In this document: positions 1 to 64,000 of the stretch, in pieces
Layout of the letters: the number at the start of each line of letters is the position of its first letter
How positions within the stretch are numbered: position 1 is the stretch's first letter
Assembly: GCA_027491195.1 (NCBI GenBank)
Contig: JAIXWQ010000011.1
Coordinates: forward strand, 186,001 to 250,000
Length of the DNA stretch: 64,000 nucleotides
Source: Cytophagaceae bacterium
GTDB taxonomy: Bacteria; Bacteroidota; Bacteroidia; Cytophagales; Spirosomataceae
Direction of reading: 5' to 3'
Program-made: the position numbers and the translations under genes
Notes under the pieces: model-generated
The model's database searches: none
What the model was told of the DNA's origin: nothing
The model's input: the letters and a program-made list of their open reading frames with translations, nothing else

Positions 1-1
1 A

Positions 2-307
2 ATGCCTGAATTTGAACGTAAATTCGGTTCTATTCTACTAAAATTATTGCCCGCTGGATCAATTACAGGTGCTCCTAAAAAAGCCACCATGGAATTGATA
101 AAAAAAGCTGAACAGTATGAGCGAGGATTTTATACCGGAATTATGGGTAAATTTGATGGAACTAACTTCAATTCTGGAGTACTCATTCGATTCATTGAAA
201 AGAGCACAAAAGGACTGATGTATAAGAGTGGTGGCGGAATAACCGTCTTTTCTGAAGTTCAAAAAGAGTACAACGAATTAATTCAAAAAGTCTATCTACC
301 CTTCTAA
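2..307 (+). CDS. pabB: Aminodeoxychorismate synthase component I, C-terminal part (cut by window edge)
   Basis: This is the last ~100 residues of a chorismate-binding enzyme; the reading frame runs in from the left edge, so the true start lies outside. The stretch PAGSITGAPK, followed by a helix and then YERGFYTG, is the hallmark of the TrpE/PabB/MenF family active site, and the C-terminal SGGGIT motif is also typical. PabB aminates chorismate to 4-amino-4-deoxychorismate for folate synthesis. The choice of PabB over TrpE rests on the next gene, an aminodeoxychorismate lyase-like protein starting one base after this stop codon. An isochorismate or anthranilate synthase cannot be excluded from the tail alone. 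Confidence 0.85.
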   Translation: MPEFERKFGSILLKLLPAGSITGAPKKATMELIKKAEQYERGFYTGIMGKFDGTNFNSGVLIRFIEKSTKGLMYKSGGGITVFSEVQKEYNELIQKVYLPF

Positions 308-308
308 T

Positions 309-908
309 ATGTTTTCCTTTTTAGAAACGATTTGCATTCAAAACGGTCAAGCACAACATCTTGATTTCCATCAAATGAGGGTAAACGAGACTTTTGAGCA
401 ATTTTTCTCAGAATGGGAGCCTTTTGATGTGGAAGAATTAGTGGCGGAACAAGTCTTGCCAACGGAAGGAACACATCGATTAAGAATAACTTACCAGGAA
501 GATCCAGAGACCATCGAAATCCTGCCATACACGAAAAAAGAAGTCAACCGATTCGCCTTAGTCGACACGGGAGAAATTGATTATGGTTTTAAATGGGCTG
601 AGAGAGGTTTTTTCCAAACATTCTTAGATGCCCATCCGGAAGCAGATGAAGTGATATTTGTGAAAGACGGGAGAATCCAAGATTGCAGTATGGCGAACTT
701 AGCCTTTCTGAAAGAAGGTATTTGGTATACTCCTGAAGAACCCTTGCATTGGGGAACTACCAGAGCTAGATTAATCATAGAAGAAGAAGTAGAGGAAGCC
801 GAAATACTAGTAGAGGAATTAGCCAGCTATGAGCGCGTTTGTTTAATCAATGTGTTCAGACCATTAACTGTTGAAAACTCTCTTTCGGTAGCGGAATCTA
901 TTTTGTAA
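309..908 (+). CDS. pabC: Aminotransferase class IV, probable aminodeoxychorismate lyase
   Basis: A 199-residue fold-type IV PLP protein, short for the family (usually 270 or more residues) but common in this form in Bacteroidota. Visible features are the Lys of GFKWAER near residue 96 (expected PLP Schiff-base lysine), the DEVIFVKDGRIQDCSMAN segment matching the E-x-x-x-x-N(x)4-E-x-x-x-x-N region of the family, and GTTRARL as the phosphate-binding loop. PabC would release pyruvate from aminodeoxychorismate to give 4-aminobenzoate. The start codon lies one base after the pabB stop, so the two are co-transcribed. Function is inferred from family and neighbour; a D-amino-acid or branched-chain transaminase is less likely. 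Confidence 0.8.
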   Translation: MFSFLETICIQNGQAQHLDFHQMRVNETFEQFFSEWEPFDVEELVAEQVLPTEGTHRLRITYQEDPETIEILPYTKKEVNRFALVDTGEIDYGFKWAERGFFQTFLDAHPEADEVIFVKDGRIQDCSMANLAFLKEGIWYTPEEPLHWGTTRARLIIEEEVEEAEILVEELASYERVCLINVFRPLTVENSLSVAESIL

Positions 909-916
909 ATTAAATC

Positions 917-2347
917 ATGAGCACCGAAAAAAGCCCTAGCTTTTTATTGCACCAAAAATTCCCTTTTGAACCTACGCCTTCTCAGGCGCAGCTCTTTCAA
1001 AAGTTAAGTGGATTTGTACTCAACAAAGACGAATGGGCAGCGCTTACGTTTATCATCAAAGGCTATGCTGGAACGGGTAAAACGACCGTCATATCGAGCT
1101 TAATTAAAATCTTGCCTTCCTTTGGTTATAAAACCCAATTGATGGCGCCGACGGGTCGAGCGGCAAAAGTGATGGCAAATTATGCCAAGAAAAAGGCCAG
1201 TACCATTCACAAAAAAATCTACAGGCAAGTAAGTAACCCACATTCAGGCGCACTTAGTTTCCAACGCATGAGCAATTATGCCACAAACACCGTATTTATT
1301 GTGGATGAGGCATCGATGATTACGGATGAATCGGATTTTGGAACAAACAGCTTATTAACTGATTTAATTGAATACGTATTCACGAATCCGGAGAATGGAC
1401 ACACGGGAAATAAACTGATCTTCGTGGGAGATACCGCTCAGTTACCTCCAGTAGGCAAAAGTTTATCTCCTGCCCTATCTAAAGACTATATTTCCTCCGA
1501 ATTCCACATGGAAGTAGTAGATCATGAATTAACAGATGTCATGCGACAGGATGTCAATTCAGGCATTTTATACAATGCTACGGCACTAAGACAACTTTTA
1601 TTGGCTAACTCTACAGCCATTCAATTCAATACAAAATCTTTCAAAGACATCTTCCGGATGACCGGCGAAAAGATGGAAGATGGGATGCATTATGCTTTTA
1701 AGAAATTTGGCAAAGAAGAAACCATCCTGTTAACGCGTTCGAATAAGAGTGCCGTGCAATTGAATGAGTTTGTGAGGCGAACGATTCTGTATCAAGAAGA
1801 TGAAATATCGAGTGGCGATTTATTGATGATTGTGAGAAATAATTACCATTGGCTAGATGAAGATTCTCCAGCAGGATTTTTAGCAAATGGCGATTTCGTA
1901 GAAATCATGAAAATCAAACGGGAAGAAGAAATGCATGGTCAGCGATTCTTAGATGTATCGCTACGACTTTGTGATTATGAAGATCATCCTCCCATTGAGG
2001 CCAAAATCCTCTTGGAAACCTTGCATTCCGCTGAATCTGCTTTAGGTAGAGAGGCCAACAAAAAACTGTATGATTCGGTTTGCGAGGATTATGCCCACAT
2101 TCCAAAGAAAAAAGAGCGGACGGAAGCCATCAGAAAAGATCCTTATTTGAATGCTTTACAAGTGAAATTTGCCTATGCACTTACGGTTCATAAATCCCAA
2201 GGGGGACAATGGTCTGCCGTTTTTGTAGATCAGGGTTATTTAAAGGAAGATCAAATTGACCCAGAATACCTACGCTGGTTGTATACTGCCATTACCAGAG
2301 CAACCCACGAGATATTCTTAGTCAATTTTCACGATCGTTTCTTTTAA
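917..2347 (+). CDS. RecD/PIF1-like ATP-dependent DNA helicase (SF1)
   Basis: A 476-residue superfamily 1 helicase. Walker A GYAGTGKTT lies at residues 49-57, Walker B VDEAS at 129-133, GDTAQLPP (motif III) follows, and the C-terminal UvrD_C_2 motif LTVHKSQGGQW with a final YTAITRA is present. There is no long N-terminal extension as in RecD2, so this is a compact single-chain helicase of the type usual in Bacteroidota. It probably unwinds DNA during repair or recombination; no partner RecB or RecC gene is nearby. The stop codon overlaps the alanine dehydrogenase stop on the other strand by 4 bases. Confidence 0.88.
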   Translation: MSTEKSPSFLLHQKFPFEPTPSQAQLFQKLSGFVLNKDEWAALTFIIKGYAGTGKTTVISSLIKILPSFGYKTQLMAPTGRAAKVMANYAKKKASTIHKKIYRQVSNPHSGALSFQRMSNYATNTVFIVDEASMITDESDFGTNSLLTDLIEYVFTNPENGHTGNKLIFVGDTAQLPPVGKSLSPALSKDYISSEFHMEVVDHELTDVMRQDVNSGILYNATALRQLLLANSTAIQFNTKSFKDIFRMTGEKMEDGMHYAFKKFGKEETILLTRSNKSAVQLNEFVRRTILYQEDEISSGDLLMIVRNNYHWLDEDSPAGFLANGDFVEIMKIKREEEMHGQRFLDVSLRLCDYEDHPPIEAKILLETLHSAESALGREANKKLYDSVCEDYAHIPKKKERTEAIRKDPYLNALQVKFAYALTVHKSQGGQWSAVFVDQGYLKEDQIDPEYLRWLYTAITRATHEIFLVNFHDRFF

Positions 2348-3429
2348 AGATTAAACGTTGCCGCAACACCTGGATGGAATAGTTTTCCATCATAGATCGT
2401 CAAGCCCTTATTTAAGGCTTCATTCTGAATACATGCCTCTGTCCAGCCTAAATTTGCTAGCAAATGTACATATGGCAGTGTCGCTTGAGTTAAGGCCATT
2501 GTAGATGTTTGCGGCACAGCTCCTGGCATATTTGCCACGCAATAGTGAACAATACCGTCTATTTCATAAATCGGATTCTCGTGAGTCGTAGGCTTGCAGG
2601 TCTCAATGCATCCCCCCTGATCCACGGCCACATCCACTAAAACCGTACCTGGAGCCATCTTCTTAAGATCTTCTCGTTTAATTAAATGAGGCGCTTTAGC
2701 ACCATGTAATAAAACAGCTCCAATCACTAAATCTACGGAAGGTAAAGATTCTTGAATCGCATAAGACGTAGAAAACTGGGTGGAAACATTAGCCGGCATT
2801 ACCTCGTCCAAGTAGCGAAGACGCGCTAAATTCGTATCCATGATAGTCACATTGGCTCCTAAGCCTGCAGCCATCTTCGCAGCTTGTGTACCGACTACAC
2901 CACCACCTAAGACTAATACATTAGCCGGTTTAACACCAGGAACTCCACCTAATAACTTCCCTTTACCACCTTGTGGTTTCCCTAAGTAAAAGGCACCCAC
3001 TTGAATGGCCATGCGTCCTGCTACTTCGGACATGGGTGTTAGTAGAGGTAAGCTACGATCAGCTAATTCCACTGTTTCGTAGGCAATACACACGGCATCA
3101 GAACTAAGCATCGCAGAAGTTAATTCACGTGAGGCCGCGAAATGGAAATAGGTAAATAGTATTTGGTTCTTTTTGATCAGCGGAAACTCAGCTGCTAAAG
3201 GTTCTTTTACCTTCACAATCATATCAGCTATCGCATATACTTCTGCAGCTGTAGCTAGAATAACCGCACCCGCTTCTTTATATTGTGCATCTGTCAGGCC
3301 TGAACCCTCTCCTGCACTCGCTTGTACATACACTTGATGTCCATTTGCGGTTAAACCTTGAACACCTGCCGGGGTTAAGCCTACTCGAAACTCCTGAATT
3401 TTAATTTCTTTTGGAACACCTATGATCAT
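2344..3429 (-). CDS. ald: Alanine dehydrogenase
   Basis: A 361-residue NAD-dependent enzyme interconverting L-alanine and pyruvate plus ammonia. It starts [10 protein letters not shown] as family members do. The substrate-binding lysine is K75 in VKVKEP and the catalytic histidine H96 in FTYFHFA, at the numbers known for the mycobacterial enzyme. The Rossmann motif [13 protein letters not shown] and the downstream [11 protein letters not shown] motif are intact. The gene is divergent from an Lrp/AsnC-type regulator, the usual arrangement for a regulator of amino-acid catabolism. The 5' leader carries a hairpin with a T-rich tail (3449-3479). Complete and of normal length. Confidence 0.95.
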
Positions 3430-3448
3430 ATCGTCTAGTTTTAAAAAG

Positions 3449-3479
3449 AAAGGCCACCGAAAAAAATTCGCTGGCCTTT
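3449..3479 (-). promoter_or_regulatory. Attenuator-like hairpin in the ald leader
   Basis: On the minus strand the sequence forms an 8-bp stem (AAAGGCCA with TGGCCTTT), one C-C mismatch, then 4 more pairs around an A/T loop, and is followed by CTTTTT just before the ald start codon. That looks like an intrinsic terminator placed 20 bases upstream of the start. It could be a leader attenuator or simply a 5' stabilising hairpin; the sequence alone does not decide. Confidence 0.4.
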
Positions 3480-3550
3480 ACCTTTGATGAAGTATAATAC
3501 AATGTAAATATAAGATACGCCATAAAATATCTTGCATAATACCATATAAT

Positions 3551-3565
3551 AAGTAATATTTACTT
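3551..3565. promoter_or_regulatory. 15-bp palindrome, candidate Lrp-type operator between ald and its regulator
   Basis: AAGTAA-TAT-TTACTT is a perfect 6-bp inverted repeat with a 3-base centre. It has the 15-base length of the classical E. coli Lrp consensus and agrees at 11 of 15 positions by hand alignment. It sits in the divergent intergenic region, 68 bases from the regulator start and about 120 from the ald start. The surrounding DNA is very AT-rich, so chance cannot be ruled out. Confidence 0.4.
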
Positions 3566-3633
3566 TAAATATATAAAATTGCAGAAATTAATACGATACA
3601 GCCTCTTCATTTTAACAATAATCAGAAAACTTT

Positions 3634-4104
3634 ATGGCAAAAAACATGAATCTCGATGAATTGGATTATAAAATCTTACACATCATACAGAATGACAGCC
3701 AAAAAACCCTGAAAGACATTTCAGAGCAAGTTAATTTGTCTCTAAGCCCTACCCATGATCGCATCAAACGAATGGAATCAGATGGCTATATCCAAGGTTA
3801 TGTAGCCTTATTGAATCGAAAGAAACTGAACCTCGGGCTCGTTGTTCACTGCCAAGTGACCTTAGAAAAGCAGAACCGAAAGAACTTTAGTGAATTCGAA
3901 GCGGCCATTCTAAACTTCCCAGAAGTAACCTCGTGCCACCTGGTATCAGGTAATTTCGATTATTATTTAAATGTAGTAAGTGCGGATGTGGAAAGCTATA
4001 ATCGATTTTACCAAGAAAAACTAGCTGTATTACCTTCTGTCGCCCATATCTCTACCCTATTTGTCATGGATGAAATAAAACAAACAACGGCATTGCCGTT
4101 GTAA
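3634..4104 (+). CDS. Lrp/AsnC family transcriptional regulator
   Basis: A 156-residue regulator with an N-terminal winged helix-turn-helix (about residues 6-64; LDYKILHIIQNDSQKTLKDI) and a C-terminal ligand-sensing RAM domain (about 70-145). Family members form dimers to octamers and sense amino acids. Divergent placement opposite ald suggests that it controls alanine catabolism, and a palindromic candidate site lies between the genes. A TAnnTTTG-like box at 3479-3486 could be its promoter with a long leader, but this is weak. The 3' end is embedded in a short hairpin (4084-4102) just before the tmRNA gene. Confidence 0.9.
   Translation: MAKNMNLDELDYKILHIIQNDSQKTLKDISEQVNLSLSPTHDRIKRMESDGYIQGYVALLNRKKLNLGLVVHCQVTLEKQNRKNFSEFEAAILNFPEVTSCHLVSGNFDYYLNVVSADVESYNRFYQEKLAVLPSVAHISTLFVMDEIKQTTALPL
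4084..4102 (+). terminator. Hairpin over the stop of the Lrp-type gene
   Basis: ACAACGGC-ATT-GCCGTTGT is a perfect 8-bp stem with a 3-base loop. It covers the last codons and the first base of the stop codon and is followed by AATTTTAT. It may act as a weak terminator or a 3'-end stabiliser upstream of the tmRNA promoter. Confidence 0.4.
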
Positions 4105-4109
4105 TTTTA

Positions 4110-4117
4110 TATCTTTG
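4110..4117 (+). promoter_or_regulatory. -7 box of the tmRNA promoter
   Basis: TATCTTTG matches the Bacteroidota -7 consensus TAnnTTTG exactly and lies 12 bases before the mature tmRNA 5' end. That fits a short leader removed by RNase P. No convincing -33 TTG at normal spacing was found. Confidence 0.55.
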
Positions 4118-4128
4118 TCATTCTATTT

Positions 4129-4496
4129 GGGATCGACCGGTTTTGACAGCTTATGTAGTCCGGTTGTAAGCACGTCGGGAGTTGTAGGCATTTCCTGTTA
4201 AAAAAACCTTCGAATTATAGCTGGCAATACTTCGTATGCCATGGCTGCTTAGTCTGATAGACTAACCAATTGCCATCGTTCAGCCCTGTCCAAACTCTGC
4301 CGACGGGGGATTCTGAGCGTCGACATGCAGAGTCGCTGATTTTGATTTCTCTAATGAATCAGTAGTATCCAGAGGATAAGTGTTAGGTAAGGTCTGATCT
4401 GAACCTATCTAACATCGAAAATTAATCAAATCTAAACGTGTAGAAAGCAGCAGTTCTCTAGGTTTGGACGAGGGTTCGAGTCCCTCCGATTCCACA
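4129..4496 (+). ncRNA. ssrA: Transfer-messenger RNA (tmRNA)
   Basis: The 5' end GGGATCGACCGG with TTTTGACAG and the 3' end GGGTTCGAGTCCC then CGATTCC show the tRNA-like half: GGGATCG (4129-4135) pairs with CGATTCC (4487-4493) as the 7-bp acceptor stem, and the T-arm is intact. The tag frame can be read from Ala GCT at 4220 to TAG at 4250: A-G-N-T-S-Y-A-M-A-A. The hydrophobic AMAA ending is the normal degradation signal. The sequence after discriminator A4494 is CA rather than CCA, so the CCA end must be completed enzymatically. It is a one-piece tmRNA that rescues stalled ribosomes with SmpB. Confidence 0.96.
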
Positions 4497-4517
4497 GATG
4501 GACGTTTTGTTCAGTTG

Positions 4518-4559
4518 AAAGCATTCATAAAATCGAAAGACTTTGTGAATGCTTTTTTT
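4518..4559 (+). terminator. Intrinsic terminator after ssrA
   Basis: AAAGCATTCA and TGAATGCTTT form a 10-bp stem around an 18-base loop, followed by a run of T. It lies about 20 bases after the tmRNA 3' end. Confidence 0.75.
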
Positions 4560-4617
4560 ATGAACACGTGATAGATTAAGCATTTTGAAATATATTTACA
4601 CGAAATAAACAGCAACT

Positions 4618-5640
4618 ATGAAAATACACTTAACTATTTTATTCACCTGCCTTTCCTTTTTTTCCTTTTCCCAAACAGATAGTACCGACATCTTAGAGGA
4701 TTACAGCAACTACGGTGAGCCTGAAGGAGTAAAAAGATATACCACCCAGAAAGTACTGAACCAGACCCCTCAAAAAATCATTAGTTTAGGCTACGACTAT
4801 ACAGGTGAATTTCACATGCCAGGGATTCGCATTGCGGAAAACATTACTCAATTAGATGATAGACATGTAAACCAAGTGAATGTTTTCAGAGCACAATTGA
4901 ACATTCCAGTGGTGGCCACAAACAAAATTATATGGCAATTAGGGGCTAACTATTGGGGATCACAATTTCAAGTGGAAAATGCAAACAGCAACTCCTTCAC
5001 TAAATTATTAAATCAATCTTCCCTCGTCAGTGCAGGAATAAATACTACTATTTTCAAACCACTGAATGAGACTAACTTCCTGATTTTTCAAGCTAGTGCG
5101 GATGTGAATGGACTGTTTACTGAAAACGCGAAGGTGACTTCCAATGCTTTAACTGTTAGCGCAACAGCCATTTATGGATGGAAAAAGTCAGAAAAAAACA
5201 TGATCGGTACTGGTATTGCGAGATCCTACAGAGCTGGAAGAATGATGTATTTCCCGGTATTGTTTTGGAACAAAACATTTAATGATAAATGGGGCATGGA
5301 ATTATTACTCCCGGCAAAAGGACATATCAGATATAATATCAATACCTCCAATATGATTCAGGCAGGTTTCGAATTAGAAGGAAACCAATTCTCTTTGCCA
5401 ATCCCGTCCAATCAGCGAGATTTATTTTACATCCAACGAGGCGAGTTAAAACCAAGAATCATGTGGGATAAGAAAATCACTGGATTTTTATGGTTCAGTG
5501 CCCAAGTCGGATTACGTTATAATTACCGGTTTGACGTGATGAACACGTATGATGGAAAAGAAAATAACGAACGGTATTTCACCAGTAAGCTGGGGAATCC
5601 ACTCTACTTTAATATCAGTTTGAACTTGGTTTCACCCTAA
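4618..5640 (+). CDS. Secreted outer-membrane beta-barrel protein, DUF6268-like
   Basis: A 340-residue protein with a signal peptide (about residues 1-18, hydrophobic core ILFTCLSFFSFS before Q). The rest alternates short hydrophobic and polar strands, with YDYTGEF near the start and aromatic strand ends, and a C-terminus with aromatic and hydrophobic residues, as in barrel proteins. It resembles the DUF6268 family common in Bacteroidota, whose function is unknown. It stands alone, after the tmRNA terminator and before a shared bidirectional terminator. Transport or structural roles are both possible. Confidence 0.65.
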   Translation: MKIHLTILFTCLSFFSFSQTDSTDILEDYSNYGEPEGVKRYTTQKVLNQTPQKIISLGYDYTGEFHMPGIRIAENITQLDDRHVNQVNVFRAQLNIPVVATNKIIWQLGANYWGSQFQVENANSNSFTKLLNQSSLVSAGINTTIFKPLNETNFLIFQASADVNGLFTENAKVTSNALTVSATAIYGWKKSEKNMIGTGIARSYRAGRMMYFPVLFWNKTFNDKWGMELLLPAKGHIRYNINTSNMIQAGFELEGNQFSLPIPSNQRDLFYIQRGELKPRIMWDKKITGFLWFSAQVGLRYNYRFDVMNTYDGKENNERYFTSKLGNPLYFNISLNLVSP

Positions 5641-5641
5641 T

Positions 5642-5669
5642 AAAAAAGGCTCCTAATGGAGCCTTTTTT
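5642..5669. terminator. Bidirectional terminator between convergent genes
   Basis: AAAAAAGGCTCC-TAAT-GGAGCCTTTTTT is a perfect stem with a 4-base loop and T-runs on both strands. It ends both the DUF6268-like gene and the DUF2147 gene. Confidence 0.85.
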
Positions 5670-5671
5670 AT

Positions 5672-6133
5672 TTATTTAGCTACTTGCCTAGTCCAGGTAT
5701 CTGTTCTACCAATGAGGGAGACTCCAATATAACCACGGACTTCTAATGAATTACCGTTGATTAAACGCATGGTAGAAGAATAAGTATTGCCATTTTTAGG
5801 GTCATAAATATTCCCTTCTTCCCAAAGATTTTCGCTTTTGTACACAAATCCCCAAATATTGATTAAACCTAAAACAGGCTTAGATTTAGCCGCAGGATCC
5901 TCATTATTCTTATCTAATTTAGGCTTTCCCGTCTCAGGATCGATTGGTTCTTTTAACCACACTACCCTACCTTGGTATTTATTTCCATTCTTATAAATCT
6001 TCACCATAGCAGTTCCCTCGCCTGTTTTCCAAACACCAACAATCGCATCTGGATTATCGGAAGCAAAAGAGCTAAAAGATGAAATAAATAATCCTACAAA
6101 AAGGAAAACAAGTATTTTTTTAGCTGTTGACAT
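5672..6133 (-). CDS. Secreted DUF2147 family protein
   Basis: A 153-residue protein with a clear signal peptide (residues 1-24, ending FASD). The mature part has the DUF2147 pattern: IVGVWKTGEG, a strand region with YQGRVVWLKEP, then DPKNGNTYSS and LEVRGYIGVSLIGRTDTWTR, suggesting a lipocalin-like barrel. The family is widespread and of unknown molecular function. It lies 18 bases downstream of the Xaa-Pro aminopeptidase gene and is probably co-transcribed. Confidence 0.85.
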   Translation of the reverse strand: MSTAKKILVFLFVGLFISSFSSFASDNPDAIVGVWKTGEGTAMVKIYKNGNKYQGRVVWLKEPIDPETGKPKLDKNNEDPAAKSKPVLGLINIWGFVYKSENLWEEGNIYDPKNGNTYSSTMRLINGNSLEVRGYIGVSLIGRTDTWTRQVAK

Positions 6134-6151
6134 AATTGATAAAGGTTTAAT

Positions 6152-7537
6152 TTAAAAAATTGATTTCTGAGCGGCCATCTTTTCGATTTCTGCCACGGAT
6201 CTTGGAGAACCTTTGGAAAAATTCACATTCCCTGTCTCTGTGATCAAAATATCATCTTCGATACGGATACCGATGTTCCACCATTTCTTATCGCATTTGC
6301 TTCCTGCAGGAATGTAAATACCTGGTTCCACTGTTACGACAACACCTGCTGCTAAGATGCGAGGTCCTAAGTCATGTACATCTAATCCTAAGTGATGTGA
6401 TGTTCCGTGAGGGAAATACGTGCGTGCTTCTTTCTCATTCGCAGCAATACCTAATTTAATTAAACCTGCATTCACCACTGCACGTGAAGCAGCATCAATA
6501 TCTCCAAACGGAGCACCTGCCTTACAAGCAGCGATACCTGCATCTTGAGCAGCTAAAACGATTTCATATAATGCTTTTTGTGCTTCTGTAAACTTACCAT
6601 TTGCGGGAACTGTACGCGTAACGTCAGCTGAATAACCATGGTATTCCGCTGCACAATCGCTCAATAATAGATCGCCATCTTTGACTGTTTTCAAATTCGT
6701 GATGTAGTGAAGAACGCAAGCATTTTCTGCCGCACCATTAATACTGTTATATCCAGGATATTCCGAGCCAGCATTCTTGAAATGGTATTCCATAATGGCC
6801 TGAGCTTGGAATTCTTTCATCCCCTGCTTAATAGCACGCATCACATCGTTATGCCCTAATACACTGATAGAAGCCGCTTTTTGAATTAAGGCAATCTCTT
6901 CAGGTTGCTTAATTCCACGCAATGCACGTAGGGTATTTAAGGTAGTTTTGGAGGCTAAAGGTTTAGCAGACGCAATCACTAAACTATCCACCAAAGAGGC
7001 CATACGAGTTAATGGATCAGGTTTTGCTTGGTATTTTGCAAAGATTCCTTCCGAACGGTATAAGGTATAAACGGAGTCAACTCCCGCTAAAGAAATGGAT
7101 GACGTATTAAATTGGTCATTAATGAACACGTTTTCCATTTTACTCTTTGCCTTGAAACCATCCGTTCCTAGAATCTTTCCGGTCCAAAGCTCCTTGAATG
7201 GATCGCGGTTTTGGACAAAAATAAATTCAGTCCCCGTCTTCCCTAATAAGGTAACAGGTTGCTTGAAAAGCAATAAAACAGCGTTAGGCTCCTCTAGACC
7301 TGTTAAATAATAGAAATTCTTGTTTTGTGCATATTGAAACTCAGTATCATTGCTACGCTGACGAGTTTGAGAAGCAAAAAAGATACCGACGCCCTTATCA
7401 GACATTTTCTCTTTAAAGGCTGCACGACGACCTGCGTGAAATTCAGGAGTTAAATAATCCGTTGGATAATCTTGTGCAATGGCAGATTGTAAAGACAAAG
7501 TCGCGAACAATCCGATGATGAGATGTTTAATTTTCAT
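6152..7537 (-). CDS. Secreted Xaa-Pro aminopeptidase (M24B)
   Basis: A 461-residue metallopeptidase that removes N-terminal residues preceding proline. Residues 1-21 are a signal peptide, so it acts in the periplasm or outside. The N-terminal creatinase-like aminopeptidase P domain covers about 30-180 and the pita-bread catalytic domain 210-450. Metal ligands are visible: the two Asp of LLSDCAAEYHGYSADVTR, His in FPHGTSHHLG, Glu in VTVEPGIY and Glu in IRIEDD. It is complete and followed by the DUF2147 gene. Probable role: recycling of proline-containing peptides. Confidence 0.92.
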   Translation of the reverse strand: MKIKHLIIGLFATLSLQSAIAQDYPTDYLTPEFHAGRRAAFKEKMSDKGVGIFFASQTRQRSNDTEFQYAQNKNFYYLTGLEEPNAVLLLFKQPVTLLGKTGTEFIFVQNRDPFKELWTGKILGTDGFKAKSKMENVFINDQFNTSSISLAGVDSVYTLYRSEGIFAKYQAKPDPLTRMASLVDSLVIASAKPLASKTTLNTLRALRGIKQPEEIALIQKAASISVLGHNDVMRAIKQGMKEFQAQAIMEYHFKNAGSEYPGYNSINGAAENACVLHYITNLKTVKDGDLLLSDCAAEYHGYSADVTRTVPANGKFTEAQKALYEIVLAAQDAGIAACKAGAPFGDIDAASRAVVNAGLIKLGIAANEKEARTYFPHGTSHHLGLDVHDLGPRILAAGVVVTVEPGIYIPAGSKCDKKWWNIGIRIEDDILITETGNVNFSKGSPRSVAEIEKMAAQKSIF

Positions 7538-7569
7538 GGAATAATAGAATTATGAAGAAGCAAGATAAG

Positions 7570-7596
7570 AAAAAAGGCTCCAGATGGAGCCTTTGA
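7570..7596 (-). terminator. Terminator after the 182-residue membrane protein gene
   Basis: AAAAAAGGCTCC-AGAT-GGAGCC gives, on the minus strand, a 6-bp GC-rich stem followed by TTTTTT. The stem is the same as that of the terminator at 5642. Confidence 0.75.
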
Positions 7597-7597
7597 A

Positions 7598-8146
7598 TTA
7601 ATTTTTTTGACCAAAATACCGACTCAACCAGAAGCCACATAGCCCCCAAGCGACTACAGCATCAATTAATTGAGCTCGTAAATCGTACACCGGGTACCAA
7701 ATGTGTTCGGTATAGGAGGTATTGCAAAAGGCGATTAAGCCAATTACTACTGAAACACCTACAATCGTAGAACGTCTCGGGATTTTAAGTTTAGAGATAA
7801 TCCAAACCAATAAAAAGACCATAAACACATCTAAAACGAAACCACGAATCATGTTCATGGTCATATCTGTTTTATAAGATGGATAATAAATGACACGAGC
7901 CCAAGGCTTTCCTGCAATCGACTTAGTAAAACCCTCTAACTCTTCCATCGATTGATTATGACTCATTCGAGGTAAAATATAGCCACCTGAAGCTAATTCC
8001 TGCTTATTCAAATAAGTAAGAATTGAATCTTGCTTAGCTGTGTATTGCTGAACAGGTTCATGCAAATTGAAGGCAACATGAGACAGGGTCTGCCAAATAA
8101 AGATAAGTAAGCCGCCTACCAGAGAACCGATAATAAGTTTTTTCAT
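7598..8146 (-). CDS. Membrane protein of unknown function
   Basis: A 182-residue protein I do not recognise. Residues 5-25 form an N-terminal membrane segment, about 75 polar residues follow (containing ILPRMSHNQSMEELEGF), then two or three hydrophobic segments at about 103-120, 127-145 and 157-175. This gives a four-segment membrane protein with one extracytoplasmic loop. Acidic and histidine residues in the last part (SYTEHIWYPVYD) could bind something, but nothing firm can be said. It has its own terminator and no evident operon partner. Confidence 0.6.
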   Translation of the reverse strand: MKKLIIGSLVGGLLIFIWQTLSHVAFNLHEPVQQYTAKQDSILTYLNKQELASGGYILPRMSHNQSMEELEGFTKSIAGKPWARVIYYPSYKTDMTMNMIRGFVLDVFMVFLLVWIISKLKIPRRSTIVGVSVVIGLIAFCNTSYTEHIWYPVYDLRAQLIDAVVAWGLCGFWLSRYFGQKN

Positions 8147-8208
8147 CGTGTTTGAATTGATTGAACGGCAAATATAGAAAAAAAATCCTACACGCTATCA
8201 ATAATATA

Positions 8209-9303
8209 CTATTTCGCCTTTAAGATCTCTGACCCCGCTAACAAATAACATCCTGCACCGAAGTCCTCAAAATTAGGAACTGAAGTCTTCGTAACTGGTT
8301 GACCGTCTTTAGGCTCTTTACCTGTTCCTTGCACATAGGCTAAGAATCCATTGGATTGAACACAGGAATCAATAGCCTTCCAGCCTTTATCTACCGACTT
8401 CTGGTATTTTGATTCCGGTAAAATACCTTGGCGTATTCCCCAGGACATGCCATAAACGAATAAAGCAGTTCCTGTGAGTTCAGGTCCACCGTAATTTGAC
8501 TCATCGGTTAAGCTTACGTTATAAAACCCATCCTTATGCTGCAAAGGCAATAAAGCGGCAGCCATATCTTGGAAATCTTTCACATATTCTGCTCTATGTG
8601 GCGCATTCGCTGGCATCAAATCTAAGGTTCTCGCTAATGCAGCAAAAACCCACCCATTTCCCCGAGACCAATAACAGTTCGTTCCATTAGGTTCTTTGTA
8701 GGGAGGAATGAAATCTTTATCGCGCCACCATAAATGCTCCTGCTGATTGTATAATTTCACCTTTGTATCGGTGTATAAATCATGCATTTTGGTAAAATAA
8801 CGATCATCTTTAAATCGAACGCCTAAACGAGTGAAAACGGGCATACTCATTTGAAGACAATCGATCCAAGACCAATCGTTAGCATTATCAGTCGCAACCA
8901 TATTGTCTATATTCTCTTTAATCGGTTTAATTCGCGCAGAATCTGCCTTCAAATCAAACAAATCCAAATAGACTTGCCCACAGGCTTGGTCGTCGGCATT
9001 CCTCGTTTTCAAGCCATTTCGCAAAGACCAATGATGAAATTCACCCCAATCCTCCATGTATTTCAAGTCAGAGGCACGAGGGTCTAACTTATATAATTCC
9101 ATTAAGCCTTCGTAAAAAACGGCTCTTGTCCAAATATTCGAAGGGCGCGTCTTATCCGGACTCACAATCACCTTAGTTACATCTGGCCAAACTCCTTGAA
9201 AATAAGTTTTCGCCAAGTGCATATGCTGAAGAACTTGCTTTCGGTCAGGCTTTTTTGCGATTATAATCGAAGGAATTAATAAAATAAAAAGGAGCTTCTT
9301 CAT
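8209..9303 (-). CDS. Secreted glycoside hydrolase family 105/88, unsaturated rhamnogalacturonyl hydrolase-like
   Basis: A 364-residue (alpha/alpha)6-barrel enzyme with a signal peptide (residues 1-16). Diagnostic pieces are SNIWTRAVFYEGLMELY, NDWSWIDCLQMSMPVFTRLG, which contains the Asp expected to protonate the substrate, and CYWSRGNGWVFAALARTLD. Such enzymes cleave the unsaturated uronic acid left by pectate or rhamnogalacturonan lyases. The start ATG overlaps the stop of the L-rhamnose mutarotase gene (TAATG), tying it to rhamnose-containing pectin. It is the last gene of the minus-strand run from rsmI. Confidence 0.88.
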   Translation of the reverse strand: MKKLLFILLIPSIIIAKKPDRKQVLQHMHLAKTYFQGVWPDVTKVIVSPDKTRPSNIWTRAVFYEGLMELYKLDPRASDLKYMEDWGEFHHWSLRNGLKTRNADDQACGQVYLDLFDLKADSARIKPIKENIDNMVATDNANDWSWIDCLQMSMPVFTRLGVRFKDDRYFTKMHDLYTDTKVKLYNQQEHLWWRDKDFIPPYKEPNGTNCYWSRGNGWVFAALARTLDLMPANAPHRAEYVKDFQDMAAALLPLQHKDGFYNVSLTDESNYGGPELTGTALFVYGMSWGIRQGILPESKYQKSVDKGWKAIDSCVQSNGFLAYVQGTGKEPKDGQPVTKTSVPNFEDFGAGCYLLAGSEILKAK

Positions 9304-9617
9304 TAGGCTAAATAAAAGACAGGGGTTAAATCAATCGCAACCGGAGAATGATCCGCATTCGTTTCCATAATGTCGGCCATATAGGCCCACCAACGCTTCA
9401 TTATTTCTTGAGCAGGCAAAGAATCCAGCCTGGATAAATCAGGTGCTTCTAGGTAGCCAAAAAGCGTACGGGTACTTTCGTCCAGGAAAATGGAATAATT
9501 TTGGATCCCGACTTGATGAAGTAATTCGGCTAATTCAGGCCAAATCTCGTCATGTCGCTTTTTGTATTCCACCGAATTACCGGGTAACAAATACATTTTA
9601 AACGCCTTTCGCTGCAT
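9303..9617 (-). CDS. rhaM: L-rhamnose mutarotase
   Basis: A 104-residue dimeric alpha/beta-barrel protein that interconverts alpha- and beta-L-rhamnose. Family features are the N-terminal RKAFKMYLLPGN, YKKRHDEIWPEL with the catalytic-site His, NYSIFLDESTRTLFGYLE and the MKRWWAYMADIM segment with two tryptophans. It overlaps the downstream GH105 gene by one base, consistent with rhamnose released from rhamnogalacturonan. No rhamnose isomerase or kinase lies in the window. Confidence 0.93.
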   Translation of the reverse strand: MQRKAFKMYLLPGNSVEYKKRHDEIWPELAELLHQVGIQNYSIFLDESTRTLFGYLEAPDLSRLDSLPAQEIMKRWWAYMADIMETNADHSPVAIDLTPVFYLA

Positions 9618-9656
9618 AAGAATTGATTTCTTATAGAAGGCTATTAGAGTGCAATT

Positions 9657-10670
9657 TTACTCAGAGATTCTTTCTGAAAACGCCTGGAGTGCCTCATCAT
9701 TAAATCCTAAATGTGTGACAAAACGCACATAAGTAGGGCCAAAAGGGGCACAATAGATCCCTTTTTCCTTCAATTCAGCGACTTTCTCTGCAGATGATAG
9801 TCCATCTTGCAATTCAAGAATAACGATATTAGTTGAAACAGGAAGAATCCCTTTCACCCAAGGTAATTTTTCGCAAACCTGAGCAATATGACGAGCGCGC
9901 GCATGATCTTCCTTTAAGCGTTCTACCTGATGATCTAGGGCATAAATTCCAGCAGCGGCTAATAATCCTGCTTGACGCCATCCACCACCTAAACGTTTTC
10001 TGACACGACGTGCTTTTTTGATAAATTCTTTCGATCCTAATAAAATAGAGCCAACCGGTGCACCTAAGCCTTTGGAAAGACAAACAGAAAGGGTATCAAA
10101 CCAAGCACCGAATTGAGCTGGAGTTTGACCCGTTTCAACCATCGCATTAAAAATACGTGCGCCATCTAAATGAAGCGGAATGTTAACGGAACGACAAAAA
10201 TCAGATATCTCCTGTAAAGCTTCTGAAGTATAGATACTTCCACCGCCTTTATTAACTGTATTTTCTAAACTAACTAAACGACTTTCGCAGGCGTGAATGT
10301 CATCAGGTGAGATAGCTGCACGAATTTGAGAGACATTCAACCGACCTAAATCCCCTTTCAATAATTTCACCGAAGCACCGGCATTCGCCATGATACCACC
10401 GCCCTCATACAAATAGATATGCGATAACTCGTCGCAGATAACTTCTTGACCTTTAGAGACATGCACCGAAATAGCAATTTGATTTGTCTGCGTTCCAGAT
10501 ACACAAAAAAGCGCAGCTTCTTTGTTGAAAAGCTTTGCCATTTTCTCCTCTAATGCATTTACGGTAGGATCCTCACCAAAAACATCATCCCCTAAAGGTG
10601 CCGAAAACATGGCTTCGCGCATACCAGGAGTGGGTAAAGTAAACGTATCACTGCGTAATTCGATCTTCAT
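9657..10670 (-). CDS. ltaE: Low-specificity threonine aldolase
   Basis: A 337-residue fold-type I PLP enzyme cleaving threonine or allo-threonine to glycine and acetaldehyde. It begins IELRSDTFTLPTPGM, as in the family. The active-site regions are GDDVFGEDPT, LHLDGARIFNA (Asp and Arg contacting the cofactor) and LSVCLSKGLGAPVGS, with the Schiff-base lysine in SKG. The start lies one base after the stop of the upstream DUF5916 gene, so the two are translationally close. Normal length, no anomalies. Confidence 0.93.
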   Translation of the reverse strand: MKIELRSDTFTLPTPGMREAMFSAPLGDDVFGEDPTVNALEEKMAKLFNKEAALFCVSGTQTNQIAISVHVSKGQEVICDELSHIYLYEGGGIMANAGASVKLLKGDLGRLNVSQIRAAISPDDIHACESRLVSLENTVNKGGGSIYTSEALQEISDFCRSVNIPLHLDGARIFNAMVETGQTPAQFGAWFDTLSVCLSKGLGAPVGSILLGSKEFIKKARRVRKRLGGGWRQAGLLAAAGIYALDHQVERLKEDHARARHIAQVCEKLPWVKGILPVSTNIVILELQDGLSSAEKVAELKEKGIYCAPFGPTYVRFVTHLGFNDEALQAFSERISE

Positions 10671-10671
10671 A

Positions 10672-12861
10672 TTAGAATTGCTTAAGAAAGGACAATTTAG
10701 CTAAAAAACTTTGTTGCTTCTGTTGGGTACTATCGGATCCTTGGTAATTCAACGTATTAAATACGAGATACACATAAGACAAGGGCTGGTATTCCCAAGC
10801 CAATCGCATATTCACTGAATTTAAATTATCTGTCGTATTTTTCTGATAGAAGCCGATTAATTGTAAACGCGGATTGATCGCCATTCGAGTCTCCAAAATC
10901 AAAAGATTTACTTCTTTCGTCTCACGAGCCACGCCCACATTTTCAAATTTGCTCCAGTTCCACGATAAACCTAAATTCACGTGTGGGATGGGCGCCACTC
11001 GAAACTTAGAATCAATCATTTGTAAGGTTCCATCAAAAAATCCACCCCAGCCATATTCCGTTGAACCGGAGTATTTTGCACTGGGATCACTCGCTAATAA
11101 AAATCCTTTTCTAAAATAGGAATAAGAACCTGGTTTAATGCGAATACCCACCGGATTAAAATCTTCTTCCAAGTTTTGAACACTCGCGTCAATATACCCC
11201 CCAATAATACCCCCATTCTGAAGATTAAACCATAAGGGGCCTGAAACCATTTTTTGTTCCACGATATTTCCAGTCTTTAGACTGTGGTATACCTCCGTAT
11301 AAACACCTGGCTGCCAAAAACGAACGAATTTAGGTAACCATTTTCCGCGCACATTAAAATCGACACCCTGAGAATTAGAAAGCACATTTTTCCTTGAAAC
11401 AAATCCCATTTCCGGATTGTAGTCATCAGAAACTACCGTATGCGTCCAATATAGCGTGACCAAATTGTCTTTATAAAGAAATTGTCCATACTCCGCAAAT
11501 CCCTGCTTACTATTCCTAGAATCCTGCGTCATGGTCCCCATTCCACTAAATGACAATTTATCATTAAAGCGAATAAAAGCATCTAGTGCTCCAGTTGTAG
11601 CCACATTTGAAGGCGATGATTTAGTCGTAACAATCGCTCCTATCCTATTTTGTTTGCCAAAATTCTCCGAATAACGGCCCACCAAAAAATTCGTAAATGG
11701 ATCACCATCTCCCTCGCCTTGGCGCATATAGATTCCTCCAAAATTTCTTTTCTCCGATCGATACACAAATCTTGTGCCTGCTGTAATGGCAATGGGATTC
11801 ACATTTTGATCTAAACCAATCGTACGGCTAAAGAAGGGCTGAATATACATCGATCCGCCCACCACCTCATTAACAGGTGCTAAACCAGCAGAAAAGAGTG
11901 ACGCATTCTCTAAAAAAAACTGACGACGTTCTGGGAAGAAGACAGAAAAACGAGAAATATTATTTACCTGTCGATCCACATCTGCTTGGGCAAAATCCGT
12001 ATTAAAGGTGAAGTCCATGATGGAAGTAGGACTGATAGCCCACTTAATTTCGCCTCCTAATTTAAAATCGCTTGTCGATGAATTTCCAATTTCTGTACCC
12101 TCCGAATTATTCGAAACCTGCAATAAATAGGGAATAAAACGAATGTTAGTGCCTGTGGGAGGAGGAGGAATAATCCCCGTTAACTTACCCGCATAATCCA
12201 TACGCAAGGGACTCATCGAACGCGGATGCGGTGACCAAACGGCTAATTCATTGCTAGCACGTCTTACTCGAAAGAAATTAATACCCCAATCTTGCGCTTT
12301 TGTTCCATCTGTTTTAGGATACCGTAGCGTTTGCCAAGGAATCGCAAATTCCGCTACCCAAGAAGAATCTGAACGTTGCGTTCTGACGCGGTACAAACCA
12401 TCCCAATCTATGTCAAATTGTCGATCATCAAACGCCAATAGGTCTCTCTGAGCACCATAGGCATTCGACTGTAATACAATGGCATTACGCTTATCATTAA
12501 ACCCATCAATAGCGATTCCAAATAGATCATTCTCAACGAATTGGTAATCGCGCTTTAAGTTTGGCGCTCGGTACCCATTCTTCCCTACCGTATCTCTTAA
12601 AATAGCTGCTACATACAGGTATTGATGATTATAGAGCATCTTAACCTGAGAGGAAAACGATGCCTTATTACCTTGAAAAGGCTCCACTTGAAAATCTATC
12701 CCTAAAGAAGGAGCGTTAGACCACTCCACTTCATCCAAGTTCCCATCTGCTTTCAAAGCACGCTCAATCTTCAACGGCTGAAACTCTTTCCGTGGAACAA
12801 GGGGACTAAAAACCTCCTGCGAAAAACTACAGAAAGAGATGAAAAGGAACAGGTAACGCAT
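10672..12861 (-). CDS. DUF5916 outer-membrane protein with N-terminal CBM9-like domain
   Basis: A 729-residue protein. A short signal peptide (residues 1-14) is followed by a CBM9-like beta-sandwich (about 30-210; ALKADGNLDEVEWSNA, then SWVAEFAIPWQTLRYP) and a long C-terminal beta-barrel-like DUF5916 region (about 230-729) with many aromatic strands. The protein ends in KQF. Family members are common in Bacteroidota and are thought to sit in the outer membrane; no function has been proved. It abuts the Lnb-like gene on one side (no gap) and threonine aldolase on the other. Confidence 0.85.
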   Translation of the reverse strand: MRYLFLFISFCSFSQEVFSPLVPRKEFQPLKIERALKADGNLDEVEWSNAPSLGIDFQVEPFQGNKASFSSQVKMLYNHQYLYVAAILRDTVGKNGYRAPNLKRDYQFVENDLFGIAIDGFNDKRNAIVLQSNAYGAQRDLLAFDDRQFDIDWDGLYRVRTQRSDSSWVAEFAIPWQTLRYPKTDGTKAQDWGINFFRVRRASNELAVWSPHPRSMSPLRMDYAGKLTGIIPPPPTGTNIRFIPYLLQVSNNSEGTEIGNSSTSDFKLGGEIKWAISPTSIMDFTFNTDFAQADVDRQVNNISRFSVFFPERRQFFLENASLFSAGLAPVNEVVGGSMYIQPFFSRTIGLDQNVNPIAITAGTRFVYRSEKRNFGGIYMRQGEGDGDPFTNFLVGRYSENFGKQNRIGAIVTTKSSPSNVATTGALDAFIRFNDKLSFSGMGTMTQDSRNSKQGFAEYGQFLYKDNLVTLYWTHTVVSDDYNPEMGFVSRKNVLSNSQGVDFNVRGKWLPKFVRFWQPGVYTEVYHSLKTGNIVEQKMVSGPLWFNLQNGGIIGGYIDASVQNLEEDFNPVGIRIKPGSYSYFRKGFLLASDPSAKYSGSTEYGWGGFFDGTLQMIDSKFRVAPIPHVNLGLSWNWSKFENVGVARETKEVNLLILETRMAINPRLQLIGFYQKNTTDNLNSVNMRLAWEYQPLSYVYLVFNTLNYQGSDSTQQKQQSFLAKLSFLKQF

Positions 12862-13965
12862 TTATTTTTTGATGAAGGATAAGCTAACTAAACGGATAAA
12901 TACAGGTAAACCTGCTAAAAACAGGGGTAAAAACTGCATTCCAGACCAGACTAGGCCCACGAAACATAGCACAGAAATGAATTGCAAATAATTCTTCCAT
13001 TTCATTGGATTTCTAGCAAACCAGATGACCAATGGAAAATTCAATGGAAACAACATAAGAGATGCTGGATTCCAAGCCATCACTTCGTGATTTGTGGCTG
13101 TGCCTAAAAAGAAAACAAACCAAGCAAGAATTCCGATTAGACCAAACAATGCTACATCTGCTGCGTAGGGAAACGCCTGCTTAAAGCTTAAGAATCCAAT
13201 CAATAGAGTCAATAATCCCAAAATCACATAAGGTCCAGTGAAATCAAAACCGGTTTCTGGAGCTATTTCTCCGTCGAACAAACTAACTGGATTCGAAGCT
13301 AATTTAGGGGCTAAATTCGTCGCAGCGGCTAAATTATCTGGCAAATAACATGCTTGTGAAGCGTTCGCCTTCACATTTGAAGGAATGCCTAAGGCTAGAT
13401 TCATCCCCAAAGTCACCCAAGAATTAGTCTCTAAATACTTGTTCATCCAATCCCGATAGGATTTACCTTCAAGTGATGAATTCTGATTCCATTGGTATTT
13501 GCCCGGCGCATTCTTTTCAATCATGTCCCGAATCCGAGTAGAACAATTATCGTAGAAGAACTTGTAGGCGTACTCTCTATTTTCAGGCAATAAATTCTTC
13601 TCTAAAGATTGAAAAATGGCATTTTTTTGAAGGGAATCGAGCTCGAGTTTTTGGGCAATCATTCCGCGCTTTTCGTATTGCGCGTTATAATTAAATTCAT
13701 CTTGCATCGAATGAACAGAAATCGTATAGGGCAAGGTGCCCATTAAGAATTTGAGATAGAAATTCTCTGTCTTAAAATCGAAAGTACCATAACTATAGGC
13801 CCTATCGATGCCATTCGTAGGATCATTTACCCATAGAATCGTATGGCCAAAAGCCGAATGCAACTCCTTTCCAGGAGCTACCGTTACTAAAACAACCTCA
13901 GCTTTGGAGCTTAACTGGGCTTTTGCAGCAAAAGCCATCAATAAAAATAAAAACAGCTTTTTCAT
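12862..13965 (-). CDS. DUF4105 / Lnb-like membrane protein, possible lipoprotein N-acyltransferase
   Basis: A 367-residue protein with a signal peptide (residues 1-16), a periplasmic DUF4105 domain (about 17-240) and four or five membrane segments in the last 120 residues. His41 in SAFGHT and Cys141 in YDNCSTRIRD are candidates for a catalytic pair, reminiscent of permuted papain-like enzymes (inference). The DUF4105 family now includes Lnb, reported as a lipoprotein N-acyltransferase in Bacteroides; whether this protein does that is not shown by the sequence. It is directly adjacent to rsmI and to the DUF5916 gene, with no gap on either side. Confidence 0.75.
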   Translation of the reverse strand: MKKLFLFLLMAFAAKAQLSSKAEVVLVTVAPGKELHSAFGHTILWVNDPTNGIDRAYSYGTFDFKTENFYLKFLMGTLPYTISVHSMQDEFNYNAQYEKRGMIAQKLELDSLQKNAIFQSLEKNLLPENREYAYKFFYDNCSTRIRDMIEKNAPGKYQWNQNSSLEGKSYRDWMNKYLETNSWVTLGMNLALGIPSNVKANASQACYLPDNLAAATNLAPKLASNPVSLFDGEIAPETGFDFTGPYVILGLLTLLIGFLSFKQAFPYAADVALFGLIGILAWFVFFLGTATNHEVMAWNPASLMLFPLNFPLVIWFARNPMKWKNYLQFISVLCFVGLVWSGMQFLPLFLAGLPVFIRLVSLSFIKK

Positions 13966-14637
13966 CTATTTTCCTGCGATAACGATAACAATTTCTCCTC
14001 GTACTTTGTCGGGATGTGCCGTAAAATAGGCCAATACCTCCGTAGCGTTTCCACGGACCATTTGTTCGTGCATTTTACTCAACTCTCGACCTACCATCAC
14101 CTGACGTTCCGGTGAAATAAATTCGATGATTTGCTCCAAAGCCTTCACTAAACGGTGAGGGGATTCATATAGAACGATGGTACGTTCCTCTTCAGCTAAT
14201 GCCTTCCAGCGCGTTTGGCGGCCTTTTTTATGAGGCAAGAATCCTTCGTAAACGAAACGATCCGTAGGAAAACCGGAATTGACTAAAGCTGGAACAAAGG
14301 CTGTTGCACCTGGTAAAGACTCGACTTCGATCCCATTATCTACACAAGCTTTGACTAATAAATATCCCGGATCCGAAATTCCTGGTGTGCCCGCATCGGA
14401 GATTAAGGCTAATGATTTTCCCTCTTTCAGCATCTTGATAACACCAGGAACACCGGTGTGTTCGTTGTGAGCGTGATGGGAATAAAGGGGCTTAGAGATA
14501 TTCAGGTGCTTCAATAATTGACCTGAATTGCGTGTGTCTTCAGCTAATATACCATCCACTTCTCCTAAGATTCGAATCGCACGCAAGGTGATGTCCTCTA
14601 AATTTCCAATAGGCGTGGGTACAAGGTATAATTTCAT
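13966..14637 (-). CDS. rsmI: 16S rRNA (cytidine-1402-2'-O)-methyltransferase
   Basis: A 223-residue SAM-dependent tetrapyrrole-methylase-fold enzyme that methylates C1402 in the ribosomal decoding centre. Characteristic motifs are YLVPTPIGNLEDITLRA at the start, LAEDTRNSG, ALISDAGTPGISDPG, LPGATAFVPALVNSG and FVYEGFLPHKKGRQ. It lacks the ~50-residue C-terminal extension of E. coli RsmI, which is common. First gene of the minus-strand run down to the GH105 gene; the tRNA-Ser terminator separates it from the tRNA upstream. Confidence 0.95.
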   Translation of the reverse strand: MKLYLVPTPIGNLEDITLRAIRILGEVDGILAEDTRNSGQLLKHLNISKPLYSHHAHNEHTGVPGVIKMLKEGKSLALISDAGTPGISDPGYLLVKACVDNGIEVESLPGATAFVPALVNSGFPTDRFVYEGFLPHKKGRQTRWKALAEEERTIVLYESPHRLVKALEQIIEFISPERQVMVGRELSKMHEQMVRGNATEVLAYFTAHPDKVRGEIVIVIAGK

Positions 14638-14664
14638 CCCTAAATTTAATTAAATGACCTGAAA

Positions 14665-14692
14665 CAAAAAAAGCGAAACTTTCGTTTCGCTT
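14665..14692 (-). terminator. Terminator after tRNA-Ser
   Basis: AAGCGAAAC-TTTC-GTTTCGCTT is a 9-bp stem with a 4-base loop; on the minus strand it is followed by a T-run. It lies 8 bases after the tRNA 3' end. Confidence 0.8.
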
Positions 14693-14699
14693 TTCGCTC

Positions 14700-14787
14700 T
14701 GGTAGAGAGTGAGGGATTCGAACCCCCGGACCTGTAACAGTCAACAGTTTTCAAGACTGCCGCAATCGACCACTCTGCCAACTCTCT
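14700..14787 (-). tRNA. tRNA-Ser (anticodon UGA)
   Basis: On the minus strand AGAGAGT (14787-14781) pairs with ACTCTCT (14710-14704). The anticodon loop CTTGAAA between GCAGT and ACTGT gives UGA, the T-arm is GGGGGTTCGAATCCC, a long variable arm is present as expected for serine, and ACCA is encoded at the 3' end. Length is 88 bases including CCA. Confidence 0.96.
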
Positions 14788-14804
14788 GTCTCCTTAAGAG
14801 ATTG

Positions 14805-14835
14805 CAAAAGTAAGGCGTTTTTCCACATTTTGCAA
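14805..14835 (-). promoter_or_regulatory. Promoter of tRNA-Ser
   Basis: On the minus strand TACTTTTG (14812-14805) matches TAnnTTTG exactly, with TTG (14835-14833) exactly 20 bases upstream, the Bacteroidota -33/-7 arrangement. The predicted start is about 12 bases before the tRNA. Confidence 0.7.
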
Positions 14836-14852
14836 TAGCTTAGGCTAAAAAT

Positions 14853-15602
14853 TTAGATAAAATTCATGATAAAATCTCTTTTGGCCTGAAAATCAAGGGT
14901 ATCCGGAATCCAATTAATTTCGATTCCTGCACGCTCCATTTTCCGAAAATAGGTCATTTGACGTTTCGCAAACTGATGAATAGCCGTTTCTAAGCCCTTT
15001 TCAAATTCGTCTTTGGTAATATGTCCTTCTATGTAATTGATCATCCATTTGTATTCAAGGCCGAGCCAGCGTAATTCTTCCGGATGAACGCCATCAACAA
15101 GAAGTTGTTGTACCTCTTCCAGCATTCCCTCTTGCAACCTAGCTTGTAAACGCTTCGTAATCTTTTCTCTACGTTCATCCGTCGATGGATTTAAGCCGAA
15201 AACCACATGAGGGAAATGAATAACCAAAGGCTCAGAAAGAAAATGAGGTACGTGGGAGAATTGGTAATTAGCTAGCAATGATTCAATATACAATCCGGTT
15301 CCACCGCAAAGTATAGGCTGCTTTCCCCTAGCAAACACATCATTTATTGCATCAAAAGCGGCTTTTTGAAAATGAGCTACCGAGAAGGCCTCTCCTATTT
15401 CGTGGCTATCAATTAAATGATAGGGAATAAAACCATACTCTTTTAGATCTTTGCCCGTTCCGATGTCTAGGCGTCTATAGATTTGGCGGGAATCAGCAGA
15501 AATGATTTCTCCATCCAAAGCACAGGCTATTTCTACAGCTAAAGCTGTTTTCCCACTTGCCGTAGGCCCCAATAAAACGATGAGCTGCTTATCTGTAGAC
15601 AT
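14853..15602 (-). CDS. miaA: tRNA dimethylallyltransferase, compact form
   Basis: Adds a dimethylallyl group to A37 of tRNAs reading UNN codons. Walker-type loop GPTASGKT is at residues 12-19, followed by ISADSRQIYRRLDIGTGK, YHLIDS, ILCGGTGLYIESLL, WLGLEYKWM and FAKRQMTYFRK, all MiaA motifs. The protein has 249 residues against about 300 in most bacteria. The missing part lies between LLANYQ (around residue 112) and the VVFGLNPSTDERREKI segment, where the usual DP-A-x-x-I-x-x-x-D-x-x-R helical insert should be. The start overlaps the end of the upstream uncharacterised gene by 14 bases. Catalytic parts are kept, so it is probably active. Confidence 0.88.
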   Translation of the reverse strand: MSTDKQLIVLLGPTASGKTALAVEIACALDGEIISADSRQIYRRLDIGTGKDLKEYGFIPYHLIDSHEIGEAFSVAHFQKAAFDAINDVFARGKQPILCGGTGLYIESLLANYQFSHVPHFLSEPLVIHFPHVVFGLNPSTDERREKITKRLQARLQEGMLEEVQQLLVDGVHPEELRWLGLEYKWMINYIEGHITKDEFEKGLETAIHQFAKRQMTYFRKMERAGIEINWIPDTLDFQAKRDFIMNFI

Positions 15603-16299
15603 AACGCAATTTCAAATTTCCTTTCGTTTTTCGATTCTCCAACTGAATCGGTTCTGTCTCTCCTATTTTGGCAAAACCAACGGATAAAAACCCTTTCCCC
15701 GAATTCCATTCCTTATCCACATAGGTCATTACATTATGCGTTTCAGGATTTATATCTTTATATGCTTGCAAGAATTTCGTCAAACCTCCCACCAATCGAA
15801 TCGTTGATAAGGTGGCTATTTCAATGAGTTCACCAGACAAACAGCCCTCTAAGCCAGGCTCTTTCATGAGGAAAGACTTCCCAAAAACAGCCACTGCGAC
15901 TAAAGGACTCTCTTTATAAGAATAAGCACTTTCGATTCCACGGAATACCCGATGCGGTGGAACGATGCACCCAAAATAACAAGATCCTTTTAAAAAGCCT
16001 TTCACGTGCTCTTGATCTAAAAAATCCCTAGCGGTTTCTACATCGATCGGAACGATTCGCGTATCTCGGGCAAATACAGAACGCAAAGGCTTAATACGAG
16101 CGACAATGTGTTTTTCGATGGCCACCTGTCGACTCATCCATTGATCCTCCCAAATACAGATATCTCCTTCCTCAGAATTACTTGGCATCGCATTTACGCG
16201 TACCTTCGTAGCTTCATGTAACCACAAGCCTTCGCCTATCGACTGAAAACCGACAGAAAGCAGAAATTGGGCGAGGCTGTGCTGGAACTCTTTTGGCAT
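15589..16299 (-). CDS. Conserved protein of unknown function, phage-type acetyltransferase-like C-terminal half
   Basis: A 236-residue protein I cannot assign. The second half (about residues 85-225) has the order VETARDFLDQEHVKGF, YFGCIVPPHRVF, LVAVAVFGKS, ELIEIATLSTIRLVGGLTKFL, VMTYVDKEWNSGKGFLSVGF. The same order is familiar from acetyltransferase-like proteins and C-terminal domains in phages (arrangement VGG-x-SK...SY-D-x-x-W-x-x-G...LGF). The N-terminal part has a possible DNA- or substrate-recognition region. There is no signal peptide. It overlaps miaA by 14 bases, so co-expression with a tRNA-modification gene is likely. Confidence 0.6.
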   Translation of the reverse strand: MPKEFQHSLAQFLLSVGFQSIGEGLWLHEATKVRVNAMPSNSEEGDICIWEDQWMSRQVAIEKHIVARIKPLRSVFARDTRIVPIDVETARDFLDQEHVKGFLKGSCYFGCIVPPHRVFRGIESAYSYKESPLVAVAVFGKSFLMKEPGLEGCLSGELIEIATLSTIRLVGGLTKFLQAYKDINPETHNVMTYVDKEWNSGKGFLSVGFAKIGETEPIQLENRKTKGNLKLRYVYR

Positions 16300-16362
16300 A
16301 AAACGTGTAAATATACAGTAGAATTAGGCGCAAAAGCGCTTTAAAAACAAAAACATATTAGA

Positions 16363-17193
16363 ATGGACTATAGATTTGAGGCGAGCCGTAAGGAGGTTTC
16401 CACTTTTACGAATCAAGAAATCAGAGATAATTTCTTAATTGAGAAGATTTTTCATGCAGATCAAATACAATTAACGTATACTATTTATGATCGCATGATC
16501 ATCGGTGGTGCGATGCCGGTATTGAACACCTTACATCTTCCCAATCCGGAAAAATTACGCGCGAATTTCTTCTTAGAGAGACGTGAACTAGGGATCATTA
16601 ACGTAGGCGGAAAAGGAACTGTGTCAGCAGATGGCGAACAATTCACCATCGATAAATTAGGTGCAGTATACGTGGGACGCGGGGTGAAAGAAGTAAGTTT
16701 CAGCTCTGAATCATCCGAAAATCCAGCTCAATTCTACTTATTATCTTCTCCAGCACATGCTAATTACCCGAATGCAAAATTAGATCGGGAGCAAGTAACG
16801 ACAGTGGTTTTAGGCACGCTGGAAACATCTAATCACCGTACAATTTACAAGTACATCCACAACGAGGGCATCCAATCCTGTCAATTAGTGATGGGATTAA
16901 CGATTCTAGAGCCGGGTTCGGTTTGGAATACGATGCCAGCACACGTACACGATCGTCGTATGGAGGCCTATTTATATTTTGATGTGACTCCTGGCCATGC
17001 GGTATTACATTTAATGGGCGAAACTACGGAGACCAAGCACATTTGGGTCCATAATCACCAGGCAATTATTTCGCCACCTTGGTCGATTCACAGTGGAGCA
17101 GGAACAAAGAATTACTCCTTTATTTGGGGAATGGCGGGTGAGAACAAGGATTATACGGATATGGATTTTGCAGAAATTTCTGAATTACGTTAA
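16363..17193 (+). CDS. kduI: 5-dehydro-4-deoxy-D-glucuronate isomerase
   Basis: A 276-residue cupin enzyme that isomerises 5-keto-4-deoxyuronate to 2,5-diketo-3-deoxygluconate in pectin breakdown. Metal ligands are visible in PAHVHDRRMEAYLYFD (two His and Glu) and in PPWSIHSGAGTKNYSFIWGMAGEN (His). It begins MDYRFEASRKEV, typical of the family. One base separates its stop from the start of the secreted GH105 fusion, so the pair links extracellular release of unsaturated uronates to their metabolism. KduD is not in the window. Confidence 0.96.
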   Translation: MDYRFEASRKEVSTFTNQEIRDNFLIEKIFHADQIQLTYTIYDRMIIGGAMPVLNTLHLPNPEKLRANFFLERRELGIINVGGKGTVSADGEQFTIDKLGAVYVGRGVKEVSFSSESSENPAQFYLLSSPAHANYPNAKLDREQVTTVVLGTLETSNHRTIYKYIHNEGIQSCQLVMGLTILEPGSVWNTMPAHVHDRRMEAYLYFDVTPGHAVLHLMGETTETKHIWVHNHQAIISPPWSIHSGAGTKNYSFIWGMAGENKDYTDMDFAEISELR

Positions 17194-17194
17194 G

Positions 17195-19060
17195 ATGAAA
17201 AAACTGATCATTCTTTTTTTAGGTTTAAGCACAGCAGTGAGTGCTCAAAACTATTCTGAGTTAATGGCGAAGTCCATTATGCACACGCACAAAGACTCTA
17301 TCGCTGTGAAAGCAGGCAAGCCTGCGGGATGGGATTATGAGCAAGGGCTGGTATTGAAGGCTTTGGAACATGTCTACCAAAGAACGGGGGACGCCACTTA
17401 CTTTAACTACATTAAAAAGAACATCGATAGTTTCGTAGATGCAAATGGAAACATCCGCACCTACCATTTCGACGAATTCAATTCAGATAATATTACGACC
17501 GGTCGAATGCTATTGTATTTGTACCAAGAATTGGGGGATGAGCGCTACAAAAAGGCTGCAGATCTATTAAGAAAGCAGATTTCGGAACAACCGAGAGATG
17601 CGGATGGGGGTTTTTGGCACAAAAAAAGATACCCGAACCAAATGTGGTTAGACGGTTTATATATGCTGGAGCCTTTCTATGCGGAATATGGCCAAATAAC
17701 GAATCAAGACAATTGGCCTGACATCGTTAAGCAGTTCCAATTGATGTACAAAGGGGCAATCGATCCTAAAACAGGCTTATTATTCCACGCCTACGATCAA
17801 GCGAAAGCACAGCCTTGGGCAGATAAGACCAACGGGCATTCACCTAATTTTTGGGGTCGTTCGATGGGCTGGTACGTGATGGCCTTAGTCGATGTATTAG
17901 ATTATATGCCAAAAAATCATCCATCCAGAGGCATTTTAATCCAACAATTAAATCAATTATCAGGCGCTATCGCTAAGATTCAAGATCCTACTTCAGGAGT
18001 TTGGTACCAATTACCAGGATATCCTGGCAAAAAAGGAAATTACTTCGAGGCTTCCGCATCAAATATGTTTGTATATGCCTTCGCTAAAGGCGTAAGAAAA
18101 GGCTATTTGCCTGTTTCCTTCCGTAAAAATGCAGAGCACGGCTACGCAGGAATTTTAAAAGAATTCATCACCAAAGACGCAGAAGGCTATATTCATTTAG
18201 AGAAAACCGTGAGCGTAGGCGGCCTAGGTGGCGTTCCGTACCGCGATGGTTCTTATGACTACTACTTAAGCGAACCTTTGCGTACAGATGATTTAAAAGG
18301 CGTGGGTCCATTTATCCTTGCTTCTTTAGAGATGGAGATCGCTAAAGAATTAGCTATCGGAGCTGGAAAGAAAGTAGTTTTAGATTATTTCTTTAACCAC
18401 GAGACGAAGAATGGAAATCGTTTCCACTATACTTGGGAAGATCGGAAAGACTCTGGTTTTAACCAATGGGGCATCCAATTCGAGCAATTAGGAGGTACTT
18501 TGGATACTTTAGGAGTCTCTCCTACCCGCGAGAACTTAAAGGGAGCCTCTGTGTACATCATCGTAGATCCAGATAGCTATAAAGAAACAGCGAAGCCGAA
18601 TTTCATGACGGCAAAAGCAGCTGATGAGATCGAGGCTTGGGTGAAAGAAGGTGGAAATTTGATTCTGTTAGCAAATGACACGACGAACTGCGAGATTCCT
18701 CAATTCAATATCTTAGCTAAACGTTTCGGCATTGAATTCGTGGCACCTAATTTAAACTTCGTACAAGGACGTAATTGGGAGCAAGGAGCTGTCATGATTC
18801 CTGCGGGGAATGAGGTTTTTGATCCGATTAAGAAGGTTTACATCAAGGAAATAACGACGCTAAAATTAAGTGGAAACGCGAAATCACTTGTTAATCACCT
18901 AGGTTATCCTGTGATGGCTACGGTAAAAGTGGGTAAAGGAAAAGTGTTTGCGCTGGGTGATCCTTGGTTATACACCGAGTATACGAATAACCGCAGAACG
19001 CCGCTGGAATACGAAAACTTCTTGGCTGCGAAGAAATTAGCGATTTATATGCTAAAGTAA
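17195..19060 (+). CDS. Secreted GH105/GH88-like hydrolase fused to a DUF4350-like domain
   Basis: The start at 17195 (MKKLIILFLGLSTAVSAQ) gives a signal peptide; the longer reading frame from 17093 lies inside kduI and is rejected. The protein is 621 residues. The N-terminal (alpha/alpha)6 domain (about 20-395) carries WLDGLYMLEPFYAEYG, FWGRSMGWYVMALVDVLDYMP and the NYFEASASNMFVYA region of unsaturated-glycuronyl hydrolases. The C-terminal ~220 residues (KKVVLDYFFN, GASVYIIVDPDS, AWVKEGGNLILLAND, GKGKVFALGDPWLYTEY) resemble DUF4350/glutamine-amidotransferase-like folds. It forms a unit with kduI, and its end overlaps the convergent nuclease gene by 9 bases. Confidence 0.87.
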   Translation: MKKLIILFLGLSTAVSAQNYSELMAKSIMHTHKDSIAVKAGKPAGWDYEQGLVLKALEHVYQRTGDATYFNYIKKNIDSFVDANGNIRTYHFDEFNSDNITTGRMLLYLYQELGDERYKKAADLLRKQISEQPRDADGGFWHKKRYPNQMWLDGLYMLEPFYAEYGQITNQDNWPDIVKQFQLMYKGAIDPKTGLLFHAYDQAKAQPWADKTNGHSPNFWGRSMGWYVMALVDVLDYMPKNHPSRGILIQQLNQLSGAIAKIQDPTSGVWYQLPGYPGKKGNYFEASASNMFVYAFAKGVRKGYLPVSFRKNAEHGYAGILKEFITKDAEGYIHLEKTVSVGGLGGVPYRDGSYDYYLSEPLRTDDLKGVGPFILASLEMEIAKELAIGAGKKVVLDYFFNHETKNGNRFHYTWEDRKDSGFNQWGIQFEQLGGTLDTLGVSPTRENLKGASVYIIVDPDSYKETAKPNFMTAKAADEIEAWVKEGGNLILLANDTTNCEIPQFNILAKRFGIEFVAPNLNFVQGRNWEQGAVMIPAGNEVFDPIKKVYIKEITTLKLSGNAKSLVNHLGYPVMATVKVGKGKVFALGDPWLYTEYTNNRRTPLEYENFLAAKKLAIYMLK

Positions 19061-19711
19061 TTTTCGAGGGAATTTATAGCCCGTCATTTTTTCTAGCGTA
19101 ACTAAAGGCACCGAATAGGCTTGCCAGTTTTTATTAAGCACTCTCTCATTTGGAAATAGTATGCACCAGATTTTTTCTGGTGTATACACTACTTTCCAAC
19201 AATAGGCTGGAACGATAACTCCTGAGGCTAGGCGTCCCTTAGATCCAATTCCTCCGGAATAGATCAAAAGATTTTGCCCTCTTTTTACCGCTAATTTTCG
19301 ACAATATTCTTCTAAAAATTTAAAGGGCCCTCGATTCAATTCGGGTGATTGCGGAATCATATTTGACATTAAAAATGTCTCCTCGTTCAGGTATTCCGAG
19401 GAAGTCCGATCCTCCGAATTACATAAATGGCCTCGGTCAAAACCAGAATGCGCATAATCACTTTCATCGGCGATTTTAAAACCCCGTGGAAATGACTCAT
19501 CTTGAATAAATCGATTTGTTCGTTCTACTGAACCCACGTCGCTGGCCTTTAACGTCCAGCCCACCCAATTCGCTCGACCCTCTATCCCATTATAGGACAT
19601 CACATATCCTTTCTTGACGGAAAGATAGTTCGTCGTAGAAGCAGTCGAGGCGCCCGAAATATTGGGCACCCCGACTGATAATAGGACACTAAAAAAGAGG
19701 TTTAAAAGCAT
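19052..19711 (-). CDS. Secreted DNA/RNA non-specific endonuclease
   Basis: A 219-residue betabeta-alpha-metal nuclease of the NucA/EndA family with a signal peptide (about residues 1-22). The DRGH motif (FDRGHLCNSED) supplies the catalytic histidine, and the Asn of ELNRGPF fits the magnesium ligand. It probably digests extracellular nucleic acid as a nutrient. Its stop is one base from the start of... the upstream GH20 gene's stop: the two share the base at 19711, so they are co-transcribed from the GH20 side. Confidence 0.92.
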   Translation of the reverse strand: MLLNLFFSVLLSVGVPNISGASTASTTNYLSVKKGYVMSYNGIEGRANWVGWTLKASDVGSVERTNRFIQDESFPRGFKIADESDYAHSGFDRGHLCNSEDRTSSEYLNEETFLMSNMIPQSPELNRGPFKFLEEYCRKLAVKRGQNLLIYSGGIGSKGRLASGVIVPAYCWKVVYTPEKIWCILFPNERVLNKNWQAYSVPLVTLEKMTGYKFPRKLL

Positions 19712-21600
19712 TATCTAGCTCTTTTGGCTAAATCTGCACGCGAAATATTCATCATACGACCCATCATTTTTGTTCCCCGATACGAAACGATGCGCATCAA
19801 TTCTGCATCCTTAGGTACGGCAACTAGACCAGAGGCTGATGGATAGTGGTTATCCGGGTAGGAATTGTCAAAGCTGTAGTGAATCTTCAATCCGGAGATT
19901 TCATTTTTCAACTCTACAAAAAGTTCTCCTTTTGAGTTCTTTGTTACCTTTACGATTGCCTCGTACATAGATGGCGCATATTTCTTATCTGCTACATCAA
20001 ATCTCGCCATATGTTCTTCTACGCGGCTAATAAAATTATCCCAGTTTTTATTTTCATTAGGCGACCATAGAGATTCGGAAATTGCCAATGCACGTGGCCA
20101 CATCATATATTGCAAGTGACGGTAATTATACAATTGCTCAGACCACATGTTTGCTTGACCGCCCTTTACTAATTTTGCATCTACTCCATCCGGAACTGGA
20201 TTGAAGGCATAAGAATCTGTTAATCGAACCGTTCTGTAAACCGGTGGTTCTAAAGCTATATCGCCTTGCATCAAGTCCACGTAAACGTTATCATTTGGTG
20301 TCATCACCACTTCATGGCCTAATTTTGCTGCTTCAACACCTCCTTTAATTCCGCGCCATGACATCACCGAGGTGCCTTTTGGCAATCCTCCTCCTTCTAA
20401 AATCTCATCCCAACCTAACATGCGCTTTCCTTTACCCGAAATAATCTTTTCCAAACGACGCACAAAATAGGCTTGCACCTCTTGTGAATTCTTCAAACCT
20501 TCTCTAGCTCTTAAAGCCAAAATCTCCGGATTCTTATCCCAGTAGTTCTTAGGGCACTCATCACCACCCATGTGGATATAGTCATACGGGAATAAACTAG
20601 CTACCTCTCCCATTACCTTATCTAAGAAAGTATATACATTTTCATTCGCTGGACATAAGGTATTATCTTGTAAAGCCTCTGGATGCCCATGAGACCAATC
20701 GATGAACGGCTCACCCGAAATCACTTCATATTTATCCGCGCCTGGCGTGCAAGAAAGTTCTGGATAAGAGGCTACCGCAGCCATCGAGTGACCCGGGACA
20801 TCAATTTCAGGAACGATATTCACAAAACGCTCTTGGCCATACTTAACCAATTCCTTGATATCTTCTTGCGTATAAAAACCACCATAGGTACGTGGCTCAT
20901 TCGGCTCAGGCTTCGAAAAAGTTGTAAAACGTCCTACTTTCTTCACGTTAAACGCCCCTTTTTTTGTCAAATTAGGATAAGACTTAATCTCAATTCTCCA
21001 ACCTTCGTCATCCGTTAAGTGAAAGTGCAAGATGTTGTATTTGTATTCCACCATATCGTCGATAAATTTCTTTACATCTTCCTTAGAGAAGAAGTGACGT
21101 GCCACATCAAACATTTGACCACGCCAAGCAAAGCGAGGGGTATCAGTGATTTGAGCATATGGAATCGTCCATTGTACGCCTTTTGCCACTAATTTTGATT
21201 CAATTTCCTTTGGTAATAATTGATATAAGGTTTGAATTCCATAAAAAAGACCAGCCAGTTTATTTGCCTTGATTTTTACGCCAGTTGAATTAACAAGTAG
21301 TTCGTATCCTTCTGCACCTAGCTTCGCATTGCTTACTAATTGCAATTGAATAGTGGCGGCCCCTACTGATTTAAGTGCCACTGGACGACCTGTAGCCACT
21401 TTTAGTTTGCCTACCAAAGTCGCATAGGCCACTTTCATCTGAGGATCAGATGGACCAGAAATTGAAATAGACGTAGGTAATGTAAACTTCCCAGCTGGAT
21501 AAGATGCCTCTGTAGGAATGGGAATAATAGACGGTTTTTGTGCTGATGATGCGTAACTTAAGCTTAAACTCAAGCATACGAGAGCAATAATTTTCTTCAT
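19711..21600 (-). CDS. Secreted beta-N-acetylhexosaminidase (GH20)
   Basis: A 629-residue enzyme with a signal peptide (1-20). An N-terminal GH20b domain (about 25-150) precedes the TIM-barrel (about 155-500), with FDVARHFFSKEDVKKFIDDM, HFHLTDDEGWRIEIKSYP and HMGGDECPK; Asp347-Glu348 is the catalytic pair for substrate-assisted hydrolysis. A small C-terminal chitobiase-type domain (KIHYSFDNSYP) follows. It releases N-acetylglucosamine or N-acetylgalactosamine from glycans, chitin or peptidoglycan fragments. The downstream nuclease gene begins on its stop codon. Confidence 0.95.
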   Translation of the reverse strand: MKKIIALVCLSLSLSYASSAQKPSIIPIPTEASYPAGKFTLPTSISISGPSDPQMKVAYATLVGKLKVATGRPVALKSVGAATIQLQLVSNAKLGAEGYELLVNSTGVKIKANKLAGLFYGIQTLYQLLPKEIESKLVAKGVQWTIPYAQITDTPRFAWRGQMFDVARHFFSKEDVKKFIDDMVEYKYNILHFHLTDDEGWRIEIKSYPNLTKKGAFNVKKVGRFTTFSKPEPNEPRTYGGFYTQEDIKELVKYGQERFVNIVPEIDVPGHSMAAVASYPELSCTPGADKYEVISGEPFIDWSHGHPEALQDNTLCPANENVYTFLDKVMGEVASLFPYDYIHMGGDECPKNYWDKNPEILALRAREGLKNSQEVQAYFVRRLEKIISGKGKRMLGWDEILEGGGLPKGTSVMSWRGIKGGVEAAKLGHEVVMTPNDNVYVDLMQGDIALEPPVYRTVRLTDSYAFNPVPDGVDAKLVKGGQANMWSEQLYNYRHLQYMMWPRALAISESLWSPNENKNWDNFISRVEEHMARFDVADKKYAPSMYEAIVKVTKNSKGELFVELKNEISGLKIHYSFDNSYPDNHYPSASGLVAVPKDAELMRIVSYRGTKMMGRMMNISRADLAKRAR

Positions 21601-21663
21601 TGAAATAGGTTTTTGTATAGCGTTAAAGTTCCATCAAAATGCAGAATATTCCAAATGGTTTTG

Positions 21664-21671
21664 TATTTTTG
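21664..21671 (+). promoter_or_regulatory. -7 box before amt
   Basis: TATTTTTG matches TAnnTTTG and ends 33 bases before the ATG at 21705. It lies inside the longer reading frame starting at 21639, which argues against that start. Confidence 0.45.
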
Positions 21672-21704
21672 AAACAAGAAGCATTATATACAAAACACAA
21701 AACC

Positions 21705-22958
21705 ATGAATGAAACCGCAACACTTGCTGCTCAGCAAGTGGAACTCACACACGCTATTGACACGGTATGGGTGGCCCTCTGCGCCGCTTTAATTTTCCAA
21801 ATGGAAGGAGGATTTGCCCTCCTAGAAGCTGGATTCGTCCGTTCTAAGAATGCCATCAGTATTATTGCCAAAGTCATGATTGATATCATGTTCGGTGGCG
21901 TTGCCTTTTATTTAGTCGGATTCGGAATTGCCTACGGTAAATCGAATGGCTATTGGGCTTTCGACACTGGGATTATGGAAGGTGATTTAGGCTTAGGTCT
22001 CACTATTTCCAACTCCCTTTTCTGGTTCATCCAAATGGGCTTCGCAGTCGCTGCCATCTCCATCGTCTCAGGAGGCGTAGCGGAGCGTATGAAAATGTGG
22101 TCGTATGCCATATATGTGGCTATTTTCAGTGCAGTCTTGTATCCTTTAGCTGCTAATTGGGTTTGGAATCCAAACGGTTGGTTAGCGCTTAGAGGATTTA
22201 ATGATTTCGCTGGATCCGCTGCGATTCATGCGATGGGCGGCTTTGCTGCCTTAGCAGGTGCGATTGTTTTAGGGCCCCGTTTAGGAAAATACAACGAGGA
22301 TGGAACGGCAAACGCGATTCCTGGCCATAACTTAACCTTATCCGCCGTAGGTGCATTTATCCTTTGGTTCGGTTGGTTCGGATTCAATCCAGGTTCTACT
22401 TTAGGAGCTGTGGGAAAATGGGATCTAATCGGGTCAGTTGCCACTAACACATTTTTAGCTTCAGCAGCGGGTGGTATAGCCACGATGCTATACACATTCA
22501 TGCGCTATAAAAAAGTAGATATCACGATGGTCATCAACGGAGTATTAGCAGGACTGGTAGCGATTACAGCTGGCTGTAATGTTGTTTCACCAGATTCAGC
22601 CTTGATTATCGGTTTCATTGCTGGAACGATTGTAGACATTGCCGTAGTGGTGGTTGATAATTTGAAAGTAGATGATCCAGTGGGAGCAGTCGCGGTTCAC
22701 GGGGTGAATGGTTTCTTCGGAACGATTGCCGTAGGTTTATTCTCCCAAAAGAATGGCTTATTTATCACAGGCGAGAGCGCTCAATTTATCACACAATTAA
22801 TCGGAGTTTCTGTCATCAGTGTTTTCTCTTTCGCTACGACTTATGCCTTATTCATGATGTTGAAAAAGACGATGGGTATTCGCTTAAGCCATAAAGCTGA
22901 ATCTGCGGGTATTGATGCCGTGGAGTTTGGAGTAGAAGCATACACCACTTTTGAATAA
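21705..22958 (+). CDS. amt: Ammonium transporter
   Basis: An inner-membrane ammonium channel of 417 residues with about 11 membrane segments. The start MNETATLAAQQVELTHAID at 21705 is preferred to an upstream ATG at 21639, because a promoter box lies between them and Amt proteins begin close to the first membrane segment (TVWVALCAALIFQMEGGFALLEAG). The Amt signature region is DFAGSAAIHAMGGFAALAG, and the pore histidines are expected in the AIHAMGG and VAVHGVNGFFG segments. A PII gene follows 18 bases downstream, the classical amtB-glnK unit. Confidence 0.95.
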   Translation: MNETATLAAQQVELTHAIDTVWVALCAALIFQMEGGFALLEAGFVRSKNAISIIAKVMIDIMFGGVAFYLVGFGIAYGKSNGYWAFDTGIMEGDLGLGLTISNSLFWFIQMGFAVAAISIVSGGVAERMKMWSYAIYVAIFSAVLYPLAANWVWNPNGWLALRGFNDFAGSAAIHAMGGFAALAGAIVLGPRLGKYNEDGTANAIPGHNLTLSAVGAFILWFGWFGFNPGSTLGAVGKWDLIGSVATNTFLASAAGGIATMLYTFMRYKKVDITMVINGVLAGLVAITAGCNVVSPDSALIIGFIAGTIVDIAVVVVDNLKVDDPVGAVAVHGVNGFFGTIAVGLFSQKNGLFITGESAQFITQLIGVSVISVFSFATTYALFMMLKKTMGIRLSHKAESAGIDAVEFGVEAYTTFE

Positions 22959-22976
22959 TAGCTAAATAAGAACGAT

Positions 22977-23318
22977 ATGAAAAAGGTAGAAGCCATTGTA
23001 AAACCATCGAAATTAAAAGCTATTCAAAAAGGCTTGATCGATGCAGATATTCCTTGTATGACCGTTGTTCCCGTTCGTGGAGCCGGTTTACAGCAAGGTT
23101 ATTCAGAAATATACCGCGGTACAGAGAAGTCGATGATCTTATTACCAAAGGTGATGATCATCTGCGTCGTAAGCGATGAAAACCTCGAAAAATGCTTAGA
23201 TGTCATCCTCGACAACGCCTCAGAGGGCAACGTAGGTGACGGAAAAATCTTCGTTTATGACGTGCAGGATGCGATTAGGATTCGTACGAAGACGAGGGGG
23301 ATTGAGGCAATTCGATAA
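22977..23318 (+). CDS. glnK: PII nitrogen regulatory protein
   Basis: A 113-residue PII signal protein that binds ATP/ADP and 2-oxoglutarate and plugs the ammonium channel. It begins MKKVEAIVKPSKL. The T-loop contains the uridylylation-type tyrosine in SEIYRG, and the C-terminal signature VGDGKIFVYDVQDAIRIRT is intact. Linkage to amt supports the GlnK role. Its stop codon is buried in a perfect 14-bp hairpin (23311-23341) at the start of a repeat element. Confidence 0.95.
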   Translation: MKKVEAIVKPSKLKAIQKGLIDADIPCMTVVPVRGAGLQQGYSEIYRGTEKSMILLPKVMIICVVSDENLEKCLDVILDNASEGNVGDGKIFVYDVQDAIRIRTKTRGIEAIR

Positions 23319-23500
23319 AAATGCGCAGCATTTTTATCGAATCGAATTAAAGAATAGAGCATAAAGAATAAAGAATAAAGTTCGATTCGCCTCCGGCGAT
23401 GAACTTTTGAAATATTAACTATACTCATCAAAAAGGGATCAAATTTCGATCCCTTTTTGATTCCATCTTTATTCTTTGTGCTTTATGCTTTGTGCTTTAA
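23311..23500. repeat. Convergent-gap element A (heptad arrays, palindrome, terminator)
   Basis: This fills the whole 178-base gap between the glnK and CrtA-like stop codons. In order it has a perfect 14-bp hairpin with loop GCA (23311-23341) covering the glnK stop; a heptad array of AAAGAAT/AGAGCAT units (23347-23380); the palindrome ATTCGCC-TCC-GGCGAT (23385-23400); TGAAATATT (23408-23416); a terminator (23430-23458); and an inverted heptad array (23467-23500) pairing with the first at 29 of 34 positions. It has the same design as elements at 26762 and 52949. No open frame of note. Confidence 0.85.
23430..23458. terminator. Terminator inside element A
   Basis: AAAAAGGGATC-AAATTTC-GATCCCTTTTT is an 11-bp perfect stem with T-runs on both strands; it serves glnK and the CrtA-like gene. 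Confidence 0.85.
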
Positions 23501-24162
23501 ATTGTAGTAATCACACGAAACCTCGTAAACATCTCCTCCGAATACCACCCAATCCTCCGCGTCTTCTTAATCATGGGCTTGTGCTCCTTACTTTTATAAG
23601 CAAAAGCATCCAGATTTTCTGACGAGTCCCAAAGACTCAGGGTAGCCTGTTCGATGAGGGGAAACTCTCCTACGCCTTTGGCAAATAATAATCCTACTCT
23701 ATTTTCTAAGTATTTACTGGCGTGAGATACATAAAACCAGAAGATGGGCGATTTATACCAAACGATACTCGCACGAGTCATCACTAAAAGCGGTCCATTT
23801 CCAGGATCTTCCACAATAGAAAAAGGATTCGATCCATTCCAAGTTCCATGCCCTTTTATGGCAACGGCATCCCAGCCTTTTATAGCGGATGAATTTGATG
23901 AAAGGGTCAACCAGCGCTCGTTTGAGGCAAAAAAATGATCTGATGCGGCTTGGTTATTAAAGACACCTAGAAAGGCATACGAGGAAAAATCTGGCCAAAT
24001 AGAGAATCCGTTGCCAGCTCCTACACCTAAATGTTTGGCAAAAGAAAGTCCTTCGGATTTCCAGCTTTGGACAAATGAGCGACCCATTTCTGCAAAGGCA
24101 AAACGCTTGTTTGAGAAGCCTTCAAAGGATAAAAATCGAAAGGAAATAATTTGTTCGCTCAT
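23497..24162 (-). CDS. Spheroidene monooxygenase (CrtA)-like protein
   Basis: A 221-residue protein. The C-terminal third matches the CrtA pattern: FAKGVGEFPLIEQATLSLWDS, then LDAFAYKSKEHKPMIKKTR and GWYSEEMFTRFRV. The start has MSEQIISFRFLSFEGF followed by AFAEMG, also as in CrtA. CrtA enzymes are heme-dependent oxygenases that put keto groups on carotenoids; the family includes many proteins of unknown substrate in Bacteroidota. No other carotenoid gene lies in the window. Its stop falls in the heptad array of element A. Function is inferred. Confidence 0.72.
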   Translation of the reverse strand: MSEQIISFRFLSFEGFSNKRFAFAEMGRSFVQSWKSEGLSFAKHLGVGAGNGFSIWPDFSSYAFLGVFNNQAASDHFFASNERWLTLSSNSSAIKGWDAVAIKGHGTWNGSNPFSIVEDPGNGPLLVMTRASIVWYKSPIFWFYVSHASKYLENRVGLLFAKGVGEFPLIEQATLSLWDSSENLDAFAYKSKEHKPMIKKTRRIGWYSEEMFTRFRVITTI

Positions 24163-24219
24163 TTTGTCAAATTTAGTCGTTTATTTGAACAATTAAAGCG
24201 TTAGTCGGGTTTAAAAGAC

Positions 24220-25329
24220 ATGAATAAAAAGGGATTTTATTTTAAAGAGTTTGAGGAGAAAAGCATCTCCCCTTTTGATAAGCTTTTCGGGATTTTCAAG
24301 GAATTAATCACACATACGTCGGGGGATTTTGATGAGGCAATCGAGTGGTTGCGCGAATTAGATAAGGAATATGAGCTGACGGATGAGAATTATACCATTG
24401 AGGATTTTATTGAAGATTTAAAAGCTAAAGGTTATATCCGCGAGGAGATAGATGAGAATGGAGGTTCTGGGATGGGTATTACGGCCAAAACAGAAAGGGC
24501 AATTCGCCAGACAGCTTTGGAGAATATCTTCGGAAACCTAAATAAAAGCGGTGCTGGCAATCACAAAACCAAAGCATCCGGCCAAGGGGATGAATTGACG
24601 GGGGAATTTAGGTCGTATCATTTTGGCGATAGTCTAGAGAAAATCTCACTTACGGAGAGTTTAAAAAATGCCCAAATCAATCACGGTATAGGCGAATTCG
24701 AGTTAACGGAGGAGGATTTAGTGGTAGAAGATACACAGTATAAATCCCAGATGAGTACCGTGTTAATGATTGACATTAGCCACTCCATGATTCTGTATGG
24801 GGAGGATAGAATTACGCCGGCGAAGAAAGTGGCGATGGCTTTGGCAGAACTCATCACAACCCGCTACCCAAAAGATACCATCGATATTCTGGTTTTCGGA
24901 AACGATGCCTGGAGCATTTCCATTAAAGATATTCCCTATCTAAAAGTAGGACCATACCACACGAATACGGTGGCTGGACTGCAATTAGCGATGGATATTC
25001 TGCGCAGAAAGCGAAATACCAACAAACAGATATTTATGATTACCGACGGAAAACCGAGCTGTGTTCGGGAAAAAGACGGTACCTATTATATGAACAGTAA
25101 TGGCCTAGACCCCTATGTGACCGAAAAATGTTATACACAGGCGGCTCAGGCACGTAAATTACACATTCCCATCACCACCTTCATGATCGCACGCGATTCC
25201 TATCTACAACAATTTGTGGATAAGTTCACAGAAGCAAATCAAGGAAAAGCCTTCTACACGGGTTTAAAGGGTTTAGGTGAAATGATTTTTCAAGATTACG
25301 AAACGAATAGAAAGAAAAGACTGAAATAA
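24220..25329 (+). CDS. VWA-domain protein, partner of a MoxR-type ATPase
   Basis: A 369-residue cytosolic protein. The N-terminal 170 residues are rich in charged helices; a von Willebrand factor A domain occupies about 178-365. The metal-ion site DISHS is at 185-189, with TNTVAGLQLAM and MITDGKPS further on. The stop is one base before the start of the AAA+ ATPase gene, so the two form an operon, as in RavA-ViaA or MoxR-VWA pairs that act as chaperones or metal-insertion machines. The target is unknown. Confidence 0.87.
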   Translation: MNKKGFYFKEFEEKSISPFDKLFGIFKELITHTSGDFDEAIEWLRELDKEYELTDENYTIEDFIEDLKAKGYIREEIDENGGSGMGITAKTERAIRQTALENIFGNLNKSGAGNHKTKASGQGDELTGEFRSYHFGDSLEKISLTESLKNAQINHGIGEFELTEEDLVVEDTQYKSQMSTVLMIDISHSMILYGEDRITPAKKVAMALAELITTRYPKDTIDILVFGNDAWSISIKDIPYLKVGPYHTNTVAGLQLAMDILRRKRNTNKQIFMITDGKPSCVREKDGTYYMNSNGLDPYVTEKCYTQAAQARKLHIPITTFMIARDSYLQQFVDKFTEANQGKAFYTGLKGLGEMIFQDYETNRKKRLK

Positions 25330-25330
25330 G

Positions 25331-26761
25331 ATGATCAAGAATTTAGGTGAATTAAAGGCCTCAGGCTATACGAGTAAATCCATTAAAGATGAATTAAGAG
25401 ATAACCTAATCGCCCACATGGAGGCGGGAACGACCGTATTCGAAGGTGTTCACGGGTTTGAAAACTCGGTTATTCCTGAGTTAGAGCGTGCCATCTTATC
25501 TCGCCATAATATCAACTTACTAGGATTAAGAGGTCAGGCAAAAACGCGTTTAGCTCGTTTAATGGTCAACTTATTAGATGAATACATCCCCTATGTAGCT
25601 GGTTCAGAGATTAACGATGATCCTTTGGCCCCTATTTCTCGTTTCGCACAGGATTTAATCGCTGCTCAGGGAGATGCTACACCCATCGCTTGGTTACACC
25701 GCTCTGATCGCTTTGCTGAGAAATTAGCCACTCCAGATGTAACTGTAGCTGATTTAATCGGTGATGTGGATCCAATCAAAGCCGCGAATTTGAAATTATC
25801 CTATGCAGATGACCGCGTGATTCACTTTGGGATGATTCCTAGAGCAAACCGTTGCATCTTCGTGATCAATGAGATTCCAGATTTACAGGCCCGTATTCAG
25901 GTAGCTCTATTCAACATTCTTCAAGAAGGTGATATCCAAATTCGTGGTTTCAAATTGCGTTTACCACTCGATCTACAATTCATCTTCACGGCGAATCCAG
26001 AAGATTATACAAATAGAGGCAGTATTGTGACTCCTTTGAAGGACCGTATTGGCTCTCAAATTTTGACCCATTATCCGGAAAGCATTGCGATTGCGCGTAA
26101 AATTTCTGCTCAAGAGGCGCGCATTAATGCAGCACAATCTGATCGAGTTTATGTACCTAACCTAGCTTACGATTTACTAGAACAAATCATTTTCGAAGCA
26201 AGAGAAAGTGAATATATTGATTCCAAAAGTGGTGTCAGCGCACGTATGAGCATCTCGATGCTAGAAAGTTTAGTGAGTACGGCAGAAAGACGTGCCCTAT
26301 TAAATAAGGAGTCAAAAACAACTGTTCGTTTAGCAGATTTCATGGGAATCATCCCGGCCATCACAGGAAAGGTTGAATTAGTCTACGAAGGCGAACAAGA
26401 AGGCGCTGCCTTCGTTGCCGAGCAATTAATTGGCTCTGCCATCAAATCATTCTTCCCAGGCCTATTCCCCAAGATTGAAAAGCTTTCAAAGAAAATCGAA
26501 GAGAGTCCTTACGCCGTATTGATGGAAGCGGTTTATGCCGAAGGCGGTGTCGTTTTATACGATGAATGCAATGCATCGGATTATGCTTCGACTTTGAATG
26601 ATATTAAGCCGTTAGAGGATTTGATCGCTCGTTATCAACCGAATGTTGAGGCAGCTGATAAATTGTTCTTGAAGGAATTTGTGCTTTGGGCGCTGGCGGA
26701 GTATCAGAAATTGGGGAAAGAGAGGTTGACTGATGGGTTTAAGTTTAATGATTTGTTTTGA
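25331..26761 (+). CDS. MoxR/ChlI-like AAA+ ATPase
   Basis: A 476-residue ATPase. The Walker A loop GLRGQAKT is at residues 65-72. Walker B reads IFVINEIPDL, with Asn180-Glu181 where Asp-Glu is usual. The sensor region FTANPEDYTNRG and the arginine-finger region PLKDRIGSQI follow. It resembles magnesium-chelatase subunit I and MoxR proteins. It is downstream of a VWA protein and most likely remodels a protein target with it. There are no chelatase, tetrapyrrole or methanol-dehydrogenase genes next to it. The 3' end runs into repeat element B. Confidence 0.87.
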   Translation: MIKNLGELKASGYTSKSIKDELRDNLIAHMEAGTTVFEGVHGFENSVIPELERAILSRHNINLLGLRGQAKTRLARLMVNLLDEYIPYVAGSEINDDPLAPISRFAQDLIAAQGDATPIAWLHRSDRFAEKLATPDVTVADLIGDVDPIKAANLKLSYADDRVIHFGMIPRANRCIFVINEIPDLQARIQVALFNILQEGDIQIRGFKLRLPLDLQFIFTANPEDYTNRGSIVTPLKDRIGSQILTHYPESIAIARKISAQEARINAAQSDRVYVPNLAYDLLEQIIFEARESEYIDSKSGVSARMSISMLESLVSTAERRALLNKESKTTVRLADFMGIIPAITGKVELVYEGEQEGAAFVAEQLIGSAIKSFFPGLFPKIEKLSKKIEESPYAVLMEAVYAEGGVVLYDECNASDYASTLNDIKPLEDLIARYQPNVEAADKLFLKEFVLWALAEYQKLGKERLTDGFKFNDLF

Positions 26762-26946
26762 ACTGCGTAAAGAATAAAACACAAAGAATAAAGGTGGTAT
26801 CGCCTGCGGCGATTCATTCATGAAATATTTAAAACAGACCATAAAAAAAGAGAACAAAATCGTTCTCTTTTTTTATTCCTACTTTATTCTTTATTCTTTA
26901 TGCTTTACGTTTTGCAAATAATTTCTGCTGCGCAGAAATTATTTGC
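26762..26946. repeat. Convergent-gap element B (heptad arrays, palindrome, terminator)
   Basis: This fills the 177-base gap between the MoxR and mnmE stop codons. It has a heptad array (26766-26793), the palindrome ATCGCC-TGC-GGCGAT (26799-26813), TGAAATATTT (26821-26830), a terminator (26843-26874), an inverted heptad array (26882-26909; 24 of 28 positions pair with the first) and a perfect 15-bp hairpin with loop TGC (26914-26946) covering the mnmE stop. Same orientation of the palindrome and TGAAATATT as element A, but the stop hairpin is at the opposite end. Confidence 0.85.
26843..26874. terminator. Terminator inside element B
   Basis: AAAAAAAGAGAAC-AAAATC-GTTCTCTTTTTTT is a 13-bp perfect stem with T-runs on both strands. 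Confidence 0.85.
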
Positions 26947-28300
26947 CAATACAAAACTTTCCAAAAATATTCTTCAGCAAATCGTCATTCGATATTTGCC
27001 CCGTAATCTCACCAAGATGGTGCAAGGCATAACGAAGGTCTTGGGCGATTAAATCACCTGTTAAACCTGTCTTTAAGGCTACAAGAACGCCTTCTAAGGT
27101 TTCTTGCGTTTGTAAAAGCTGCTGGTAGTGGCGAAGATTAGTGACTAAAGTGCCGCTGGTACTTACTTGATCTAAACCCACCACGTTTAATAAAGCGGTT
27201 TCGAGGTCGTTTAGTCCAGAGCGGTTTTTAGCGGAGATGGCAATCAAATCCGGTATAGCCGCTTGAAATGCAGATAAATCAGTGATTTGATCCACCTTAT
27301 TCAACAACTTTATCACCGGAATATCCAGCTGACCCAGTGCTTCCACTCCAGCAGCAAAACCAACCGGAGTTTCTGAAGTGGCATCCGCCATATAAATCAC
27401 CACCTGGGCCTTCTTCACCCAAGCCTGTGTTCTCTCCACTCCTAGAGCCTCGATCACATCCGTTGTCTCGCGCAATCCAGCTGTATCGACTAAGCGAAAT
27501 TTGATTCCACCTAATGTCCATTCATCTTCTAAGCTGTCGCGCGTCGTTCCGGCGATATCCGAAACAATGGCACGATCCTCATTCAATAAGGCATTTAATA
27601 AGGTTGATTTGCCTGCATTGGGTTTACCTACGATAACAGTAGCCACCCCATTCTTAACTGCATTTCCAGTTCTGAAACTAGCCACCAAAGGGCGAATATT
27701 CGCTAATAATTGATTTACTAAGTCTTCTAAATCTTGGCGATCTGCGAACTCTACATCCTCCTCGCCGAAATCTAATTCGAGTTCGATTAGTGAAGCAAAA
27801 TGGATTAATTCTTCGCGCAAAGCGGCAAGCTCTTTCGAAAAACCTCCTCGCAATTGATGCAATGCCGCATTTTGGGCGGCGGCAGAATCAGCGGCGATGA
27901 CATCAGCAACGGCTTCAGCTTGTGCTAAGTCGAAGGCTCCGTTTAGGAAGGCACGCTGCGTGAATTCACCGGGGCGAGCGAAGCGAGCCCCTTGTTCTAC
28001 AAACAATTGAAGGATACTCTCTTGGATGAACGGGGAACCGTGGCAAGAAATTTCGACCACATTTTCCTTCGTGTAAGAGCGGGGGGCAATATATAAGCTA
28101 GCGACTACTTCGTCATAGACACGGCCTGATGACTCGATACGACCATAATGAATCGTATGAGAGGCTTGGATAGAGAGGTCTTTGGGCTGAAATACCTTAT
28201 TCACGATCTCGATCGCTCGATCTCCAGAAAGACGTATGACTCCGATCGCTCCTACCCCTGCAGGCGTAGCCAAAGCAACAATGGTATCGCTAAAATTCAT
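26939..28300 (-). CDS. mnmE: tRNA uridine-5-carboxymethylaminomethyl synthesis GTPase
   Basis: A 453-residue GTPase that with MnmG modifies U34 of tRNAs. The N-terminal domain starts DTIVALATPAGVGAIGVIRLSG, the G domain sits at about 215-375 (Walker A GKPNAGKSTLLN, switch region DIAGTTRD, DTAGLR, NKVD), and the C-terminal CIGK motif at residues 450-453 carries the catalytic cysteine. Normal length. The stop codon lies in the stem of the terminal hairpin of element B. The SCP2 gene is immediately upstream. Confidence 0.97.
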   Translation of the reverse strand: MNFSDTIVALATPAGVGAIGVIRLSGDRAIEIVNKVFQPKDLSIQASHTIHYGRIESSGRVYDEVVASLYIAPRSYTKENVVEISCHGSPFIQESILQLFVEQGARFARPGEFTQRAFLNGAFDLAQAEAVADVIAADSAAAQNAALHQLRGGFSKELAALREELIHFASLIELELDFGEEDVEFADRQDLEDLVNQLLANIRPLVASFRTGNAVKNGVATVIVGKPNAGKSTLLNALLNEDRAIVSDIAGTTRDSLEDEWTLGGIKFRLVDTAGLRETTDVIEALGVERTQAWVKKAQVVIYMADATSETPVGFAAGVEALGQLDIPVIKLLNKVDQITDLSAFQAAIPDLIAISAKNRSGLNDLETALLNVVGLDQVSTSGTLVTNLRHYQQLLQTQETLEGVLVALKTGLTGDLIAQDLRYALHHLGEITGQISNDDLLKNIFGKFCIGK

Positions 28301-28303
28301 GGA

Positions 28304-28588
28304 TTACAGTAAGTTCGTCAATTTCATTGCAACAGACATGTCGCCTGAAATTTTCACCTTACCCGTCATTACTGCCATCATGGAGTTTAAATCTCCTTTT
28401 AAAATAGAAGTAAAGGTTTCTTCCGTCGTCGAGATTGTGCAATCTGAATCTAAATTCTCATTAGAAACAGATCCATCAGCTCCTACAACAATAATTCCAC
28501 CTGGGAAAGCAAATTTAAATGAGACTCCTTGGCCACCTTTTTCAGCAGCTAAAGCAATAATACGTTCGTTGATTTCTTGAAATGTCAT
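28304..28588 (-). CDS. SCP2 sterol-binding-like protein
   Basis: A 94-residue protein of the SCP2 fold, which makes a small lipid-binding pocket. The stretch GVSFKFAFPGGIIVVGADG, followed by DCTISTTEETFTSILKGDLNSMMAVMTGKVKISGDM, is the family core. The ATG at 28588 (MTFQEINERI) is chosen; a TTG seven codons upstream is less likely. The gene ends three bases before the mnmE start and is probably in one transcript with it. The ligand is unknown. Confidence 0.85.
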   Translation of the reverse strand: MTFQEINERIIALAAEKGGQGVSFKFAFPGGIIVVGADGSVSNENLDSDCTISTTEETFTSILKGDLNSMMAVMTGKVKISGDMSVAMKLTNLL

Positions 28589-28630
28589 GATTATATAATT
28601 AAAGGTCAAAAATAAGTCATTTTCATCAAA

Positions 28631-31456
28631 CTACACGTTTCGATGGCAAATTGAGGTGAAATCACAGTAGGTACATTGATCCATATTGACCGTTTTCTCA
28701 AAAACGGAATCCGTTGAGACGAGTTTATTCACCCAAAAACTGACTACCTCTTCCGATTCTTGTAAAAATGCCTCGACTGATTCTCCTTCAGAAAATTCCA
28801 AAGAGCTAGAGATAAGTTTGCCTGCAAAGTTTCGGAAAGATATGATTCCAGGCTCTAATTCAATCCTATCCGAGGGTAGGCTTCGCAAAAATTCGTTTCG
28901 ATCCGCTGGTGTTTTTTGTAATTCTTTGGCCACTAAAAACTTGTACATCCACAACTGAAAAAGCTTTGTCTTCAACTCCTCTTCCCGAAGCGTTTCAGCT
29001 AGACTGTCACCTGCATCCACGTCTTGTTTCACTACTTTACCCGTCTTGTAATCCACAATACGCAATACGGAGCCTCCTTTCAAATCCAAGCGATCAATCC
29101 GGCCTTTCATGCGTATGGACCACGATTCATTGCCTACAGGAACTGAAACGATTGTTTCTACTTGTTGTTCCACCGCCAGGAGTTTAATTTCCTCGGGATA
29201 CCAGGAAGCAGATTCTTCGAAGTAATTCCCTAATAAAGTTTTGGCAACCTCCTGAAGAACGTAATTAAATCCTTTTTCTATTTCGAAATTCCCCTCTCGC
29301 TCGCGAATATCCTCCATCGCTTTCTCTAAAAGTGGGGCAATCAATTCTTTTTTCTTTTCAACAGAAAGAGAACTCTCAAATCCACCGATGCTAATCAATT
29401 GCTTATCAAGCAATTCCAAGACTTTATGTACCCAAGTACCAAAAACATCAGCCCCCATCTCATCATCTCGCTGTTTTTCTTGCTGCAAATTGACGATTTG
29501 AGAGAAATAATATTTTAAGGAACAACTCGAAAATATCGCCACGGAAGAAGGGGAAAGTCCCCTTTTTTCGAGAATTCCACGGATTTGAGCAATAAGTTCT
29601 GGCGTTTTTTCGATACGTAAAGTCACTTCGTTTTCCTTTTGGACGGAAGAACTAAATTTGATGGCCGGCTCAGCTAATTTCAAATGTGGGTTCGCCTTTA
29701 CCCAGTCATACCTGATTTGGCGAATAAATCGACTCACTTCAGCCGAAGATGATTCGTTTTGGACATAGACTAGGACAACCTCCTTCGGTCTTTGCAACAG
29801 GCGGTAAAAGTGGTAACTCGTCACCGCATCTGCTTGGGTGAACGTAGGCAGTGAAAAAGCCGCCATATTCGCAATGTCGACAGGTATTAAACTTTCTCTT
29901 TTGCGCGTTCCTGGTAAACTTCCCTCATTCAAGGATAAAACAATCACGCGATCAAAATCCAAGGTTCTTGTTTCCAATAGACCCATCACATGCAAGGAAC
30001 GCTTTTCGGCACCCTCAAAGGTCAATTTTTGCTGTTGTAAAAGCTGCTTACAAAGCGCTTGACCACTTTTGACCGTAATAAACGTATGCGTCGAAGCTAA
30101 CTCTTCTAACTTATCTAAGACCGTTAAAGCTTGCAAAACGGCATGCGACTCCGCATCCCAATCGTCCTTATCCGTTTTGTATAAAATACTGTTTAATAAG
30201 CTAATCAGCGATTTTAGGAAGTCCTGAAAACTAGCATCAGCTGGAATAAATAGATTAGAATTTTCAGGAACAGTTGAAAGATATAAATCAGTTTCCTTCC
30301 AAGTAGGCAATGGAATCCCCTGCATTAAAGGATGTTCTTTCAACGATTTAAGAAAGGAGACTGGGTATTTCTCCAAAGGAACCAATGACCACCACAAGTC
30401 TATCAAAGAAAAAACCTGTGATTTCTTCAAGGAATAGCCCATCGTAATGTTCAAACGATCCTTAAATTCCCCTAAATAAGGCATCAATGAATCCAGAAGG
30501 CTCTCATCCCCTAAAACGAGTGCCACTTGCTCTAGCTCTCCGTGCTCTGCTTGCCAGGTACGAATTTGCTCTAAAGCGACAAATATCTGAGCAGATGGAT
30601 TCGCTAAAGCAAGTATTTCCACCTGTTTTGGCTTATCTACAAGATCACGACCCATCCAATGAAAGGGCCCTCGCGATAAATACGCCGGATTTGCTGGATT
30701 CGAATAGTCTCTCAACCAATTACCCGCCCGGTGGTACTTATTTTTGACGTAATATTCATCTACATCCCAAAGCGTCTGCGCCACATTCTCACGCAACAGC
30801 AAACGAATAATCGTCTCCTCCGATTTGGACAAGGCATTAAATCCGACGAAATAAATCTGCTTAAACCCAAGTGATTTACCCGCCTCTAACAGCTCCACCA
30901 ATTTACGGTAAGCTAAACCTCGATAGGTGGTTCCTTTCGCTTCTAATCGACTTTTTAGACGTATATAGACCTCTAAAAGGGAATCATATAATTTAAAATA
31001 GGCCTGCGTATTCGGTGTAATCCAACCTTCCGCCTGATCCTCCCCAAATTCCTTCCCCCATCGTTCAATCGATTTGGCCTCCGATAAAAAGGAAAACAAG
31101 GACGTAGGATCCACTAAGTAGAGATCAAGTGTGTCAAAATCCTTCAACATCAATTGACCCCAGGTAACAAATCGGTCGAAATCAATTTTAGGATCTACCT
31201 CCTTGAAACAGGCATAGGCCTCAAATAATAAGTCAATCGGATCCTCTAGAACGGAATCCGACATCTGCAGCGCAAACTCTTCAATCGTAAAAAAAGAGGG
31301 AGAAAGAAAAGGTCTATCTCCCCGAAAGGCTAACTCCTTTTTTAGGTACAGAATACCCCGTTGCGAGGGCATCACCACGGCAATATCCTTCAAACCTTCC
31401 ATGCCATGAGCCTGAAAGAGGTAATCCGCCGTTTTACCTAAAAAAGTTTCTAGCAT
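28631..31456 (-). CDS. AddB-like PD-(D/E)XK nuclease/helicase-fold protein
   Basis: A 941-residue protein starting MLETFLGKTADYLF at 31456; the longer frame overlaps the neighbouring gene and is rejected. The N-terminal 700 residues have a degenerate UvrD/AddB helicase fold with no Walker A loop; the C-terminal 240 form a RecB-type nuclease: FGTWVHKVLELL, MKGRIDRLD and IVDYKTGK (catalytic D...DxK). Cysteines in FSSCSLKYYF and C928, C931 and C937 of the tail fit the AddB iron-sulfur cluster. No AddA is in the window. Its start overlaps the GMC oxidoreductase stop by one base. Confidence 0.86.
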   Translation of the reverse strand: MLETFLGKTADYLFQAHGMEGLKDIAVVMPSQRGILYLKKELAFRGDRPFLSPSFFTIEEFALQMSDSVLEDPIDLLFEAYACFKEVDPKIDFDRFVTWGQLMLKDFDTLDLYLVDPTSLFSFLSEAKSIERWGKEFGEDQAEGWITPNTQAYFKLYDSLLEVYIRLKSRLEAKGTTYRGLAYRKLVELLEAGKSLGFKQIYFVGFNALSKSEETIIRLLLRENVAQTLWDVDEYYVKNKYHRAGNWLRDYSNPANPAYLSRGPFHWMGRDLVDKPKQVEILALANPSAQIFVALEQIRTWQAEHGELEQVALVLGDESLLDSLMPYLGEFKDRLNITMGYSLKKSQVFSLIDLWWSLVPLEKYPVSFLKSLKEHPLMQGIPLPTWKETDLYLSTVPENSNLFIPADASFQDFLKSLISLLNSILYKTDKDDWDAESHAVLQALTVLDKLEELASTHTFITVKSGQALCKQLLQQQKLTFEGAEKRSLHVMGLLETRTLDFDRVIVLSLNEGSLPGTRKRESLIPVDIANMAAFSLPTFTQADAVTSYHFYRLLQRPKEVVLVYVQNESSSAEVSRFIRQIRYDWVKANPHLKLAEPAIKFSSSVQKENEVTLRIEKTPELIAQIRGILEKRGLSPSSVAIFSSCSLKYYFSQIVNLQQEKQRDDEMGADVFGTWVHKVLELLDKQLISIGGFESSLSVEKKKELIAPLLEKAMEDIREREGNFEIEKGFNYVLQEVAKTLLGNYFEESASWYPEEIKLLAVEQQVETIVSVPVGNESWSIRMKGRIDRLDLKGGSVLRIVDYKTGKVVKQDVDAGDSLAETLREEELKTKLFQLWMYKFLVAKELQKTPADRNEFLRSLPSDRIELEPGIISFRNFAGKLISSSLEFSEGESVEAFLQESEEVVSFWVNKLVSTDSVFEKTVNMDQCTYCDFTSICHRNV

Positions 31457-33162
31457 TAGATGTTTCCTTTCTTCATTTCTTTCACCGCATAATCCACCGC
31501 TCGCGCTGTGAAGGCCATGTAGGTTAGGGATGGGTTTTGGGTAGACGTCGATGTCATACAAGCTCCGTCCGTCACAAATACATTCTTCACGTGGTGCATT
31601 TGATTCCACTTATTCAATAAAGATGTCTTCGGATCTGAACCCATGCGAACTCCTCCCATTTCGTGGATGTCTAAACCTGCTGGTGCATGAGAATCACGGG
31701 TTTTGATATTCTTAAAGCCTGCCTTTTCATACATTTCGGTGAACTGATCGATAAAATCTTTGACCATCAAATCATCGTTATTATCGTAGCTGACATCCAT
31801 ATGCAATAAGGGCATGCCCCAGTCATCCTTTTTGGTTGCGTCCAAAGTCACTTTGTTACTCTCCTTCGGAATCGTCTCCCCCATCATGTGCGAACCAGCG
31901 TACCAATTCGACCATTTCGGGTTCAACAAAGAATTCTTCAGACTTTCGCCTACGGCACTTTGGTCCGCATGCGTTCCTCTTCCACCATTCATACCGGCAG
32001 CATATCCACGAAGGAAATTCGTTTCTTGCTTGTATAAATTTCTAAAACGAGGAATATAACCAGAATTAGGACGACCACCGGAAGTCTTGTAATCTAAATA
32101 TCCTTCATATTCTGCTGAGAGCGAGGCACGGTAATTATGGAAAGCAACGTGCGTTCCTAAAAGACCGCTGTCGTTACCTAGTCCATTCGGGAATCGAGAT
32201 GACTTCGAGTTCAACAAGATTAAATTGGTATTTAATGCTGCTGCCGTCACGAAAATCACCTTCGCATAGTACTCTACCATCTCCTTTGTATGAGCATCAA
32301 CTACACGTACACCTACCGCTTTTTGTTTCTGCTCATCGTAAATGATGGAATGAACTACCGAATCAGTTCTCAGCGTCATATTTCCCGTCTTCGCCGCCCA
32401 AGGTAAAGTAGATGAGTTAGCGCTGAAATAACCTCCGTAAGGACAACCTCTTTGGCATAAATTACGGCCTAAACAGGTTCCACGACCTTGTTGAATGTGA
32501 ATATCACGAGGCTCCGTTAAATGCGCACAACGCCCGATGATCACGTGGCGATCGGAATATAAACGCTTCATTTCTTTTTGGAAATGCTTCTCTACGCAGG
32601 TTAATTCCATCGGTGGCAAGAAATCACCATCCGGCAAGGAGTCTAACCCATCTTTATTTCCTGATATACCCGCAAAATGCTCCACGTAGGAATACCAAGG
32701 ATCAATTTCCTTATAAGTAATGGGCCAAGGCACCGCAAATCCATCGCGTGCTGGACCATCGAAATCCAATTGAGACCAACGCTGTGTTTGGCGCGCCCAT
32801 AAGAGCGATTTACCCCCTGTTTGGTACCCTCTAATCCAATCGAATGGCTTATCCTGAATGTAGGGATGCTCCTTATCTTTCACAAAAAAGTGCTTAGCAT
32901 CCTCGCGGAAGGCATAACACTTCGAAACGGTCGGATTCTCGCCTATCTCTTGTTTCGTTAATTGTCCCCGGTGTTCAAATTCCCAAGGGCTCATTAACGT
33001 CGTCGGATAATCTTCATTATGCGTTACTTTGCGGCCTCTTTCCAACACCAAAGTCTTAATTCCTTTATCACAAAATTCTTTAGCAGCCCAGCCACCAGCC
33101 ATACCTGAACCGATGACAATCGCTCCATACGTACGTTTCTCCGCGTTAGTTAAAATATTCAT
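31456..33162 (-). CDS. GMC family oxidoreductase (FAD-dependent sugar/alcohol dehydrogenase type)
   Basis: A 568-residue flavoprotein. FAD-binding IVIGSGMAGGWAAKEF lies at about 16-31, the middle part carries CLGRNLCQRGCPYGGYFSA, and the C-terminal GMC domain holds HEMGGVRMG and VTDGACMTSTSTQNPSLTYMAFTARA. It has no signal peptide of its own. The gene downstream of a Tat-signal small subunit of the gluconate 2-dehydrogenase subunit 3 type suggests export of the folded complex by that partner. The substrate is unknown. No cytochrome subunit is adjacent. Confidence 0.9.
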   Translation of the reverse strand: MNILTNAEKRTYGAIVIGSGMAGGWAAKEFCDKGIKTLVLERGRKVTHNEDYPTTLMSPWEFEHRGQLTKQEIGENPTVSKCYAFREDAKHFFVKDKEHPYIQDKPFDWIRGYQTGGKSLLWARQTQRWSQLDFDGPARDGFAVPWPITYKEIDPWYSYVEHFAGISGNKDGLDSLPDGDFLPPMELTCVEKHFQKEMKRLYSDRHVIIGRCAHLTEPRDIHIQQGRGTCLGRNLCQRGCPYGGYFSANSSTLPWAAKTGNMTLRTDSVVHSIIYDEQKQKAVGVRVVDAHTKEMVEYYAKVIFVTAAALNTNLILLNSKSSRFPNGLGNDSGLLGTHVAFHNYRASLSAEYEGYLDYKTSGGRPNSGYIPRFRNLYKQETNFLRGYAAGMNGGRGTHADQSAVGESLKNSLLNPKWSNWYAGSHMMGETIPKESNKVTLDATKKDDWGMPLLHMDVSYDNNDDLMVKDFIDQFTEMYEKAGFKNIKTRDSHAPAGLDIHEMGGVRMGSDPKTSLLNKWNQMHHVKNVFVTDGACMTSTSTQNPSLTYMAFTARAVDYAVKEMKKGNI

Positions 33163-33170
33163 ACGTAGGT

Positions 33171-33659
33171 TTATTTTTTAAGAGGTTCACAGCCATTGAA
33201 AAATCCTGGTGCCATCACATAGTTCAAGTGATTGACCATTACATACTCTGTAGACATATACCCTTGAATAGTAAGTCCCTTCAATGTTTTCATCGCTTTT
33301 TGCGCGTCTGAACCCATTTTCCCTTGTTCGATTTGGAAAAATAACGCTTCCTTCTCTGACTCAGACATCTTTTCAATCGTAGGCAAAGCAGCCAACGCAT
33401 TCGCTAACATTTCAGACGTTTTAGGCTCATAACAATCGCGAAGCATAACTTTCACGAAGGCAGGAACTCCCAAAGAGACTGCTCCAGGTAAGCTGGATTC
33501 CGGGATAATTACTCCCATCCAATTTTTCAATAAGGCCTCTTGATCTGCACTCCACTGAATTGCAGGTGCATCAGCTGCATTTAAGTCGGTAAAAACAACA
33601 CTGCCTAAGGTAGCCAGCGCCATTCCTTTCACCCAACTCCGGCGTGAAATAGTTGTCAT
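33171..33659 (-). CDS. Gluconate 2-dehydrogenase subunit 3-like protein with Tat signal
   Basis: A 162-residue protein. The ATG at 33659 gives MTTISRRSWVKGMALATLGSVV, a twin-arginine signal; the longer frame to 33710 runs into the porin gene and is rejected. The mature part has the small-subunit features (MGVIIPESSLPGAVSLGVPAFV, GYMSTEYVMVNHLNYVMAPG). In known FAD-dehydrogenases this subunit carries the flavoprotein through the Tat pore. The GMC gene starts 8 bases after its stop. 22 bases separate it from the porin upstream. Confidence 0.85.
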   Translation of the reverse strand: MTTISRRSWVKGMALATLGSVVFTDLNAADAPAIQWSADQEALLKNWMGVIIPESSLPGAVSLGVPAFVKVMLRDCYEPKTSEMLANALAALPTIEKMSESEKEALFFQIEQGKMGSDAQKAMKTLKGLTIQGYMSTEYVMVNHLNYVMAPGFFNGCEPLKK

Positions 33660-33681
33660 AATTTTATCTAGGTTTAATAAT

Positions 33682-35628
33682 TTAATCAAATAATAGCCAA
33701 CGAACACCATAACCGAAAGAACGAGGCATCGCCTGATGTAAGTAAGCTGTATAGTAATTCGAATTTAACAATCCTTGCGATACATTCTGCATCTTAAAGA
33801 AAAGTCGAACTCGATTAATGCGTAAAGTCACGTAAGCATCCGCTTGAACAAAGGCCGGAATCTCATAGCGATCCTGCAAATGGTATTGTTGAATGGTAGG
33901 CATATACGCATCCGCATAATAAGCCGATTGATGTTGTACATCTATCCCAAACTGCATATACAATAATTTCTTGTACTGCACATTCAACGCCAGATTCGCA
34001 CTTGCCACTAAATTAGGCATCCTCATCACATCTGGTCCCGTTTTCGTGTTCGCTAAGACCAAGGTAGACCATTCAAAGCGTTTAAACGTCCCGCCAGCTG
34101 AAAACCCAGTTCTAAATACCCCAATCCCCTCTGATGTTTGTTTGGCGGTTGCCAAAGTATCGAAATACACATAATTCGATATCCGTTGTATCGTGGCTGT
34201 AGGGCGGAAATAGACCTGCTTCGTATGAAAGTCCAAACTTCCTGTCAGCTCATCAAAGGACACATTAGTCAACGATTGATCCCAGCGAAAGGCCGCATTA
34301 TTTGTCCAATTCTGGGCCATTGAAGGACTGATGGAAGTCCGACTCGCCTTCACTTGAAAGAAGGGCGAACTAAAATTAGCCTGCAAGCGATAGTCGGAAC
34401 CTAACAAGTATTCTCCATCCGCTGTAAAATCAATTTTATCATTAAACTTCTGCTGCAGAAACAATCCCACATAGTTTTCTAAGCGATTTCTTCGAGAGCC
34501 AGCTATCGGATTATTCAAGTCCCAATAACGCTGTTTAAAATAGGTTCGGTAGGTAAAACCTCTAAAGATTCCTTTGAAACCAGTTTGATGCGAATAAGAC
34601 TGCCATTGATTTTCGTTATACAAGGAATCCGTCTGGGTACCGTAATTTTTAGGGTAATAGGCATTCGAGAGATTAGTCACAAAGTCCATGTCCTTGAATT
34701 TCGCCGCCCGATTTTCTACATCCACCCGTTGGAAAAACTGCAAGCCTTTAAATCCAATAAACTCGTGGTAGAAATGGAATTTAAGAAAGGAATCATTTGA
34801 TTGAGCACCTGCACTCGAAAAAAGGGCCCCATTATCCGTATACTTCAACGCAGTCGTCGGATCTAAGCCATTTAATAATTGAACACCTCCCTGATCCTGA
34901 ATACCCATATCGAAATAATTCAAGTGAGATAACAAACGGTAGCGGTTATTTCGGGTTCTGAAATTCGTTTGAAACAAGACTCCCCACTGTTCAGTAAGCG
35001 TCTGATTCCCAGATTTATATTTCTGATCTGTTAAAAACTTATCCGAAACCTGTCGCTGAATCTCGAATCCCATATTCCAAAGGGAGTCAATATTGCGAGC
35101 GAAGGTGAAGTTCAACCGGGTTTGGCCTCCTGCTCCAAGGTAATATTCTACATCCGAATAAGGTGATTTCGTTTGGTAGTATTTTACTTCATCTGTTGCA
35201 AAAGCATAGGGCATATAGGCATTATAACCCATCTGAGTGCCTATTTGATCGGGTTTCTTTAAAAAGATATTTCTGACTGCGGTACCTTCATTTCCTAAAT
35301 GAGCGGTTAAAAACCCGGATCTTTCTTGGAATAAATACCGGTGAAACAAGTGTAAACTCGTATCAACCGATTTCTTTACACCGCGTCCGTTTAACACCAC
35401 TTCCTCTAGCGAATATGACATGGTTTGGGGGCCATAAATCTGTTTAGTGGAGTCGTCCAAAGCCGCTCGACCTGACTTCCCATTCGATACTGGCTTAGGC
35501 GCGTTCGGATCTTTAGGCGCCATAGGATCCGGAAAGTCATTCCGATTCCCGCCAGCTGACTGCAGAGTCTGCCCAAAAACAGGTGAGATACCCAATAAAA
35601 CAAGAAATAAAACTAGTCTACACTTCAC
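33682..35628 (-). CDS. Putative outer-membrane porin
   Basis: A 648-residue protein with a signal peptide (about 1-19, ending VFGQ). A proline- and aspartate-rich linker (about 30-60) is followed by a long beta-barrel region with repeated aromatic strand ends (for example YYLGAGGQTRLNFTFARN, GFEIQRQVSDKF) and a C-terminal YGVRWLLFD ending in the style of outer-membrane barrels. It resembles the putative porin family of Bacteroidota (Porin_10 type). Upstream of the Tat/GMC pair, it may supply their substrate. Confidence 0.72.
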   Translation of the reverse strand: MKCRLVLFLVLLGISPVFGQTLQSAGGNRNDFPDPMAPKDPNAPKPVSNGKSGRAALDDSTKQIYGPQTMSYSLEEVVLNGRGVKKSVDTSLHLFHRYLFQERSGFLTAHLGNEGTAVRNIFLKKPDQIGTQMGYNAYMPYAFATDEVKYYQTKSPYSDVEYYLGAGGQTRLNFTFARNIDSLWNMGFEIQRQVSDKFLTDQKYKSGNQTLTEQWGVLFQTNFRTRNNRYRLLSHLNYFDMGIQDQGGVQLLNGLDPTTALKYTDNGALFSSAGAQSNDSFLKFHFYHEFIGFKGLQFFQRVDVENRAAKFKDMDFVTNLSNAYYPKNYGTQTDSLYNENQWQSYSHQTGFKGIFRGFTYRTYFKQRYWDLNNPIAGSRRNRLENYVGLFLQQKFNDKIDFTADGEYLLGSDYRLQANFSSPFFQVKASRTSISPSMAQNWTNNAAFRWDQSLTNVSFDELTGSLDFHTKQVYFRPTATIQRISNYVYFDTLATAKQTSEGIGVFRTGFSAGGTFKRFEWSTLVLANTKTGPDVMRMPNLVASANLALNVQYKKLLYMQFGIDVQHQSAYYADAYMPTIQQYHLQDRYEIPAFVQADAYVTLRINRVRLFFKMQNVSQGLLNSNYYTAYLHQAMPRSFGYGVRWLLFD

Positions 35629-35637
35629 GCTACAAAA

Positions 35638-36642
35638 TTAATTTTTTCCCAACCAGTCCCAAAACTGTTCTTCTTGATCGATGAAATACATTTCCATCGG
35701 TAGGTAATATAAATGATTCCCTAAGTTAGGTAATTGACTTAGGTGCGATTGCAAGCGCACAAAATCCTTGTGGGTCGTCAAAAATCCCTCATCACCTGCC
35801 ATTGTTTTTGCTTGCTGCTCTAATTCCAATAATTCAACTTCCGTAAAACGGTGGTGATCTCCATAAATTACTTCTTCTTGGATTTGGCCTAAAGAAGACG
35901 CATAGGTAAAAAAGGGCTTAGGGTCAGCAATCCCAGCGAATAAGGCCCATTTAGAAGGCAAATGCTCTCGTGGTCCTACCGGCTTAGCATAGCGAACACT
36001 CGTATAAAAAATAGGCTTTTCTTCTTTCGAATTTCGCAATACCCCTTGTGCAAAATTCGACTTTTGCTCCTTCGTTAAAATGGAAGGGCATCGGGTTACA
36101 ATGACCGCATCCGCTCGTTCAATTCCCTTAGCAGACTCTCGTAATCGACCGTGGGGTAGTAAGGTATCCTGGTAAAAAGGCTTTTCAAACGTAGAACAAA
36201 CTAGATTTAATGAGCTTTTTAAGGAACGGTGCTGGAAGGCATCATCTAACAATAAAACATCGACTTCAGGCATTTTTTCGACTCCCTCAGTTCGTTTTTC
36301 ACAAACTGCCACCGGAATTTCTGGAAATAAACTTTTGTAGGCCAAAGGCTCATCTCCTACTACCTCCGCACTCGATTGCCCATTTACCTCGATATATCCT
36401 TTCGTCTTTCGGCCATAACCTCGACTTAAAATCCCTAAACGATCTCCTCCGCGCCAATTTTTGACTAAATAGGCCACCAAGGGACTCTTACCCGTTCCAC
36501 CCACCGCCAGGTTTCCCACCACAATAATTCGAGGTTTTTCAAAAGACCTAGAAGGCAAAATTCCCCAGTCGAAAAGTTTATTTCGTACCCAGGTAATTAA
36601 CCCAAAAAGCAAGGAAGGAAGAAAGGTAATTGTCTGCTTCAT
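35638..36642 (-). CDS. lpxK: Tetraacyldisaccharide 4'-kinase
   Basis: A 334-residue lipid A enzyme that phosphorylates the 4' position of the disaccharide precursor. The N-terminal hydrophobic anchor FLPSLLFGLITWVRN is followed by the P-loop VGNLAVGGTGKSPLV, the LGILSRGYGRKTKG region and LLLDDAFQHR. It is complete. It lies 9 bases upstream of the porin gene and is probably in the same envelope operon. The family is specific to lipid A synthesis. Confidence 0.95.
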   Translation of the reverse strand: MKQTITFLPSLLFGLITWVRNKLFDWGILPSRSFEKPRIIVVGNLAVGGTGKSPLVAYLVKNWRGGDRLGILSRGYGRKTKGYIEVNGQSSAEVVGDEPLAYKSLFPEIPVAVCEKRTEGVEKMPEVDVLLLDDAFQHRSLKSSLNLVCSTFEKPFYQDTLLPHGRLRESAKGIERADAVIVTRCPSILTKEQKSNFAQGVLRNSKEEKPIFYTSVRYAKPVGPREHLPSKWALFAGIADPKPFFTYASSLGQIQEEVIYGDHHRFTEVELLELEQQAKTMAGDEGFLTTHKDFVRLQSHLSQLPNLGNHLYYLPMEMYFIDQEEQFWDWLGKN

Positions 36643-36710
36643 ATAATAACCTTAAAGCTAAAAATAATACGGGAGGGCACAAAATCGAATAGAAAATAAT
36701 AAATTGCATC

Positions 36711-37760
36711 ATGTCAAAAATCAGTCTACGATTCCTCCCCCACGAGCTTCAATTTCATTTTGAAGCAGGCACCTCTCGAGGTGTTCTGACAAAGAAGAAA
36801 TCCTATTTCGTGGAAGTCTCGGATGGAAATCGGGTGGGCATCGGAGAAGCGGGCCCTTTATTTGGGCTGAGCCCGGAATTTCAAGATGATTGCTTACCTG
36901 CCTTCGTCGAGAGTCTAACCCCTTTTCAAGGAATTGAATCTTTTTCAGACATTTCCGAACTAATCTCTGAAATCCCTTTCGAGCAACCCTCCTTTCGCTT
37001 TGCTTTAGAGACTGCCCTACTTGATTTACAAAAGCCCTTCACGAATGATTTTGCCAAAGGTTCAGCTGCTATACCCATTAACGGCCTGATTTGGATGGGA
37101 ACCGCCGATTTCATGCGCGAGCAAATCGAGCAAAAATTGCAACAAGGCTATTCCTGTTTGAAGTTAAAAATAGGAGCCATTGATTTTGAGACTGAATTAT
37201 CCCTATTAAAAAGCATTCGCGCGCGTTTTTCTGCTTACGAGCTGACCTTACGCGTTGATGCAAATGGAGCCTTCTCCCCTGCGGAAGCGCCTTTTAAACT
37301 TGAAAAACTGGCCGCCTACGACTTGCATTCCATCGAACAGCCCATCAAAGCGGGCCAGCCGGAGGAAATGAAAAAGCTGGTAGCCCAGCAAATACTTCCC
37401 ATCGCCTTAGATGAGGAACTAATCGGGATGAAGGACAAATCAATTGCCTCCTACATCAACCCCGACTTTATTATTTTAAAACCGAGTTTCGTCGGTGGCA
37501 TTCAAGCCACTCGGGATTGGATTGATTGGGCTTCAACTAATGGGAAAGAATGGTGGATTACGTCTGCTTTGGAATCTAATATCGGTCTTCAAGCCATCGC
37601 CCAATTAACGGGGGATTATGAAGTGAAAATCCCACAAGGTCTAGGTACGGGGCAATTGTACACGAATAATTTTAGTTCTGGTCTGTCGATTAAGAAAGGA
37701 AATATCAGTTTTGACCCGACAATTCCAAGGGAATCTCCTTTTCAAAACTTATCTTTGTAA
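36711..37760 (+). CDS. menC: o-Succinylbenzoate synthase-like enolase superfamily enzyme
   Basis: A 349-residue enzyme of the muconate-lactonising subgroup. The catalytic KxK is LKLKIG, the metal ligands are Asp in LRVDANG, Glu in SIEQP and Asp in ALDEE, and the second catalytic Lys is in IILKPSFVGG. MenC dehydrates SHCHC to o-succinylbenzoate in menaquinone synthesis, which suits a respiring Bacteroidota cell. No other men gene is in the window, and the related dipeptide epimerases share the motifs, so the exact reaction is likely but not certain. Confidence 0.85.
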   Translation: MSKISLRFLPHELQFHFEAGTSRGVLTKKKSYFVEVSDGNRVGIGEAGPLFGLSPEFQDDCLPAFVESLTPFQGIESFSDISELISEIPFEQPSFRFALETALLDLQKPFTNDFAKGSAAIPINGLIWMGTADFMREQIEQKLQQGYSCLKLKIGAIDFETELSLLKSIRARFSAYELTLRVDANGAFSPAEAPFKLEKLAAYDLHSIEQPIKAGQPEEMKKLVAQQILPIALDEELIGMKDKSIASYINPDFIILKPSFVGGIQATRDWIDWASTNGKEWWITSALESNIGLQAIAQLTGDYEVKIPQGLGTGQLYTNNFSSGLSIKKGNISFDPTIPRESPFQNLSL

Positions 37761-37777
37761 AAATTAAACGAATCCTT

Positions 37778-38176
37778 ATGAATACGATTGACGAGGCGAT
37801 GATCGCCATTTTAGAAAAGCGATTAGAATTGAGCAAATTAAACTACTCGGATGATACGTATGATGATGTAGAAGAGATGCTACACGATTTAGAGGATGAT
37901 TTCAACGAGAAATACGGTGATCAATTAGAGGATATCTTGGAAAAGGTACACTTGAAACACTGCCCTGAATCTGATGTATTACTGCCTACGGCTTATTTAG
38001 CTAAAAAATTCGTCGAGACAGCTGATGGTGAAATCGAAATTGGTAAAAAAGAAGGAGTTGAAGTAGAATGGATCGAAGATCCTGTGGCCAATGCCCGCTT
38101 GGTGTTGCTACCCGCTCCCACCCGCGTTCTATTGATGACGCCTAAGGGCATCGATATTGTCTGGGAAGCAGAATAA
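37778..38176 (+). CDS. Conserved small acidic protein of unknown function
   Basis: A 132-residue soluble acidic protein I recognise only as a conserved Bacteroidota type. A helical acidic N-terminal half (YDDVEEMLHDLEDDFNEKYGDQLEDILEKVH) is followed by a compact C-terminal half with LLPTAYLAKKF, VEWIEDPVANARLVLLPAPTRVLL and a final IDIVWEAE. No signal peptide or membrane segment. It lies 17 bases after menC, probably co-transcribed. No function can be given. Confidence 0.75.
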   Translation: MNTIDEAMIAILEKRLELSKLNYSDDTYDDVEEMLHDLEDDFNEKYGDQLEDILEKVHLKHCPESDVLLPTAYLAKKFVETADGEIEIGKKEGVEVEWIEDPVANARLVLLPAPTRVLLMTPKGIDIVWEAE

Positions 38177-38180
38177 AAGT

Positions 38181-38207
38181 AAAGGGGCTTCAAAAGCCCC
38201 TTTTTTT
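38181..38207. terminator. Bidirectional terminator between convergent genes
   Basis: AAAGGGGCTT-CAA-AAGCCCCTTT has a 7-bp GC-rich core with T-run on the plus strand; the T-run reaches the hemF stop codon. Confidence 0.85.
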
Positions 38208-39087
38208 ATATCCAATTAATTCCCTTTTTCAGTAAATCGAAGGTCTTCTGACCCTCTGGAAAGACCTGTGGATCGTACATATACTCCCAGGCTGCCATAG
38301 GTGGCAAACTCATCAAAATAGATTCCGTTCTGCCGTTCGTCTCTAGTCCAAACTTCGTTCCCCGGTCGTGCACTAAATTAAACTCCACGTAACGACCTCT
38401 CCGAATATATTGAAACTCCTTTTCAGCTTGAGTGTATTCCTTCGAAGCATTTAAACGCATCAAATGACTGTAAATGGGTTCAAAGGCTTCACCTACGGCT
38501 TTGACAAACTCAAAAACCGTTTCTTTATCTCCTTTGATATAATCAAAAAAGATTCCGCCGATTCCACGTGTTTCTTCCCGGTGTGGGCTGTAGAAATAAT
38601 CATCTGCCCAGTTCTTGTACTTTGGATAATAGCTTGGATCAAAACGATCACAAACGGCCTTTAATTGCTCATGAAACAACTTCGCTTGCTCTGGAATGAT
38701 GATATGCGGCGTTAAATCAATTCCTCCACCGAACCAAAACTCCCCATTACTCAACTCAAAATAGCGCACATTCATGTGAATGATGGGAACCCAAGGATTC
38801 TCCGGATGCATCACAATCGAAACACCCGTTGCAAAAAACTCAACCTCCTCAGTCACATTCAAACTAGTCACCATCTTCGGATGAAGTGGGCCTTCAACTG
38901 CTGAAAAATTAACACCGGCTTTCTCTAAAATGGTCCCTTTCGCTAAAACGCGGGACCTTCCGCCACCGCCCTCCGGACGCTGCCATTGGTCTTCCTTAAA
39001 GGAAGCTCCACCGTCAGTTGCGGAAATACCAGCACAAATTCGATCCTGTAAGCCTTGAAAATAGGCCGCAATTGTATGTTTATCCAT
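38206..39087 (-). CDS. hemF: Oxygen-dependent coproporphyrinogen III oxidase
   Basis: A 293-residue heme-biosynthesis enzyme that decarboxylates two propionates using O2. The ATG at 39087 (MDKHTIAAYFQGLQ) is chosen because the longer frame overlaps the PBP1A gene. Signature parts are GGGGRSRVL, HPENPWVPIIHMNVRYFEL, WFGGGIDLTPHII, YFYSPHREETRGIGGIFFDY and RRGRYVEFNLVHDRGTKFGL. The gene starts one base after the PBP1A stop. Confidence 0.96.
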   Translation of the reverse strand: MDKHTIAAYFQGLQDRICAGISATDGGASFKEDQWQRPEGGGGRSRVLAKGTILEKAGVNFSAVEGPLHPKMVTSLNVTEEVEFFATGVSIVMHPENPWVPIIHMNVRYFELSNGEFWFGGGIDLTPHIIIPEQAKLFHEQLKAVCDRFDPSYYPKYKNWADDYFYSPHREETRGIGGIFFDYIKGDKETVFEFVKAVGEAFEPIYSHLMRLNASKEYTQAEKEFQYIRRGRYVEFNLVHDRGTKFGLETNGRTESILMSLPPMAAWEYMYDPQVFPEGQKTFDLLKKGINWI

Positions 39088-39088
39088 T

Positions 39089-41701
39089 TTACTGAGGGGA
39101 ACCCGTCGAATCCGCAGGCTGTACATTTTGTTCTAATAAGGCATTCATAGAGTCTAACTCGGAGTCAGAAACTTGAAGCGAATCGGGTAAAGCATACGAA
39201 CCATTCGAACAATCAAAATCCTTCTTAACCACTCGTCTATCTAATTTTTCGAAAGGTTGCGGACGGTATTGCGCTAGCAATGGATCCTTCACCACTTTAA
39301 TCATGAAACGCTTGAAGATAGGCAAAGCCGTTTTAGAGCCCTCACCTAAGGCGCCTGTCCTAAAGTGAATTGATCGATCATCTCCTCCAACCCAAACACC
39401 CGAAATCAAATTATGCGACATCCCGATAAACCAACCATCCGAGTGATTCGAAGTGGTTCCTGTTTTACCAGCAAAAACACGTGCATAGCGATTTTCTTTC
39501 GGCAATAAGATATCTCCCTCGCCATACAATAATGAACTACCCGTACCACTTTCGTGAATAACTCCCTCTAACATGTAGCGAACTAATTGGGCGGATTCCT
39601 TGCGAATGACCTGCTCCATTGTCGGATCAAAACGTTGCAATACTTTGCCATTTTGGTCCTTAATTTCTTGTACAAGCATAGGCTCCACGTGCATTCCCTC
39701 ATTAACAAAGGCAGAATAAGCACCGATCATCTCGAATAAATTCACATCAAAAGAACCCAAACCGATAGACGCCACAGCCTTCAATGGACTCTTAATCCCC
39801 ATCTTTTTCGCATAATACATCACGGTATCAGCCCCTACTTCATTCGTTAATCGAGCCGTTACCGAGTTGATACTTTGTGCCAAAGCACGCTTAATTGGCA
39901 TCTCTCTCATGGAGAAACTACCGTTCGCATTGCCTGGACGCCACATTTCTTTTTCGCCTTTGGCATTCTCCACCTCAATCTCAAATGGCTCATCGCGCAT
40001 CATATAGCAAGGTGATAAATCTTTGGGACCATCGATAGCAGAGGTGTATACAAAAGGCTTAAAGGTCGATCCTGGCTGACGACGACCTTGTTTTACGTGA
40101 TCGTATTTGAAATATTTGAAGTCCAAACCACCTACCCAAGCCTTAATGTGACCCGTGAATGGATCCATCGTCATCATCCCTGCTTGTAAAAACTTCTTAT
40201 AATATTGAATCGAATCGTATGCACTCATCGTCCGTTTTTCCTCCCCCATCGAATTACGGGAATAGACCCACATATCGCGCTTCACATCCTTCATATAGTG
40301 TTTCACCGAATCCGGATTTGTAGGAAAACGAGCCACTAGGTATTTATAATATTCCGTCCTTTTAGCAACGGTATCGATGAATCCAGGGATTTCCTGACCA
40401 TTTTCACCCACCCAGGGGTTTTGATTCGCCCAGTGATTATCAAAGTTCTTTTGGGTCGCACGCATACCCTCTTCCACCGCTTCCTCCGCATAAATCTGCA
40501 TCTTAGAATCAATGGTCGTCACAATTTTCAAACCATCCCGGTACAGATCTAATTCAATATCATTCTTCTCCGCCCATTCATTCAGGTATTTAGCCACCGC
40601 CACTTTGAAATAATTACCGGTGCCATCGTAAGGCGATTCCTCATTTTCATGCAGTTCAATCGGTAAAACAGCTAATGAATCATAATCCACTTTACGTAAA
40701 TAACCTGCCTTCACCATTTGGGCTAAAACCACGTTTCTACGCTTCCAGGCTTTATTTTCTGCCAAAGGCTTCCCCACATAACGCTTCGGATTATAGGTCG
40801 TCGTTGCTTTTTGCAAACCCACTAAAATCGCTGCTTCTTGGATATTCAAGCTATCTGGCGACGTATTAAAATAGGTCTTAGAGGCTACTTTAATTCCATA
40901 CGCATTATTGCCGTAATCTACGGTGTTCAAGTACCATAAGATGATCTCATCTTTTGTATAAAAACGCTCTAATTTGATCGCGGTAACCCATTCTTTGGAC
41001 TTATAAATCAACTTATTCAATCCTGGGATATAACCCAAGAGACCCGTTTTAACGAATCCTTTCTTCGTTCTCGTCTTAAATAAATTCTTCGCTAATTGCT
41101 GTGAAATCGTACTTCCACCTCCACGATCACCCCCTTTTACAATCCCCACTAAAACCCCAGCCCAGGCTTGAAAGTCAATCCCAGTATGCTCATAGAAACG
41201 GGCATCTTCCGTCGCCACTAAAGCCTTCACTAAATAGGGTGAAATTTGATTATAATCGCGAATCGGCGTTCTGTTTTCAGCAAAAAACTTGCCCAAAAGC
41301 ACGCCATCCGCAGAATAAATCTCAGATGCCTGAGACAATTTAGGATTCTGAAGATCATCTACGCTAGGCATTTCTCCTGTTAAAAAGAAGAAATTCGTCT
41401 CAATGACTAAGAGGTAGACCAACACAAAAAGAGCTGATTTAGCGAAGATTTTATAGCCCTTAACGATGGGCTTATAATAAGGGGTGGTCTTATCGACCTT
41501 AGAATCATAATAGGCTTGAATTTTGCGACCTTGGGTTTGAACAAATACCTGTCCCATAACCGAATAGCCGACAACAATGCTATATAAACGCTCTCCTAGT
41601 ACCTTTTTCAGCAAGCCAAGCAGGAACATGCCAAAAGCCTGAAGCTTCGATCGAACCATGGCTTTCGCCAGCGTATATTTAGCTTTTATGTTTGCTAGCA
41701 T
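39089..41701 (-). CDS. mrcA: Penicillin-binding protein 1A, bifunctional transglycosylase/transpeptidase
   Basis: An 870-residue peptidoglycan synthase starting with ATG at 41701 (MLANIKAKYTL); a TTG three codons upstream is less likely. A cytosolic N-terminus and membrane helix (about 69-87, ALFVLVYLLVIETNFFFL) precede the GT51 domain (about 110-310; ATEDARFYEHTGID, GGSTISQQLAKNLF) and the transpeptidase (about 450-770), with Ser545 in STFK, SIN and KTGTT motifs. The upstream gene codes a TrpF-like protein and its stop lies one base before this start. Confidence 0.93.
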   Translation of the reverse strand: MLANIKAKYTLAKAMVRSKLQAFGMFLLGLLKKVLGERLYSIVVGYSVMGQVFVQTQGRKIQAYYDSKVDKTTPYYKPIVKGYKIFAKSALFVLVYLLVIETNFFFLTGEMPSVDDLQNPKLSQASEIYSADGVLLGKFFAENRTPIRDYNQISPYLVKALVATEDARFYEHTGIDFQAWAGVLVGIVKGGDRGGGSTISQQLAKNLFKTRTKKGFVKTGLLGYIPGLNKLIYKSKEWVTAIKLERFYTKDEIILWYLNTVDYGNNAYGIKVASKTYFNTSPDSLNIQEAAILVGLQKATTTYNPKRYVGKPLAENKAWKRRNVVLAQMVKAGYLRKVDYDSLAVLPIELHENEESPYDGTGNYFKVAVAKYLNEWAEKNDIELDLYRDGLKIVTTIDSKMQIYAEEAVEEGMRATQKNFDNHWANQNPWVGENGQEIPGFIDTVAKRTEYYKYLVARFPTNPDSVKHYMKDVKRDMWVYSRNSMGEEKRTMSAYDSIQYYKKFLQAGMMTMDPFTGHIKAWVGGLDFKYFKYDHVKQGRRQPGSTFKPFVYTSAIDGPKDLSPCYMMRDEPFEIEVENAKGEKEMWRPGNANGSFSMREMPIKRALAQSINSVTARLTNEVGADTVMYYAKKMGIKSPLKAVASIGLGSFDVNLFEMIGAYSAFVNEGMHVEPMLVQEIKDQNGKVLQRFDPTMEQVIRKESAQLVRYMLEGVIHESGTGSSLLYGEGDILLPKENRYARVFAGKTGTTSNHSDGWFIGMSHNLISGVWVGGDDRSIHFRTGALGEGSKTALPIFKRFMIKVVKDPLLAQYRPQPFEKLDRRVVKKDFDCSNGSYALPDSLQVSDSELDSMNALLEQNVQPADSTGSPQ

Positions 41702-41702
41702 A

Positions 41703-42290
41703 TTAGTCAATTTCTAATTTTTCCAAGATACTCATTAAATCAGAAAAATCTCGAAAACCGGGACGGTCTTCTTTTCCTGCCATTAAACCAATTCCTTGAA
41801 TGGAAGTTTGGTCAACCCACTCTTCTAAATCTTCCTCTGGAACCTCTAAACCTAGTATAATCGGATATTGTGCCGCCCAAATTTCAATGGATGATTCCAT
41901 CCCCTGCAACGATTCAGGGCTATCCCCCGTTAACAAAAAATGAGAAACATAGGGTGCTGCAGAAGCAAATAAAGCCGGTAAATTATCCGTATCGATGTTT
42001 ACACGTAGAATTTTGGGCAAATCGACATCTTGAATCAACACTAAATTCACTTTAGAATCAATCTCAATCGCATCTGGTTGATGTGACGCCACTAATTCCT
42101 TGATTTCCTCAGGCTTCAATCCAGAAGCCTCGCCTACGATTTGAACTCCCGCTAACCAGTTTCTGATCTCAGCAAATTTCTCCAAAGGCATCGCTAACGG
42201 AAAACCTAACCATTCCACTCCCATTCCTGCACAATACCGCGCATCGGATAGATTTTCAATCGAACTAACTTTGACTTTTGTTTTTAACAT
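41703..42290 (-). CDS. TrpF-like protein lacking the catalytic cysteine
   Basis: A 195-residue (beta/alpha)8-type protein resembling phosphoribosylanthranilate isomerase: VKVSSIENLSDARYCAGMGVEWLGFPL at the start follows the TrpF pattern VKICGI...DA...GAD-x-IGF, and the C-terminus IQGIGLMAGKEDRPGFRDFSDL follows the phosphate-loop region. The catalytic Cys and the next Gly are Ser9 and Ser10, and the expected Asp is not evident. It is therefore unlikely to isomerise PRA. No trp gene is adjacent. It precedes PBP1A by one base. A novel role or a binding protein is possible. Confidence 0.75.
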   Translation of the reverse strand: MLKTKVKVSSIENLSDARYCAGMGVEWLGFPLAMPLEKFAEIRNWLAGVQIVGEASGLKPEEIKELVASHQPDAIEIDSKVNLVLIQDVDLPKILRVNIDTDNLPALFASAAPYVSHFLLTGDSPESLQGMESSIEIWAAQYPIILGLEVPEEDLEEWVDQTSIQGIGLMAGKEDRPGFRDFSDLMSILEKLEID

Positions 42291-42397
42291 AGACGGTTTT
42301 GTATACTAGAGCAAAAATACGCTTTGTGCACGTATTTACAAAGATAAGCCGTAACTTGCGGTATAATTTCGTCAGGCATTGAACCTGAGCAGCAAAT

Positions 42398-43540
42398 ATG
42401 GAAAAAAAAGGACGCGTCTTAGTCGCTATGAGCGGCGGAATCGACAGCTCGGTCGCAGCTGTTTTATTACACGAACAAGGATATGAAGTGATCGGTATGA
42501 CCATGAAAACATGGGATTACGCGAGCTCTGGTGGCGATAAAAAGGAAACCGGTTGTTGTTCGTTAGATTCCATCAATGATGCGCGCCATATCGCTGTTTC
42601 CCTGGGTTTCCCCCATTATATTTTAGATATCAGAGAAGAATTTGGTGATTCAGTCATCGATTACTTCACGAATGAATACATCGAAGGCCGCACGCCTAAT
42701 CCCTGTGTCATGTGTAACACGCACATTAAATGGGATGCCTTATTGCGCCGTGCGGATCAATTAGGCTGTGAATTTATCGCGACTGGCCACTATGCGCAGA
42801 TCCGTGAGGAGAGTGGCCGTCATATTATTTCCAAAGGTGTAGACGTTTTAAAAGATCAGTCCTATGTGCTTTGGGGCGTTTCGCAAGAAAGTTTAGCGCG
42901 GACGATTTTGCCCTTAGGACATTTAACAAAAGCGCGTATCAGAGAAATGGCGACAGAGCGAGGATTCGTCGATTTAGTCAATAAATCGGAGAGTTATGAG
43001 ATCTGTTTCGTGCCGGATAATGATTACCGCGGATTCTTGAAAAGACGTGTTCCTGAGTTAGAGGAGCAAGTAAAAGGAGGTAATTTCATTGATACAGAGG
43101 GTAAAATTATCGGAAAACACGAGGGATACCCCTTTTATACAGTAGGCCAAAGAAAGGGCTTAGGAAAAGCTTTTGGCTATCCAGCCTTCGTTATTGAGAT
43201 TCGCAAAGAAAGCAATGAAGTGGTGATTGGTAAAGTGGAGGATTTGAACCGCACTGGCATGTGGGTGGGTCAATTAAATCTACAGAAATACGCTTCCATT
43301 CCTGCAGAGGGCATTGAAACCATCACAAAAGTGCGTTATAAAGATGCCGGAACGGCGGGTCATATCGAACAAGTGGGCGACCGAATCAAAGTCGATTTCG
43401 CATTTGATGTGTCAGGAATCGCACCTGGTCAAGCAGCCGTATTCTATGAGGGTGATGATGTCGTAGGTGGTGGCTGGATTTTAAAGTCTTACCAGAAGGG
43501 CAGCGTCTTCGAAAATATTCAATCTTTTCAGACTACTTAA
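42398..43540 (+). CDS. mnmA: tRNA-specific 2-thiouridylase
   Basis: A 380-residue enzyme that thiolates U34 of Lys, Glu and Gln tRNAs. The PP-loop SGGIDSSVAA is at residues 14-23. The catalytic cysteines lie in NPCVMCN and ESYEICFVPD, and the tRNA-binding region GQRKGLG is present. It acts on the same wobble base as MnmE, encoded elsewhere in this window. Normal length. Its last 8 bases overlap the end of the convergent phosphodiesterase gene. Confidence 0.97.
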   Translation: MEKKGRVLVAMSGGIDSSVAAVLLHEQGYEVIGMTMKTWDYASSGGDKKETGCCSLDSINDARHIAVSLGFPHYILDIREEFGDSVIDYFTNEYIEGRTPNPCVMCNTHIKWDALLRRADQLGCEFIATGHYAQIREESGRHIISKGVDVLKDQSYVLWGVSQESLARTILPLGHLTKARIREMATERGFVDLVNKSESYEICFVPDNDYRGFLKRRVPELEEQVKGGNFIDTEGKIIGKHEGYPFYTVGQRKGLGKAFGYPAFVIEIRKESNEVVIGKVEDLNRTGMWVGQLNLQKYASIPAEGIETITKVRYKDAGTAGHIEQVGDRIKVDFAFDVSGIAPGQAAVFYEGDDVVGGGWILKSYQKGSVFENIQSFQTT

Positions 43541-44048
43541 TCTTCGTGTGGATTCGGGGCATTTGAATCAGCTCCATGTCATAAATACGTTTCCCATCAA
43601 TCTTGAATTGCAGGGCGGTTTGCTCTTGATGAAAACCATGTTGACCTGCTGCCCCTGGGTTTAGAAACAACATCTGATTTCGATTCTGATCCCTTTTCAC
43701 CTGCAAAATATGGGAGTGTCCGCAGACAAAAATATCCGGCAGCCCCATTGCAAACGTTTCTAATGCATCTGGCTTATAAGAAGAGGGCGCACCCGCAATA
43801 TGCGTCATGGCAACGCTTACTTGCTCACAGGTGAATCGAGCGATTTTGGGAAACATATTTCGAATCGTCCGGTCATCAATATTCCCATAGACGCCATACA
43901 CCGGCTTTCCAAAACCCATCAAGGTATCCGCCACTGCGACAGAACCCCAATCTCCCCCATGCCAAATCTGGTCACAAGCTTCCACATGCGGAATCAAGCG
44001 CGGATCTAGATAACTATGGGTATCAGAAAGGACTAAAATCTGTTGCAT
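43533..44048 (-). CDS. Metallophosphoesterase, YfcE/MJ0936-like
   Basis: A 171-residue calcineurin-like phosphodiesterase. The metal-binding motifs are LSDTHSY, HGGDWG, VYGNIDD, THIAG and CGHSHI, in the expected order and complete. YfcE-type enzymes hydrolyse phosphodiesters of uncertain natural substrate. It begins one base before... immediately after the stop of the zinc phospholipase C-like gene on the same strand, and is last of that run. Confidence 0.9.
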   Translation of the reverse strand: MQQILVLSDTHSYLDPRLIPHVEACDQIWHGGDWGSVAVADTLMGFGKPVYGVYGNIDDRTIRNMFPKIARFTCEQVSVAMTHIAGAPSSYKPDALETFAMGLPDIFVCGHSHILQVKRDQNRNQMLFLNPGAAGQHGFHQEQTALQFKIDGKRIYDMELIQMPRIHTKIK

Positions 44049-45014
44049 CTACTTGTGTAGGGAAATCAATTTACCGGTAGAGATTAACGTATTTGACTTC
44101 CATTGAGCTTTTTCTGCTTCGAAAGACGCCTTCTTTTCCGCCGAAATATCTTTCGTCACCCAGGCTGGTGAACCCGCATCCTTCCAAGCTGAATACCAAA
44201 ATGAAGCCACTCGTTGAGAGGATTGAATCATGCGATTCGGAATGGAAGCTCCCATTTTATCACCAAAGGCTTGAATAAACTCATCCGTATAGTAGCGCTG
44301 CACCTTACCATAGCGCTCCACCATTTTAAAGGACTTATCCTCCCCTAAAGCTTTTCGAACCTCTGTTTCCGCCTGAAACATGGCTGGAAGCATCGAGTGA
44401 GATTCTAACAAAACCTGGAATATAAAATCCTGAGGTTTCGCAATATACGTGGCCGCCTGAGGTTGATATAAGGCATAATTTCTCAATTGTGCTTCCGGAA
44501 CTAAGCTCTCCCATAGAACATGCATGCCTTTTTGGTTCGTTAACTGACCGTCGTGATTTTTCGTCGTGTGCAAAGGAACGTGTGCGTCAGAAACATAATG
44601 CCCTAAATCTGCTGCGTAGAATAAGACAGAATCGCGCAATTCATTTTTGAAGGCATGGACTAAACGTCCATACACTCGATTCACTTCCCAAGGCACCAAA
44701 CCTTCCTTACGTAAACTATCGAAGCTATATTTTGCCACGGCTTGTTTAAAATCATGGGGAATATCTGTCCGGTAATTAGGACCAAAAATAGCCGCGTCCA
44801 TATCCAAGTAATGCTTCGAATCCTCCGTTTTGTCATCTTTTCGACGCACATCGGGACGAACCGACTGTTGAACGATGTAGTCCTGATTTGCATAGAAGAA
44901 CAAGCCTAGGTCTGCAGGCAAAGGATAGATAGCAATTTGCTGTAAGGTTTTGTGAGCTAAAAAGCCCCAGGAAACCAAGAAACCACAGACAAGAACGAGA
45001 GATAATTTGCGCAT
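44049..45014 (-). CDS. Secreted zinc-dependent phospholipase C / S1-P1-nuclease-like protein
   Basis: A 322-residue protein starting MRKLSLVLVCGFLVSWGF at 45014, which gives a signal peptide; the longer frame overlaps the regulator gene. The first mature residue region WGFLAHKTL, the DLGHYVSDAHVPLHTTKNHDGQ motif, and other His and Asp residues are those of the three-zinc phospholipase C/nuclease fold. It begins one base after the stop of the hybrid two-component regulator. It may cleave phosphodiesters outside the cell; lipid or nucleic acid substrate is open. Confidence 0.8.
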   Translation of the reverse strand: MRKLSLVLVCGFLVSWGFLAHKTLQQIAIYPLPADLGLFFYANQDYIVQQSVRPDVRRKDDKTEDSKHYLDMDAAIFGPNYRTDIPHDFKQAVAKYSFDSLRKEGLVPWEVNRVYGRLVHAFKNELRDSVLFYAADLGHYVSDAHVPLHTTKNHDGQLTNQKGMHVLWESLVPEAQLRNYALYQPQAATYIAKPQDFIFQVLLESHSMLPAMFQAETEVRKALGEDKSFKMVERYGKVQRYYTDEFIQAFGDKMGASIPNRMIQSSQRVASFWYSAWKDAGSPAWVTKDISAEKKASFEAEKAQWKSNTLISTGKLISLHK

Positions 45015-45015
45015 A

Positions 45016-48000
45016 TTATTTTTTTGAAATGAATGTTTTAGGAGCGAATCCGTATTGTTTTTTAAAGGCTCTTGTAAAATAGGCCGGATCATTAAATCCT
45101 ACTTGATAGGCTACTTCTGATACATTTAATGAACCTTTTTCTAATAATATTCTAGCCTGTTGTAAGCGAATCGAACGAATAAACTCATTTCCAGCTAACG
45201 AAGTTAACATTTTCAATTTACGGTAGAGCTGCATCTTGCTCATATCTAAGGCATTCTCTAAATGCTCTACATCAAAATCAGCCTCGTCTAGATGCTCTAT
45301 CACCACCTGGGTGGCCTTAGATAAGAATTCATCTTCGAAGACAGGTGATTGTTGCAAGTCTTGGTTCATCACCGAATCCTGCCAACTCTTTCGCATGCGC
45401 TCTTTCGCCTCTAATAATTTAGCTACACGTAATTCTAAGATATCAGCGTGAAAAGGTTTGGAGATAAAATCATCCGCACCGGATTGCATTCCCTCGATTT
45501 GGCTCTCTTGAGAACTTTTAGAAGTCAAAATCACCACCGGTATGTGACTCGTTTTTGAATTCTTACGAATCTCCTTACACAGACTTACACCTGACATTCC
45601 CGGCATCATCCAATCCGTAATTACCATATCAGGTAAATACGTGAGAGCCATCTCCATCCCTTTTTCTCCTCTATCTGCCTCAATTACCTGGAATGATTTT
45701 TCGAAAATTTCCCGAATAAACGCGCGCATTTCCTCATGATCCTCGACGATTAAAAGAATTTGTTTTTCTTGCTGTATCGTTACGACTTCTTGACCTATTG
45801 ACTCATTGACTGCTGGAACACTTCCAGTCCTCACCCAGCTAGGTTCAAATGCCTCCCGAGTCACCGGGAAATGGAGTTTAAAAACGGAGCCTGCTCCTAA
45901 ATCACTTTGCACATCAATCGATCCGCGATGTACTTCGATCAGCTCCTTACACAAGGATAGCCCTACTCCCGTTCCCATCCGATCCACCTTTTCAGGGATT
46001 TGATAGAATCGGTCAAAAATATGCTGAATATGCTCCTCACTAATTCCTTTCCCTGTGTCCATTACCTGAATGGATACTTTTGAAATCGTCTCTTGCGCGT
46101 CCTGATAGGTTTTATGCAGTTCCAAACGGATACCAATGATGCCATCCTCCGGTGTAAATTTGAAGGCATTGGACAGTAAATTCGTTACACACTTTTCAAT
46201 AATATCCGCATCGTAATAGACAAAAAGCGAATCAAGCGGCGACTCCCACTTTAATTTGATTTGCTTTTGTTGTGCATACGCATCAAAACTCTGTTTGATG
46301 GAATTCAATTGTTTTACTAGATCATGCTTCTCCACCACAGGCTCCACATGACCGGATTCGATTTTCGATAGATCAAGTAGTTGATTAATTAAACGCAGGA
46401 GTTTTTGAGCATTTTGGTAAATCGAAATAATCTTCGTCTTCTGATCTTTATTCAAGCTCGCATTCGATATAAAATACTTCTCTAAAGGGCTGGTAATAAG
46501 CGTTAAAGGCGTACGCAATTCGTGTGAAATATTTGTAAAGAAATGCGTCTTTACCTGCTCTAATTCTTGAATGCGTTCCTTCTCAATTTCTTTCAAACGT
46601 ATATCGGTTCGGAAAGCCTCTCGTACCCGAACTTCGCGAATGAAGCCATAAATTAGAGCTCCTACCGCCACTAAATACAACAAATAGGCCCACCAGGTTT
46701 TATACCAAGGTGGCAAAACGGTTATAAGAAGTTCATAGGGCTTCTCCGCCCAAACACCATCCGAATTACTTGCCTTTACCTTAAACACATAATCCCCCGG
46801 ACTTAGATTCGTGTAAGTAACCGTGCGCTGAGTCCCTACTAAATTCCATTCCTTTTCAAAGCCCTCTAAATAGTAGGCATAGCGGTTGTTTTTAGGCCTT
46901 TGGTATTCCAGTGCAACAAAATCCAAACTGAAGACCGTTTGGTCTGGTTGCAAGATCAAGTGTTTAGTGGAGGAAATATCCTCTGTCAATGGAGAGTTCT
47001 CCTGACCCGCTTCCACCTCTTTATTAAAAATCTTTAATTTCGTAAAGAAAACAGGCGGAACATCTAGTCGCATGCGAAGACTATCTGACTTCAGGTAATT
47101 CAAGCCATTCACTCCTCCAAAAAACAGCCAATTTTGGCTATTTTTAGCCGCGGCACTCGTCATAAATTCCTTTCCCTGAAGACCATCTGCTTCTTCGAAG
47201 TTGACAAATTTCAAGGTTTTGGCATCCATCTTAGAAATACCTCCATTCGTCGAAAACCACAAATCCCCTTTCGCGTCCTCCACTAAACCACGTAATGAAT
47301 TACTGCCTAATCCATCATTCACCGTATACACCTTAAACCCCTTATCCGGTCCTAGGTATTGATTCAAACCTCCACCTTGCGTCATGACCCAGATGCGATT
47401 TTTACGATCTTGGTAAATTTTATTCACGTGATCATAACTCAAGGCTCCTTTTTCAGCAGATTTCACATAGTGGCGAATCTTGTGCGTTGAGATATCAAAA
47501 ACATATAAACCGAAACCAACAGTTCCTACCCATATCTCCGTCCCATTTAACACGTTGATGGCAGCAATTGACTTATTCAAAAAGGTAGACTTACCTAACT
47601 CTTTAATAGGGATCCGGTATTGCTTGGTGACAGGATTAAAAGATACGATACCCATTCCAGCTGTTCCAAGGAAAAACTCAGATTGAAATAAAGCCATCGT
47701 AGTAAAATTCGCTTCTCGCACACCCGGTTTGAATGGGAAATCTTTTAATTGATGCTCTTTTGTAAACAGATTAATTCCTTTCCCCCAAAGTCCGACCCAC
47801 ACCCCCCCATCACCTGAAGGCTGAATAAAATTAACATCATACGTTTCCGTTGAGTTTAATTTATTTGTAGTGGCACTCTTCAAATAATGGGTTACCTGAC
47901 CCGATTTATGATTAAAATAGGACAAGCCCACATTGCTTCCTACCCAAACACCCTTGTCCCCATCGGCTAATAAAGTGCTGACTTTATTACTCAAAAGCCC

Positions 48001-49056
48001 TTGAAGCGTATTCGGTTTATAGCGTAGAACAGAGAAACGAGGCTTTTGGAAGAAAGAAATATTCAATCCAGCCTCCCAAGTTCCTACCCAAGTATTTTGA
48101 TTCGCATCTGTGAACAAACTCATGATGGAATTAGAAGACAAGCCTAATTCCGGATCCGGGTTCGAAGGGATATTGGTATAGTTCTTAAAATCCTCGCCAT
48201 TTAACTTATATACCCCATTATCCGTACCTATCCACAAGTTTTGTAGCGCATCTTTGGCTAAAGAAGTCACAATGTTTTGACGAGATAAGGGATCGGAAGA
48301 CTGGTAGAAAACAACTTTAAATTGCTGCGTTTTAGGCGTAAAGCGGTAAATCCCTCTACCATCCGTACCGACTAAAATATCCCCATTATTTGTTTCAAAT
48401 AAGGCTCTCACCCGATAATTCGCTGCTCCAAACTGATAAGGGATAAAGCTATGCGCGTTTAACTGTGATAATAAATAACCGGTTCGCGTTCCCATCCATA
48501 CCGTACCCGAGGAGTGTTTAAATAGACGAACCACTTCTTTTACAAAAGGATTCTTCCACTCTGATTCCGTAGGGCTAACCTGATTCGTTCGAATATCATA
48601 CACTAGATATCCCAGACCTAAAACGGCCACCCCCATCTTCCCCTTTCCTAGATTAAGGATACTCGGAATATTCGCATTGGACAAATCTTGCCCGCCAGGT
48701 CCTTTCGAAAACCGGGTGATTTTCCCAGTGGAAAGTTCAATTTTGTTTAAACCAGAATTACGCGTTCCTACCCATAGATTCCCCAAATCATCCTCCGCCA
48801 CGGTAAAAATCTCACTCCCACTTAGGGTTTTAGGATCACTCGGATCATTTCGATAGATCTTAAAATTATGGCCATCGTAGCGATTCAAACCATCACCCGT
48901 TGCGAACCACAAGAAGCCTTTTTTATCTTGAATGATTTTATAAACTGAGCTTTGAGAAAGCCCAGAGGCAGTACTGAGACGTTCATAACGTGTCTGCTTT
49001 TGGGCAGTTGCACCCAAAGAAAGCAATAACAAGAAACCGATTAGGGCCTTTTTCAT
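45016..49056 (-). CDS. Hybrid two-component sensor kinase / response regulator (HTCS)
   Basis: A 1346-residue one-protein phosphorelay of the type that controls polysaccharide use in Bacteroidota. In order: signal peptide (1-18), periplasmic beta-propeller repeats (about 25-700, with many W-x-G-T and LWVGT repeats), Y_Y_Y domain (about 725-790, NRYAYYLEGFEKEW), membrane helix (about 800), HisKA with His845 in ISHELRTP, HATPase (NLLSNAFKFTP, DTGKGIS, GVGLSL), receiver with Asp1148 in VITDWMMPG, and an AraC-type DNA-binding domain (about 1245-1346). No SusC/SusD or polysaccharide-lyase gene is adjacent, so its regulon is elsewhere, or is the downstream phospholipase C-like gene. Confidence 0.95.
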   Translation of the reverse strand: MKKALIGFLLLLSLGATAQKQTRYERLSTASGLSQSSVYKIIQDKKGFLWFATGDGLNRYDGHNFKIYRNDPSDPKTLSGSEIFTVAEDDLGNLWVGTRNSGLNKIELSTGKITRFSKGPGGQDLSNANIPSILNLGKGKMGVAVLGLGYLVYDIRTNQVSPTESEWKNPFVKEVVRLFKHSSGTVWMGTRTGYLLSQLNAHSFIPYQFGAANYRVRALFETNNGDILVGTDGRGIYRFTPKTQQFKVVFYQSSDPLSRQNIVTSLAKDALQNLWIGTDNGVYKLNGEDFKNYTNIPSNPDPELGLSSNSIMSLFTDANQNTWVGTWEAGLNISFFQKPRFSVLRYKPNTLQGLLSNKVSTLLADGDKGVWVGSNVGLSYFNHKSGQVTHYLKSATTNKLNSTETYDVNFIQPSGDGGVWVGLWGKGINLFTKEHQLKDFPFKPGVREANFTTMALFQSEFFLGTAGMGIVSFNPVTKQYRIPIKELGKSTFLNKSIAAINVLNGTEIWVGTVGFGLYVFDISTHKIRHYVKSAEKGALSYDHVNKIYQDRKNRIWVMTQGGGLNQYLGPDKGFKVYTVNDGLGSNSLRGLVEDAKGDLWFSTNGGISKMDAKTLKFVNFEEADGLQGKEFMTSAAAKNSQNWLFFGGVNGLNYLKSDSLRMRLDVPPVFFTKLKIFNKEVEAGQENSPLTEDISSTKHLILQPDQTVFSLDFVALEYQRPKNNRYAYYLEGFEKEWNLVGTQRTVTYTNLSPGDYVFKVKASNSDGVWAEKPYELLITVLPPWYKTWWAYLLYLVAVGALIYGFIREVRVREAFRTDIRLKEIEKERIQELEQVKTHFFTNISHELRTPLTLITSPLEKYFISNASLNKDQKTKIISIYQNAQKLLRLINQLLDLSKIESGHVEPVVEKHDLVKQLNSIKQSFDAYAQQKQIKLKWESPLDSLFVYYDADIIEKCVTNLLSNAFKFTPEDGIIGIRLELHKTYQDAQETISKVSIQVMDTGKGISEEHIQHIFDRFYQIPEKVDRMGTGVGLSLCKELIEVHRGSIDVQSDLGAGSVFKLHFPVTREAFEPSWVRTGSVPAVNESIGQEVVTIQQEKQILLIVEDHEEMRAFIREIFEKSFQVIEADRGEKGMEMALTYLPDMVITDWMMPGMSGVSLCKEIRKNSKTSHIPVVILTSKSSQESQIEGMQSGADDFISKPFHADILELRVAKLLEAKERMRKSWQDSVMNQDLQQSPVFEDEFLSKATQVVIEHLDEADFDVEHLENALDMSKMQLYRKLKMLTSLAGNEFIRSIRLQQARILLEKGSLNVSEVAYQVGFNDPAYFTRAFKKQYGFAPKTFISKK

Positions 49057-49117
49057 ACGAACAATAAAATTAGGGAATAATACCAGGAAATTGGACGGAT
49101 TTATCCTGAAATAAACA

Positions 49118-49158
49118 TTTGCAAGAATTGTCCTCGTATTTGTAAGATTCGTCCTATG
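49118..49158. promoter_or_regulatory. Tandem 17-bp direct repeats, 21 bp apart, between two divergent regulator genes
   Basis: TTTGCAAGAATTGTCCT (from 49118) and TTTGTAAGATTCGTCCT (from 49139) agree at 14 of 17 bases and are 21 bp apart, two turns of the helix, so both sit on the same face. They lie 20-60 bp upstream of the GntR gene's -7 box. A related inverted copy, GGACGGATTTA, is at 49093. Likely binding sites for either regulator. Confidence 0.5.
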
Positions 49159-49177
49159 CTACACTGGGCTATGTGGG

Positions 49178-49185
49178 TAATTTTG
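49178..49185 (+). promoter_or_regulatory. -7 box of the GntR-family gene
   Basis: TAATTTTG matches TAnnTTTG and ends 21 bases before the ATG at 49207. It lies inside the longer reading frame from 49156, which it argues against. Confidence 0.5.
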
Positions 49186-49206
49186 AACCAAGAATTTTTC
49201 TTCGAT

Positions 49207-50229
49207 ATGAATAAAACATTTGTTTCATTTAACGTAAAGAATTCAGGAAACAAACTTCCTAAATACCAGCAATTAGTGAATTCACTTTTGCAGGATATTG
49301 AGATGGGGGAATTAAAACCTGGCGAGCGATTGCCGTCCATTAATGAGGCGTCGGAAGAATGCTACCTTTCTCGGGATACTGTGGAGAGAGCCTACACCGA
49401 ATTGCATAAAATGGGTGCGATCACGTCCATTTTCCGCAAAGGGTATTTCATCTCAGAATCTAGTCTAAAAGTGAAGACCAAAGTTCTTTTTCTGATCGGT
49501 CGAATGACAGAAACGAACCAAACCTTATACAATGCCTTTTTAGATCATTTCGGCAAAAACGTGATGGTCGATATTTATACCTACCAGTACAAGCCGCGTG
49601 AATTCAAAGAAATCATCGGGCAGCAACTTGGTAATTACCATTATTACTTGATTCAGCCTCATTTAATTGACGAGGATGAAGAAACAGTGAAGATTTTACA
49701 AAAAATAGCTGGGGATCGTTTGATTTTATTGGACCAGAACTTCGGTACCATCCGTCATTCTAGTCTGATTTGCCCACCGAATCCCTCGCTAAAAAAGATT
49801 TTTAATACCCAACTAAACCTGTTTAATAAGTACCGCAGTCTTAATTTAGTTTTGAGCGAAGACGAATACTTCGATCCTGAATTAATCAATGCGTGCAGTG
49901 AATTCTGCGAAGCGAATTCATTGAATTTCCAAGTATTAGATGGCCTAGAAGAGGACGATTACAGACAAAATGAGGTTTACTTCACCTTGTCAGACACCGA
50001 TCTTTTTCAGGCTATCAAATACGCGGAGAAAAAGAAGTGGACTTTAGGAAAAGACGTGGGAATCATATCCCTGAATGACCATCCATTTAAAGAGATCATT
50101 GCCGGCGGAATCACAGTCGTGAGTACTCACCCGGAGAAGTTAGGCCAAAAAGCAGCCGAAATGATCCTCAACAATAAAAAGACAGCTGAGGTCATCGAAC
50201 CCAGCTTACTTATACGATTATCACTTTAG
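49207..50229 (+). CDS. GntR-family regulator with LacI-type sensor domain
   Basis: A 340-residue regulator. The winged helix-turn-helix (about residues 12-85) contains KYQQLVNSLLQDIEMGELKPGERLPSINEASEECYLSRDTVERAYTEL. The C-terminal 240 residues form a periplasmic-binding-protein-like sensor (VLFLIGRMTETNQTLYNAF to GGITVVSTHPEKLGQKAAEMIL). This architecture is usual for sugar-responsive regulators. The start at 49207 (MNKTFVSFNV) is chosen by the promoter position. It is divergent from the HTCS gene and may regulate itself through the 17-bp repeats. Ligand unknown. Confidence 0.88.
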   Translation: MNKTFVSFNVKNSGNKLPKYQQLVNSLLQDIEMGELKPGERLPSINEASEECYLSRDTVERAYTELHKMGAITSIFRKGYFISESSLKVKTKVLFLIGRMTETNQTLYNAFLDHFGKNVMVDIYTYQYKPREFKEIIGQQLGNYHYYLIQPHLIDEDEETVKILQKIAGDRLILLDQNFGTIRHSSLICPPNPSLKKIFNTQLNLFNKYRSLNLVLSEDEYFDPELINACSEFCEANSLNFQVLDGLEEDDYRQNEVYFTLSDTDLFQAIKYAEKKKWTLGKDVGIISLNDHPFKEIIAGGITVVSTHPEKLGQKAAEMILNNKKTAEVIEPSLLIRLSL

Positions 50230-50245
50230 GGTTTTATTTTGCTTG

Positions 50246-50278
50246 AAAAGGGCCGTGGATTCACGGCCACTTTTTTTT
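50246..50278 (+). terminator. Terminator of the GntR-family gene
   Basis: GGCCGTG-GATT-CACGGCC is a 7-bp GC-rich stem followed by AC and eight T. The stem covers the last codons of the convergent queG gene. Confidence 0.8.
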
Positions 50279-51178
50279 CACATAATCGATGTTTCGCTGA
50301 ATGCCCTTCAGCTTCGTGCGTTTTATAGCAGAATAATGGAAAAGCGTTTGAAAAACTTCCTCTGAAAGTCCTTCCCAATCCACTTCCCGTAAATTCGTAT
50401 CAAATCTCGGTTCATTATGCGGCTTCGAAAAACGATTCCAAGGACACACATCTTGGCAAATATCACAGCCGAAAATCCAGTTTTCGAAATCACCAGTTAG
50501 ATTTGCCGGCATTTGGTCTTTTAACTCAATCGTAAAATACGATATGCACTTACTCCCATCCACTACATAGGGTGTAATCGCCTCCGTCGGACAAGCATCA
50601 AGGCAACGAGTGCAAGTACCACAAAAATCCTTAATAGGTCCATCAGGAGCCGCTTTCAAATCAATTAATAGCTCCGCTAAGAAATAGAAGCTTCCTTTTT
50701 TCGGGATAATCAAATTCGCATTCTTCCCAATCCAACCTAATCCTGATTTCTTCGCCCAAGCCTTTTCTAAAACAGGCGCAGAATCCACAAACATCCGCCC
50801 AGCAAATTCGCCCACCTCCTCTTGAAGTGAATCCCACAGCATCTGCATCTTGTCTTTGATTACCCGGTGGTAATCTTCGCCATAGGCGTACTTCGAAATC
50901 TTAAAGGGATTTGCCTGAATTTCTTCTGAAGGGAAGTAATTGTAGACCAGTGAAACGACGGTTTGACAACCATCTACCAGCTTTCTTGGATCTAATCTTT
51001 TATCAAAATGATTCGCCATATAGGCCATTTCGCCGTGTTGATTCGAATTCAACCAAGCTTCTAGCCGAGGAGCTTCTTCTTCTAGAAATCCCGCCTCCGA
51101 AATACCACAAAAAGCAAAACCGAATTGCTGGGCTTTGGACTTGATGATTCGTGAAATTTCTGCTGGACTTTTTGACAT
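50261..51178 (-). CDS. queG: Epoxyqueuosine reductase
   Basis: A 305-residue cobalamin- and iron-sulfur-dependent enzyme making queuosine from epoxyqueuosine in tRNA. The N-terminal domain binds cobalamin; the two [4Fe-4S] sites are [16 protein letters not shown] and [13 protein letters not shown]. The C-terminus lacks the HEAT-like extension found in longer QueG proteins. It ends inside the terminator of the GntR-family gene and seems monocistronic. Confidence 0.95.
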
Positions 51179-51244
51179 TTGCCTAAAATTACAAAGGGCG
51201 TTTCATTTATGCCAAAGTGTCAGAAAATTGTTTTTGGTATTGAA

Positions 51245-51276
51245 TTTGTATCAAGGATTTCGCAATCGTAATTTTG
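51245..51276 (+). promoter_or_regulatory. Promoter of grpE-dnaJ
   Basis: TTTG (51245-51248) and TAATTTTG (51269-51276) are separated by 20 bases, the Bacteroidota -33/-7 arrangement. The ATG of grpE is only 4 bases after the -7 box, so transcription should begin at or next to the start codon and the mRNA would be nearly leaderless. Confidence 0.65.
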
Positions 51277-51280
51277 TAGT

Positions 51281-51790
51281 ATGAAAAAGAAAGAAAACGA
51301 ACAAACGCCTGAGGAAGAAATCATTCAAAACCAAGAAGAAACAAGCCCTGAGACAGAGGAGACAGCTCCTGTGGACGAATTAGCGGAAATGAAGGAGAAA
51401 TACCTTCGCTTGTATTCAGACTTCGAAAACTTCCGTAAACGTACGGCAAAAGAGAAAATAGAGCTTATCCAAACCGCATCAGAACGTTTAATCGTTGACT
51501 TATTACCTGTCATCGATGACTATGAGCGGGCATTAGCGAATGCTCCAGAAGGAGAAATATCAGAAGGCACTCAATTAATCTTCACTAAAATTGGAAACAT
51601 TCTTCAATCCCAAGGCTTGAAAGAACTACCCGCAAAAGGAGAAGTATTCGATGCCGAAATCCACGACTGCATCACGCAATTCCCTGCACCTAGCGAGGAA
51701 GAGAAAGGTAAAGTAGTAGAGGTAGTTGAAAAAGGATATAAATTACATGAAAAAGTCATCCGCTTCGCGAAAGTGGTGGTCGGAAATTAA
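51281..51790 (+). CDS. grpE: Nucleotide exchange factor GrpE
   Basis: A 169-residue co-chaperone that releases ADP from DnaK. An acidic, poorly ordered N-terminus (about 1-40) precedes the coiled-coil (LAEMKEKYLRLYSDFENFRKRTAKEK) and a beta-rich head (about 105-169, ending HEKVIRFAKVVVGN). It is followed 6 bases later by dnaJ. Promoter overlaps the immediate upstream region. Normal length. Confidence 0.95.
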   Translation: MKKKENEQTPEEEIIQNQEETSPETEETAPVDELAEMKEKYLRLYSDFENFRKRTAKEKIELIQTASERLIVDLLPVIDDYERALANAPEGEISEGTQLIFTKIGNILQSQGLKELPAKGEVFDAEIHDCITQFPAPSEEEKGKVVEVVEKGYKLHEKVIRFAKVVVGN

Positions 51791-51796
51791 TAGATA

Positions 51797-52957
51797 ATGG
51801 CGTCAAAAAGAGATTATTACGAGATATTAGGTGTTTCTAAATCCGCGTCGGAGGATGAAATCAAGAAGGCATACCGCAAAATGGCGGTCAAATACCATCC
51901 AGATAAAAACCCCGATAACAAAGAGGCTGAAGAAAAATTCAAAGAAGCTGCTGAGGCCTATGAGGTTTTAAGTAACTCCCAAAAGAAGGCACAATACGAC
52001 CGTTTCGGTCACGCTGGAATGGGTGGAGCTGCTGGCGGTGGTTTTGGCGGTGGCGGAATGAACATGGAAGACATCTTCTCGCAATTCGGAGATATCTTCG
52101 GTGGCGGAGACGATAGTCCCTTCGGCAGTTTCTTCAATCAAGGTCGTGGAGGTGGAAGACGCCAACGCAAAGGAACCGATCTACGCATCAAGTTGAAATT
52201 AAACTTAGAGGAGATCGCGAACGGGGTAGAAAAGAAAATCAAAGTAAAACGCCACGTAGCTTGTAAATCATGCTCCGGAAATGGCTCTAAGAACGGTACT
52301 GACCTAAAATCATGCGGTACTTGCCAAGGTTCAGGTCAAGTACGTCAAGTACAACAAACGATGTTAGGCCAAATGGTCACCTCTTCTACTTGCCCTCATT
52401 GTAATGGAGAAGGAAAAACGGTGGGTGCTAAATGTGGCGATTGCTTCGGAGAAGGCCGCGTTCTAGAAGAAGAAATCATCCCAATCAAAATTCCAGCAGG
52501 CGTTTCAAATGACATGCAACTATCGATGACGGGAAAAGGTAATGTCCCTCCTCGTGGCGGCGTGGCTGGTGATCTTTTAATCGTGATTGAGGAAGAAGCA
52601 CATGATTTATTACACCGCGATGGAAACAACGTCATTTTTGACTTGTACGTTAACTTCGTGGATGCAGCCTTAGGAACATCAGTAGAAGTGCCTACCATCG
52701 GTGGTAAAGCAAAGATTACCTTAGAGGCTGGAACTCAAAGCGGAAAGATCCTACGCTTAAAAGGAAAAGGGATCAAAGAATTGAATGGCTATTCCATCGG
52801 AGATCAATTAGTACACGTGAATATCTGGACGCCTAAACAAGTCACCAAAGAAGAATCGGAACTATTAGAAAAGCTTCGCTCCTCCCCTAACTTCGCCCCA
52901 CAACCTGGGAAATCGGAGAAAGGATTCTTTCATAAGGTGAGGGATATGTTTTCATAA
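51797..52957 (+). CDS. dnaJ: Chaperone protein DnaJ
   Basis: A 386-residue type I J protein. The J domain (residues 4-70) has the HPD motif in YHPDKNPD, the glycine-rich linker follows (75-125), and four zinc-binding repeats [24 protein letters not shown] and CGDCFGEG lie at about 155-220. The C-terminal substrate-binding domains follow. It works with DnaK and GrpE; dnaK is not in the window. The stop codon is in a perfect 14-bp hairpin (52949-52979) opening repeat element C. Confidence 0.96.
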
Positions 52958-53133
52958 AAAGCGATGCTTTTTATGAAAACAAAGAATAAAGAATAAAGAA
53001 TAAAGAATAGTTTAGGAATAAAAAGAGCGGCAATTGCCGCTCTTTTTATGTTCTATGAAAAAACATTTCAGAAATCATCGCCGAAGGCGAATCCAACTTT
53101 ATGCTTTATTCTTTGTGCTTTATGCTTTCTATT
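52949..53133. repeat. Convergent-gap element C (heptad arrays, palindrome, terminator; inverted relative to A and B)
   Basis: This fills the 171-base gap between the dnaJ and DUF2723 stop codons. It has a perfect 14-bp stop hairpin with loop GAT (52949-52979), four exact AAAGAAT heptads (52981-53008), a terminator that is a perfect 32-base palindrome (53018-53049), then on the other side a TGAAATGTTT-like box (53061-53070, reverse), ATCGCC-GAA-GGCGAAT (53077-53092) and an inverted heptad array (53097-53128). The reverse complement lines up with elements A and B. Confidence 0.85.
53018..53049. terminator. Terminator inside element C
   Basis: A perfect 32-base palindrome with AAAAAGAGCGGCAA on one arm and T-runs on both strands; it serves dnaJ and the DUF2723 gene. 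Confidence 0.85.
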
Positions 53134-56107
53134 GCAACCTCGCCATCTGCTTATTAAACTTCGCCTCTAACTCCTGGTATTTCGCCGGATTCACCTTCGA
53201 AGCCTTTAGTGCAGAAATGGCTAAATTCATTTCATAGATCGCGATTTGTACATCACGCTCGTGAGCACCGTAGCGACCATCTAGGTAATAATCCAATAAT
53301 TGATCATCGCGATTTACAATTCTTGAAGCCATTTTAAGTGCTGCTTTCGAGTCACCCACTGCGATATACAATTCTACCATAGAAGCTGAGAATTGATCGT
53401 AAGGAATTACTTTGTCTGGCATTTTTTGGTCTAAATAGTCTAAGACCTTTTTCGCTTGTGCTAGACTTCCTTCACGCACTAATTGATCAGCGAGGCGATA
53501 CACACTTAAACGAGCGGTTACCGATGGAATTCCTAAATAGAAATCGCCATGGTAGTAGATTTTATCGTTATCTAAACCTGTCCAATACATCTTTTTCAAG
53601 ATATTATCAGACATGATTTGGGTGTTTACATAGCCATCATTTGCACCTGGAATTTTGAAAGGCATTAAACGATACGCATATCCTTCTAATTGCATCGATT
53701 CCTTTAAACCTAAATATTGGTCATTCGGTAAAGTCGACGCGAAATAGATCGGACGTTTCCAACCAGACATCGCGTTATTAGAGATGATCTCTAACTGAAT
53801 CAATTCCCCTTTGTAGATGTTGTGTGAAGGCAATTTCCAACCCAAGACTGGGGACATATACGGAACAAACTGCTTAGGGAACCAGTTTGATTTAGCTACT
53901 GCTGCAATGTCGACGGGAATCACCACAGAGTCTGTAGGTAAGGTATTGATTGTCTCCCCTAATTGCGTTTGCTCCTGGATAGATGGGCTGTCTTTATGTA
54001 ATAAGTCCAAATAATCCGGTAAAGACATCGCGTTTAAACCTTCTTTAGGATTAAATAAAATCTGGTCATTTACCCCTTCCATTAATTGATCTTTCGATAA
54101 AAGAATTGGCAATGGTTGAGATTCGTAGGTCTTGCGCTTCATTTGATCGATGTACCAGTCTGTACCTAAAAGGGACAAATTACATACACGAACGTCCGTT
54201 CTGAAACCTTCTACTTCTTGTACGTACCAAAGCGGGAACGTATCGTTATCCCCTCCCGTAAATAGAATCGCATTAGGAGCGCAGGAGTTTAGGAGGTTTT
54301 TGGCAAAATCAATCTGGTGCACACGACCACTACGATCATGATCATCCCAGTTTTGTTGTGCTAAAATCGCAGGAGCCGTTAAGCCTAATACAGCGACAAT
54401 CACCCATTTGGCCTTATCAGCTTTCACAAACTTCTGAATAAATTCCAAAATCTGCATCACGGCGAAACCTGCCCAAATCGACATAAAATAGAACGATCCT
54501 ACGAAGATATAATCACGTTCCCGAGGTTCTGTAGGCGGTGAATTCAGGTAAACTGTCAAAGCTACTCCCGTTAAGACAAACATTAAAATTGTCACTAATA
54601 GATCCTTGTCATTCTTGCGAATCATGTAGAAGAAGCCTAATAACACGAAAATAATCGGTAAGAAATAGTAATTATTTCTCGCCTTATTGTTGCGAAGAAT
54701 ATCCGGTAATTTCGAGGAATCCTCGAAGGTATTGATGGCCCAAGCATCTTGGAAATCGCTTTCGCGACCCACAAAATTCCACAACAAGTAACGCATGTAC
54801 ATGTGGCCTAATTGATGCGTAAACAAGAACTCCAGGTTCTTCCCAAAACTTGGTTTTTCACCCGCAGGAATGCCCAGCATTTCTTGATACAACTTCACGT
54901 GATTGGCCTGATTCGAATACACACGAGGTAATAGCATCATTTGGGACTTATCGTATTCATACACCGGTTTCTTCGTGTATTCCACATATTTCCCGTCTTT
55001 CATCTTATAAATAGGCGTCTCAGCTCCTTCTTTATAACCTGTCACTTCAGCTGTATAAACTGGACCGTAAATCAAGGAACGCTCGCCATATTGCTCTCTT
55101 TTCAAGTACTTTAAGAAGTTCAAGATATTGCTTGGGTCATTCTCATTAATAGGCGTATTATAGCCAGAACGCACTAAAGCAACCGTATAAGTGGAATAAC
55201 CAATTAATAAGAAGACAAAAGAGAATAGCGCCACATTCAGCACCTCTTTACCTTTCGCATACGAATAACGAATGCCAAAAACCACCGCAGCAATTAAAAG
55301 GATCAAGAAAACTATCGCTCCTGTACCGTAAGAAAAGCCTAAGGTATTCACGAAAGTTAATTCAAAAGCAAATGCGACACTAGGTAAACCGGGGATAATC
55401 CCAGCATTGATGATACCTAAAATAAATAGCGCTACAAAAATCGAAATGACACCTCCGGTAAGCGTAGGCTTGTCATAGCGTTTGAAATAATACAATAAGC
55501 CTAAAGCAGGAAGTGTCACTAAGTTCAATAAATGGACACCAATAGATAATCCAACTAAATAAGCGATGAACAAGATCCAACGATTCGATGCGGCTCTATC
55601 TTCCACAAGCTCCCATTTAAAAGCAGCCCAAACAACAATCGCCGTAAAAAAAGACGACATCGCATACACCTCTGCTTCTACTGCTGAGAACCAGAACGTA
55701 TCCGAGAACGTATAAATCAACGACCCAACCACTCCAGAGGCTAATAATCCAAAACGTTCGTTCGAATTCAAGTCTTCAAAGGACTTATTGATCATCTTAC
55801 GTCCGATCATCACGATCGTCCAATGCAAAAACAAAATAGTCAGCGCACTACTTACTACTGACATCATATTTACCCAATAAGCCACTTTGGTTACATCGCC
55901 TAAAGCTAAAAGGGAAAACATTCGACCTAATAAAAGAAATAAGGGCGCTCCTGGAGGATGAGGCACTTGCAATTTATAGGCACATGCGATGAACTCGCCA
56001 CAGTCCCAAAAAGAGGCCGTAGGCTCTACCGTCAAGGTATAAGTCAACAACGCGATGAAGAAAACTCCCCAACCCGTCCAATTATTTAGTTTTTGAAAAC
56101 TCCACAT
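53129..56107 (-). CDS. DUF2723 family integral membrane protein
   Basis: A 992-residue protein. The N-terminal half has about ten membrane segments, beginning WGVFFIALLTYTLTVEPTASFWDCGEFIACAYKLQVPHPPGAPLF, which is the DUF2723 signature and resembles the acidic loop of GT-C glycosyltransferases. The central part has TEPRERDYIFVGSF with more membrane segments; the last ~350 residues are a soluble domain with a tetratricopeptide-like helical end. Members are related to protein O-mannosyltransferases. The neighbouring pheS gene ends 8 bases upstream, so it may be co-transcribed. Probable glycan transfer across the membrane. Confidence 0.85.
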   Translation of the reverse strand: MWSFQKLNNWTGWGVFFIALLTYTLTVEPTASFWDCGEFIACAYKLQVPHPPGAPLFLLLGRMFSLLALGDVTKVAYWVNMMSVVSSALTILFLHWTIVMIGRKMINKSFEDLNSNERFGLLASGVVGSLIYTFSDTFWFSAVEAEVYAMSSFFTAIVVWAAFKWELVEDRAASNRWILFIAYLVGLSIGVHLLNLVTLPALGLLYYFKRYDKPTLTGGVISIFVALFILGIINAGIIPGLPSVAFAFELTFVNTLGFSYGTGAIVFLILLIAAVVFGIRYSYAKGKEVLNVALFSFVFLLIGYSTYTVALVRSGYNTPINENDPSNILNFLKYLKREQYGERSLIYGPVYTAEVTGYKEGAETPIYKMKDGKYVEYTKKPVYEYDKSQMMLLPRVYSNQANHVKLYQEMLGIPAGEKPSFGKNLEFLFTHQLGHMYMRYLLWNFVGRESDFQDAWAINTFEDSSKLPDILRNNKARNNYYFLPIIFVLLGFFYMIRKNDKDLLVTILMFVLTGVALTVYLNSPPTEPRERDYIFVGSFYFMSIWAGFAVMQILEFIQKFVKADKAKWVIVAVLGLTAPAILAQQNWDDHDRSGRVHQIDFAKNLLNSCAPNAILFTGGDNDTFPLWYVQEVEGFRTDVRVCNLSLLGTDWYIDQMKRKTYESQPLPILLSKDQLMEGVNDQILFNPKEGLNAMSLPDYLDLLHKDSPSIQEQTQLGETINTLPTDSVVIPVDIAAVAKSNWFPKQFVPYMSPVLGWKLPSHNIYKGELIQLEIISNNAMSGWKRPIYFASTLPNDQYLGLKESMQLEGYAYRLMPFKIPGANDGYVNTQIMSDNILKKMYWTGLDNDKIYYHGDFYLGIPSVTARLSVYRLADQLVREGSLAQAKKVLDYLDQKMPDKVIPYDQFSASMVELYIAVGDSKAALKMASRIVNRDDQLLDYYLDGRYGAHERDVQIAIYEMNLAISALKASKVNPAKYQELEAKFNKQMARLQ

Positions 56108-56115
56108 AGGTCAGA

Positions 56116-57141
56116 TTAATTAAACTGTTTTAAGAAACGAACGTCATTCTCTGTGAATAGACGTAAGTCCTTGATTTGGTATTTTAACATGGTAATACGT
56201 TCGATTCCCATTCCAAAAGCAAAGCCATTGTACTTCTTCGAATCGATTCCCACATTTTCTAAGACATTCGGATCCACCATCCCTGCTCCCGCAATCTCCA
56301 CCCAACCGGCTCCTTTGCAGACATTACAACCATCGCCTTTGCATAAAAGACAAGTGATGTCCATTTCAGCGCTAGGCTCTGTGAAGGGGAAATAAGAGGG
56401 ACGGAAACGTACTTTCGTATCCTTACCAAACATCTCTTTGGCAAAATGATACAAGGTATCCTTCAAATCTTTAAAACTCACTTGCTCATCCACATAAAGT
56501 CCCTCCACTTGATGGAAAAGGCAATGTGCACGCGCAGAAATCGCTTCATTACGGTATACACGACCTGGCATCACCGAGCGAATCGGTGGCTTTTGGTGTT
56601 GCATCAACCGAATCTGAACGTTAGACGTATGCGTACGTAATAAAACGTCATCCTGAATCTCTCCAGCTCCTTTTTCAATGAAAAAAGTATCCTGCATCTC
56701 CCTTGCCGGGTGATTTGCTGGGAAATTTAGGGCCGTAAAATTGTAGAAATCCGTTTCGATCTCTGGGCCATCTGAAACAGAGAAACCCATGCGATTAAAT
56801 ATCTCTAAAATGCGCGCTCTCACTTTTGTCAGTGGGTGTAGACTACCCTGAGAAATCGGATTATATAAAGTTAAATCAGAAGGCACCTCAAAATCGGCCG
56901 CATTACCCGCAAAAGCTTCTTGCGCATCAGCAAACTTCGTTTCCGCTGAATTCTTTAATCCATTTAAGGCTTGACCCACTTCGCGGCGATTCTCTGCAGG
57001 TACATTTTTTAACTCATCAAAAAGCGACGCCAAACGACTTTTACGACCTACAAATTGATGACGAAAAGATTCTAATTCACCTTCATTCGAAATGACAAAA
57101 GCGTCAATTTCAGCCTTCAGCCCTTTTATTTGTTCATTCAT
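56116..57141 (-). CDS. pheS: Phenylalanyl-tRNA synthetase alpha subunit
   Basis: A 341-residue class II synthetase subunit. The N-terminal coiled-coil (1-90, including FVGRKSRLASLFDELK) precedes the catalytic core: HPLTKVRARILEIFNRMGF, FPANHPAREMQDTFF (motif 2 area), LLRTHTSNVQIR, FRPSYFPFTEPSAEMD and GFAFGMGIERITMLKY (motif 3). It charges tRNA-Phe together with PheT, which is not in the window. Complete. Its stop lies 8 bases from the start of the DUF2723 gene. Confidence 0.97.
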   Translation of the reverse strand: MNEQIKGLKAEIDAFVISNEGELESFRHQFVGRKSRLASLFDELKNVPAENRREVGQALNGLKNSAETKFADAQEAFAGNAADFEVPSDLTLYNPISQGSLHPLTKVRARILEIFNRMGFSVSDGPEIETDFYNFTALNFPANHPAREMQDTFFIEKGAGEIQDDVLLRTHTSNVQIRLMQHQKPPIRSVMPGRVYRNEAISARAHCLFHQVEGLYVDEQVSFKDLKDTLYHFAKEMFGKDTKVRFRPSYFPFTEPSAEMDITCLLCKGDGCNVCKGAGWVEIAGAGMVDPNVLENVGIDSKKYNGFAFGMGIERITMLKYQIKDLRLFTENDVRFLKQFN

Positions 57142-57149
57142 GAGGATAA

Positions 57150-57800
57150 TTATAAAATGCGGAAACCTAGGGTTGCCTGGAAATAACTTGGTTTTTGGGA
57201 ATAATTAAATCCGCTAGGCACGGCAATGGTATTCTGCAATTCAGACATGGCCCCTTCATACCGAAGATCCAATGATAAATTTAAGATATCTACACCTACA
57301 CCCGCCTGATAAGAAAAGCTAGAACGATTAATCACATCTTGAGTGGTTCCTGAAAAATACGATTTAACTGCAGCATCAGGATTAGTCGACGCGCTGATGG
57401 CATATGTAGCCACAGGACCCGCTAATACACGAAGAGGACCTAATTTAACTCCTAGCAATACCGGAACATCTAATGATTTTTGAGAAAAACCAACAACACC
57501 TTGATTCGTAGTCAAGGAATTTAATACATCTACATTTACTTCCTTCGCAGCAAAATACACCTCAGGTTGAATAAAAATAGTACGGCCAATACGCGCAAAC
57601 GCACCTAATTGGTAGCCCGTTTTATTTTCTAAATTAGCACTCAAGCTGGCTACTTTAACCGAAGATAAATTCACCCCACCCTTTAATCCAATTCGAAAAT
57701 AATCTGCAGGTGCATGCTTCTGAGCAGAAGCGGTAGACATAAAACCCATCACTAGGGCAAACATCAGTGCTAGTTTTGTTGCTTTCATTTTAGTTGTCAT
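57150..57800 (-). CDS. PorT-family outer-membrane beta-barrel protein
   Basis: A 216-residue protein with a signal peptide (about 1-26, ending ASAQ) and an eight-stranded barrel pattern: FRIGLKGGVNLSSVKV, KTGYQLGAFARIG, IFIQPEVYFAAKEV, VPVLLGVKLGPLRVLAGPVATYAIS, FSYQAGVGVDILNLSLDLRYEGAMS and the final strand YFQATLGFRIL. Such small barrels are abundant in Bacteroidota and mostly uncharacterised. It lies 9 bases upstream of pheS on the same strand. Confidence 0.82.
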   Translation of the reverse strand: MTTKMKATKLALMFALVMGFMSTASAQKHAPADYFRIGLKGGVNLSSVKVASLSANLENKTGYQLGAFARIGRTIFIQPEVYFAAKEVNVDVLNSLTTNQGVVGFSQKSLDVPVLLGVKLGPLRVLAGPVATYAISASTNPDAAVKSYFSGTTQDVINRSSFSYQAGVGVDILNLSLDLRYEGAMSELQNTIAVPSGFNYSQKPSYFQATLGFRIL

Positions 57801-57862
57801 TAATTAACTTGTAAAATTATCCTTTTTCATCCGAAAAAAAAGAAAAAATCGAAATCAAAACG

Positions 57863-57870
57863 TATTTTTG
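57863..57870 (+). promoter_or_regulatory. -7 box before radA
   Basis: TATTTTTG matches TAnnTTTG and ends 18 bases before the GTG start at 57889. An upstream TTG sometimes taken as a start lies inside this box and is rejected. Confidence 0.5.
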
Positions 57871-57888
57871 AGCACAAATCGTATAATC

Positions 57889-59268
57889 GTGGCCAAAGCT
57901 AAAACCTCCTTTTTTTGTCAATCCTGTGGACATTCAGCCCCTAAGTGGCTGGGCAAGTGCCCCTCTTGTGGAGAATGGAATACCTTCGTGGAGGAATTAG
58001 TGGAAGCTACGGTGCATCCGGCGGAAGTTTGGAAGACAAAAGGCAGTCCTAAATCAGCTGCAAAACCGAAATTATTAAACGAGGTTAGCTTCGAAAACCT
58101 ACCTAAACTTACCTGTTCTGATCCTGAATTCAACCGCGTTTTAGGCGGCGGAATCGTTCCTGGCTCCCTCGTTTTAATCGGTGGAGAACCCGGCATAGGC
58201 AAATCAACGCTATTATTACAAGTTGCCCTTTCTTTAAGCCAAACACGCGTTTTATACGTAACTGGCGAAGAATCTGAGCAACAAATTAAACTGAGAGCAG
58301 ATCGTTTAGCGGCAAAATCTGACTCCTTGTATATCCTTACAGAGACTAATACACAATCCATTTTCCGCCATCTAGTCAACCTAGAGCCGGAATTAATCAT
58401 AGTGGATTCCATACAGACCTTATTTTCAGATCAAATCGAATCAGGCCCAGGTTCCGTTTCTCAGATTAGAGAATGCGCCTTAGAATTAATGCGATTCGCG
58501 AAAGAAAGTGGTACACCTATCTTTTTAGTGGGTCATATTACCAAAGAAGGTTCCATCGCCGGGCCTAAGGTTTTAGAACACCTAGTCGATACCGTACTTC
58601 AATTTGAAGGAGATCGTCACATGATCTACCGTATTTTGCGTACGACGAAAAACCGTTTCGGATCTACCTCTGAATTAGGTATTTATGAAATGCTTGGGAG
58701 TGGTTTAAGACCGGTGACTAATCCTTCCGAAATTCTGCTATCCCAACGCGACGAGCCTTCGTCGGGTATCGCCATCGGTACCTTAATGGAAGGGAATCGC
58801 CCGCTATTAGTTGAAATCCAATCTCTAGTAAGTGCCTCGTCTTATGGTAATGCCCAAAGAACGGCTAACGGTTATGATGGAAAGCGATTGAGCATGTTAA
58901 TCGCTGTTCTAGAAAAACGAGGAGGTTATAAATTAGCGACACAAGACGTATTCTTAAATATAACTGGAGGTATTCGAGTGGATGACCCTGCCTTGGATTT
59001 AGCTACCTGTATGTCCCTCGTGTCTTCCTATGAGGATAAAATCATCGATTCCTCCATCTGTTTCGCAGCTGAGGTTGGATTAGGTGGAGAATTGAGATCC
59101 GTTACGCGCATCGATCAGCGCATCGCTGAAGCGGAGAAACTCGGATTTAAGGAGATTTGGATCAGTAAGTACAATCTGAAAGGATTGAATTACAAAGCGA
59201 ATAAGATCAAAGTGCAGTCTGCTGCCACCTTATTAGATGTTATCCTGCACATTTGGCGTCAAAAGTAG
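57889..59268 (+). CDS. radA: DNA repair protein RadA
   Basis: A 459-residue RecA-like branch-migration ATPase. With the GTG start it begins (V/M)AKAKTSFFCQSCG, the universal RadA start, giving a zinc finger CQSCG...CPSCG. Walker A GGEPGIGKSTLLLQ follows, then the KNRFGSTSELGIYEM region (RadA KNRFG motif) and a C-terminal Lon-protease-like domain (LATCMSLVSSYEDKII). The last 29 bases overlap the convergent truA gene. Confidence 0.96.
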   Translation: MAKAKTSFFCQSCGHSAPKWLGKCPSCGEWNTFVEELVEATVHPAEVWKTKGSPKSAAKPKLLNEVSFENLPKLTCSDPEFNRVLGGGIVPGSLVLIGGEPGIGKSTLLLQVALSLSQTRVLYVTGEESEQQIKLRADRLAAKSDSLYILTETNTQSIFRHLVNLEPELIIVDSIQTLFSDQIESGPGSVSQIRECALELMRFAKESGTPIFLVGHITKEGSIAGPKVLEHLVDTVLQFEGDRHMIYRILRTTKNRFGSTSELGIYEMLGSGLRPVTNPSEILLSQRDEPSSGIAIGTLMEGNRPLLVEIQSLVSASSYGNAQRTANGYDGKRLSMLIAVLEKRGGYKLATQDVFLNITGGIRVDDPALDLATCMSLVSSYEDKIIDSSICFAAEVGLGGELRSVTRIDQRIAEAEKLGFKEIWISKYNLKGLNYKANKIKVQSAATLLDVILHIWRQK

Positions 59269-60004
59269 ACGAAGGATATTCTACTTTCAACAGATGTAGT
59301 CCGTGGGCTGGAACTGCGCGACCCGCTTTGCAGCGGTCTTTTGAATCAAGTATTTCTTGTAATTGCTTATTCGATAAACGCCCCTGCCCTACTTCTAACA
59401 AAGTACCCACTACTGCCCGAACCATACCCCGCAGGAATCGATTGCCTTGAATCGTAAAAATCAATTCATCACCCCGATAGGCCCAAAAAGCCTGCAAAAT
59501 CGTACAATTGAAGGTCGTCACATCCGTTTTTACCTTCGAAAAGCATTGGTAATCAATATGTTGAAAGAACAAAGCGGCTGCTTTATTCATTGCATCGACA
59601 TCTAAATCTACACTGAAACGGTATGAAAAAGCAGAATTAAATGGACTTTTCAGCGGGCTAATTCGGTATTCGTAGGTACGCGAAAGAGCTGCGAAGCGAG
59701 CATGGAAATCATCCGCAACTTGGTAAATGCCTTGCACCGCTAAAGAATCTGGCAACATCCGATTAAGTCGAAAAACCCAATTTTCCTTTACCGATTTACC
59801 TGCTGGGAGATCAAAATGCGCAAATTGCTCGTGCGCATGCACCCCCGTGTCGGTACGGGAACTTCCAACAATTTCCAAAGGTGAACCCAATAAAAGACTT
59901 AATTTATCCTGCAAAACCGACTGAACCGTCGTAGCATTTGGCTGAATTTGGTAGCCATGAAAAGAGCCGCCATCGTACGAAAAAGCGATTAGATAGCGGC
60001 TCAT
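59240..60004 (-). CDS. truA: tRNA pseudouridine(38-40) synthase
   Basis: A 254-residue synthase acting on the anticodon stem-loop of many tRNAs. The catalytic Asp is in SSRTDTGVHAHEQFAHFDL, preceded by YDGGSFHGYQIQP, and followed by RFLRGMVRAVVGTLLEVG and CKAGRAVPAHGLHLLKVEY. Complete. It overlaps the radA 3' end by 29 bases on the opposite strand, so the last ten codons of each gene share DNA. purL lies 5 bases upstream of its start. Confidence 0.95.
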   Translation of the reverse strand: MSRYLIAFSYDGGSFHGYQIQPNATTVQSVLQDKLSLLLGSPLEIVGSSRTDTGVHAHEQFAHFDLPAGKSVKENWVFRLNRMLPDSLAVQGIYQVADDFHARFAALSRTYEYRISPLKSPFNSAFSYRFSVDLDVDAMNKAAALFFQHIDYQCFSKVKTDVTTFNCTILQAFWAYRGDELIFTIQGNRFLRGMVRAVVGTLLEVGQGRLSNKQLQEILDSKDRCKAGRAVPAHGLHLLKVEYPSSTFDAKCAG

Positions 60005-60009
60005 TTTAT

Positions 60010-62241
60010 TTATTTCATTAACGCAGTTTCTAAAGCCGTATCAAAAGATTGATAAGCTGCAGCTACCGAACTTAATTTAGCTCCATCTGCGATGATATCA
60101 GTTCCTTGAACAGAACCCAATGCAGAGAACTTAACTCCTTGTGCTTGCAAAGCTGCCTCAAAAGCTGCCTTCTTAGAAGCATCCACTGAAACAACCACAC
60201 GAGATTGCGCTTCACCGAACCAGAACGCATCCTGGCGAATCGAAGCATCTGAATTTACACTGAAACCTAATCCACGAGGGAAAGCAGACTCAGCCAAAGT
60301 CACTAATAAACCACCATCCGATACGTCGTGCGCTGATTCGATTAATTTATTTTCAATTAAAGAAGTAATCGCCTTTTGTAATTTCTGTTCTGTCGCTAGA
60401 TCAAAATGCGGTGCTGGAGTTGCTTTGATACCTTTGTACGAATACACATATTCAGATGAAGCGATATCATTTACCGATTCCCCGACTAAATAGATGGCAT
60501 CGCCCGCTTTTTTGAAGTCCAACGTCATCTTATTCTCTGGCTTCTCTAGAATACCTAACATACCAATCGTCGGCGTTGGGAATACTGGACCTTCATCAGA
60601 TGATTGATTGTAGAAGGAAACGTTACCACCCGTTACCGGAGTCTCAAACGCCTCACAAGATTTCTTCATACCCTTGATCGCACCCACGAATTGCCAGTAT
60701 ACTTCTGGAACATAAGGATTTCCAAAGTTCAAGCAGTTCGTAATCGCCACCGGAACTCCGCCTGAGCAGACAATATTACGAGCCGCTTCCGCCACTGCCA
60801 TCGCACATCCTTCTTCTGGATCCGCGTTTACATAGCGTGAGTTACAATCTACTGTAATCACAATTGATTTTTGGGAACCGTGTACTTTCACGACAGCCGC
60901 ATCCGAAGGCGCATTTGTGTTACGATTCGCACGACCAATCGATGAATCGTATTGTTGAGCTACCCACTTCTTCGAAGCGATATTTGGGTGATTCATCATG
61001 TAGTTTAAAGCCTTAGGTAATTCTTCCTTCGGCAAATCTGCTACTGAATCGATTTTAAATTTCTTGAATTCTTGGTAGTAAGCAGGCTCTTTGTATTCGC
61101 GATGATAAACCGGAGCTCCACCACCTAGTACTAAATCATCCGCCGGAACATCCGCCACTAAAACACCATCTTGATAGAATTCTAGACGTTTCGTGTCAGT
61201 AACCGTACCGATTTGCTCACAGTTCAAATCCCATTTATCAAAAATGCGTTTCGCCTCGTGTTCCCGACCTTTCTCTACTACGATTAGCATACGCTCCTGA
61301 GACTCCGATAATAGAATCTCAAATGGTTGCATGTTCGGTTGACGCGTAGGCACTTTGGAAAGATCAATAATCATCCCATGTTCCCCTTTCGCAGACATTT
61401 CTGACGTCGAGCAGATAATACCCGCCGCACCCATATCTTGAATACCGATTACACATCCTGCTTCGATGATTTCCAAAGAAGCCTCTAACAACAATTTCTC
61501 TTGGAATGGATCCCCTACTTGAACCGCAGGCAATTTCTCCGAGGATTTCGCCGTGATATCCTCCGATGCAAAACTCGCACCCCCAATTCCATCTTTACCA
61601 GTCGCGGAACCCACAATAAATACCGGGTTACCCACGCCATAAGAGATGGCTGAAGCTTGTGTTCCTACTTTTAAAATACCCGCTGAAAACGCATTAACGA
61701 GAGGATTCACATTATAACAATCATCAAATTGAACCTCACCACCTACGGTAGGAATTCCAAAGGCATTACCATAATCACCAATCCCCTTCACGACGCCTTT
61801 CACTAACCACTTTGTTTTGGCTAAATCAATATTTCCAAAACGCAAAGAATTCAATTGCGCAATCGGACGTGCACCCATCGTGAAAATATCACGGTTGATA
61901 CCACCCACACCAGTCGCCGCACCTTGATATGGCTCAAGCGCAGACGGGTGATTATGCGATTCAATCTTAAATGCACAACCCAAACCATCTCCTAAATCCA
62001 CTAAACCCGCATTTTCCTCGCCAGCCTTAGCTAACATACGTGGTGAGTCTTTAGGCAAAGTCTTCAACCAAACGATTGAATTCTTATATGAACAGTGCTC
62101 AGACCACATAACTGAGAAAATCGACAATTCGGTGAAATTAGGCTTGCGACCTAAAATCTCTTGAATGCGATCATACTCTTCGGGCAATAATCCTAATTTT
62201 TTGGCTGTTTCGACGGTGGGAAGGGTTCCGATTGATTCCAC
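60010..62241 (-). CDS. purL: Phosphoribosylformylglycinamidine synthase subunit PurL
   Basis: A 743-residue purine-synthesis enzyme converting FGAR to FGAM with ATP and ammonia from PurQ. The small PurL type has the N-terminal PTVETAKKLGLLPEEYDRI, SVMWSEHCSYKNS, the FKIESHNHPSALEPYQGAATGVGG nucleotide site and the FGNPYVPEVYWQF and HDVSDGGLLVTLAE motifs of the second half. PurS and PurQ are not next to it. A region of AAATGGT heptads lies just upstream. Confidence 0.97.
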   Translation of the reverse strand: MESIGTLPTVETAKKLGLLPEEYDRIQEILGRKPNFTELSIFSVMWSEHCSYKNSIVWLKTLPKDSPRMLAKAGEENAGLVDLGDGLGCAFKIESHNHPSALEPYQGAATGVGGINRDIFTMGARPIAQLNSLRFGNIDLAKTKWLVKGVVKGIGDYGNAFGIPTVGGEVQFDDCYNVNPLVNAFSAGILKVGTQASAISYGVGNPVFIVGSATGKDGIGGASFASEDITAKSSEKLPAVQVGDPFQEKLLLEASLEIIEAGCVIGIQDMGAAGIICSTSEMSAKGEHGMIIDLSKVPTRQPNMQPFEILLSESQERMLIVVEKGREHEAKRIFDKWDLNCEQIGTVTDTKRLEFYQDGVLVADVPADDLVLGGGAPVYHREYKEPAYYQEFKKFKIDSVADLPKEELPKALNYMMNHPNIASKKWVAQQYDSSIGRANRNTNAPSDAAVVKVHGSQKSIVITVDCNSRYVNADPEEGCAMAVAEAARNIVCSGGVPVAITNCLNFGNPYVPEVYWQFVGAIKGMKKSCEAFETPVTGGNVSFYNQSSDEGPVFPTPTIGMLGILEKPENKMTLDFKKAGDAIYLVGESVNDIASSEYVYSYKGIKATPAPHFDLATEQKLQKAITSLIENKLIESAHDVSDGGLLVTLAESAFPRGLGFSVNSDASIRQDAFWFGEAQSRVVVSVDASKKAAFEAALQAQGVKFSALGSVQGTDIIADGAKLSSVAAAYQSFDTALETALMK

Positions 62242-62285
62242 TTAATTGAGTTTAAAATTGAAATGCAAAGATAGGAAATCTTGCT

Positions 62286-62405
62286 AAATGGTAAGTGGTA
62301 AATGGTAAATGAAAAATGAATTTTTATTGAAACTTGACCCATGTACCATATACCATTCACCATTTACCATCCAATTCACCATTTATCATTCACCATTTAC
62401 CATTT
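62286..62405. repeat. Inverted arrays of a 7-base unit AAATGGT
   Basis: The left arm (62286-62320) is five units in a row: AAATGGT, AAGTGGT, AAATGGT, AAATGAA, AAATGAA. The right arm (62342-62405), read on the other strand, holds about nine units of the same consensus (AAATGGT, GAATGAT, GAATTGG and variants). The arms are inverted and separated by about 20 bases. It lies between purL and the MocA-like gene. It shares the 7-base period with elements A-C but not the unit sequence. It is not a CRISPR array. Confidence 0.8.
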
Positions 62406-62449
62406 AAAACAAAAGCCTGTGGTCTTAACCACAGGCTTTTGTTTTAAAT
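62402..62449 (-). terminator. Long terminator hairpin of the MocA-like gene
   Basis: A 21-bp perfect stem (core AAAAGCCTGTGG with CCACAGGCTTTT) and loop TCTTAA with flanking A/T. On the minus strand it ends in a T-rich run. The stem includes the stop codon of the nucleotidyltransferase gene. Confidence 0.85.
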
Positions 62450-63016
62450 CCCCCAATACTCCCGATCTTCCGGCACATCGACGTCCCGAAATTTATCAGA
62501 AAAGTGAATGATTTCACACAGCATGGGATTTAAACGCCAGAATTTACCCAAACCCTGATCTCCACTCCAGTTTTTAAATAAGGGACGTAAAGCACTTGGG
62601 ATTAATACGGGAGGCGAATTAACTCCTTGAAAGGAAGCGACAATGGCTCTTTCCGGATTAGCCAAGGAGATGATATTTTTCATGTGCGCATTCGTTAAAA
62701 AAGGCAAATCGCACAATAATACGAGTACATCATTTGCTGAATCTATGGTTTTTAATCCTACTGACAAGGATTCCCCCATTCCTTTTTCCCAATTTTCAAT
62801 CTCCACATAAGAAAGAGCGGGGAATTCTTTTTGTAATTTTTCGATGATGGCCACGGTTTGTTTTACCTCGGCTCCTAAACACACCACTACTTCCTGGCAA
62901 ACACTGAAAGCGAGACGGATGGACCGTTCTAAGAGGCTTTGGCCCTGATAAACTAATAATTGTTTTGCTTCCCCTAAACGAGACGATGCGCCTGCCGCTA
63001 ATATTAATCCAGTCAT
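62444..63016 (-). CDS. MocA-like nucleotidyltransferase
   Basis: A 190-residue NTP transferase of the MobA/MocA fold. The signature LILAAGASSRLGEAKQLL is at the N-terminus (ATG at 63016, MTGLILAAG; a GTG seven codons upstream is less likely), followed by LLCDLPFL as the metal-binding site and AIVASFQGVNSPPVLIP. Relatives add CMP to molybdopterin or a nucleotide to sugar phosphates. There are no other molybdenum-cofactor genes here, so the substrate is unknown. Confidence 0.8.
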   Translation of the reverse strand: MTGLILAAGASSRLGEAKQLLVYQGQSLLERSIRLAFSVCQEVVVCLGAEVKQTVAIIEKLQKEFPALSYVEIENWEKGMGESLSVGLKTIDSANDVLVLLCDLPFLTNAHMKNIISLANPERAIVASFQGVNSPPVLIPSALRPLFKNWSGDQGLGKFWRLNPMLCEIIHFSDKFRDVDVPEDREYWGI

Positions 63017-63082
63017 CTGATATTTATTCAATTTCACTAATTTAAATAAAAATAATCAAAGCAGAGGTGCTAATTTTAGGGG

Positions 63083-64000
63083 ATGCTTCTAGAAACTGAA
63101 ATTCAATTTATACAAGAGAATCTCCATCGAGATCCTGTCGCGATTGCCTTAGAAGCATCGAAATACCCTGATTTAGATGTTCCTAAATTAGTAGGCCAAA
63201 TAAAAGCCAGACAAAAACTCAAAGACAAAATGCCTCAATGGGTAGCCAATACCCAGGTGTTTTTCCCTCCTTCTTTGGCATTAGAACAATCCTCCTCGGA
63301 AGAAACGGCGCACTATAAAGCTAGTCTTGTAAAAGGTAAAATTGTCGATTTAACAGGTGGAATGGGATTAGATTCCTATGCCTTTGCTCGAGCAGGTTGC
63401 GAAGTCGATTACCTAGAAAGGCAAGCGGATTTAGCACAAATCACGGCCTATAATCACCAACAACTGAATGCAGGTCGTATTAGACATCACGCGACGGATA
63501 GTCTTACCTGGCTAGAGCAACAGAAAGACACGTTTGATTTCCTCTACGTAGACCCAGCCAGAAGAGATAAAGCAGGAAATAAAGTGGTTTTGTTACAAGA
63601 TTGTGAACCGAATGCCATCGAATTAATCCCTCATATCTCTGAAAAGACCAGTTTGTTGATAAAAACAAGCCCTCTCCTCGATATAGAAAGAGCCATAAAA
63701 GAATTGGAGGGGGTAGAAAAAGTCTATGTCATTTGTATCAAAAATGAGGTAAAAGAGTTGCTTTTTCTCAAAACGAATAATTCTTCAGAGGATCCAGAAA
63801 TCAGCATTATTGAATTGAATCAAGAAAATCCGCTTCTTTTCATGGCAAAAAAATCAAGTGAAACGCAATCGGATATCAAATTCAGTAAATGCAAAAACTA
63901 CCTATATGAACCACATGCGGGTATTCTAAAAGGTGGATTCTTCAAGACTGTAAGCGCAAGTGTCACGAAGATTGCTCCTAATACACATCTCTATACATCT
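63083..64000 (+). CDS. Class I methyltransferase with THUMP-like domain, 5' part (cut by window edge)
   Basis: An open frame from ATG at 63083 to the right edge gives 306 residues without a stop. An N-terminal helical part (MLLETEIQFIQENLHRDPVAIALEASKYP) precedes a Rossmann-type methyltransferase: VDLTGGMGLDSYAFARAG (SAM site), YLERQADLAQI, FDFLYVDPARRDKAG (DPAR motif) and LLIKTSPLLDIERA. A segment KCKNYLYEPHAGILKGGFFKT follows, as in the THUMP-like methyltransferases of Bacteroidota, probably acting on RNA. Divergent from the MocA-like gene. Confidence 0.85.
   Translation, partial: MLLETEIQFIQENLHRDPVAIALEASKYPDLDVPKLVGQIKARQKLKDKMPQWVANTQVFFPPSLALEQSSSEETAHYKASLVKGKIVDLTGGMGLDSYAFARAGCEVDYLERQADLAQITAYNHQQLNAGRIRHHATDSLTWLEQQKDTFDFLYVDPARRDKAGNKVVLLQDCEPNAIELIPHISEKTSLLIKTSPLLDIERAIKELEGVEKVYVICIKNEVKELLFLKTNNSSEDPEISIIELNQENPLLFMAKKSSETQSDIKFSKCKNYLYEPHAGILKGGFFKTVSASVTKIAPNTHLYTS

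Follow-up and report, generated by a model that had tools for sequence, protein, structure and literature searches.

The DNA analyzed here (the window) is a stretch of 64,000 nucleotides, positions 186,001 to 250,000 of a contig of 324,211 bases (C11), in a genome of 2,488,393 bases and 14 contigs (G000). Judged by the closest named relatives of its DUF2723 protein, the host is an Aquirufa-like member of the Cytophagales. Ten convergent gene junctions can be read from the open reading frame list of the window, and three of them hold an element of one design, in gaps of exactly 178, 177, and 171 bases, as given in a preliminary description. These gaps separate glnK from a CrtA-like gene, a MoxR-like gene from mnmE, and dnaJ from a DUF2723 gene. 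Pfam assigns the flanking genes to P-II, AAA ATPase (the MoxR-like gene), MnmE, DnaJ, and a TMEM260-like protein (the DUF2723 gene), with no match at 0.001 for the CrtA-like protein. The genes are mutually unrelated, as had been claimed.

In all three copies the palindrome TCGCCNNNGGCGA occurs without mismatch, followed by TGAAATATT in copies 1 and 2 and by TGAAATGTT in copy 3. Each copy holds a different hairpin with A- and T-tracts, and Tandem Repeats Finder reports period seven on both sides of each (23348–23380 and 23474–23498; 26768–26793 and 26882–26907; 52981–53009 and 53097–53128). All of this agrees with the preliminary description, from which the outer palindromes over stop codons were absent. 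Copy 1 starts with such a palindrome on the plus strand over the glnK (P-II) stop codon (23310–23342; arms 15, loop GCA), an inverted copy of the gene tail. It continues on this strand with the left heptad array (23351–23383), hairpin 1 (TCGCC TCC GGCGA; 23387–23399), and the inner motif TGAAATATT (23408–23416). A terminator-like hairpin fills the right hairpin slot (23427–23461), and the right heptad array, on the minus strand (23466–23500), extends to the stop codon of the gene at 23497–24162.

Copy 2 has a plus-strand left heptad array (26768–26793) that is the weakest of the six, with 68% matches. Hairpin 1 (TCGCC TGC GGCGA; 26800–26812) and the inner motif TGAAATATT (26821–26829) follow on the same strand, then a terminator-like hairpin in the right slot (26841–26876), a minus-strand right heptad array (26876–26913), and an outer palindrome over the mnmE stop codon, also on the minus strand (26914–26946; arms 15, loop GCA on the mnmE strand). 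Copy 3 opens on the plus strand with an outer palindrome over the dnaJ stop codon (52947–52981; arms 16, loop GAT) and the left heptad array (52975–53012). Its terminator-like hairpin lies in the left slot (53018–53049), and the inner motif (TGAAATGTT; 53062–53070), hairpin 1 (TCGCC TTC GGCGA; 53078–53090), and the right heptad array (53096–53131) are on the minus strand, the last extending to the stop codon of the DUF2723/TMEM260-like gene. The same phenomenon is seen with another word family, AATGGTN, in inverted heptad arrays in a codirectional gap at 62281–62409.

Two features of the three copies hold in the window but less well elsewhere. Their near-equal lengths are partly luck, with other occupied convergent gaps of C11 measuring, for example, 123, 131, 166, 197, and 285 bases. 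The common palindrome has a stem that varies at other sites (CCCC/GGGG, CCGC/GCGG, CTCC/GGAG, AACC/GGTT, and more).

Element anatomy and hairpin slots

The anatomy of the element was drawn from 47 groups of arrays in the host genome. From a gene end inward, one usually meets heptads (with their purine-rich strand first), then a GGAAT-like link, then a small hairpin and an inner arm resembling GAATTCRTGAAATRTTT, after which the mirror image follows. Of the 94 arrays of at least 18 bases, a few of which are stray matches lying outside elements, the slot holds a small hairpin in 44, a terminator-like one in 18 (62 together), and none by the criterion used in 32. These 32 count against the explanation that we favor below. 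The terminator-like hairpins, among them those of all three window copies, combine a G+C stem, a T-tract plus an A-tract, and an RNA hairpin. Since the terminator occupies a hairpin slot, it is not separate cargo between the arms, as had been proposed. The arrays form 38 facing pairs, in the manner of terminal inverted repeats, and hairpin slots occur on both sides, in inverted orientation.

The stems of the small hairpins are compensated. In 38 arrays, 205 of 228 pair cells are Watson-Crick, compared to 170.3 in shuffles (SD 3.4; maximum 184 of 5000), and one pair position shows four pair types. These arrays were chosen by flanking anchor and not by pairing, from 123 matches of which 29 were dropped as too short, 18 as having terminators, and 38 as having no anchor. 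Selection on RNA structure could also yield such compensation. At G000:C3:176790-177516, two adjacent elements surround a small open reading frame in a duplicate-like arrangement, and their hairpins differ by compensated changes (AACC/GGTT versus ACCC/GGGT).

Predicted RNA folds of copies 1 to 3 have z scores of −11.1, −7.9, and −10.1, with a heptad stem that closes a junction with two hairpins and the outer palindrome alongside. Rfam has no match at or above gathering score at the copies, and in the window identifies only tmRNA and a tRNA. A simple terminator scan of 21600–29000 was not discriminating here (9 sites, with 6.8 expected from shuffles). The range contains copies 1 and 2, and the scan lists the hairpin of copy 2 only; it requires a T-run after the stem, while the T-tract of the element sits inside the stem. 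The elements are putative two-way terminators between convergent genes.

Triloops on the heptad strand are TNC in 23 of 40 cases and GNA in one. GNA or TNC triloops with a closing C are over-represented in intergenic DNA, making up 30 of the 84 triloop palindromes that touch it versus 7 of 184 inside open reading frames. A cUNCGg RNA tetraloop was considered and is ruled out by register, as CGCC TTC GGCG pairs with a triloop. Two further hairpin families were seen by eye in the gaps orthologous to C11:212761 and C11:260941 (G007 and G019; L254–L270). Their centers, like AAAATATGNCGNAGGCCATTTT and GTYGACAGGYCAAAT, are conserved, and their arms are variable but well paired, extending in some cases to gene ends.

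Period seven and position relative to genes

The palindrome is found at 27 sites in the host genome versus one for its reversed control, and AAAGNAYAAAGNAYAAAG is matched 90 times forward and 87 times in reverse, versus none in either direction for its own. A fixed-spacing search for the palindrome plus TGAAATATT returned one match; this pattern is unsuitable because the distance is not constant (8, 8, and 7 bases in the three window copies). Self-similarity of at least 80% over 21 bases in intergenic C11 covers 1002 bases at lag 7, 930 at lag 14 (a multiple of 7), and 0 at lags 3–6, 8–13, and 15. At a looser setting there are 28 intergenic lag-7 segments on C11 versus 0 to 3 for each other lag from 4 to 12. 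No lag-7 segments are listed for C11:1-94000, and the majority lie beyond 200 kb of C11.

Word families that share period seven are AAAGNAY, TAGAGNN, CAGTGGN/TAGTCGN, and AATGGTN. Units are not identical: AAAG is followed by AAT (133), CAC (71), CAT (68), TAT (15), and others, mixed within arrays and drawn from one vocabulary across sites. Heptad tracts of other words occur among 73 other Bacteroidota loci (L091–L163; for example, L120, L139, L143, and L099), where lag 7 has 37 intergenic segments and every other lag between 4 and 12 has 5–25. In viral contigs (L277–L313), 37 stretches fit the strict AAAGNAY pattern of heptads, and the core pattern has no matches.

C11 is the sole contig read whole, and among its gaps of at least 40 bases a lag-7 segment occurs in 14 of 23 convergent, 2 of 39 codirectional, and 0 of 45 divergent gaps (convergent versus 2 of 84 non-convergent, P = 7e-10). 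By the same count, stretches of G019 have 8 of 15, 1 of 13, and 0 of 26, and stretches of G007 have 7 of 14, 7 of 23, and 1 of 25; the convergent bias is less clear in G007. The 47 AAAG groups of the host genome comprise 30 in convergent gaps, 12 in codirectional gaps, 2 in divergent gaps, and 3 at edges. Inverted pairs are present in seven of the 12 codirectional groups, and the symmetry therefore belongs to the element and is not a matter of one array per gene. The preliminary description had called for a search of the whole genome and its relatives. That search identified a dispersed family at gene ends, modular, with a strong convergent-gap bias on the contig read whole and a terminator-like hairpin; random positions or a coincidence of three copies were not borne out.

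Mirrored gene tails and turnover among relatives

Perfect palindromes with arms of at least nine bases span 20 of the 708 stop codons examined. The same search found none over start codons; this control is weak, as the starts are those of a longest-ORF caller. A clear heptad signal (at least 15 of 21 matches at lag 7) follows 16 of the 20. In the three longest palindromes the arms measure 23 to 26 bases and take in 18 to 21 coding bases including the stop codon. In a stricter count, from a sample enriched for element sites, stop-spanning palindromes occur at 14 of 92 heptad-followed gene ends versus 4 of 599 others (P = 4e-10), and a control position 60 bases inside the gene has one in 691. 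The heptads start within nine bases of the palindrome end in 13 of the 14. That only 14 of the 92 ends carry a palindrome counts against a template-switch reading. GNA loops with at least two G-C pairs form very stable DNA mini-hairpins according to PMC4686876; such loops may help but are not required, since only 8 of the 20 stop-spanning palindromes have them.

Comparison with relatives ties the mirrored arms to their own genes. The mnmE tail reads GGC-AAA-TAA in G000, GGT-AAA-TAA in G019, and GGA-AAA-TAA in G030, and each right arm mirrors its own tail (TTATTTGC, TTATTTAC, and TTATTTTC, respectively). Mirrored tails are shorter in G002 and G007, and the hairpins of G008 and G021 exclude the tail, which speaks against template switching in these two of the seven cluster genomes compared. 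At dnaJ (seven compared), long tail copies in G000 and G014 mirror their own A/G difference, four others have a short hairpin, and G007 has none. At glnK, an inverted tail copy lies between terminator and heptads in G019, while in G007 the same terminator is followed directly by heptads. As their sequences read, the stop-spanning palindromes are inverted gene-tail copies that track the synonymous changes of each genome.

The core GGWATCGCCNNNGGCGATG occurs in 10 of 38 congeners and its reversed control in none of the 38. The carriers are the host genome and nine genomes whose longest DUF2723-protein match is 93–96% identical; a match is present in 36 of the 38, and the other congeners with one have 73–83% identity. 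Full-length MnmE matches agree (94–95% in the cluster versus 77–86% in others), with short partial matches reaching 91% in two outsiders and no usable match in G023, G004, and G034. The cluster of ten is defined by protein identity, without a tree, and the family is confined to this one species cluster of Aquirufa-like freshwater bacteria. A patchy distribution was considered and set aside, as 12 of 59 genomes including the host have matches, two of them by a single match, and ten of the twelve form the one cluster; the reversed control has single matches in 4 of the 59. Across 291 genomes of the order, a set containing none of the other nine cluster genomes, the stricter heptad pattern occurs in five (the host and four with 1 to 14 matches) and its reversed control in four.

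The Y1 transposase of REP type and RAYT kind (PF01797) was searched for in 35 genomes, of which 16 have a match; G023, G027, and G030 are outside this set. No matches were found in G000, G002, G007, G008, G014, G019, or G021, and a REPIN/RAYT reading was dropped on its absence from the host. Seven congeners outside the heptad cluster have PF01797 matches, versus none of the seven cluster genomes searched. A reverse transcriptase was also rejected as the agent, as RVT_1 is present in 5 of the 38 congeners and is not cluster-wide. The one in the host genome (G000:C4:3957-4445; L271) sits in an open frame of more than 1000 amino acids that reads as an LTR-retroelement-like polyprotein, and this contig is perhaps misbinned eukaryotic DNA.

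Sites are largely fixed and words change. The DUF2723/dnaJ gap was seen in seven of the ten cluster genomes, with AAAGNAY in G000, G021, and G023, AAAGNNC in G019 and G027, and TAGAGNN in G007 and G014. Outside the cluster, this gap holds other inverted heptads around a terminator in G006, G012, G059, G011, and G031, a bare terminator in G033, G005, G017, and G015, and is short in G018 and G036; in other non-cluster genomes the DUF2723 neighbor is not dnaJ. We compared by eye 17 conserved convergent gaps (at least 40 bases in at least one genome) among G000, G019, and G007. G000 has heptads in 10 of the 17. Of these ten, all are comparable in G019, where 8 are clearly and 1 is weakly occupied, and 8 are comparable in G007, where 7 are occupied; the gap at 263008 is empty in both relatives. 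The other seven gaps, without heptads in G000, lack them in the compared relatives as well. Word changes are frequent at conserved gaps but not universal: G000, G019, and G007 all have AATGGTN at gap 295114. One core is joined to both AAAG and TAGAG arrays.

The preliminary description saw in the element a mobile or recombining cassette, and mobility found no support here: no filled and empty pair with a target duplication was seen by eye in the orthologous gaps, occupied gaps are mostly the same in the two relatives, and Y1 has no match in the host. No autonomous partner, and no facing array pair enclosing a gene-sized open reading frame, was seen by eye among the matches listed for AAAGNAYAAAGNAYAAAG. 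Copying of the arms from each other also found no support, with the two arms of an element 84.5% alike versus 85.0% for arms of different elements (38 pairs, P = 0.69). Across elements, the inner-edge words show a shared pattern. The arrays conform to a genome-wide standard and not to each other.

Candidate explanations and known systems

In our judgment, there is about an even chance that the elements are a clade-specific, dispersed family of palindromic intergenic sequences at gene 3' ends, REP/BIME-like, that acts as a two-way terminator and is rewritten by template-switch errors and seven-base slippage. The anatomy, the period of seven, the convergent bias, the compensated hairpins, the restriction to a species cluster, the change of words, and the mirrored tails are visible in the sequence; from these we infer terminator activity, a template-switch mechanism, seven-base slippage, and a route of spread. 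Each half would comprise a heptad array, a GGAAT-like link, a small hairpin, and an inner arm, with its mirror image opposite, and a single strand would fold so that a heptad stem closes a two-hairpin junction. One of these hairpins carries A- and T-tracts in many copies and would there be an intrinsic terminator in both directions. The hairpin would stall replication, and the nascent strand would snap back there, copy the gene tail backwards, and then return. Slippage in seven-base steps would lengthen the arrays, and the sequence would stay palindromic, renewed through replication errors. The core may have spread by copying between look-alike arrays or through a transposase.

According to PMC8794818, template switching makes and repairs perfect hairpins and gives rise to perfect stems and to compensatory changes, and quasipalindrome template switching in Escherichia coli (PMC7202029) is a precedent. 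Template switching accounts for the local palindromes but not alone for a core dispersed across the genome. Snap-back copying does not now homogenize the heptad arms, because arms within and between elements are equally alike (84.5% versus 85.0%).

A doubtful but possible alternative is a non-autonomous MITE- or REPIN-like element, with heptad arms as inverted ends, that a transposase copies into permissive gaps and whose words differ since its subfamilies had separate periods of activity. In its favor are the dispersal of similar half-elements that share a core and, counted from the inner edge, a positional pattern of words, the joining of the core to AAAG and TAGAG arrays, and the restriction to one species cluster. 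The 30 convergent, 12 codirectional, 2 divergent, and 3 edge cases among the 47 groups would fit insertion tolerated where there is no promoter. Relatives, however, are mostly occupied at the same gaps, mirrored gene tails are not a usual product of transposition, no facing pair surrounds a gene-sized open reading frame by eye among the matches listed, and PF01797 has no matches in the host and six other cluster genomes, in a search limited to the Y1 family.

We regard it as unlikely that the element is a 3' untranslated module, a terminator with a protective stem, in which selection on RNA alone keeps the stems paired, including the arms that run into the gene tail. Such selection would not need the 18–21 gene-tail bases that are paired in the three longest cases, which is beyond the requirement of a terminator, and it leaves the strict period of seven and the changing words unexplained. 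Arms within an element also match no better than arms across elements. The compensated hairpins, the very stable folds, the position at gene 3' ends, and the terminator-like hairpins at 18 of 94 slots all speak for it.

Less probable again is a dedicated end-writing system, in which a hairpin-primed polymerase would copy the gene tail backwards and add seven-base units from a small lineage-specific vocabulary in the manner of telomerase, the dispersed cores being fixed products that insulate convergent genes. Mere heptanucleotide slippage beside ordinary terminators, with a coincidental layout, is already disfavored and very improbable: among the longer simple repeats of many bacteria, heptamers are the commonest class (cited in PMC4679880 and PMC4692102), and lag 7 is also in excess at other Bacteroidota loci, but the core is common to 10 of 38 congeners with the reversed control in none, hairpins are compensated, and mixed units with one vocabulary across sites would not be expected from slippage alone.

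The family that we favor, rewritten by template switching and slippage, would record, naturally and in little space, the way in which palindromic terminators may arise and stay perfect. With tail copies that track each genome's own synonymous changes, template switching could be tested across species and no reporter would be needed. That the period of seven stays fixed while the words change bears on why heptanucleotide repeats abound among longer bacterial simple repeats. If the elements stop transcription both ways, they would form a fast-changing insulation layer between convergent genes.

REP/BIME and REPIN sequences are small, dispersed, palindromic intergenic elements, found mostly at gene 3' ends, with hairpins in inverted pairs, and the present element is like them in each of these respects. 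It differs in its arms of heptad arrays, the terminator-like hairpin in a slot, the words that change between species, and the absence of Y1 matches in seven cluster genomes. Bacterial MITEs have inverted terminal arms, many near-uniform copies, and no coding capacity, which is also true here, but the arms of this element are repeat arrays and the occupied gaps are mostly common to the species. No target duplication was seen in the by-eye comparison of orthologous gaps.

Heptanucleotide simple repeats of the STRR/LSSR type share the period of seven, the intergenic location, and the use of several words. They are described in Xanthomonas (GGGAATC) and Nostoc in PMC4692102, where most heptad repeats of Xanthomonas lie between the same genes in two species and vary in length and sequence, and TAACTGA repeats are reported from Beggiatoaceae, Cyanobacteria, and some Bacteroidetes in PMC4679880. 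The present arrays differ in mixing a few words around a fixed AAAG and in facing each other in inverted pairs across hairpins, for the most part in convergent gaps on the contig read whole. Template-switch and quasipalindrome mutations resemble them in the perfect inverted copies of adjacent sequence and the concerted changes of two arms, but are known as scattered events (PMC8794818, PMC7202029), whereas here the products adjoin a repeat family at many gene ends. Among the open-access literature matches listed, there was no element of such layout and nothing relevant on double-hairpin elements. The components resemble known kinds, and what did not appear among these listed matches is their combination: inverted heptad arms, compensated slots that possibly hold terminators, changing words with a common core, and mirrored tails.
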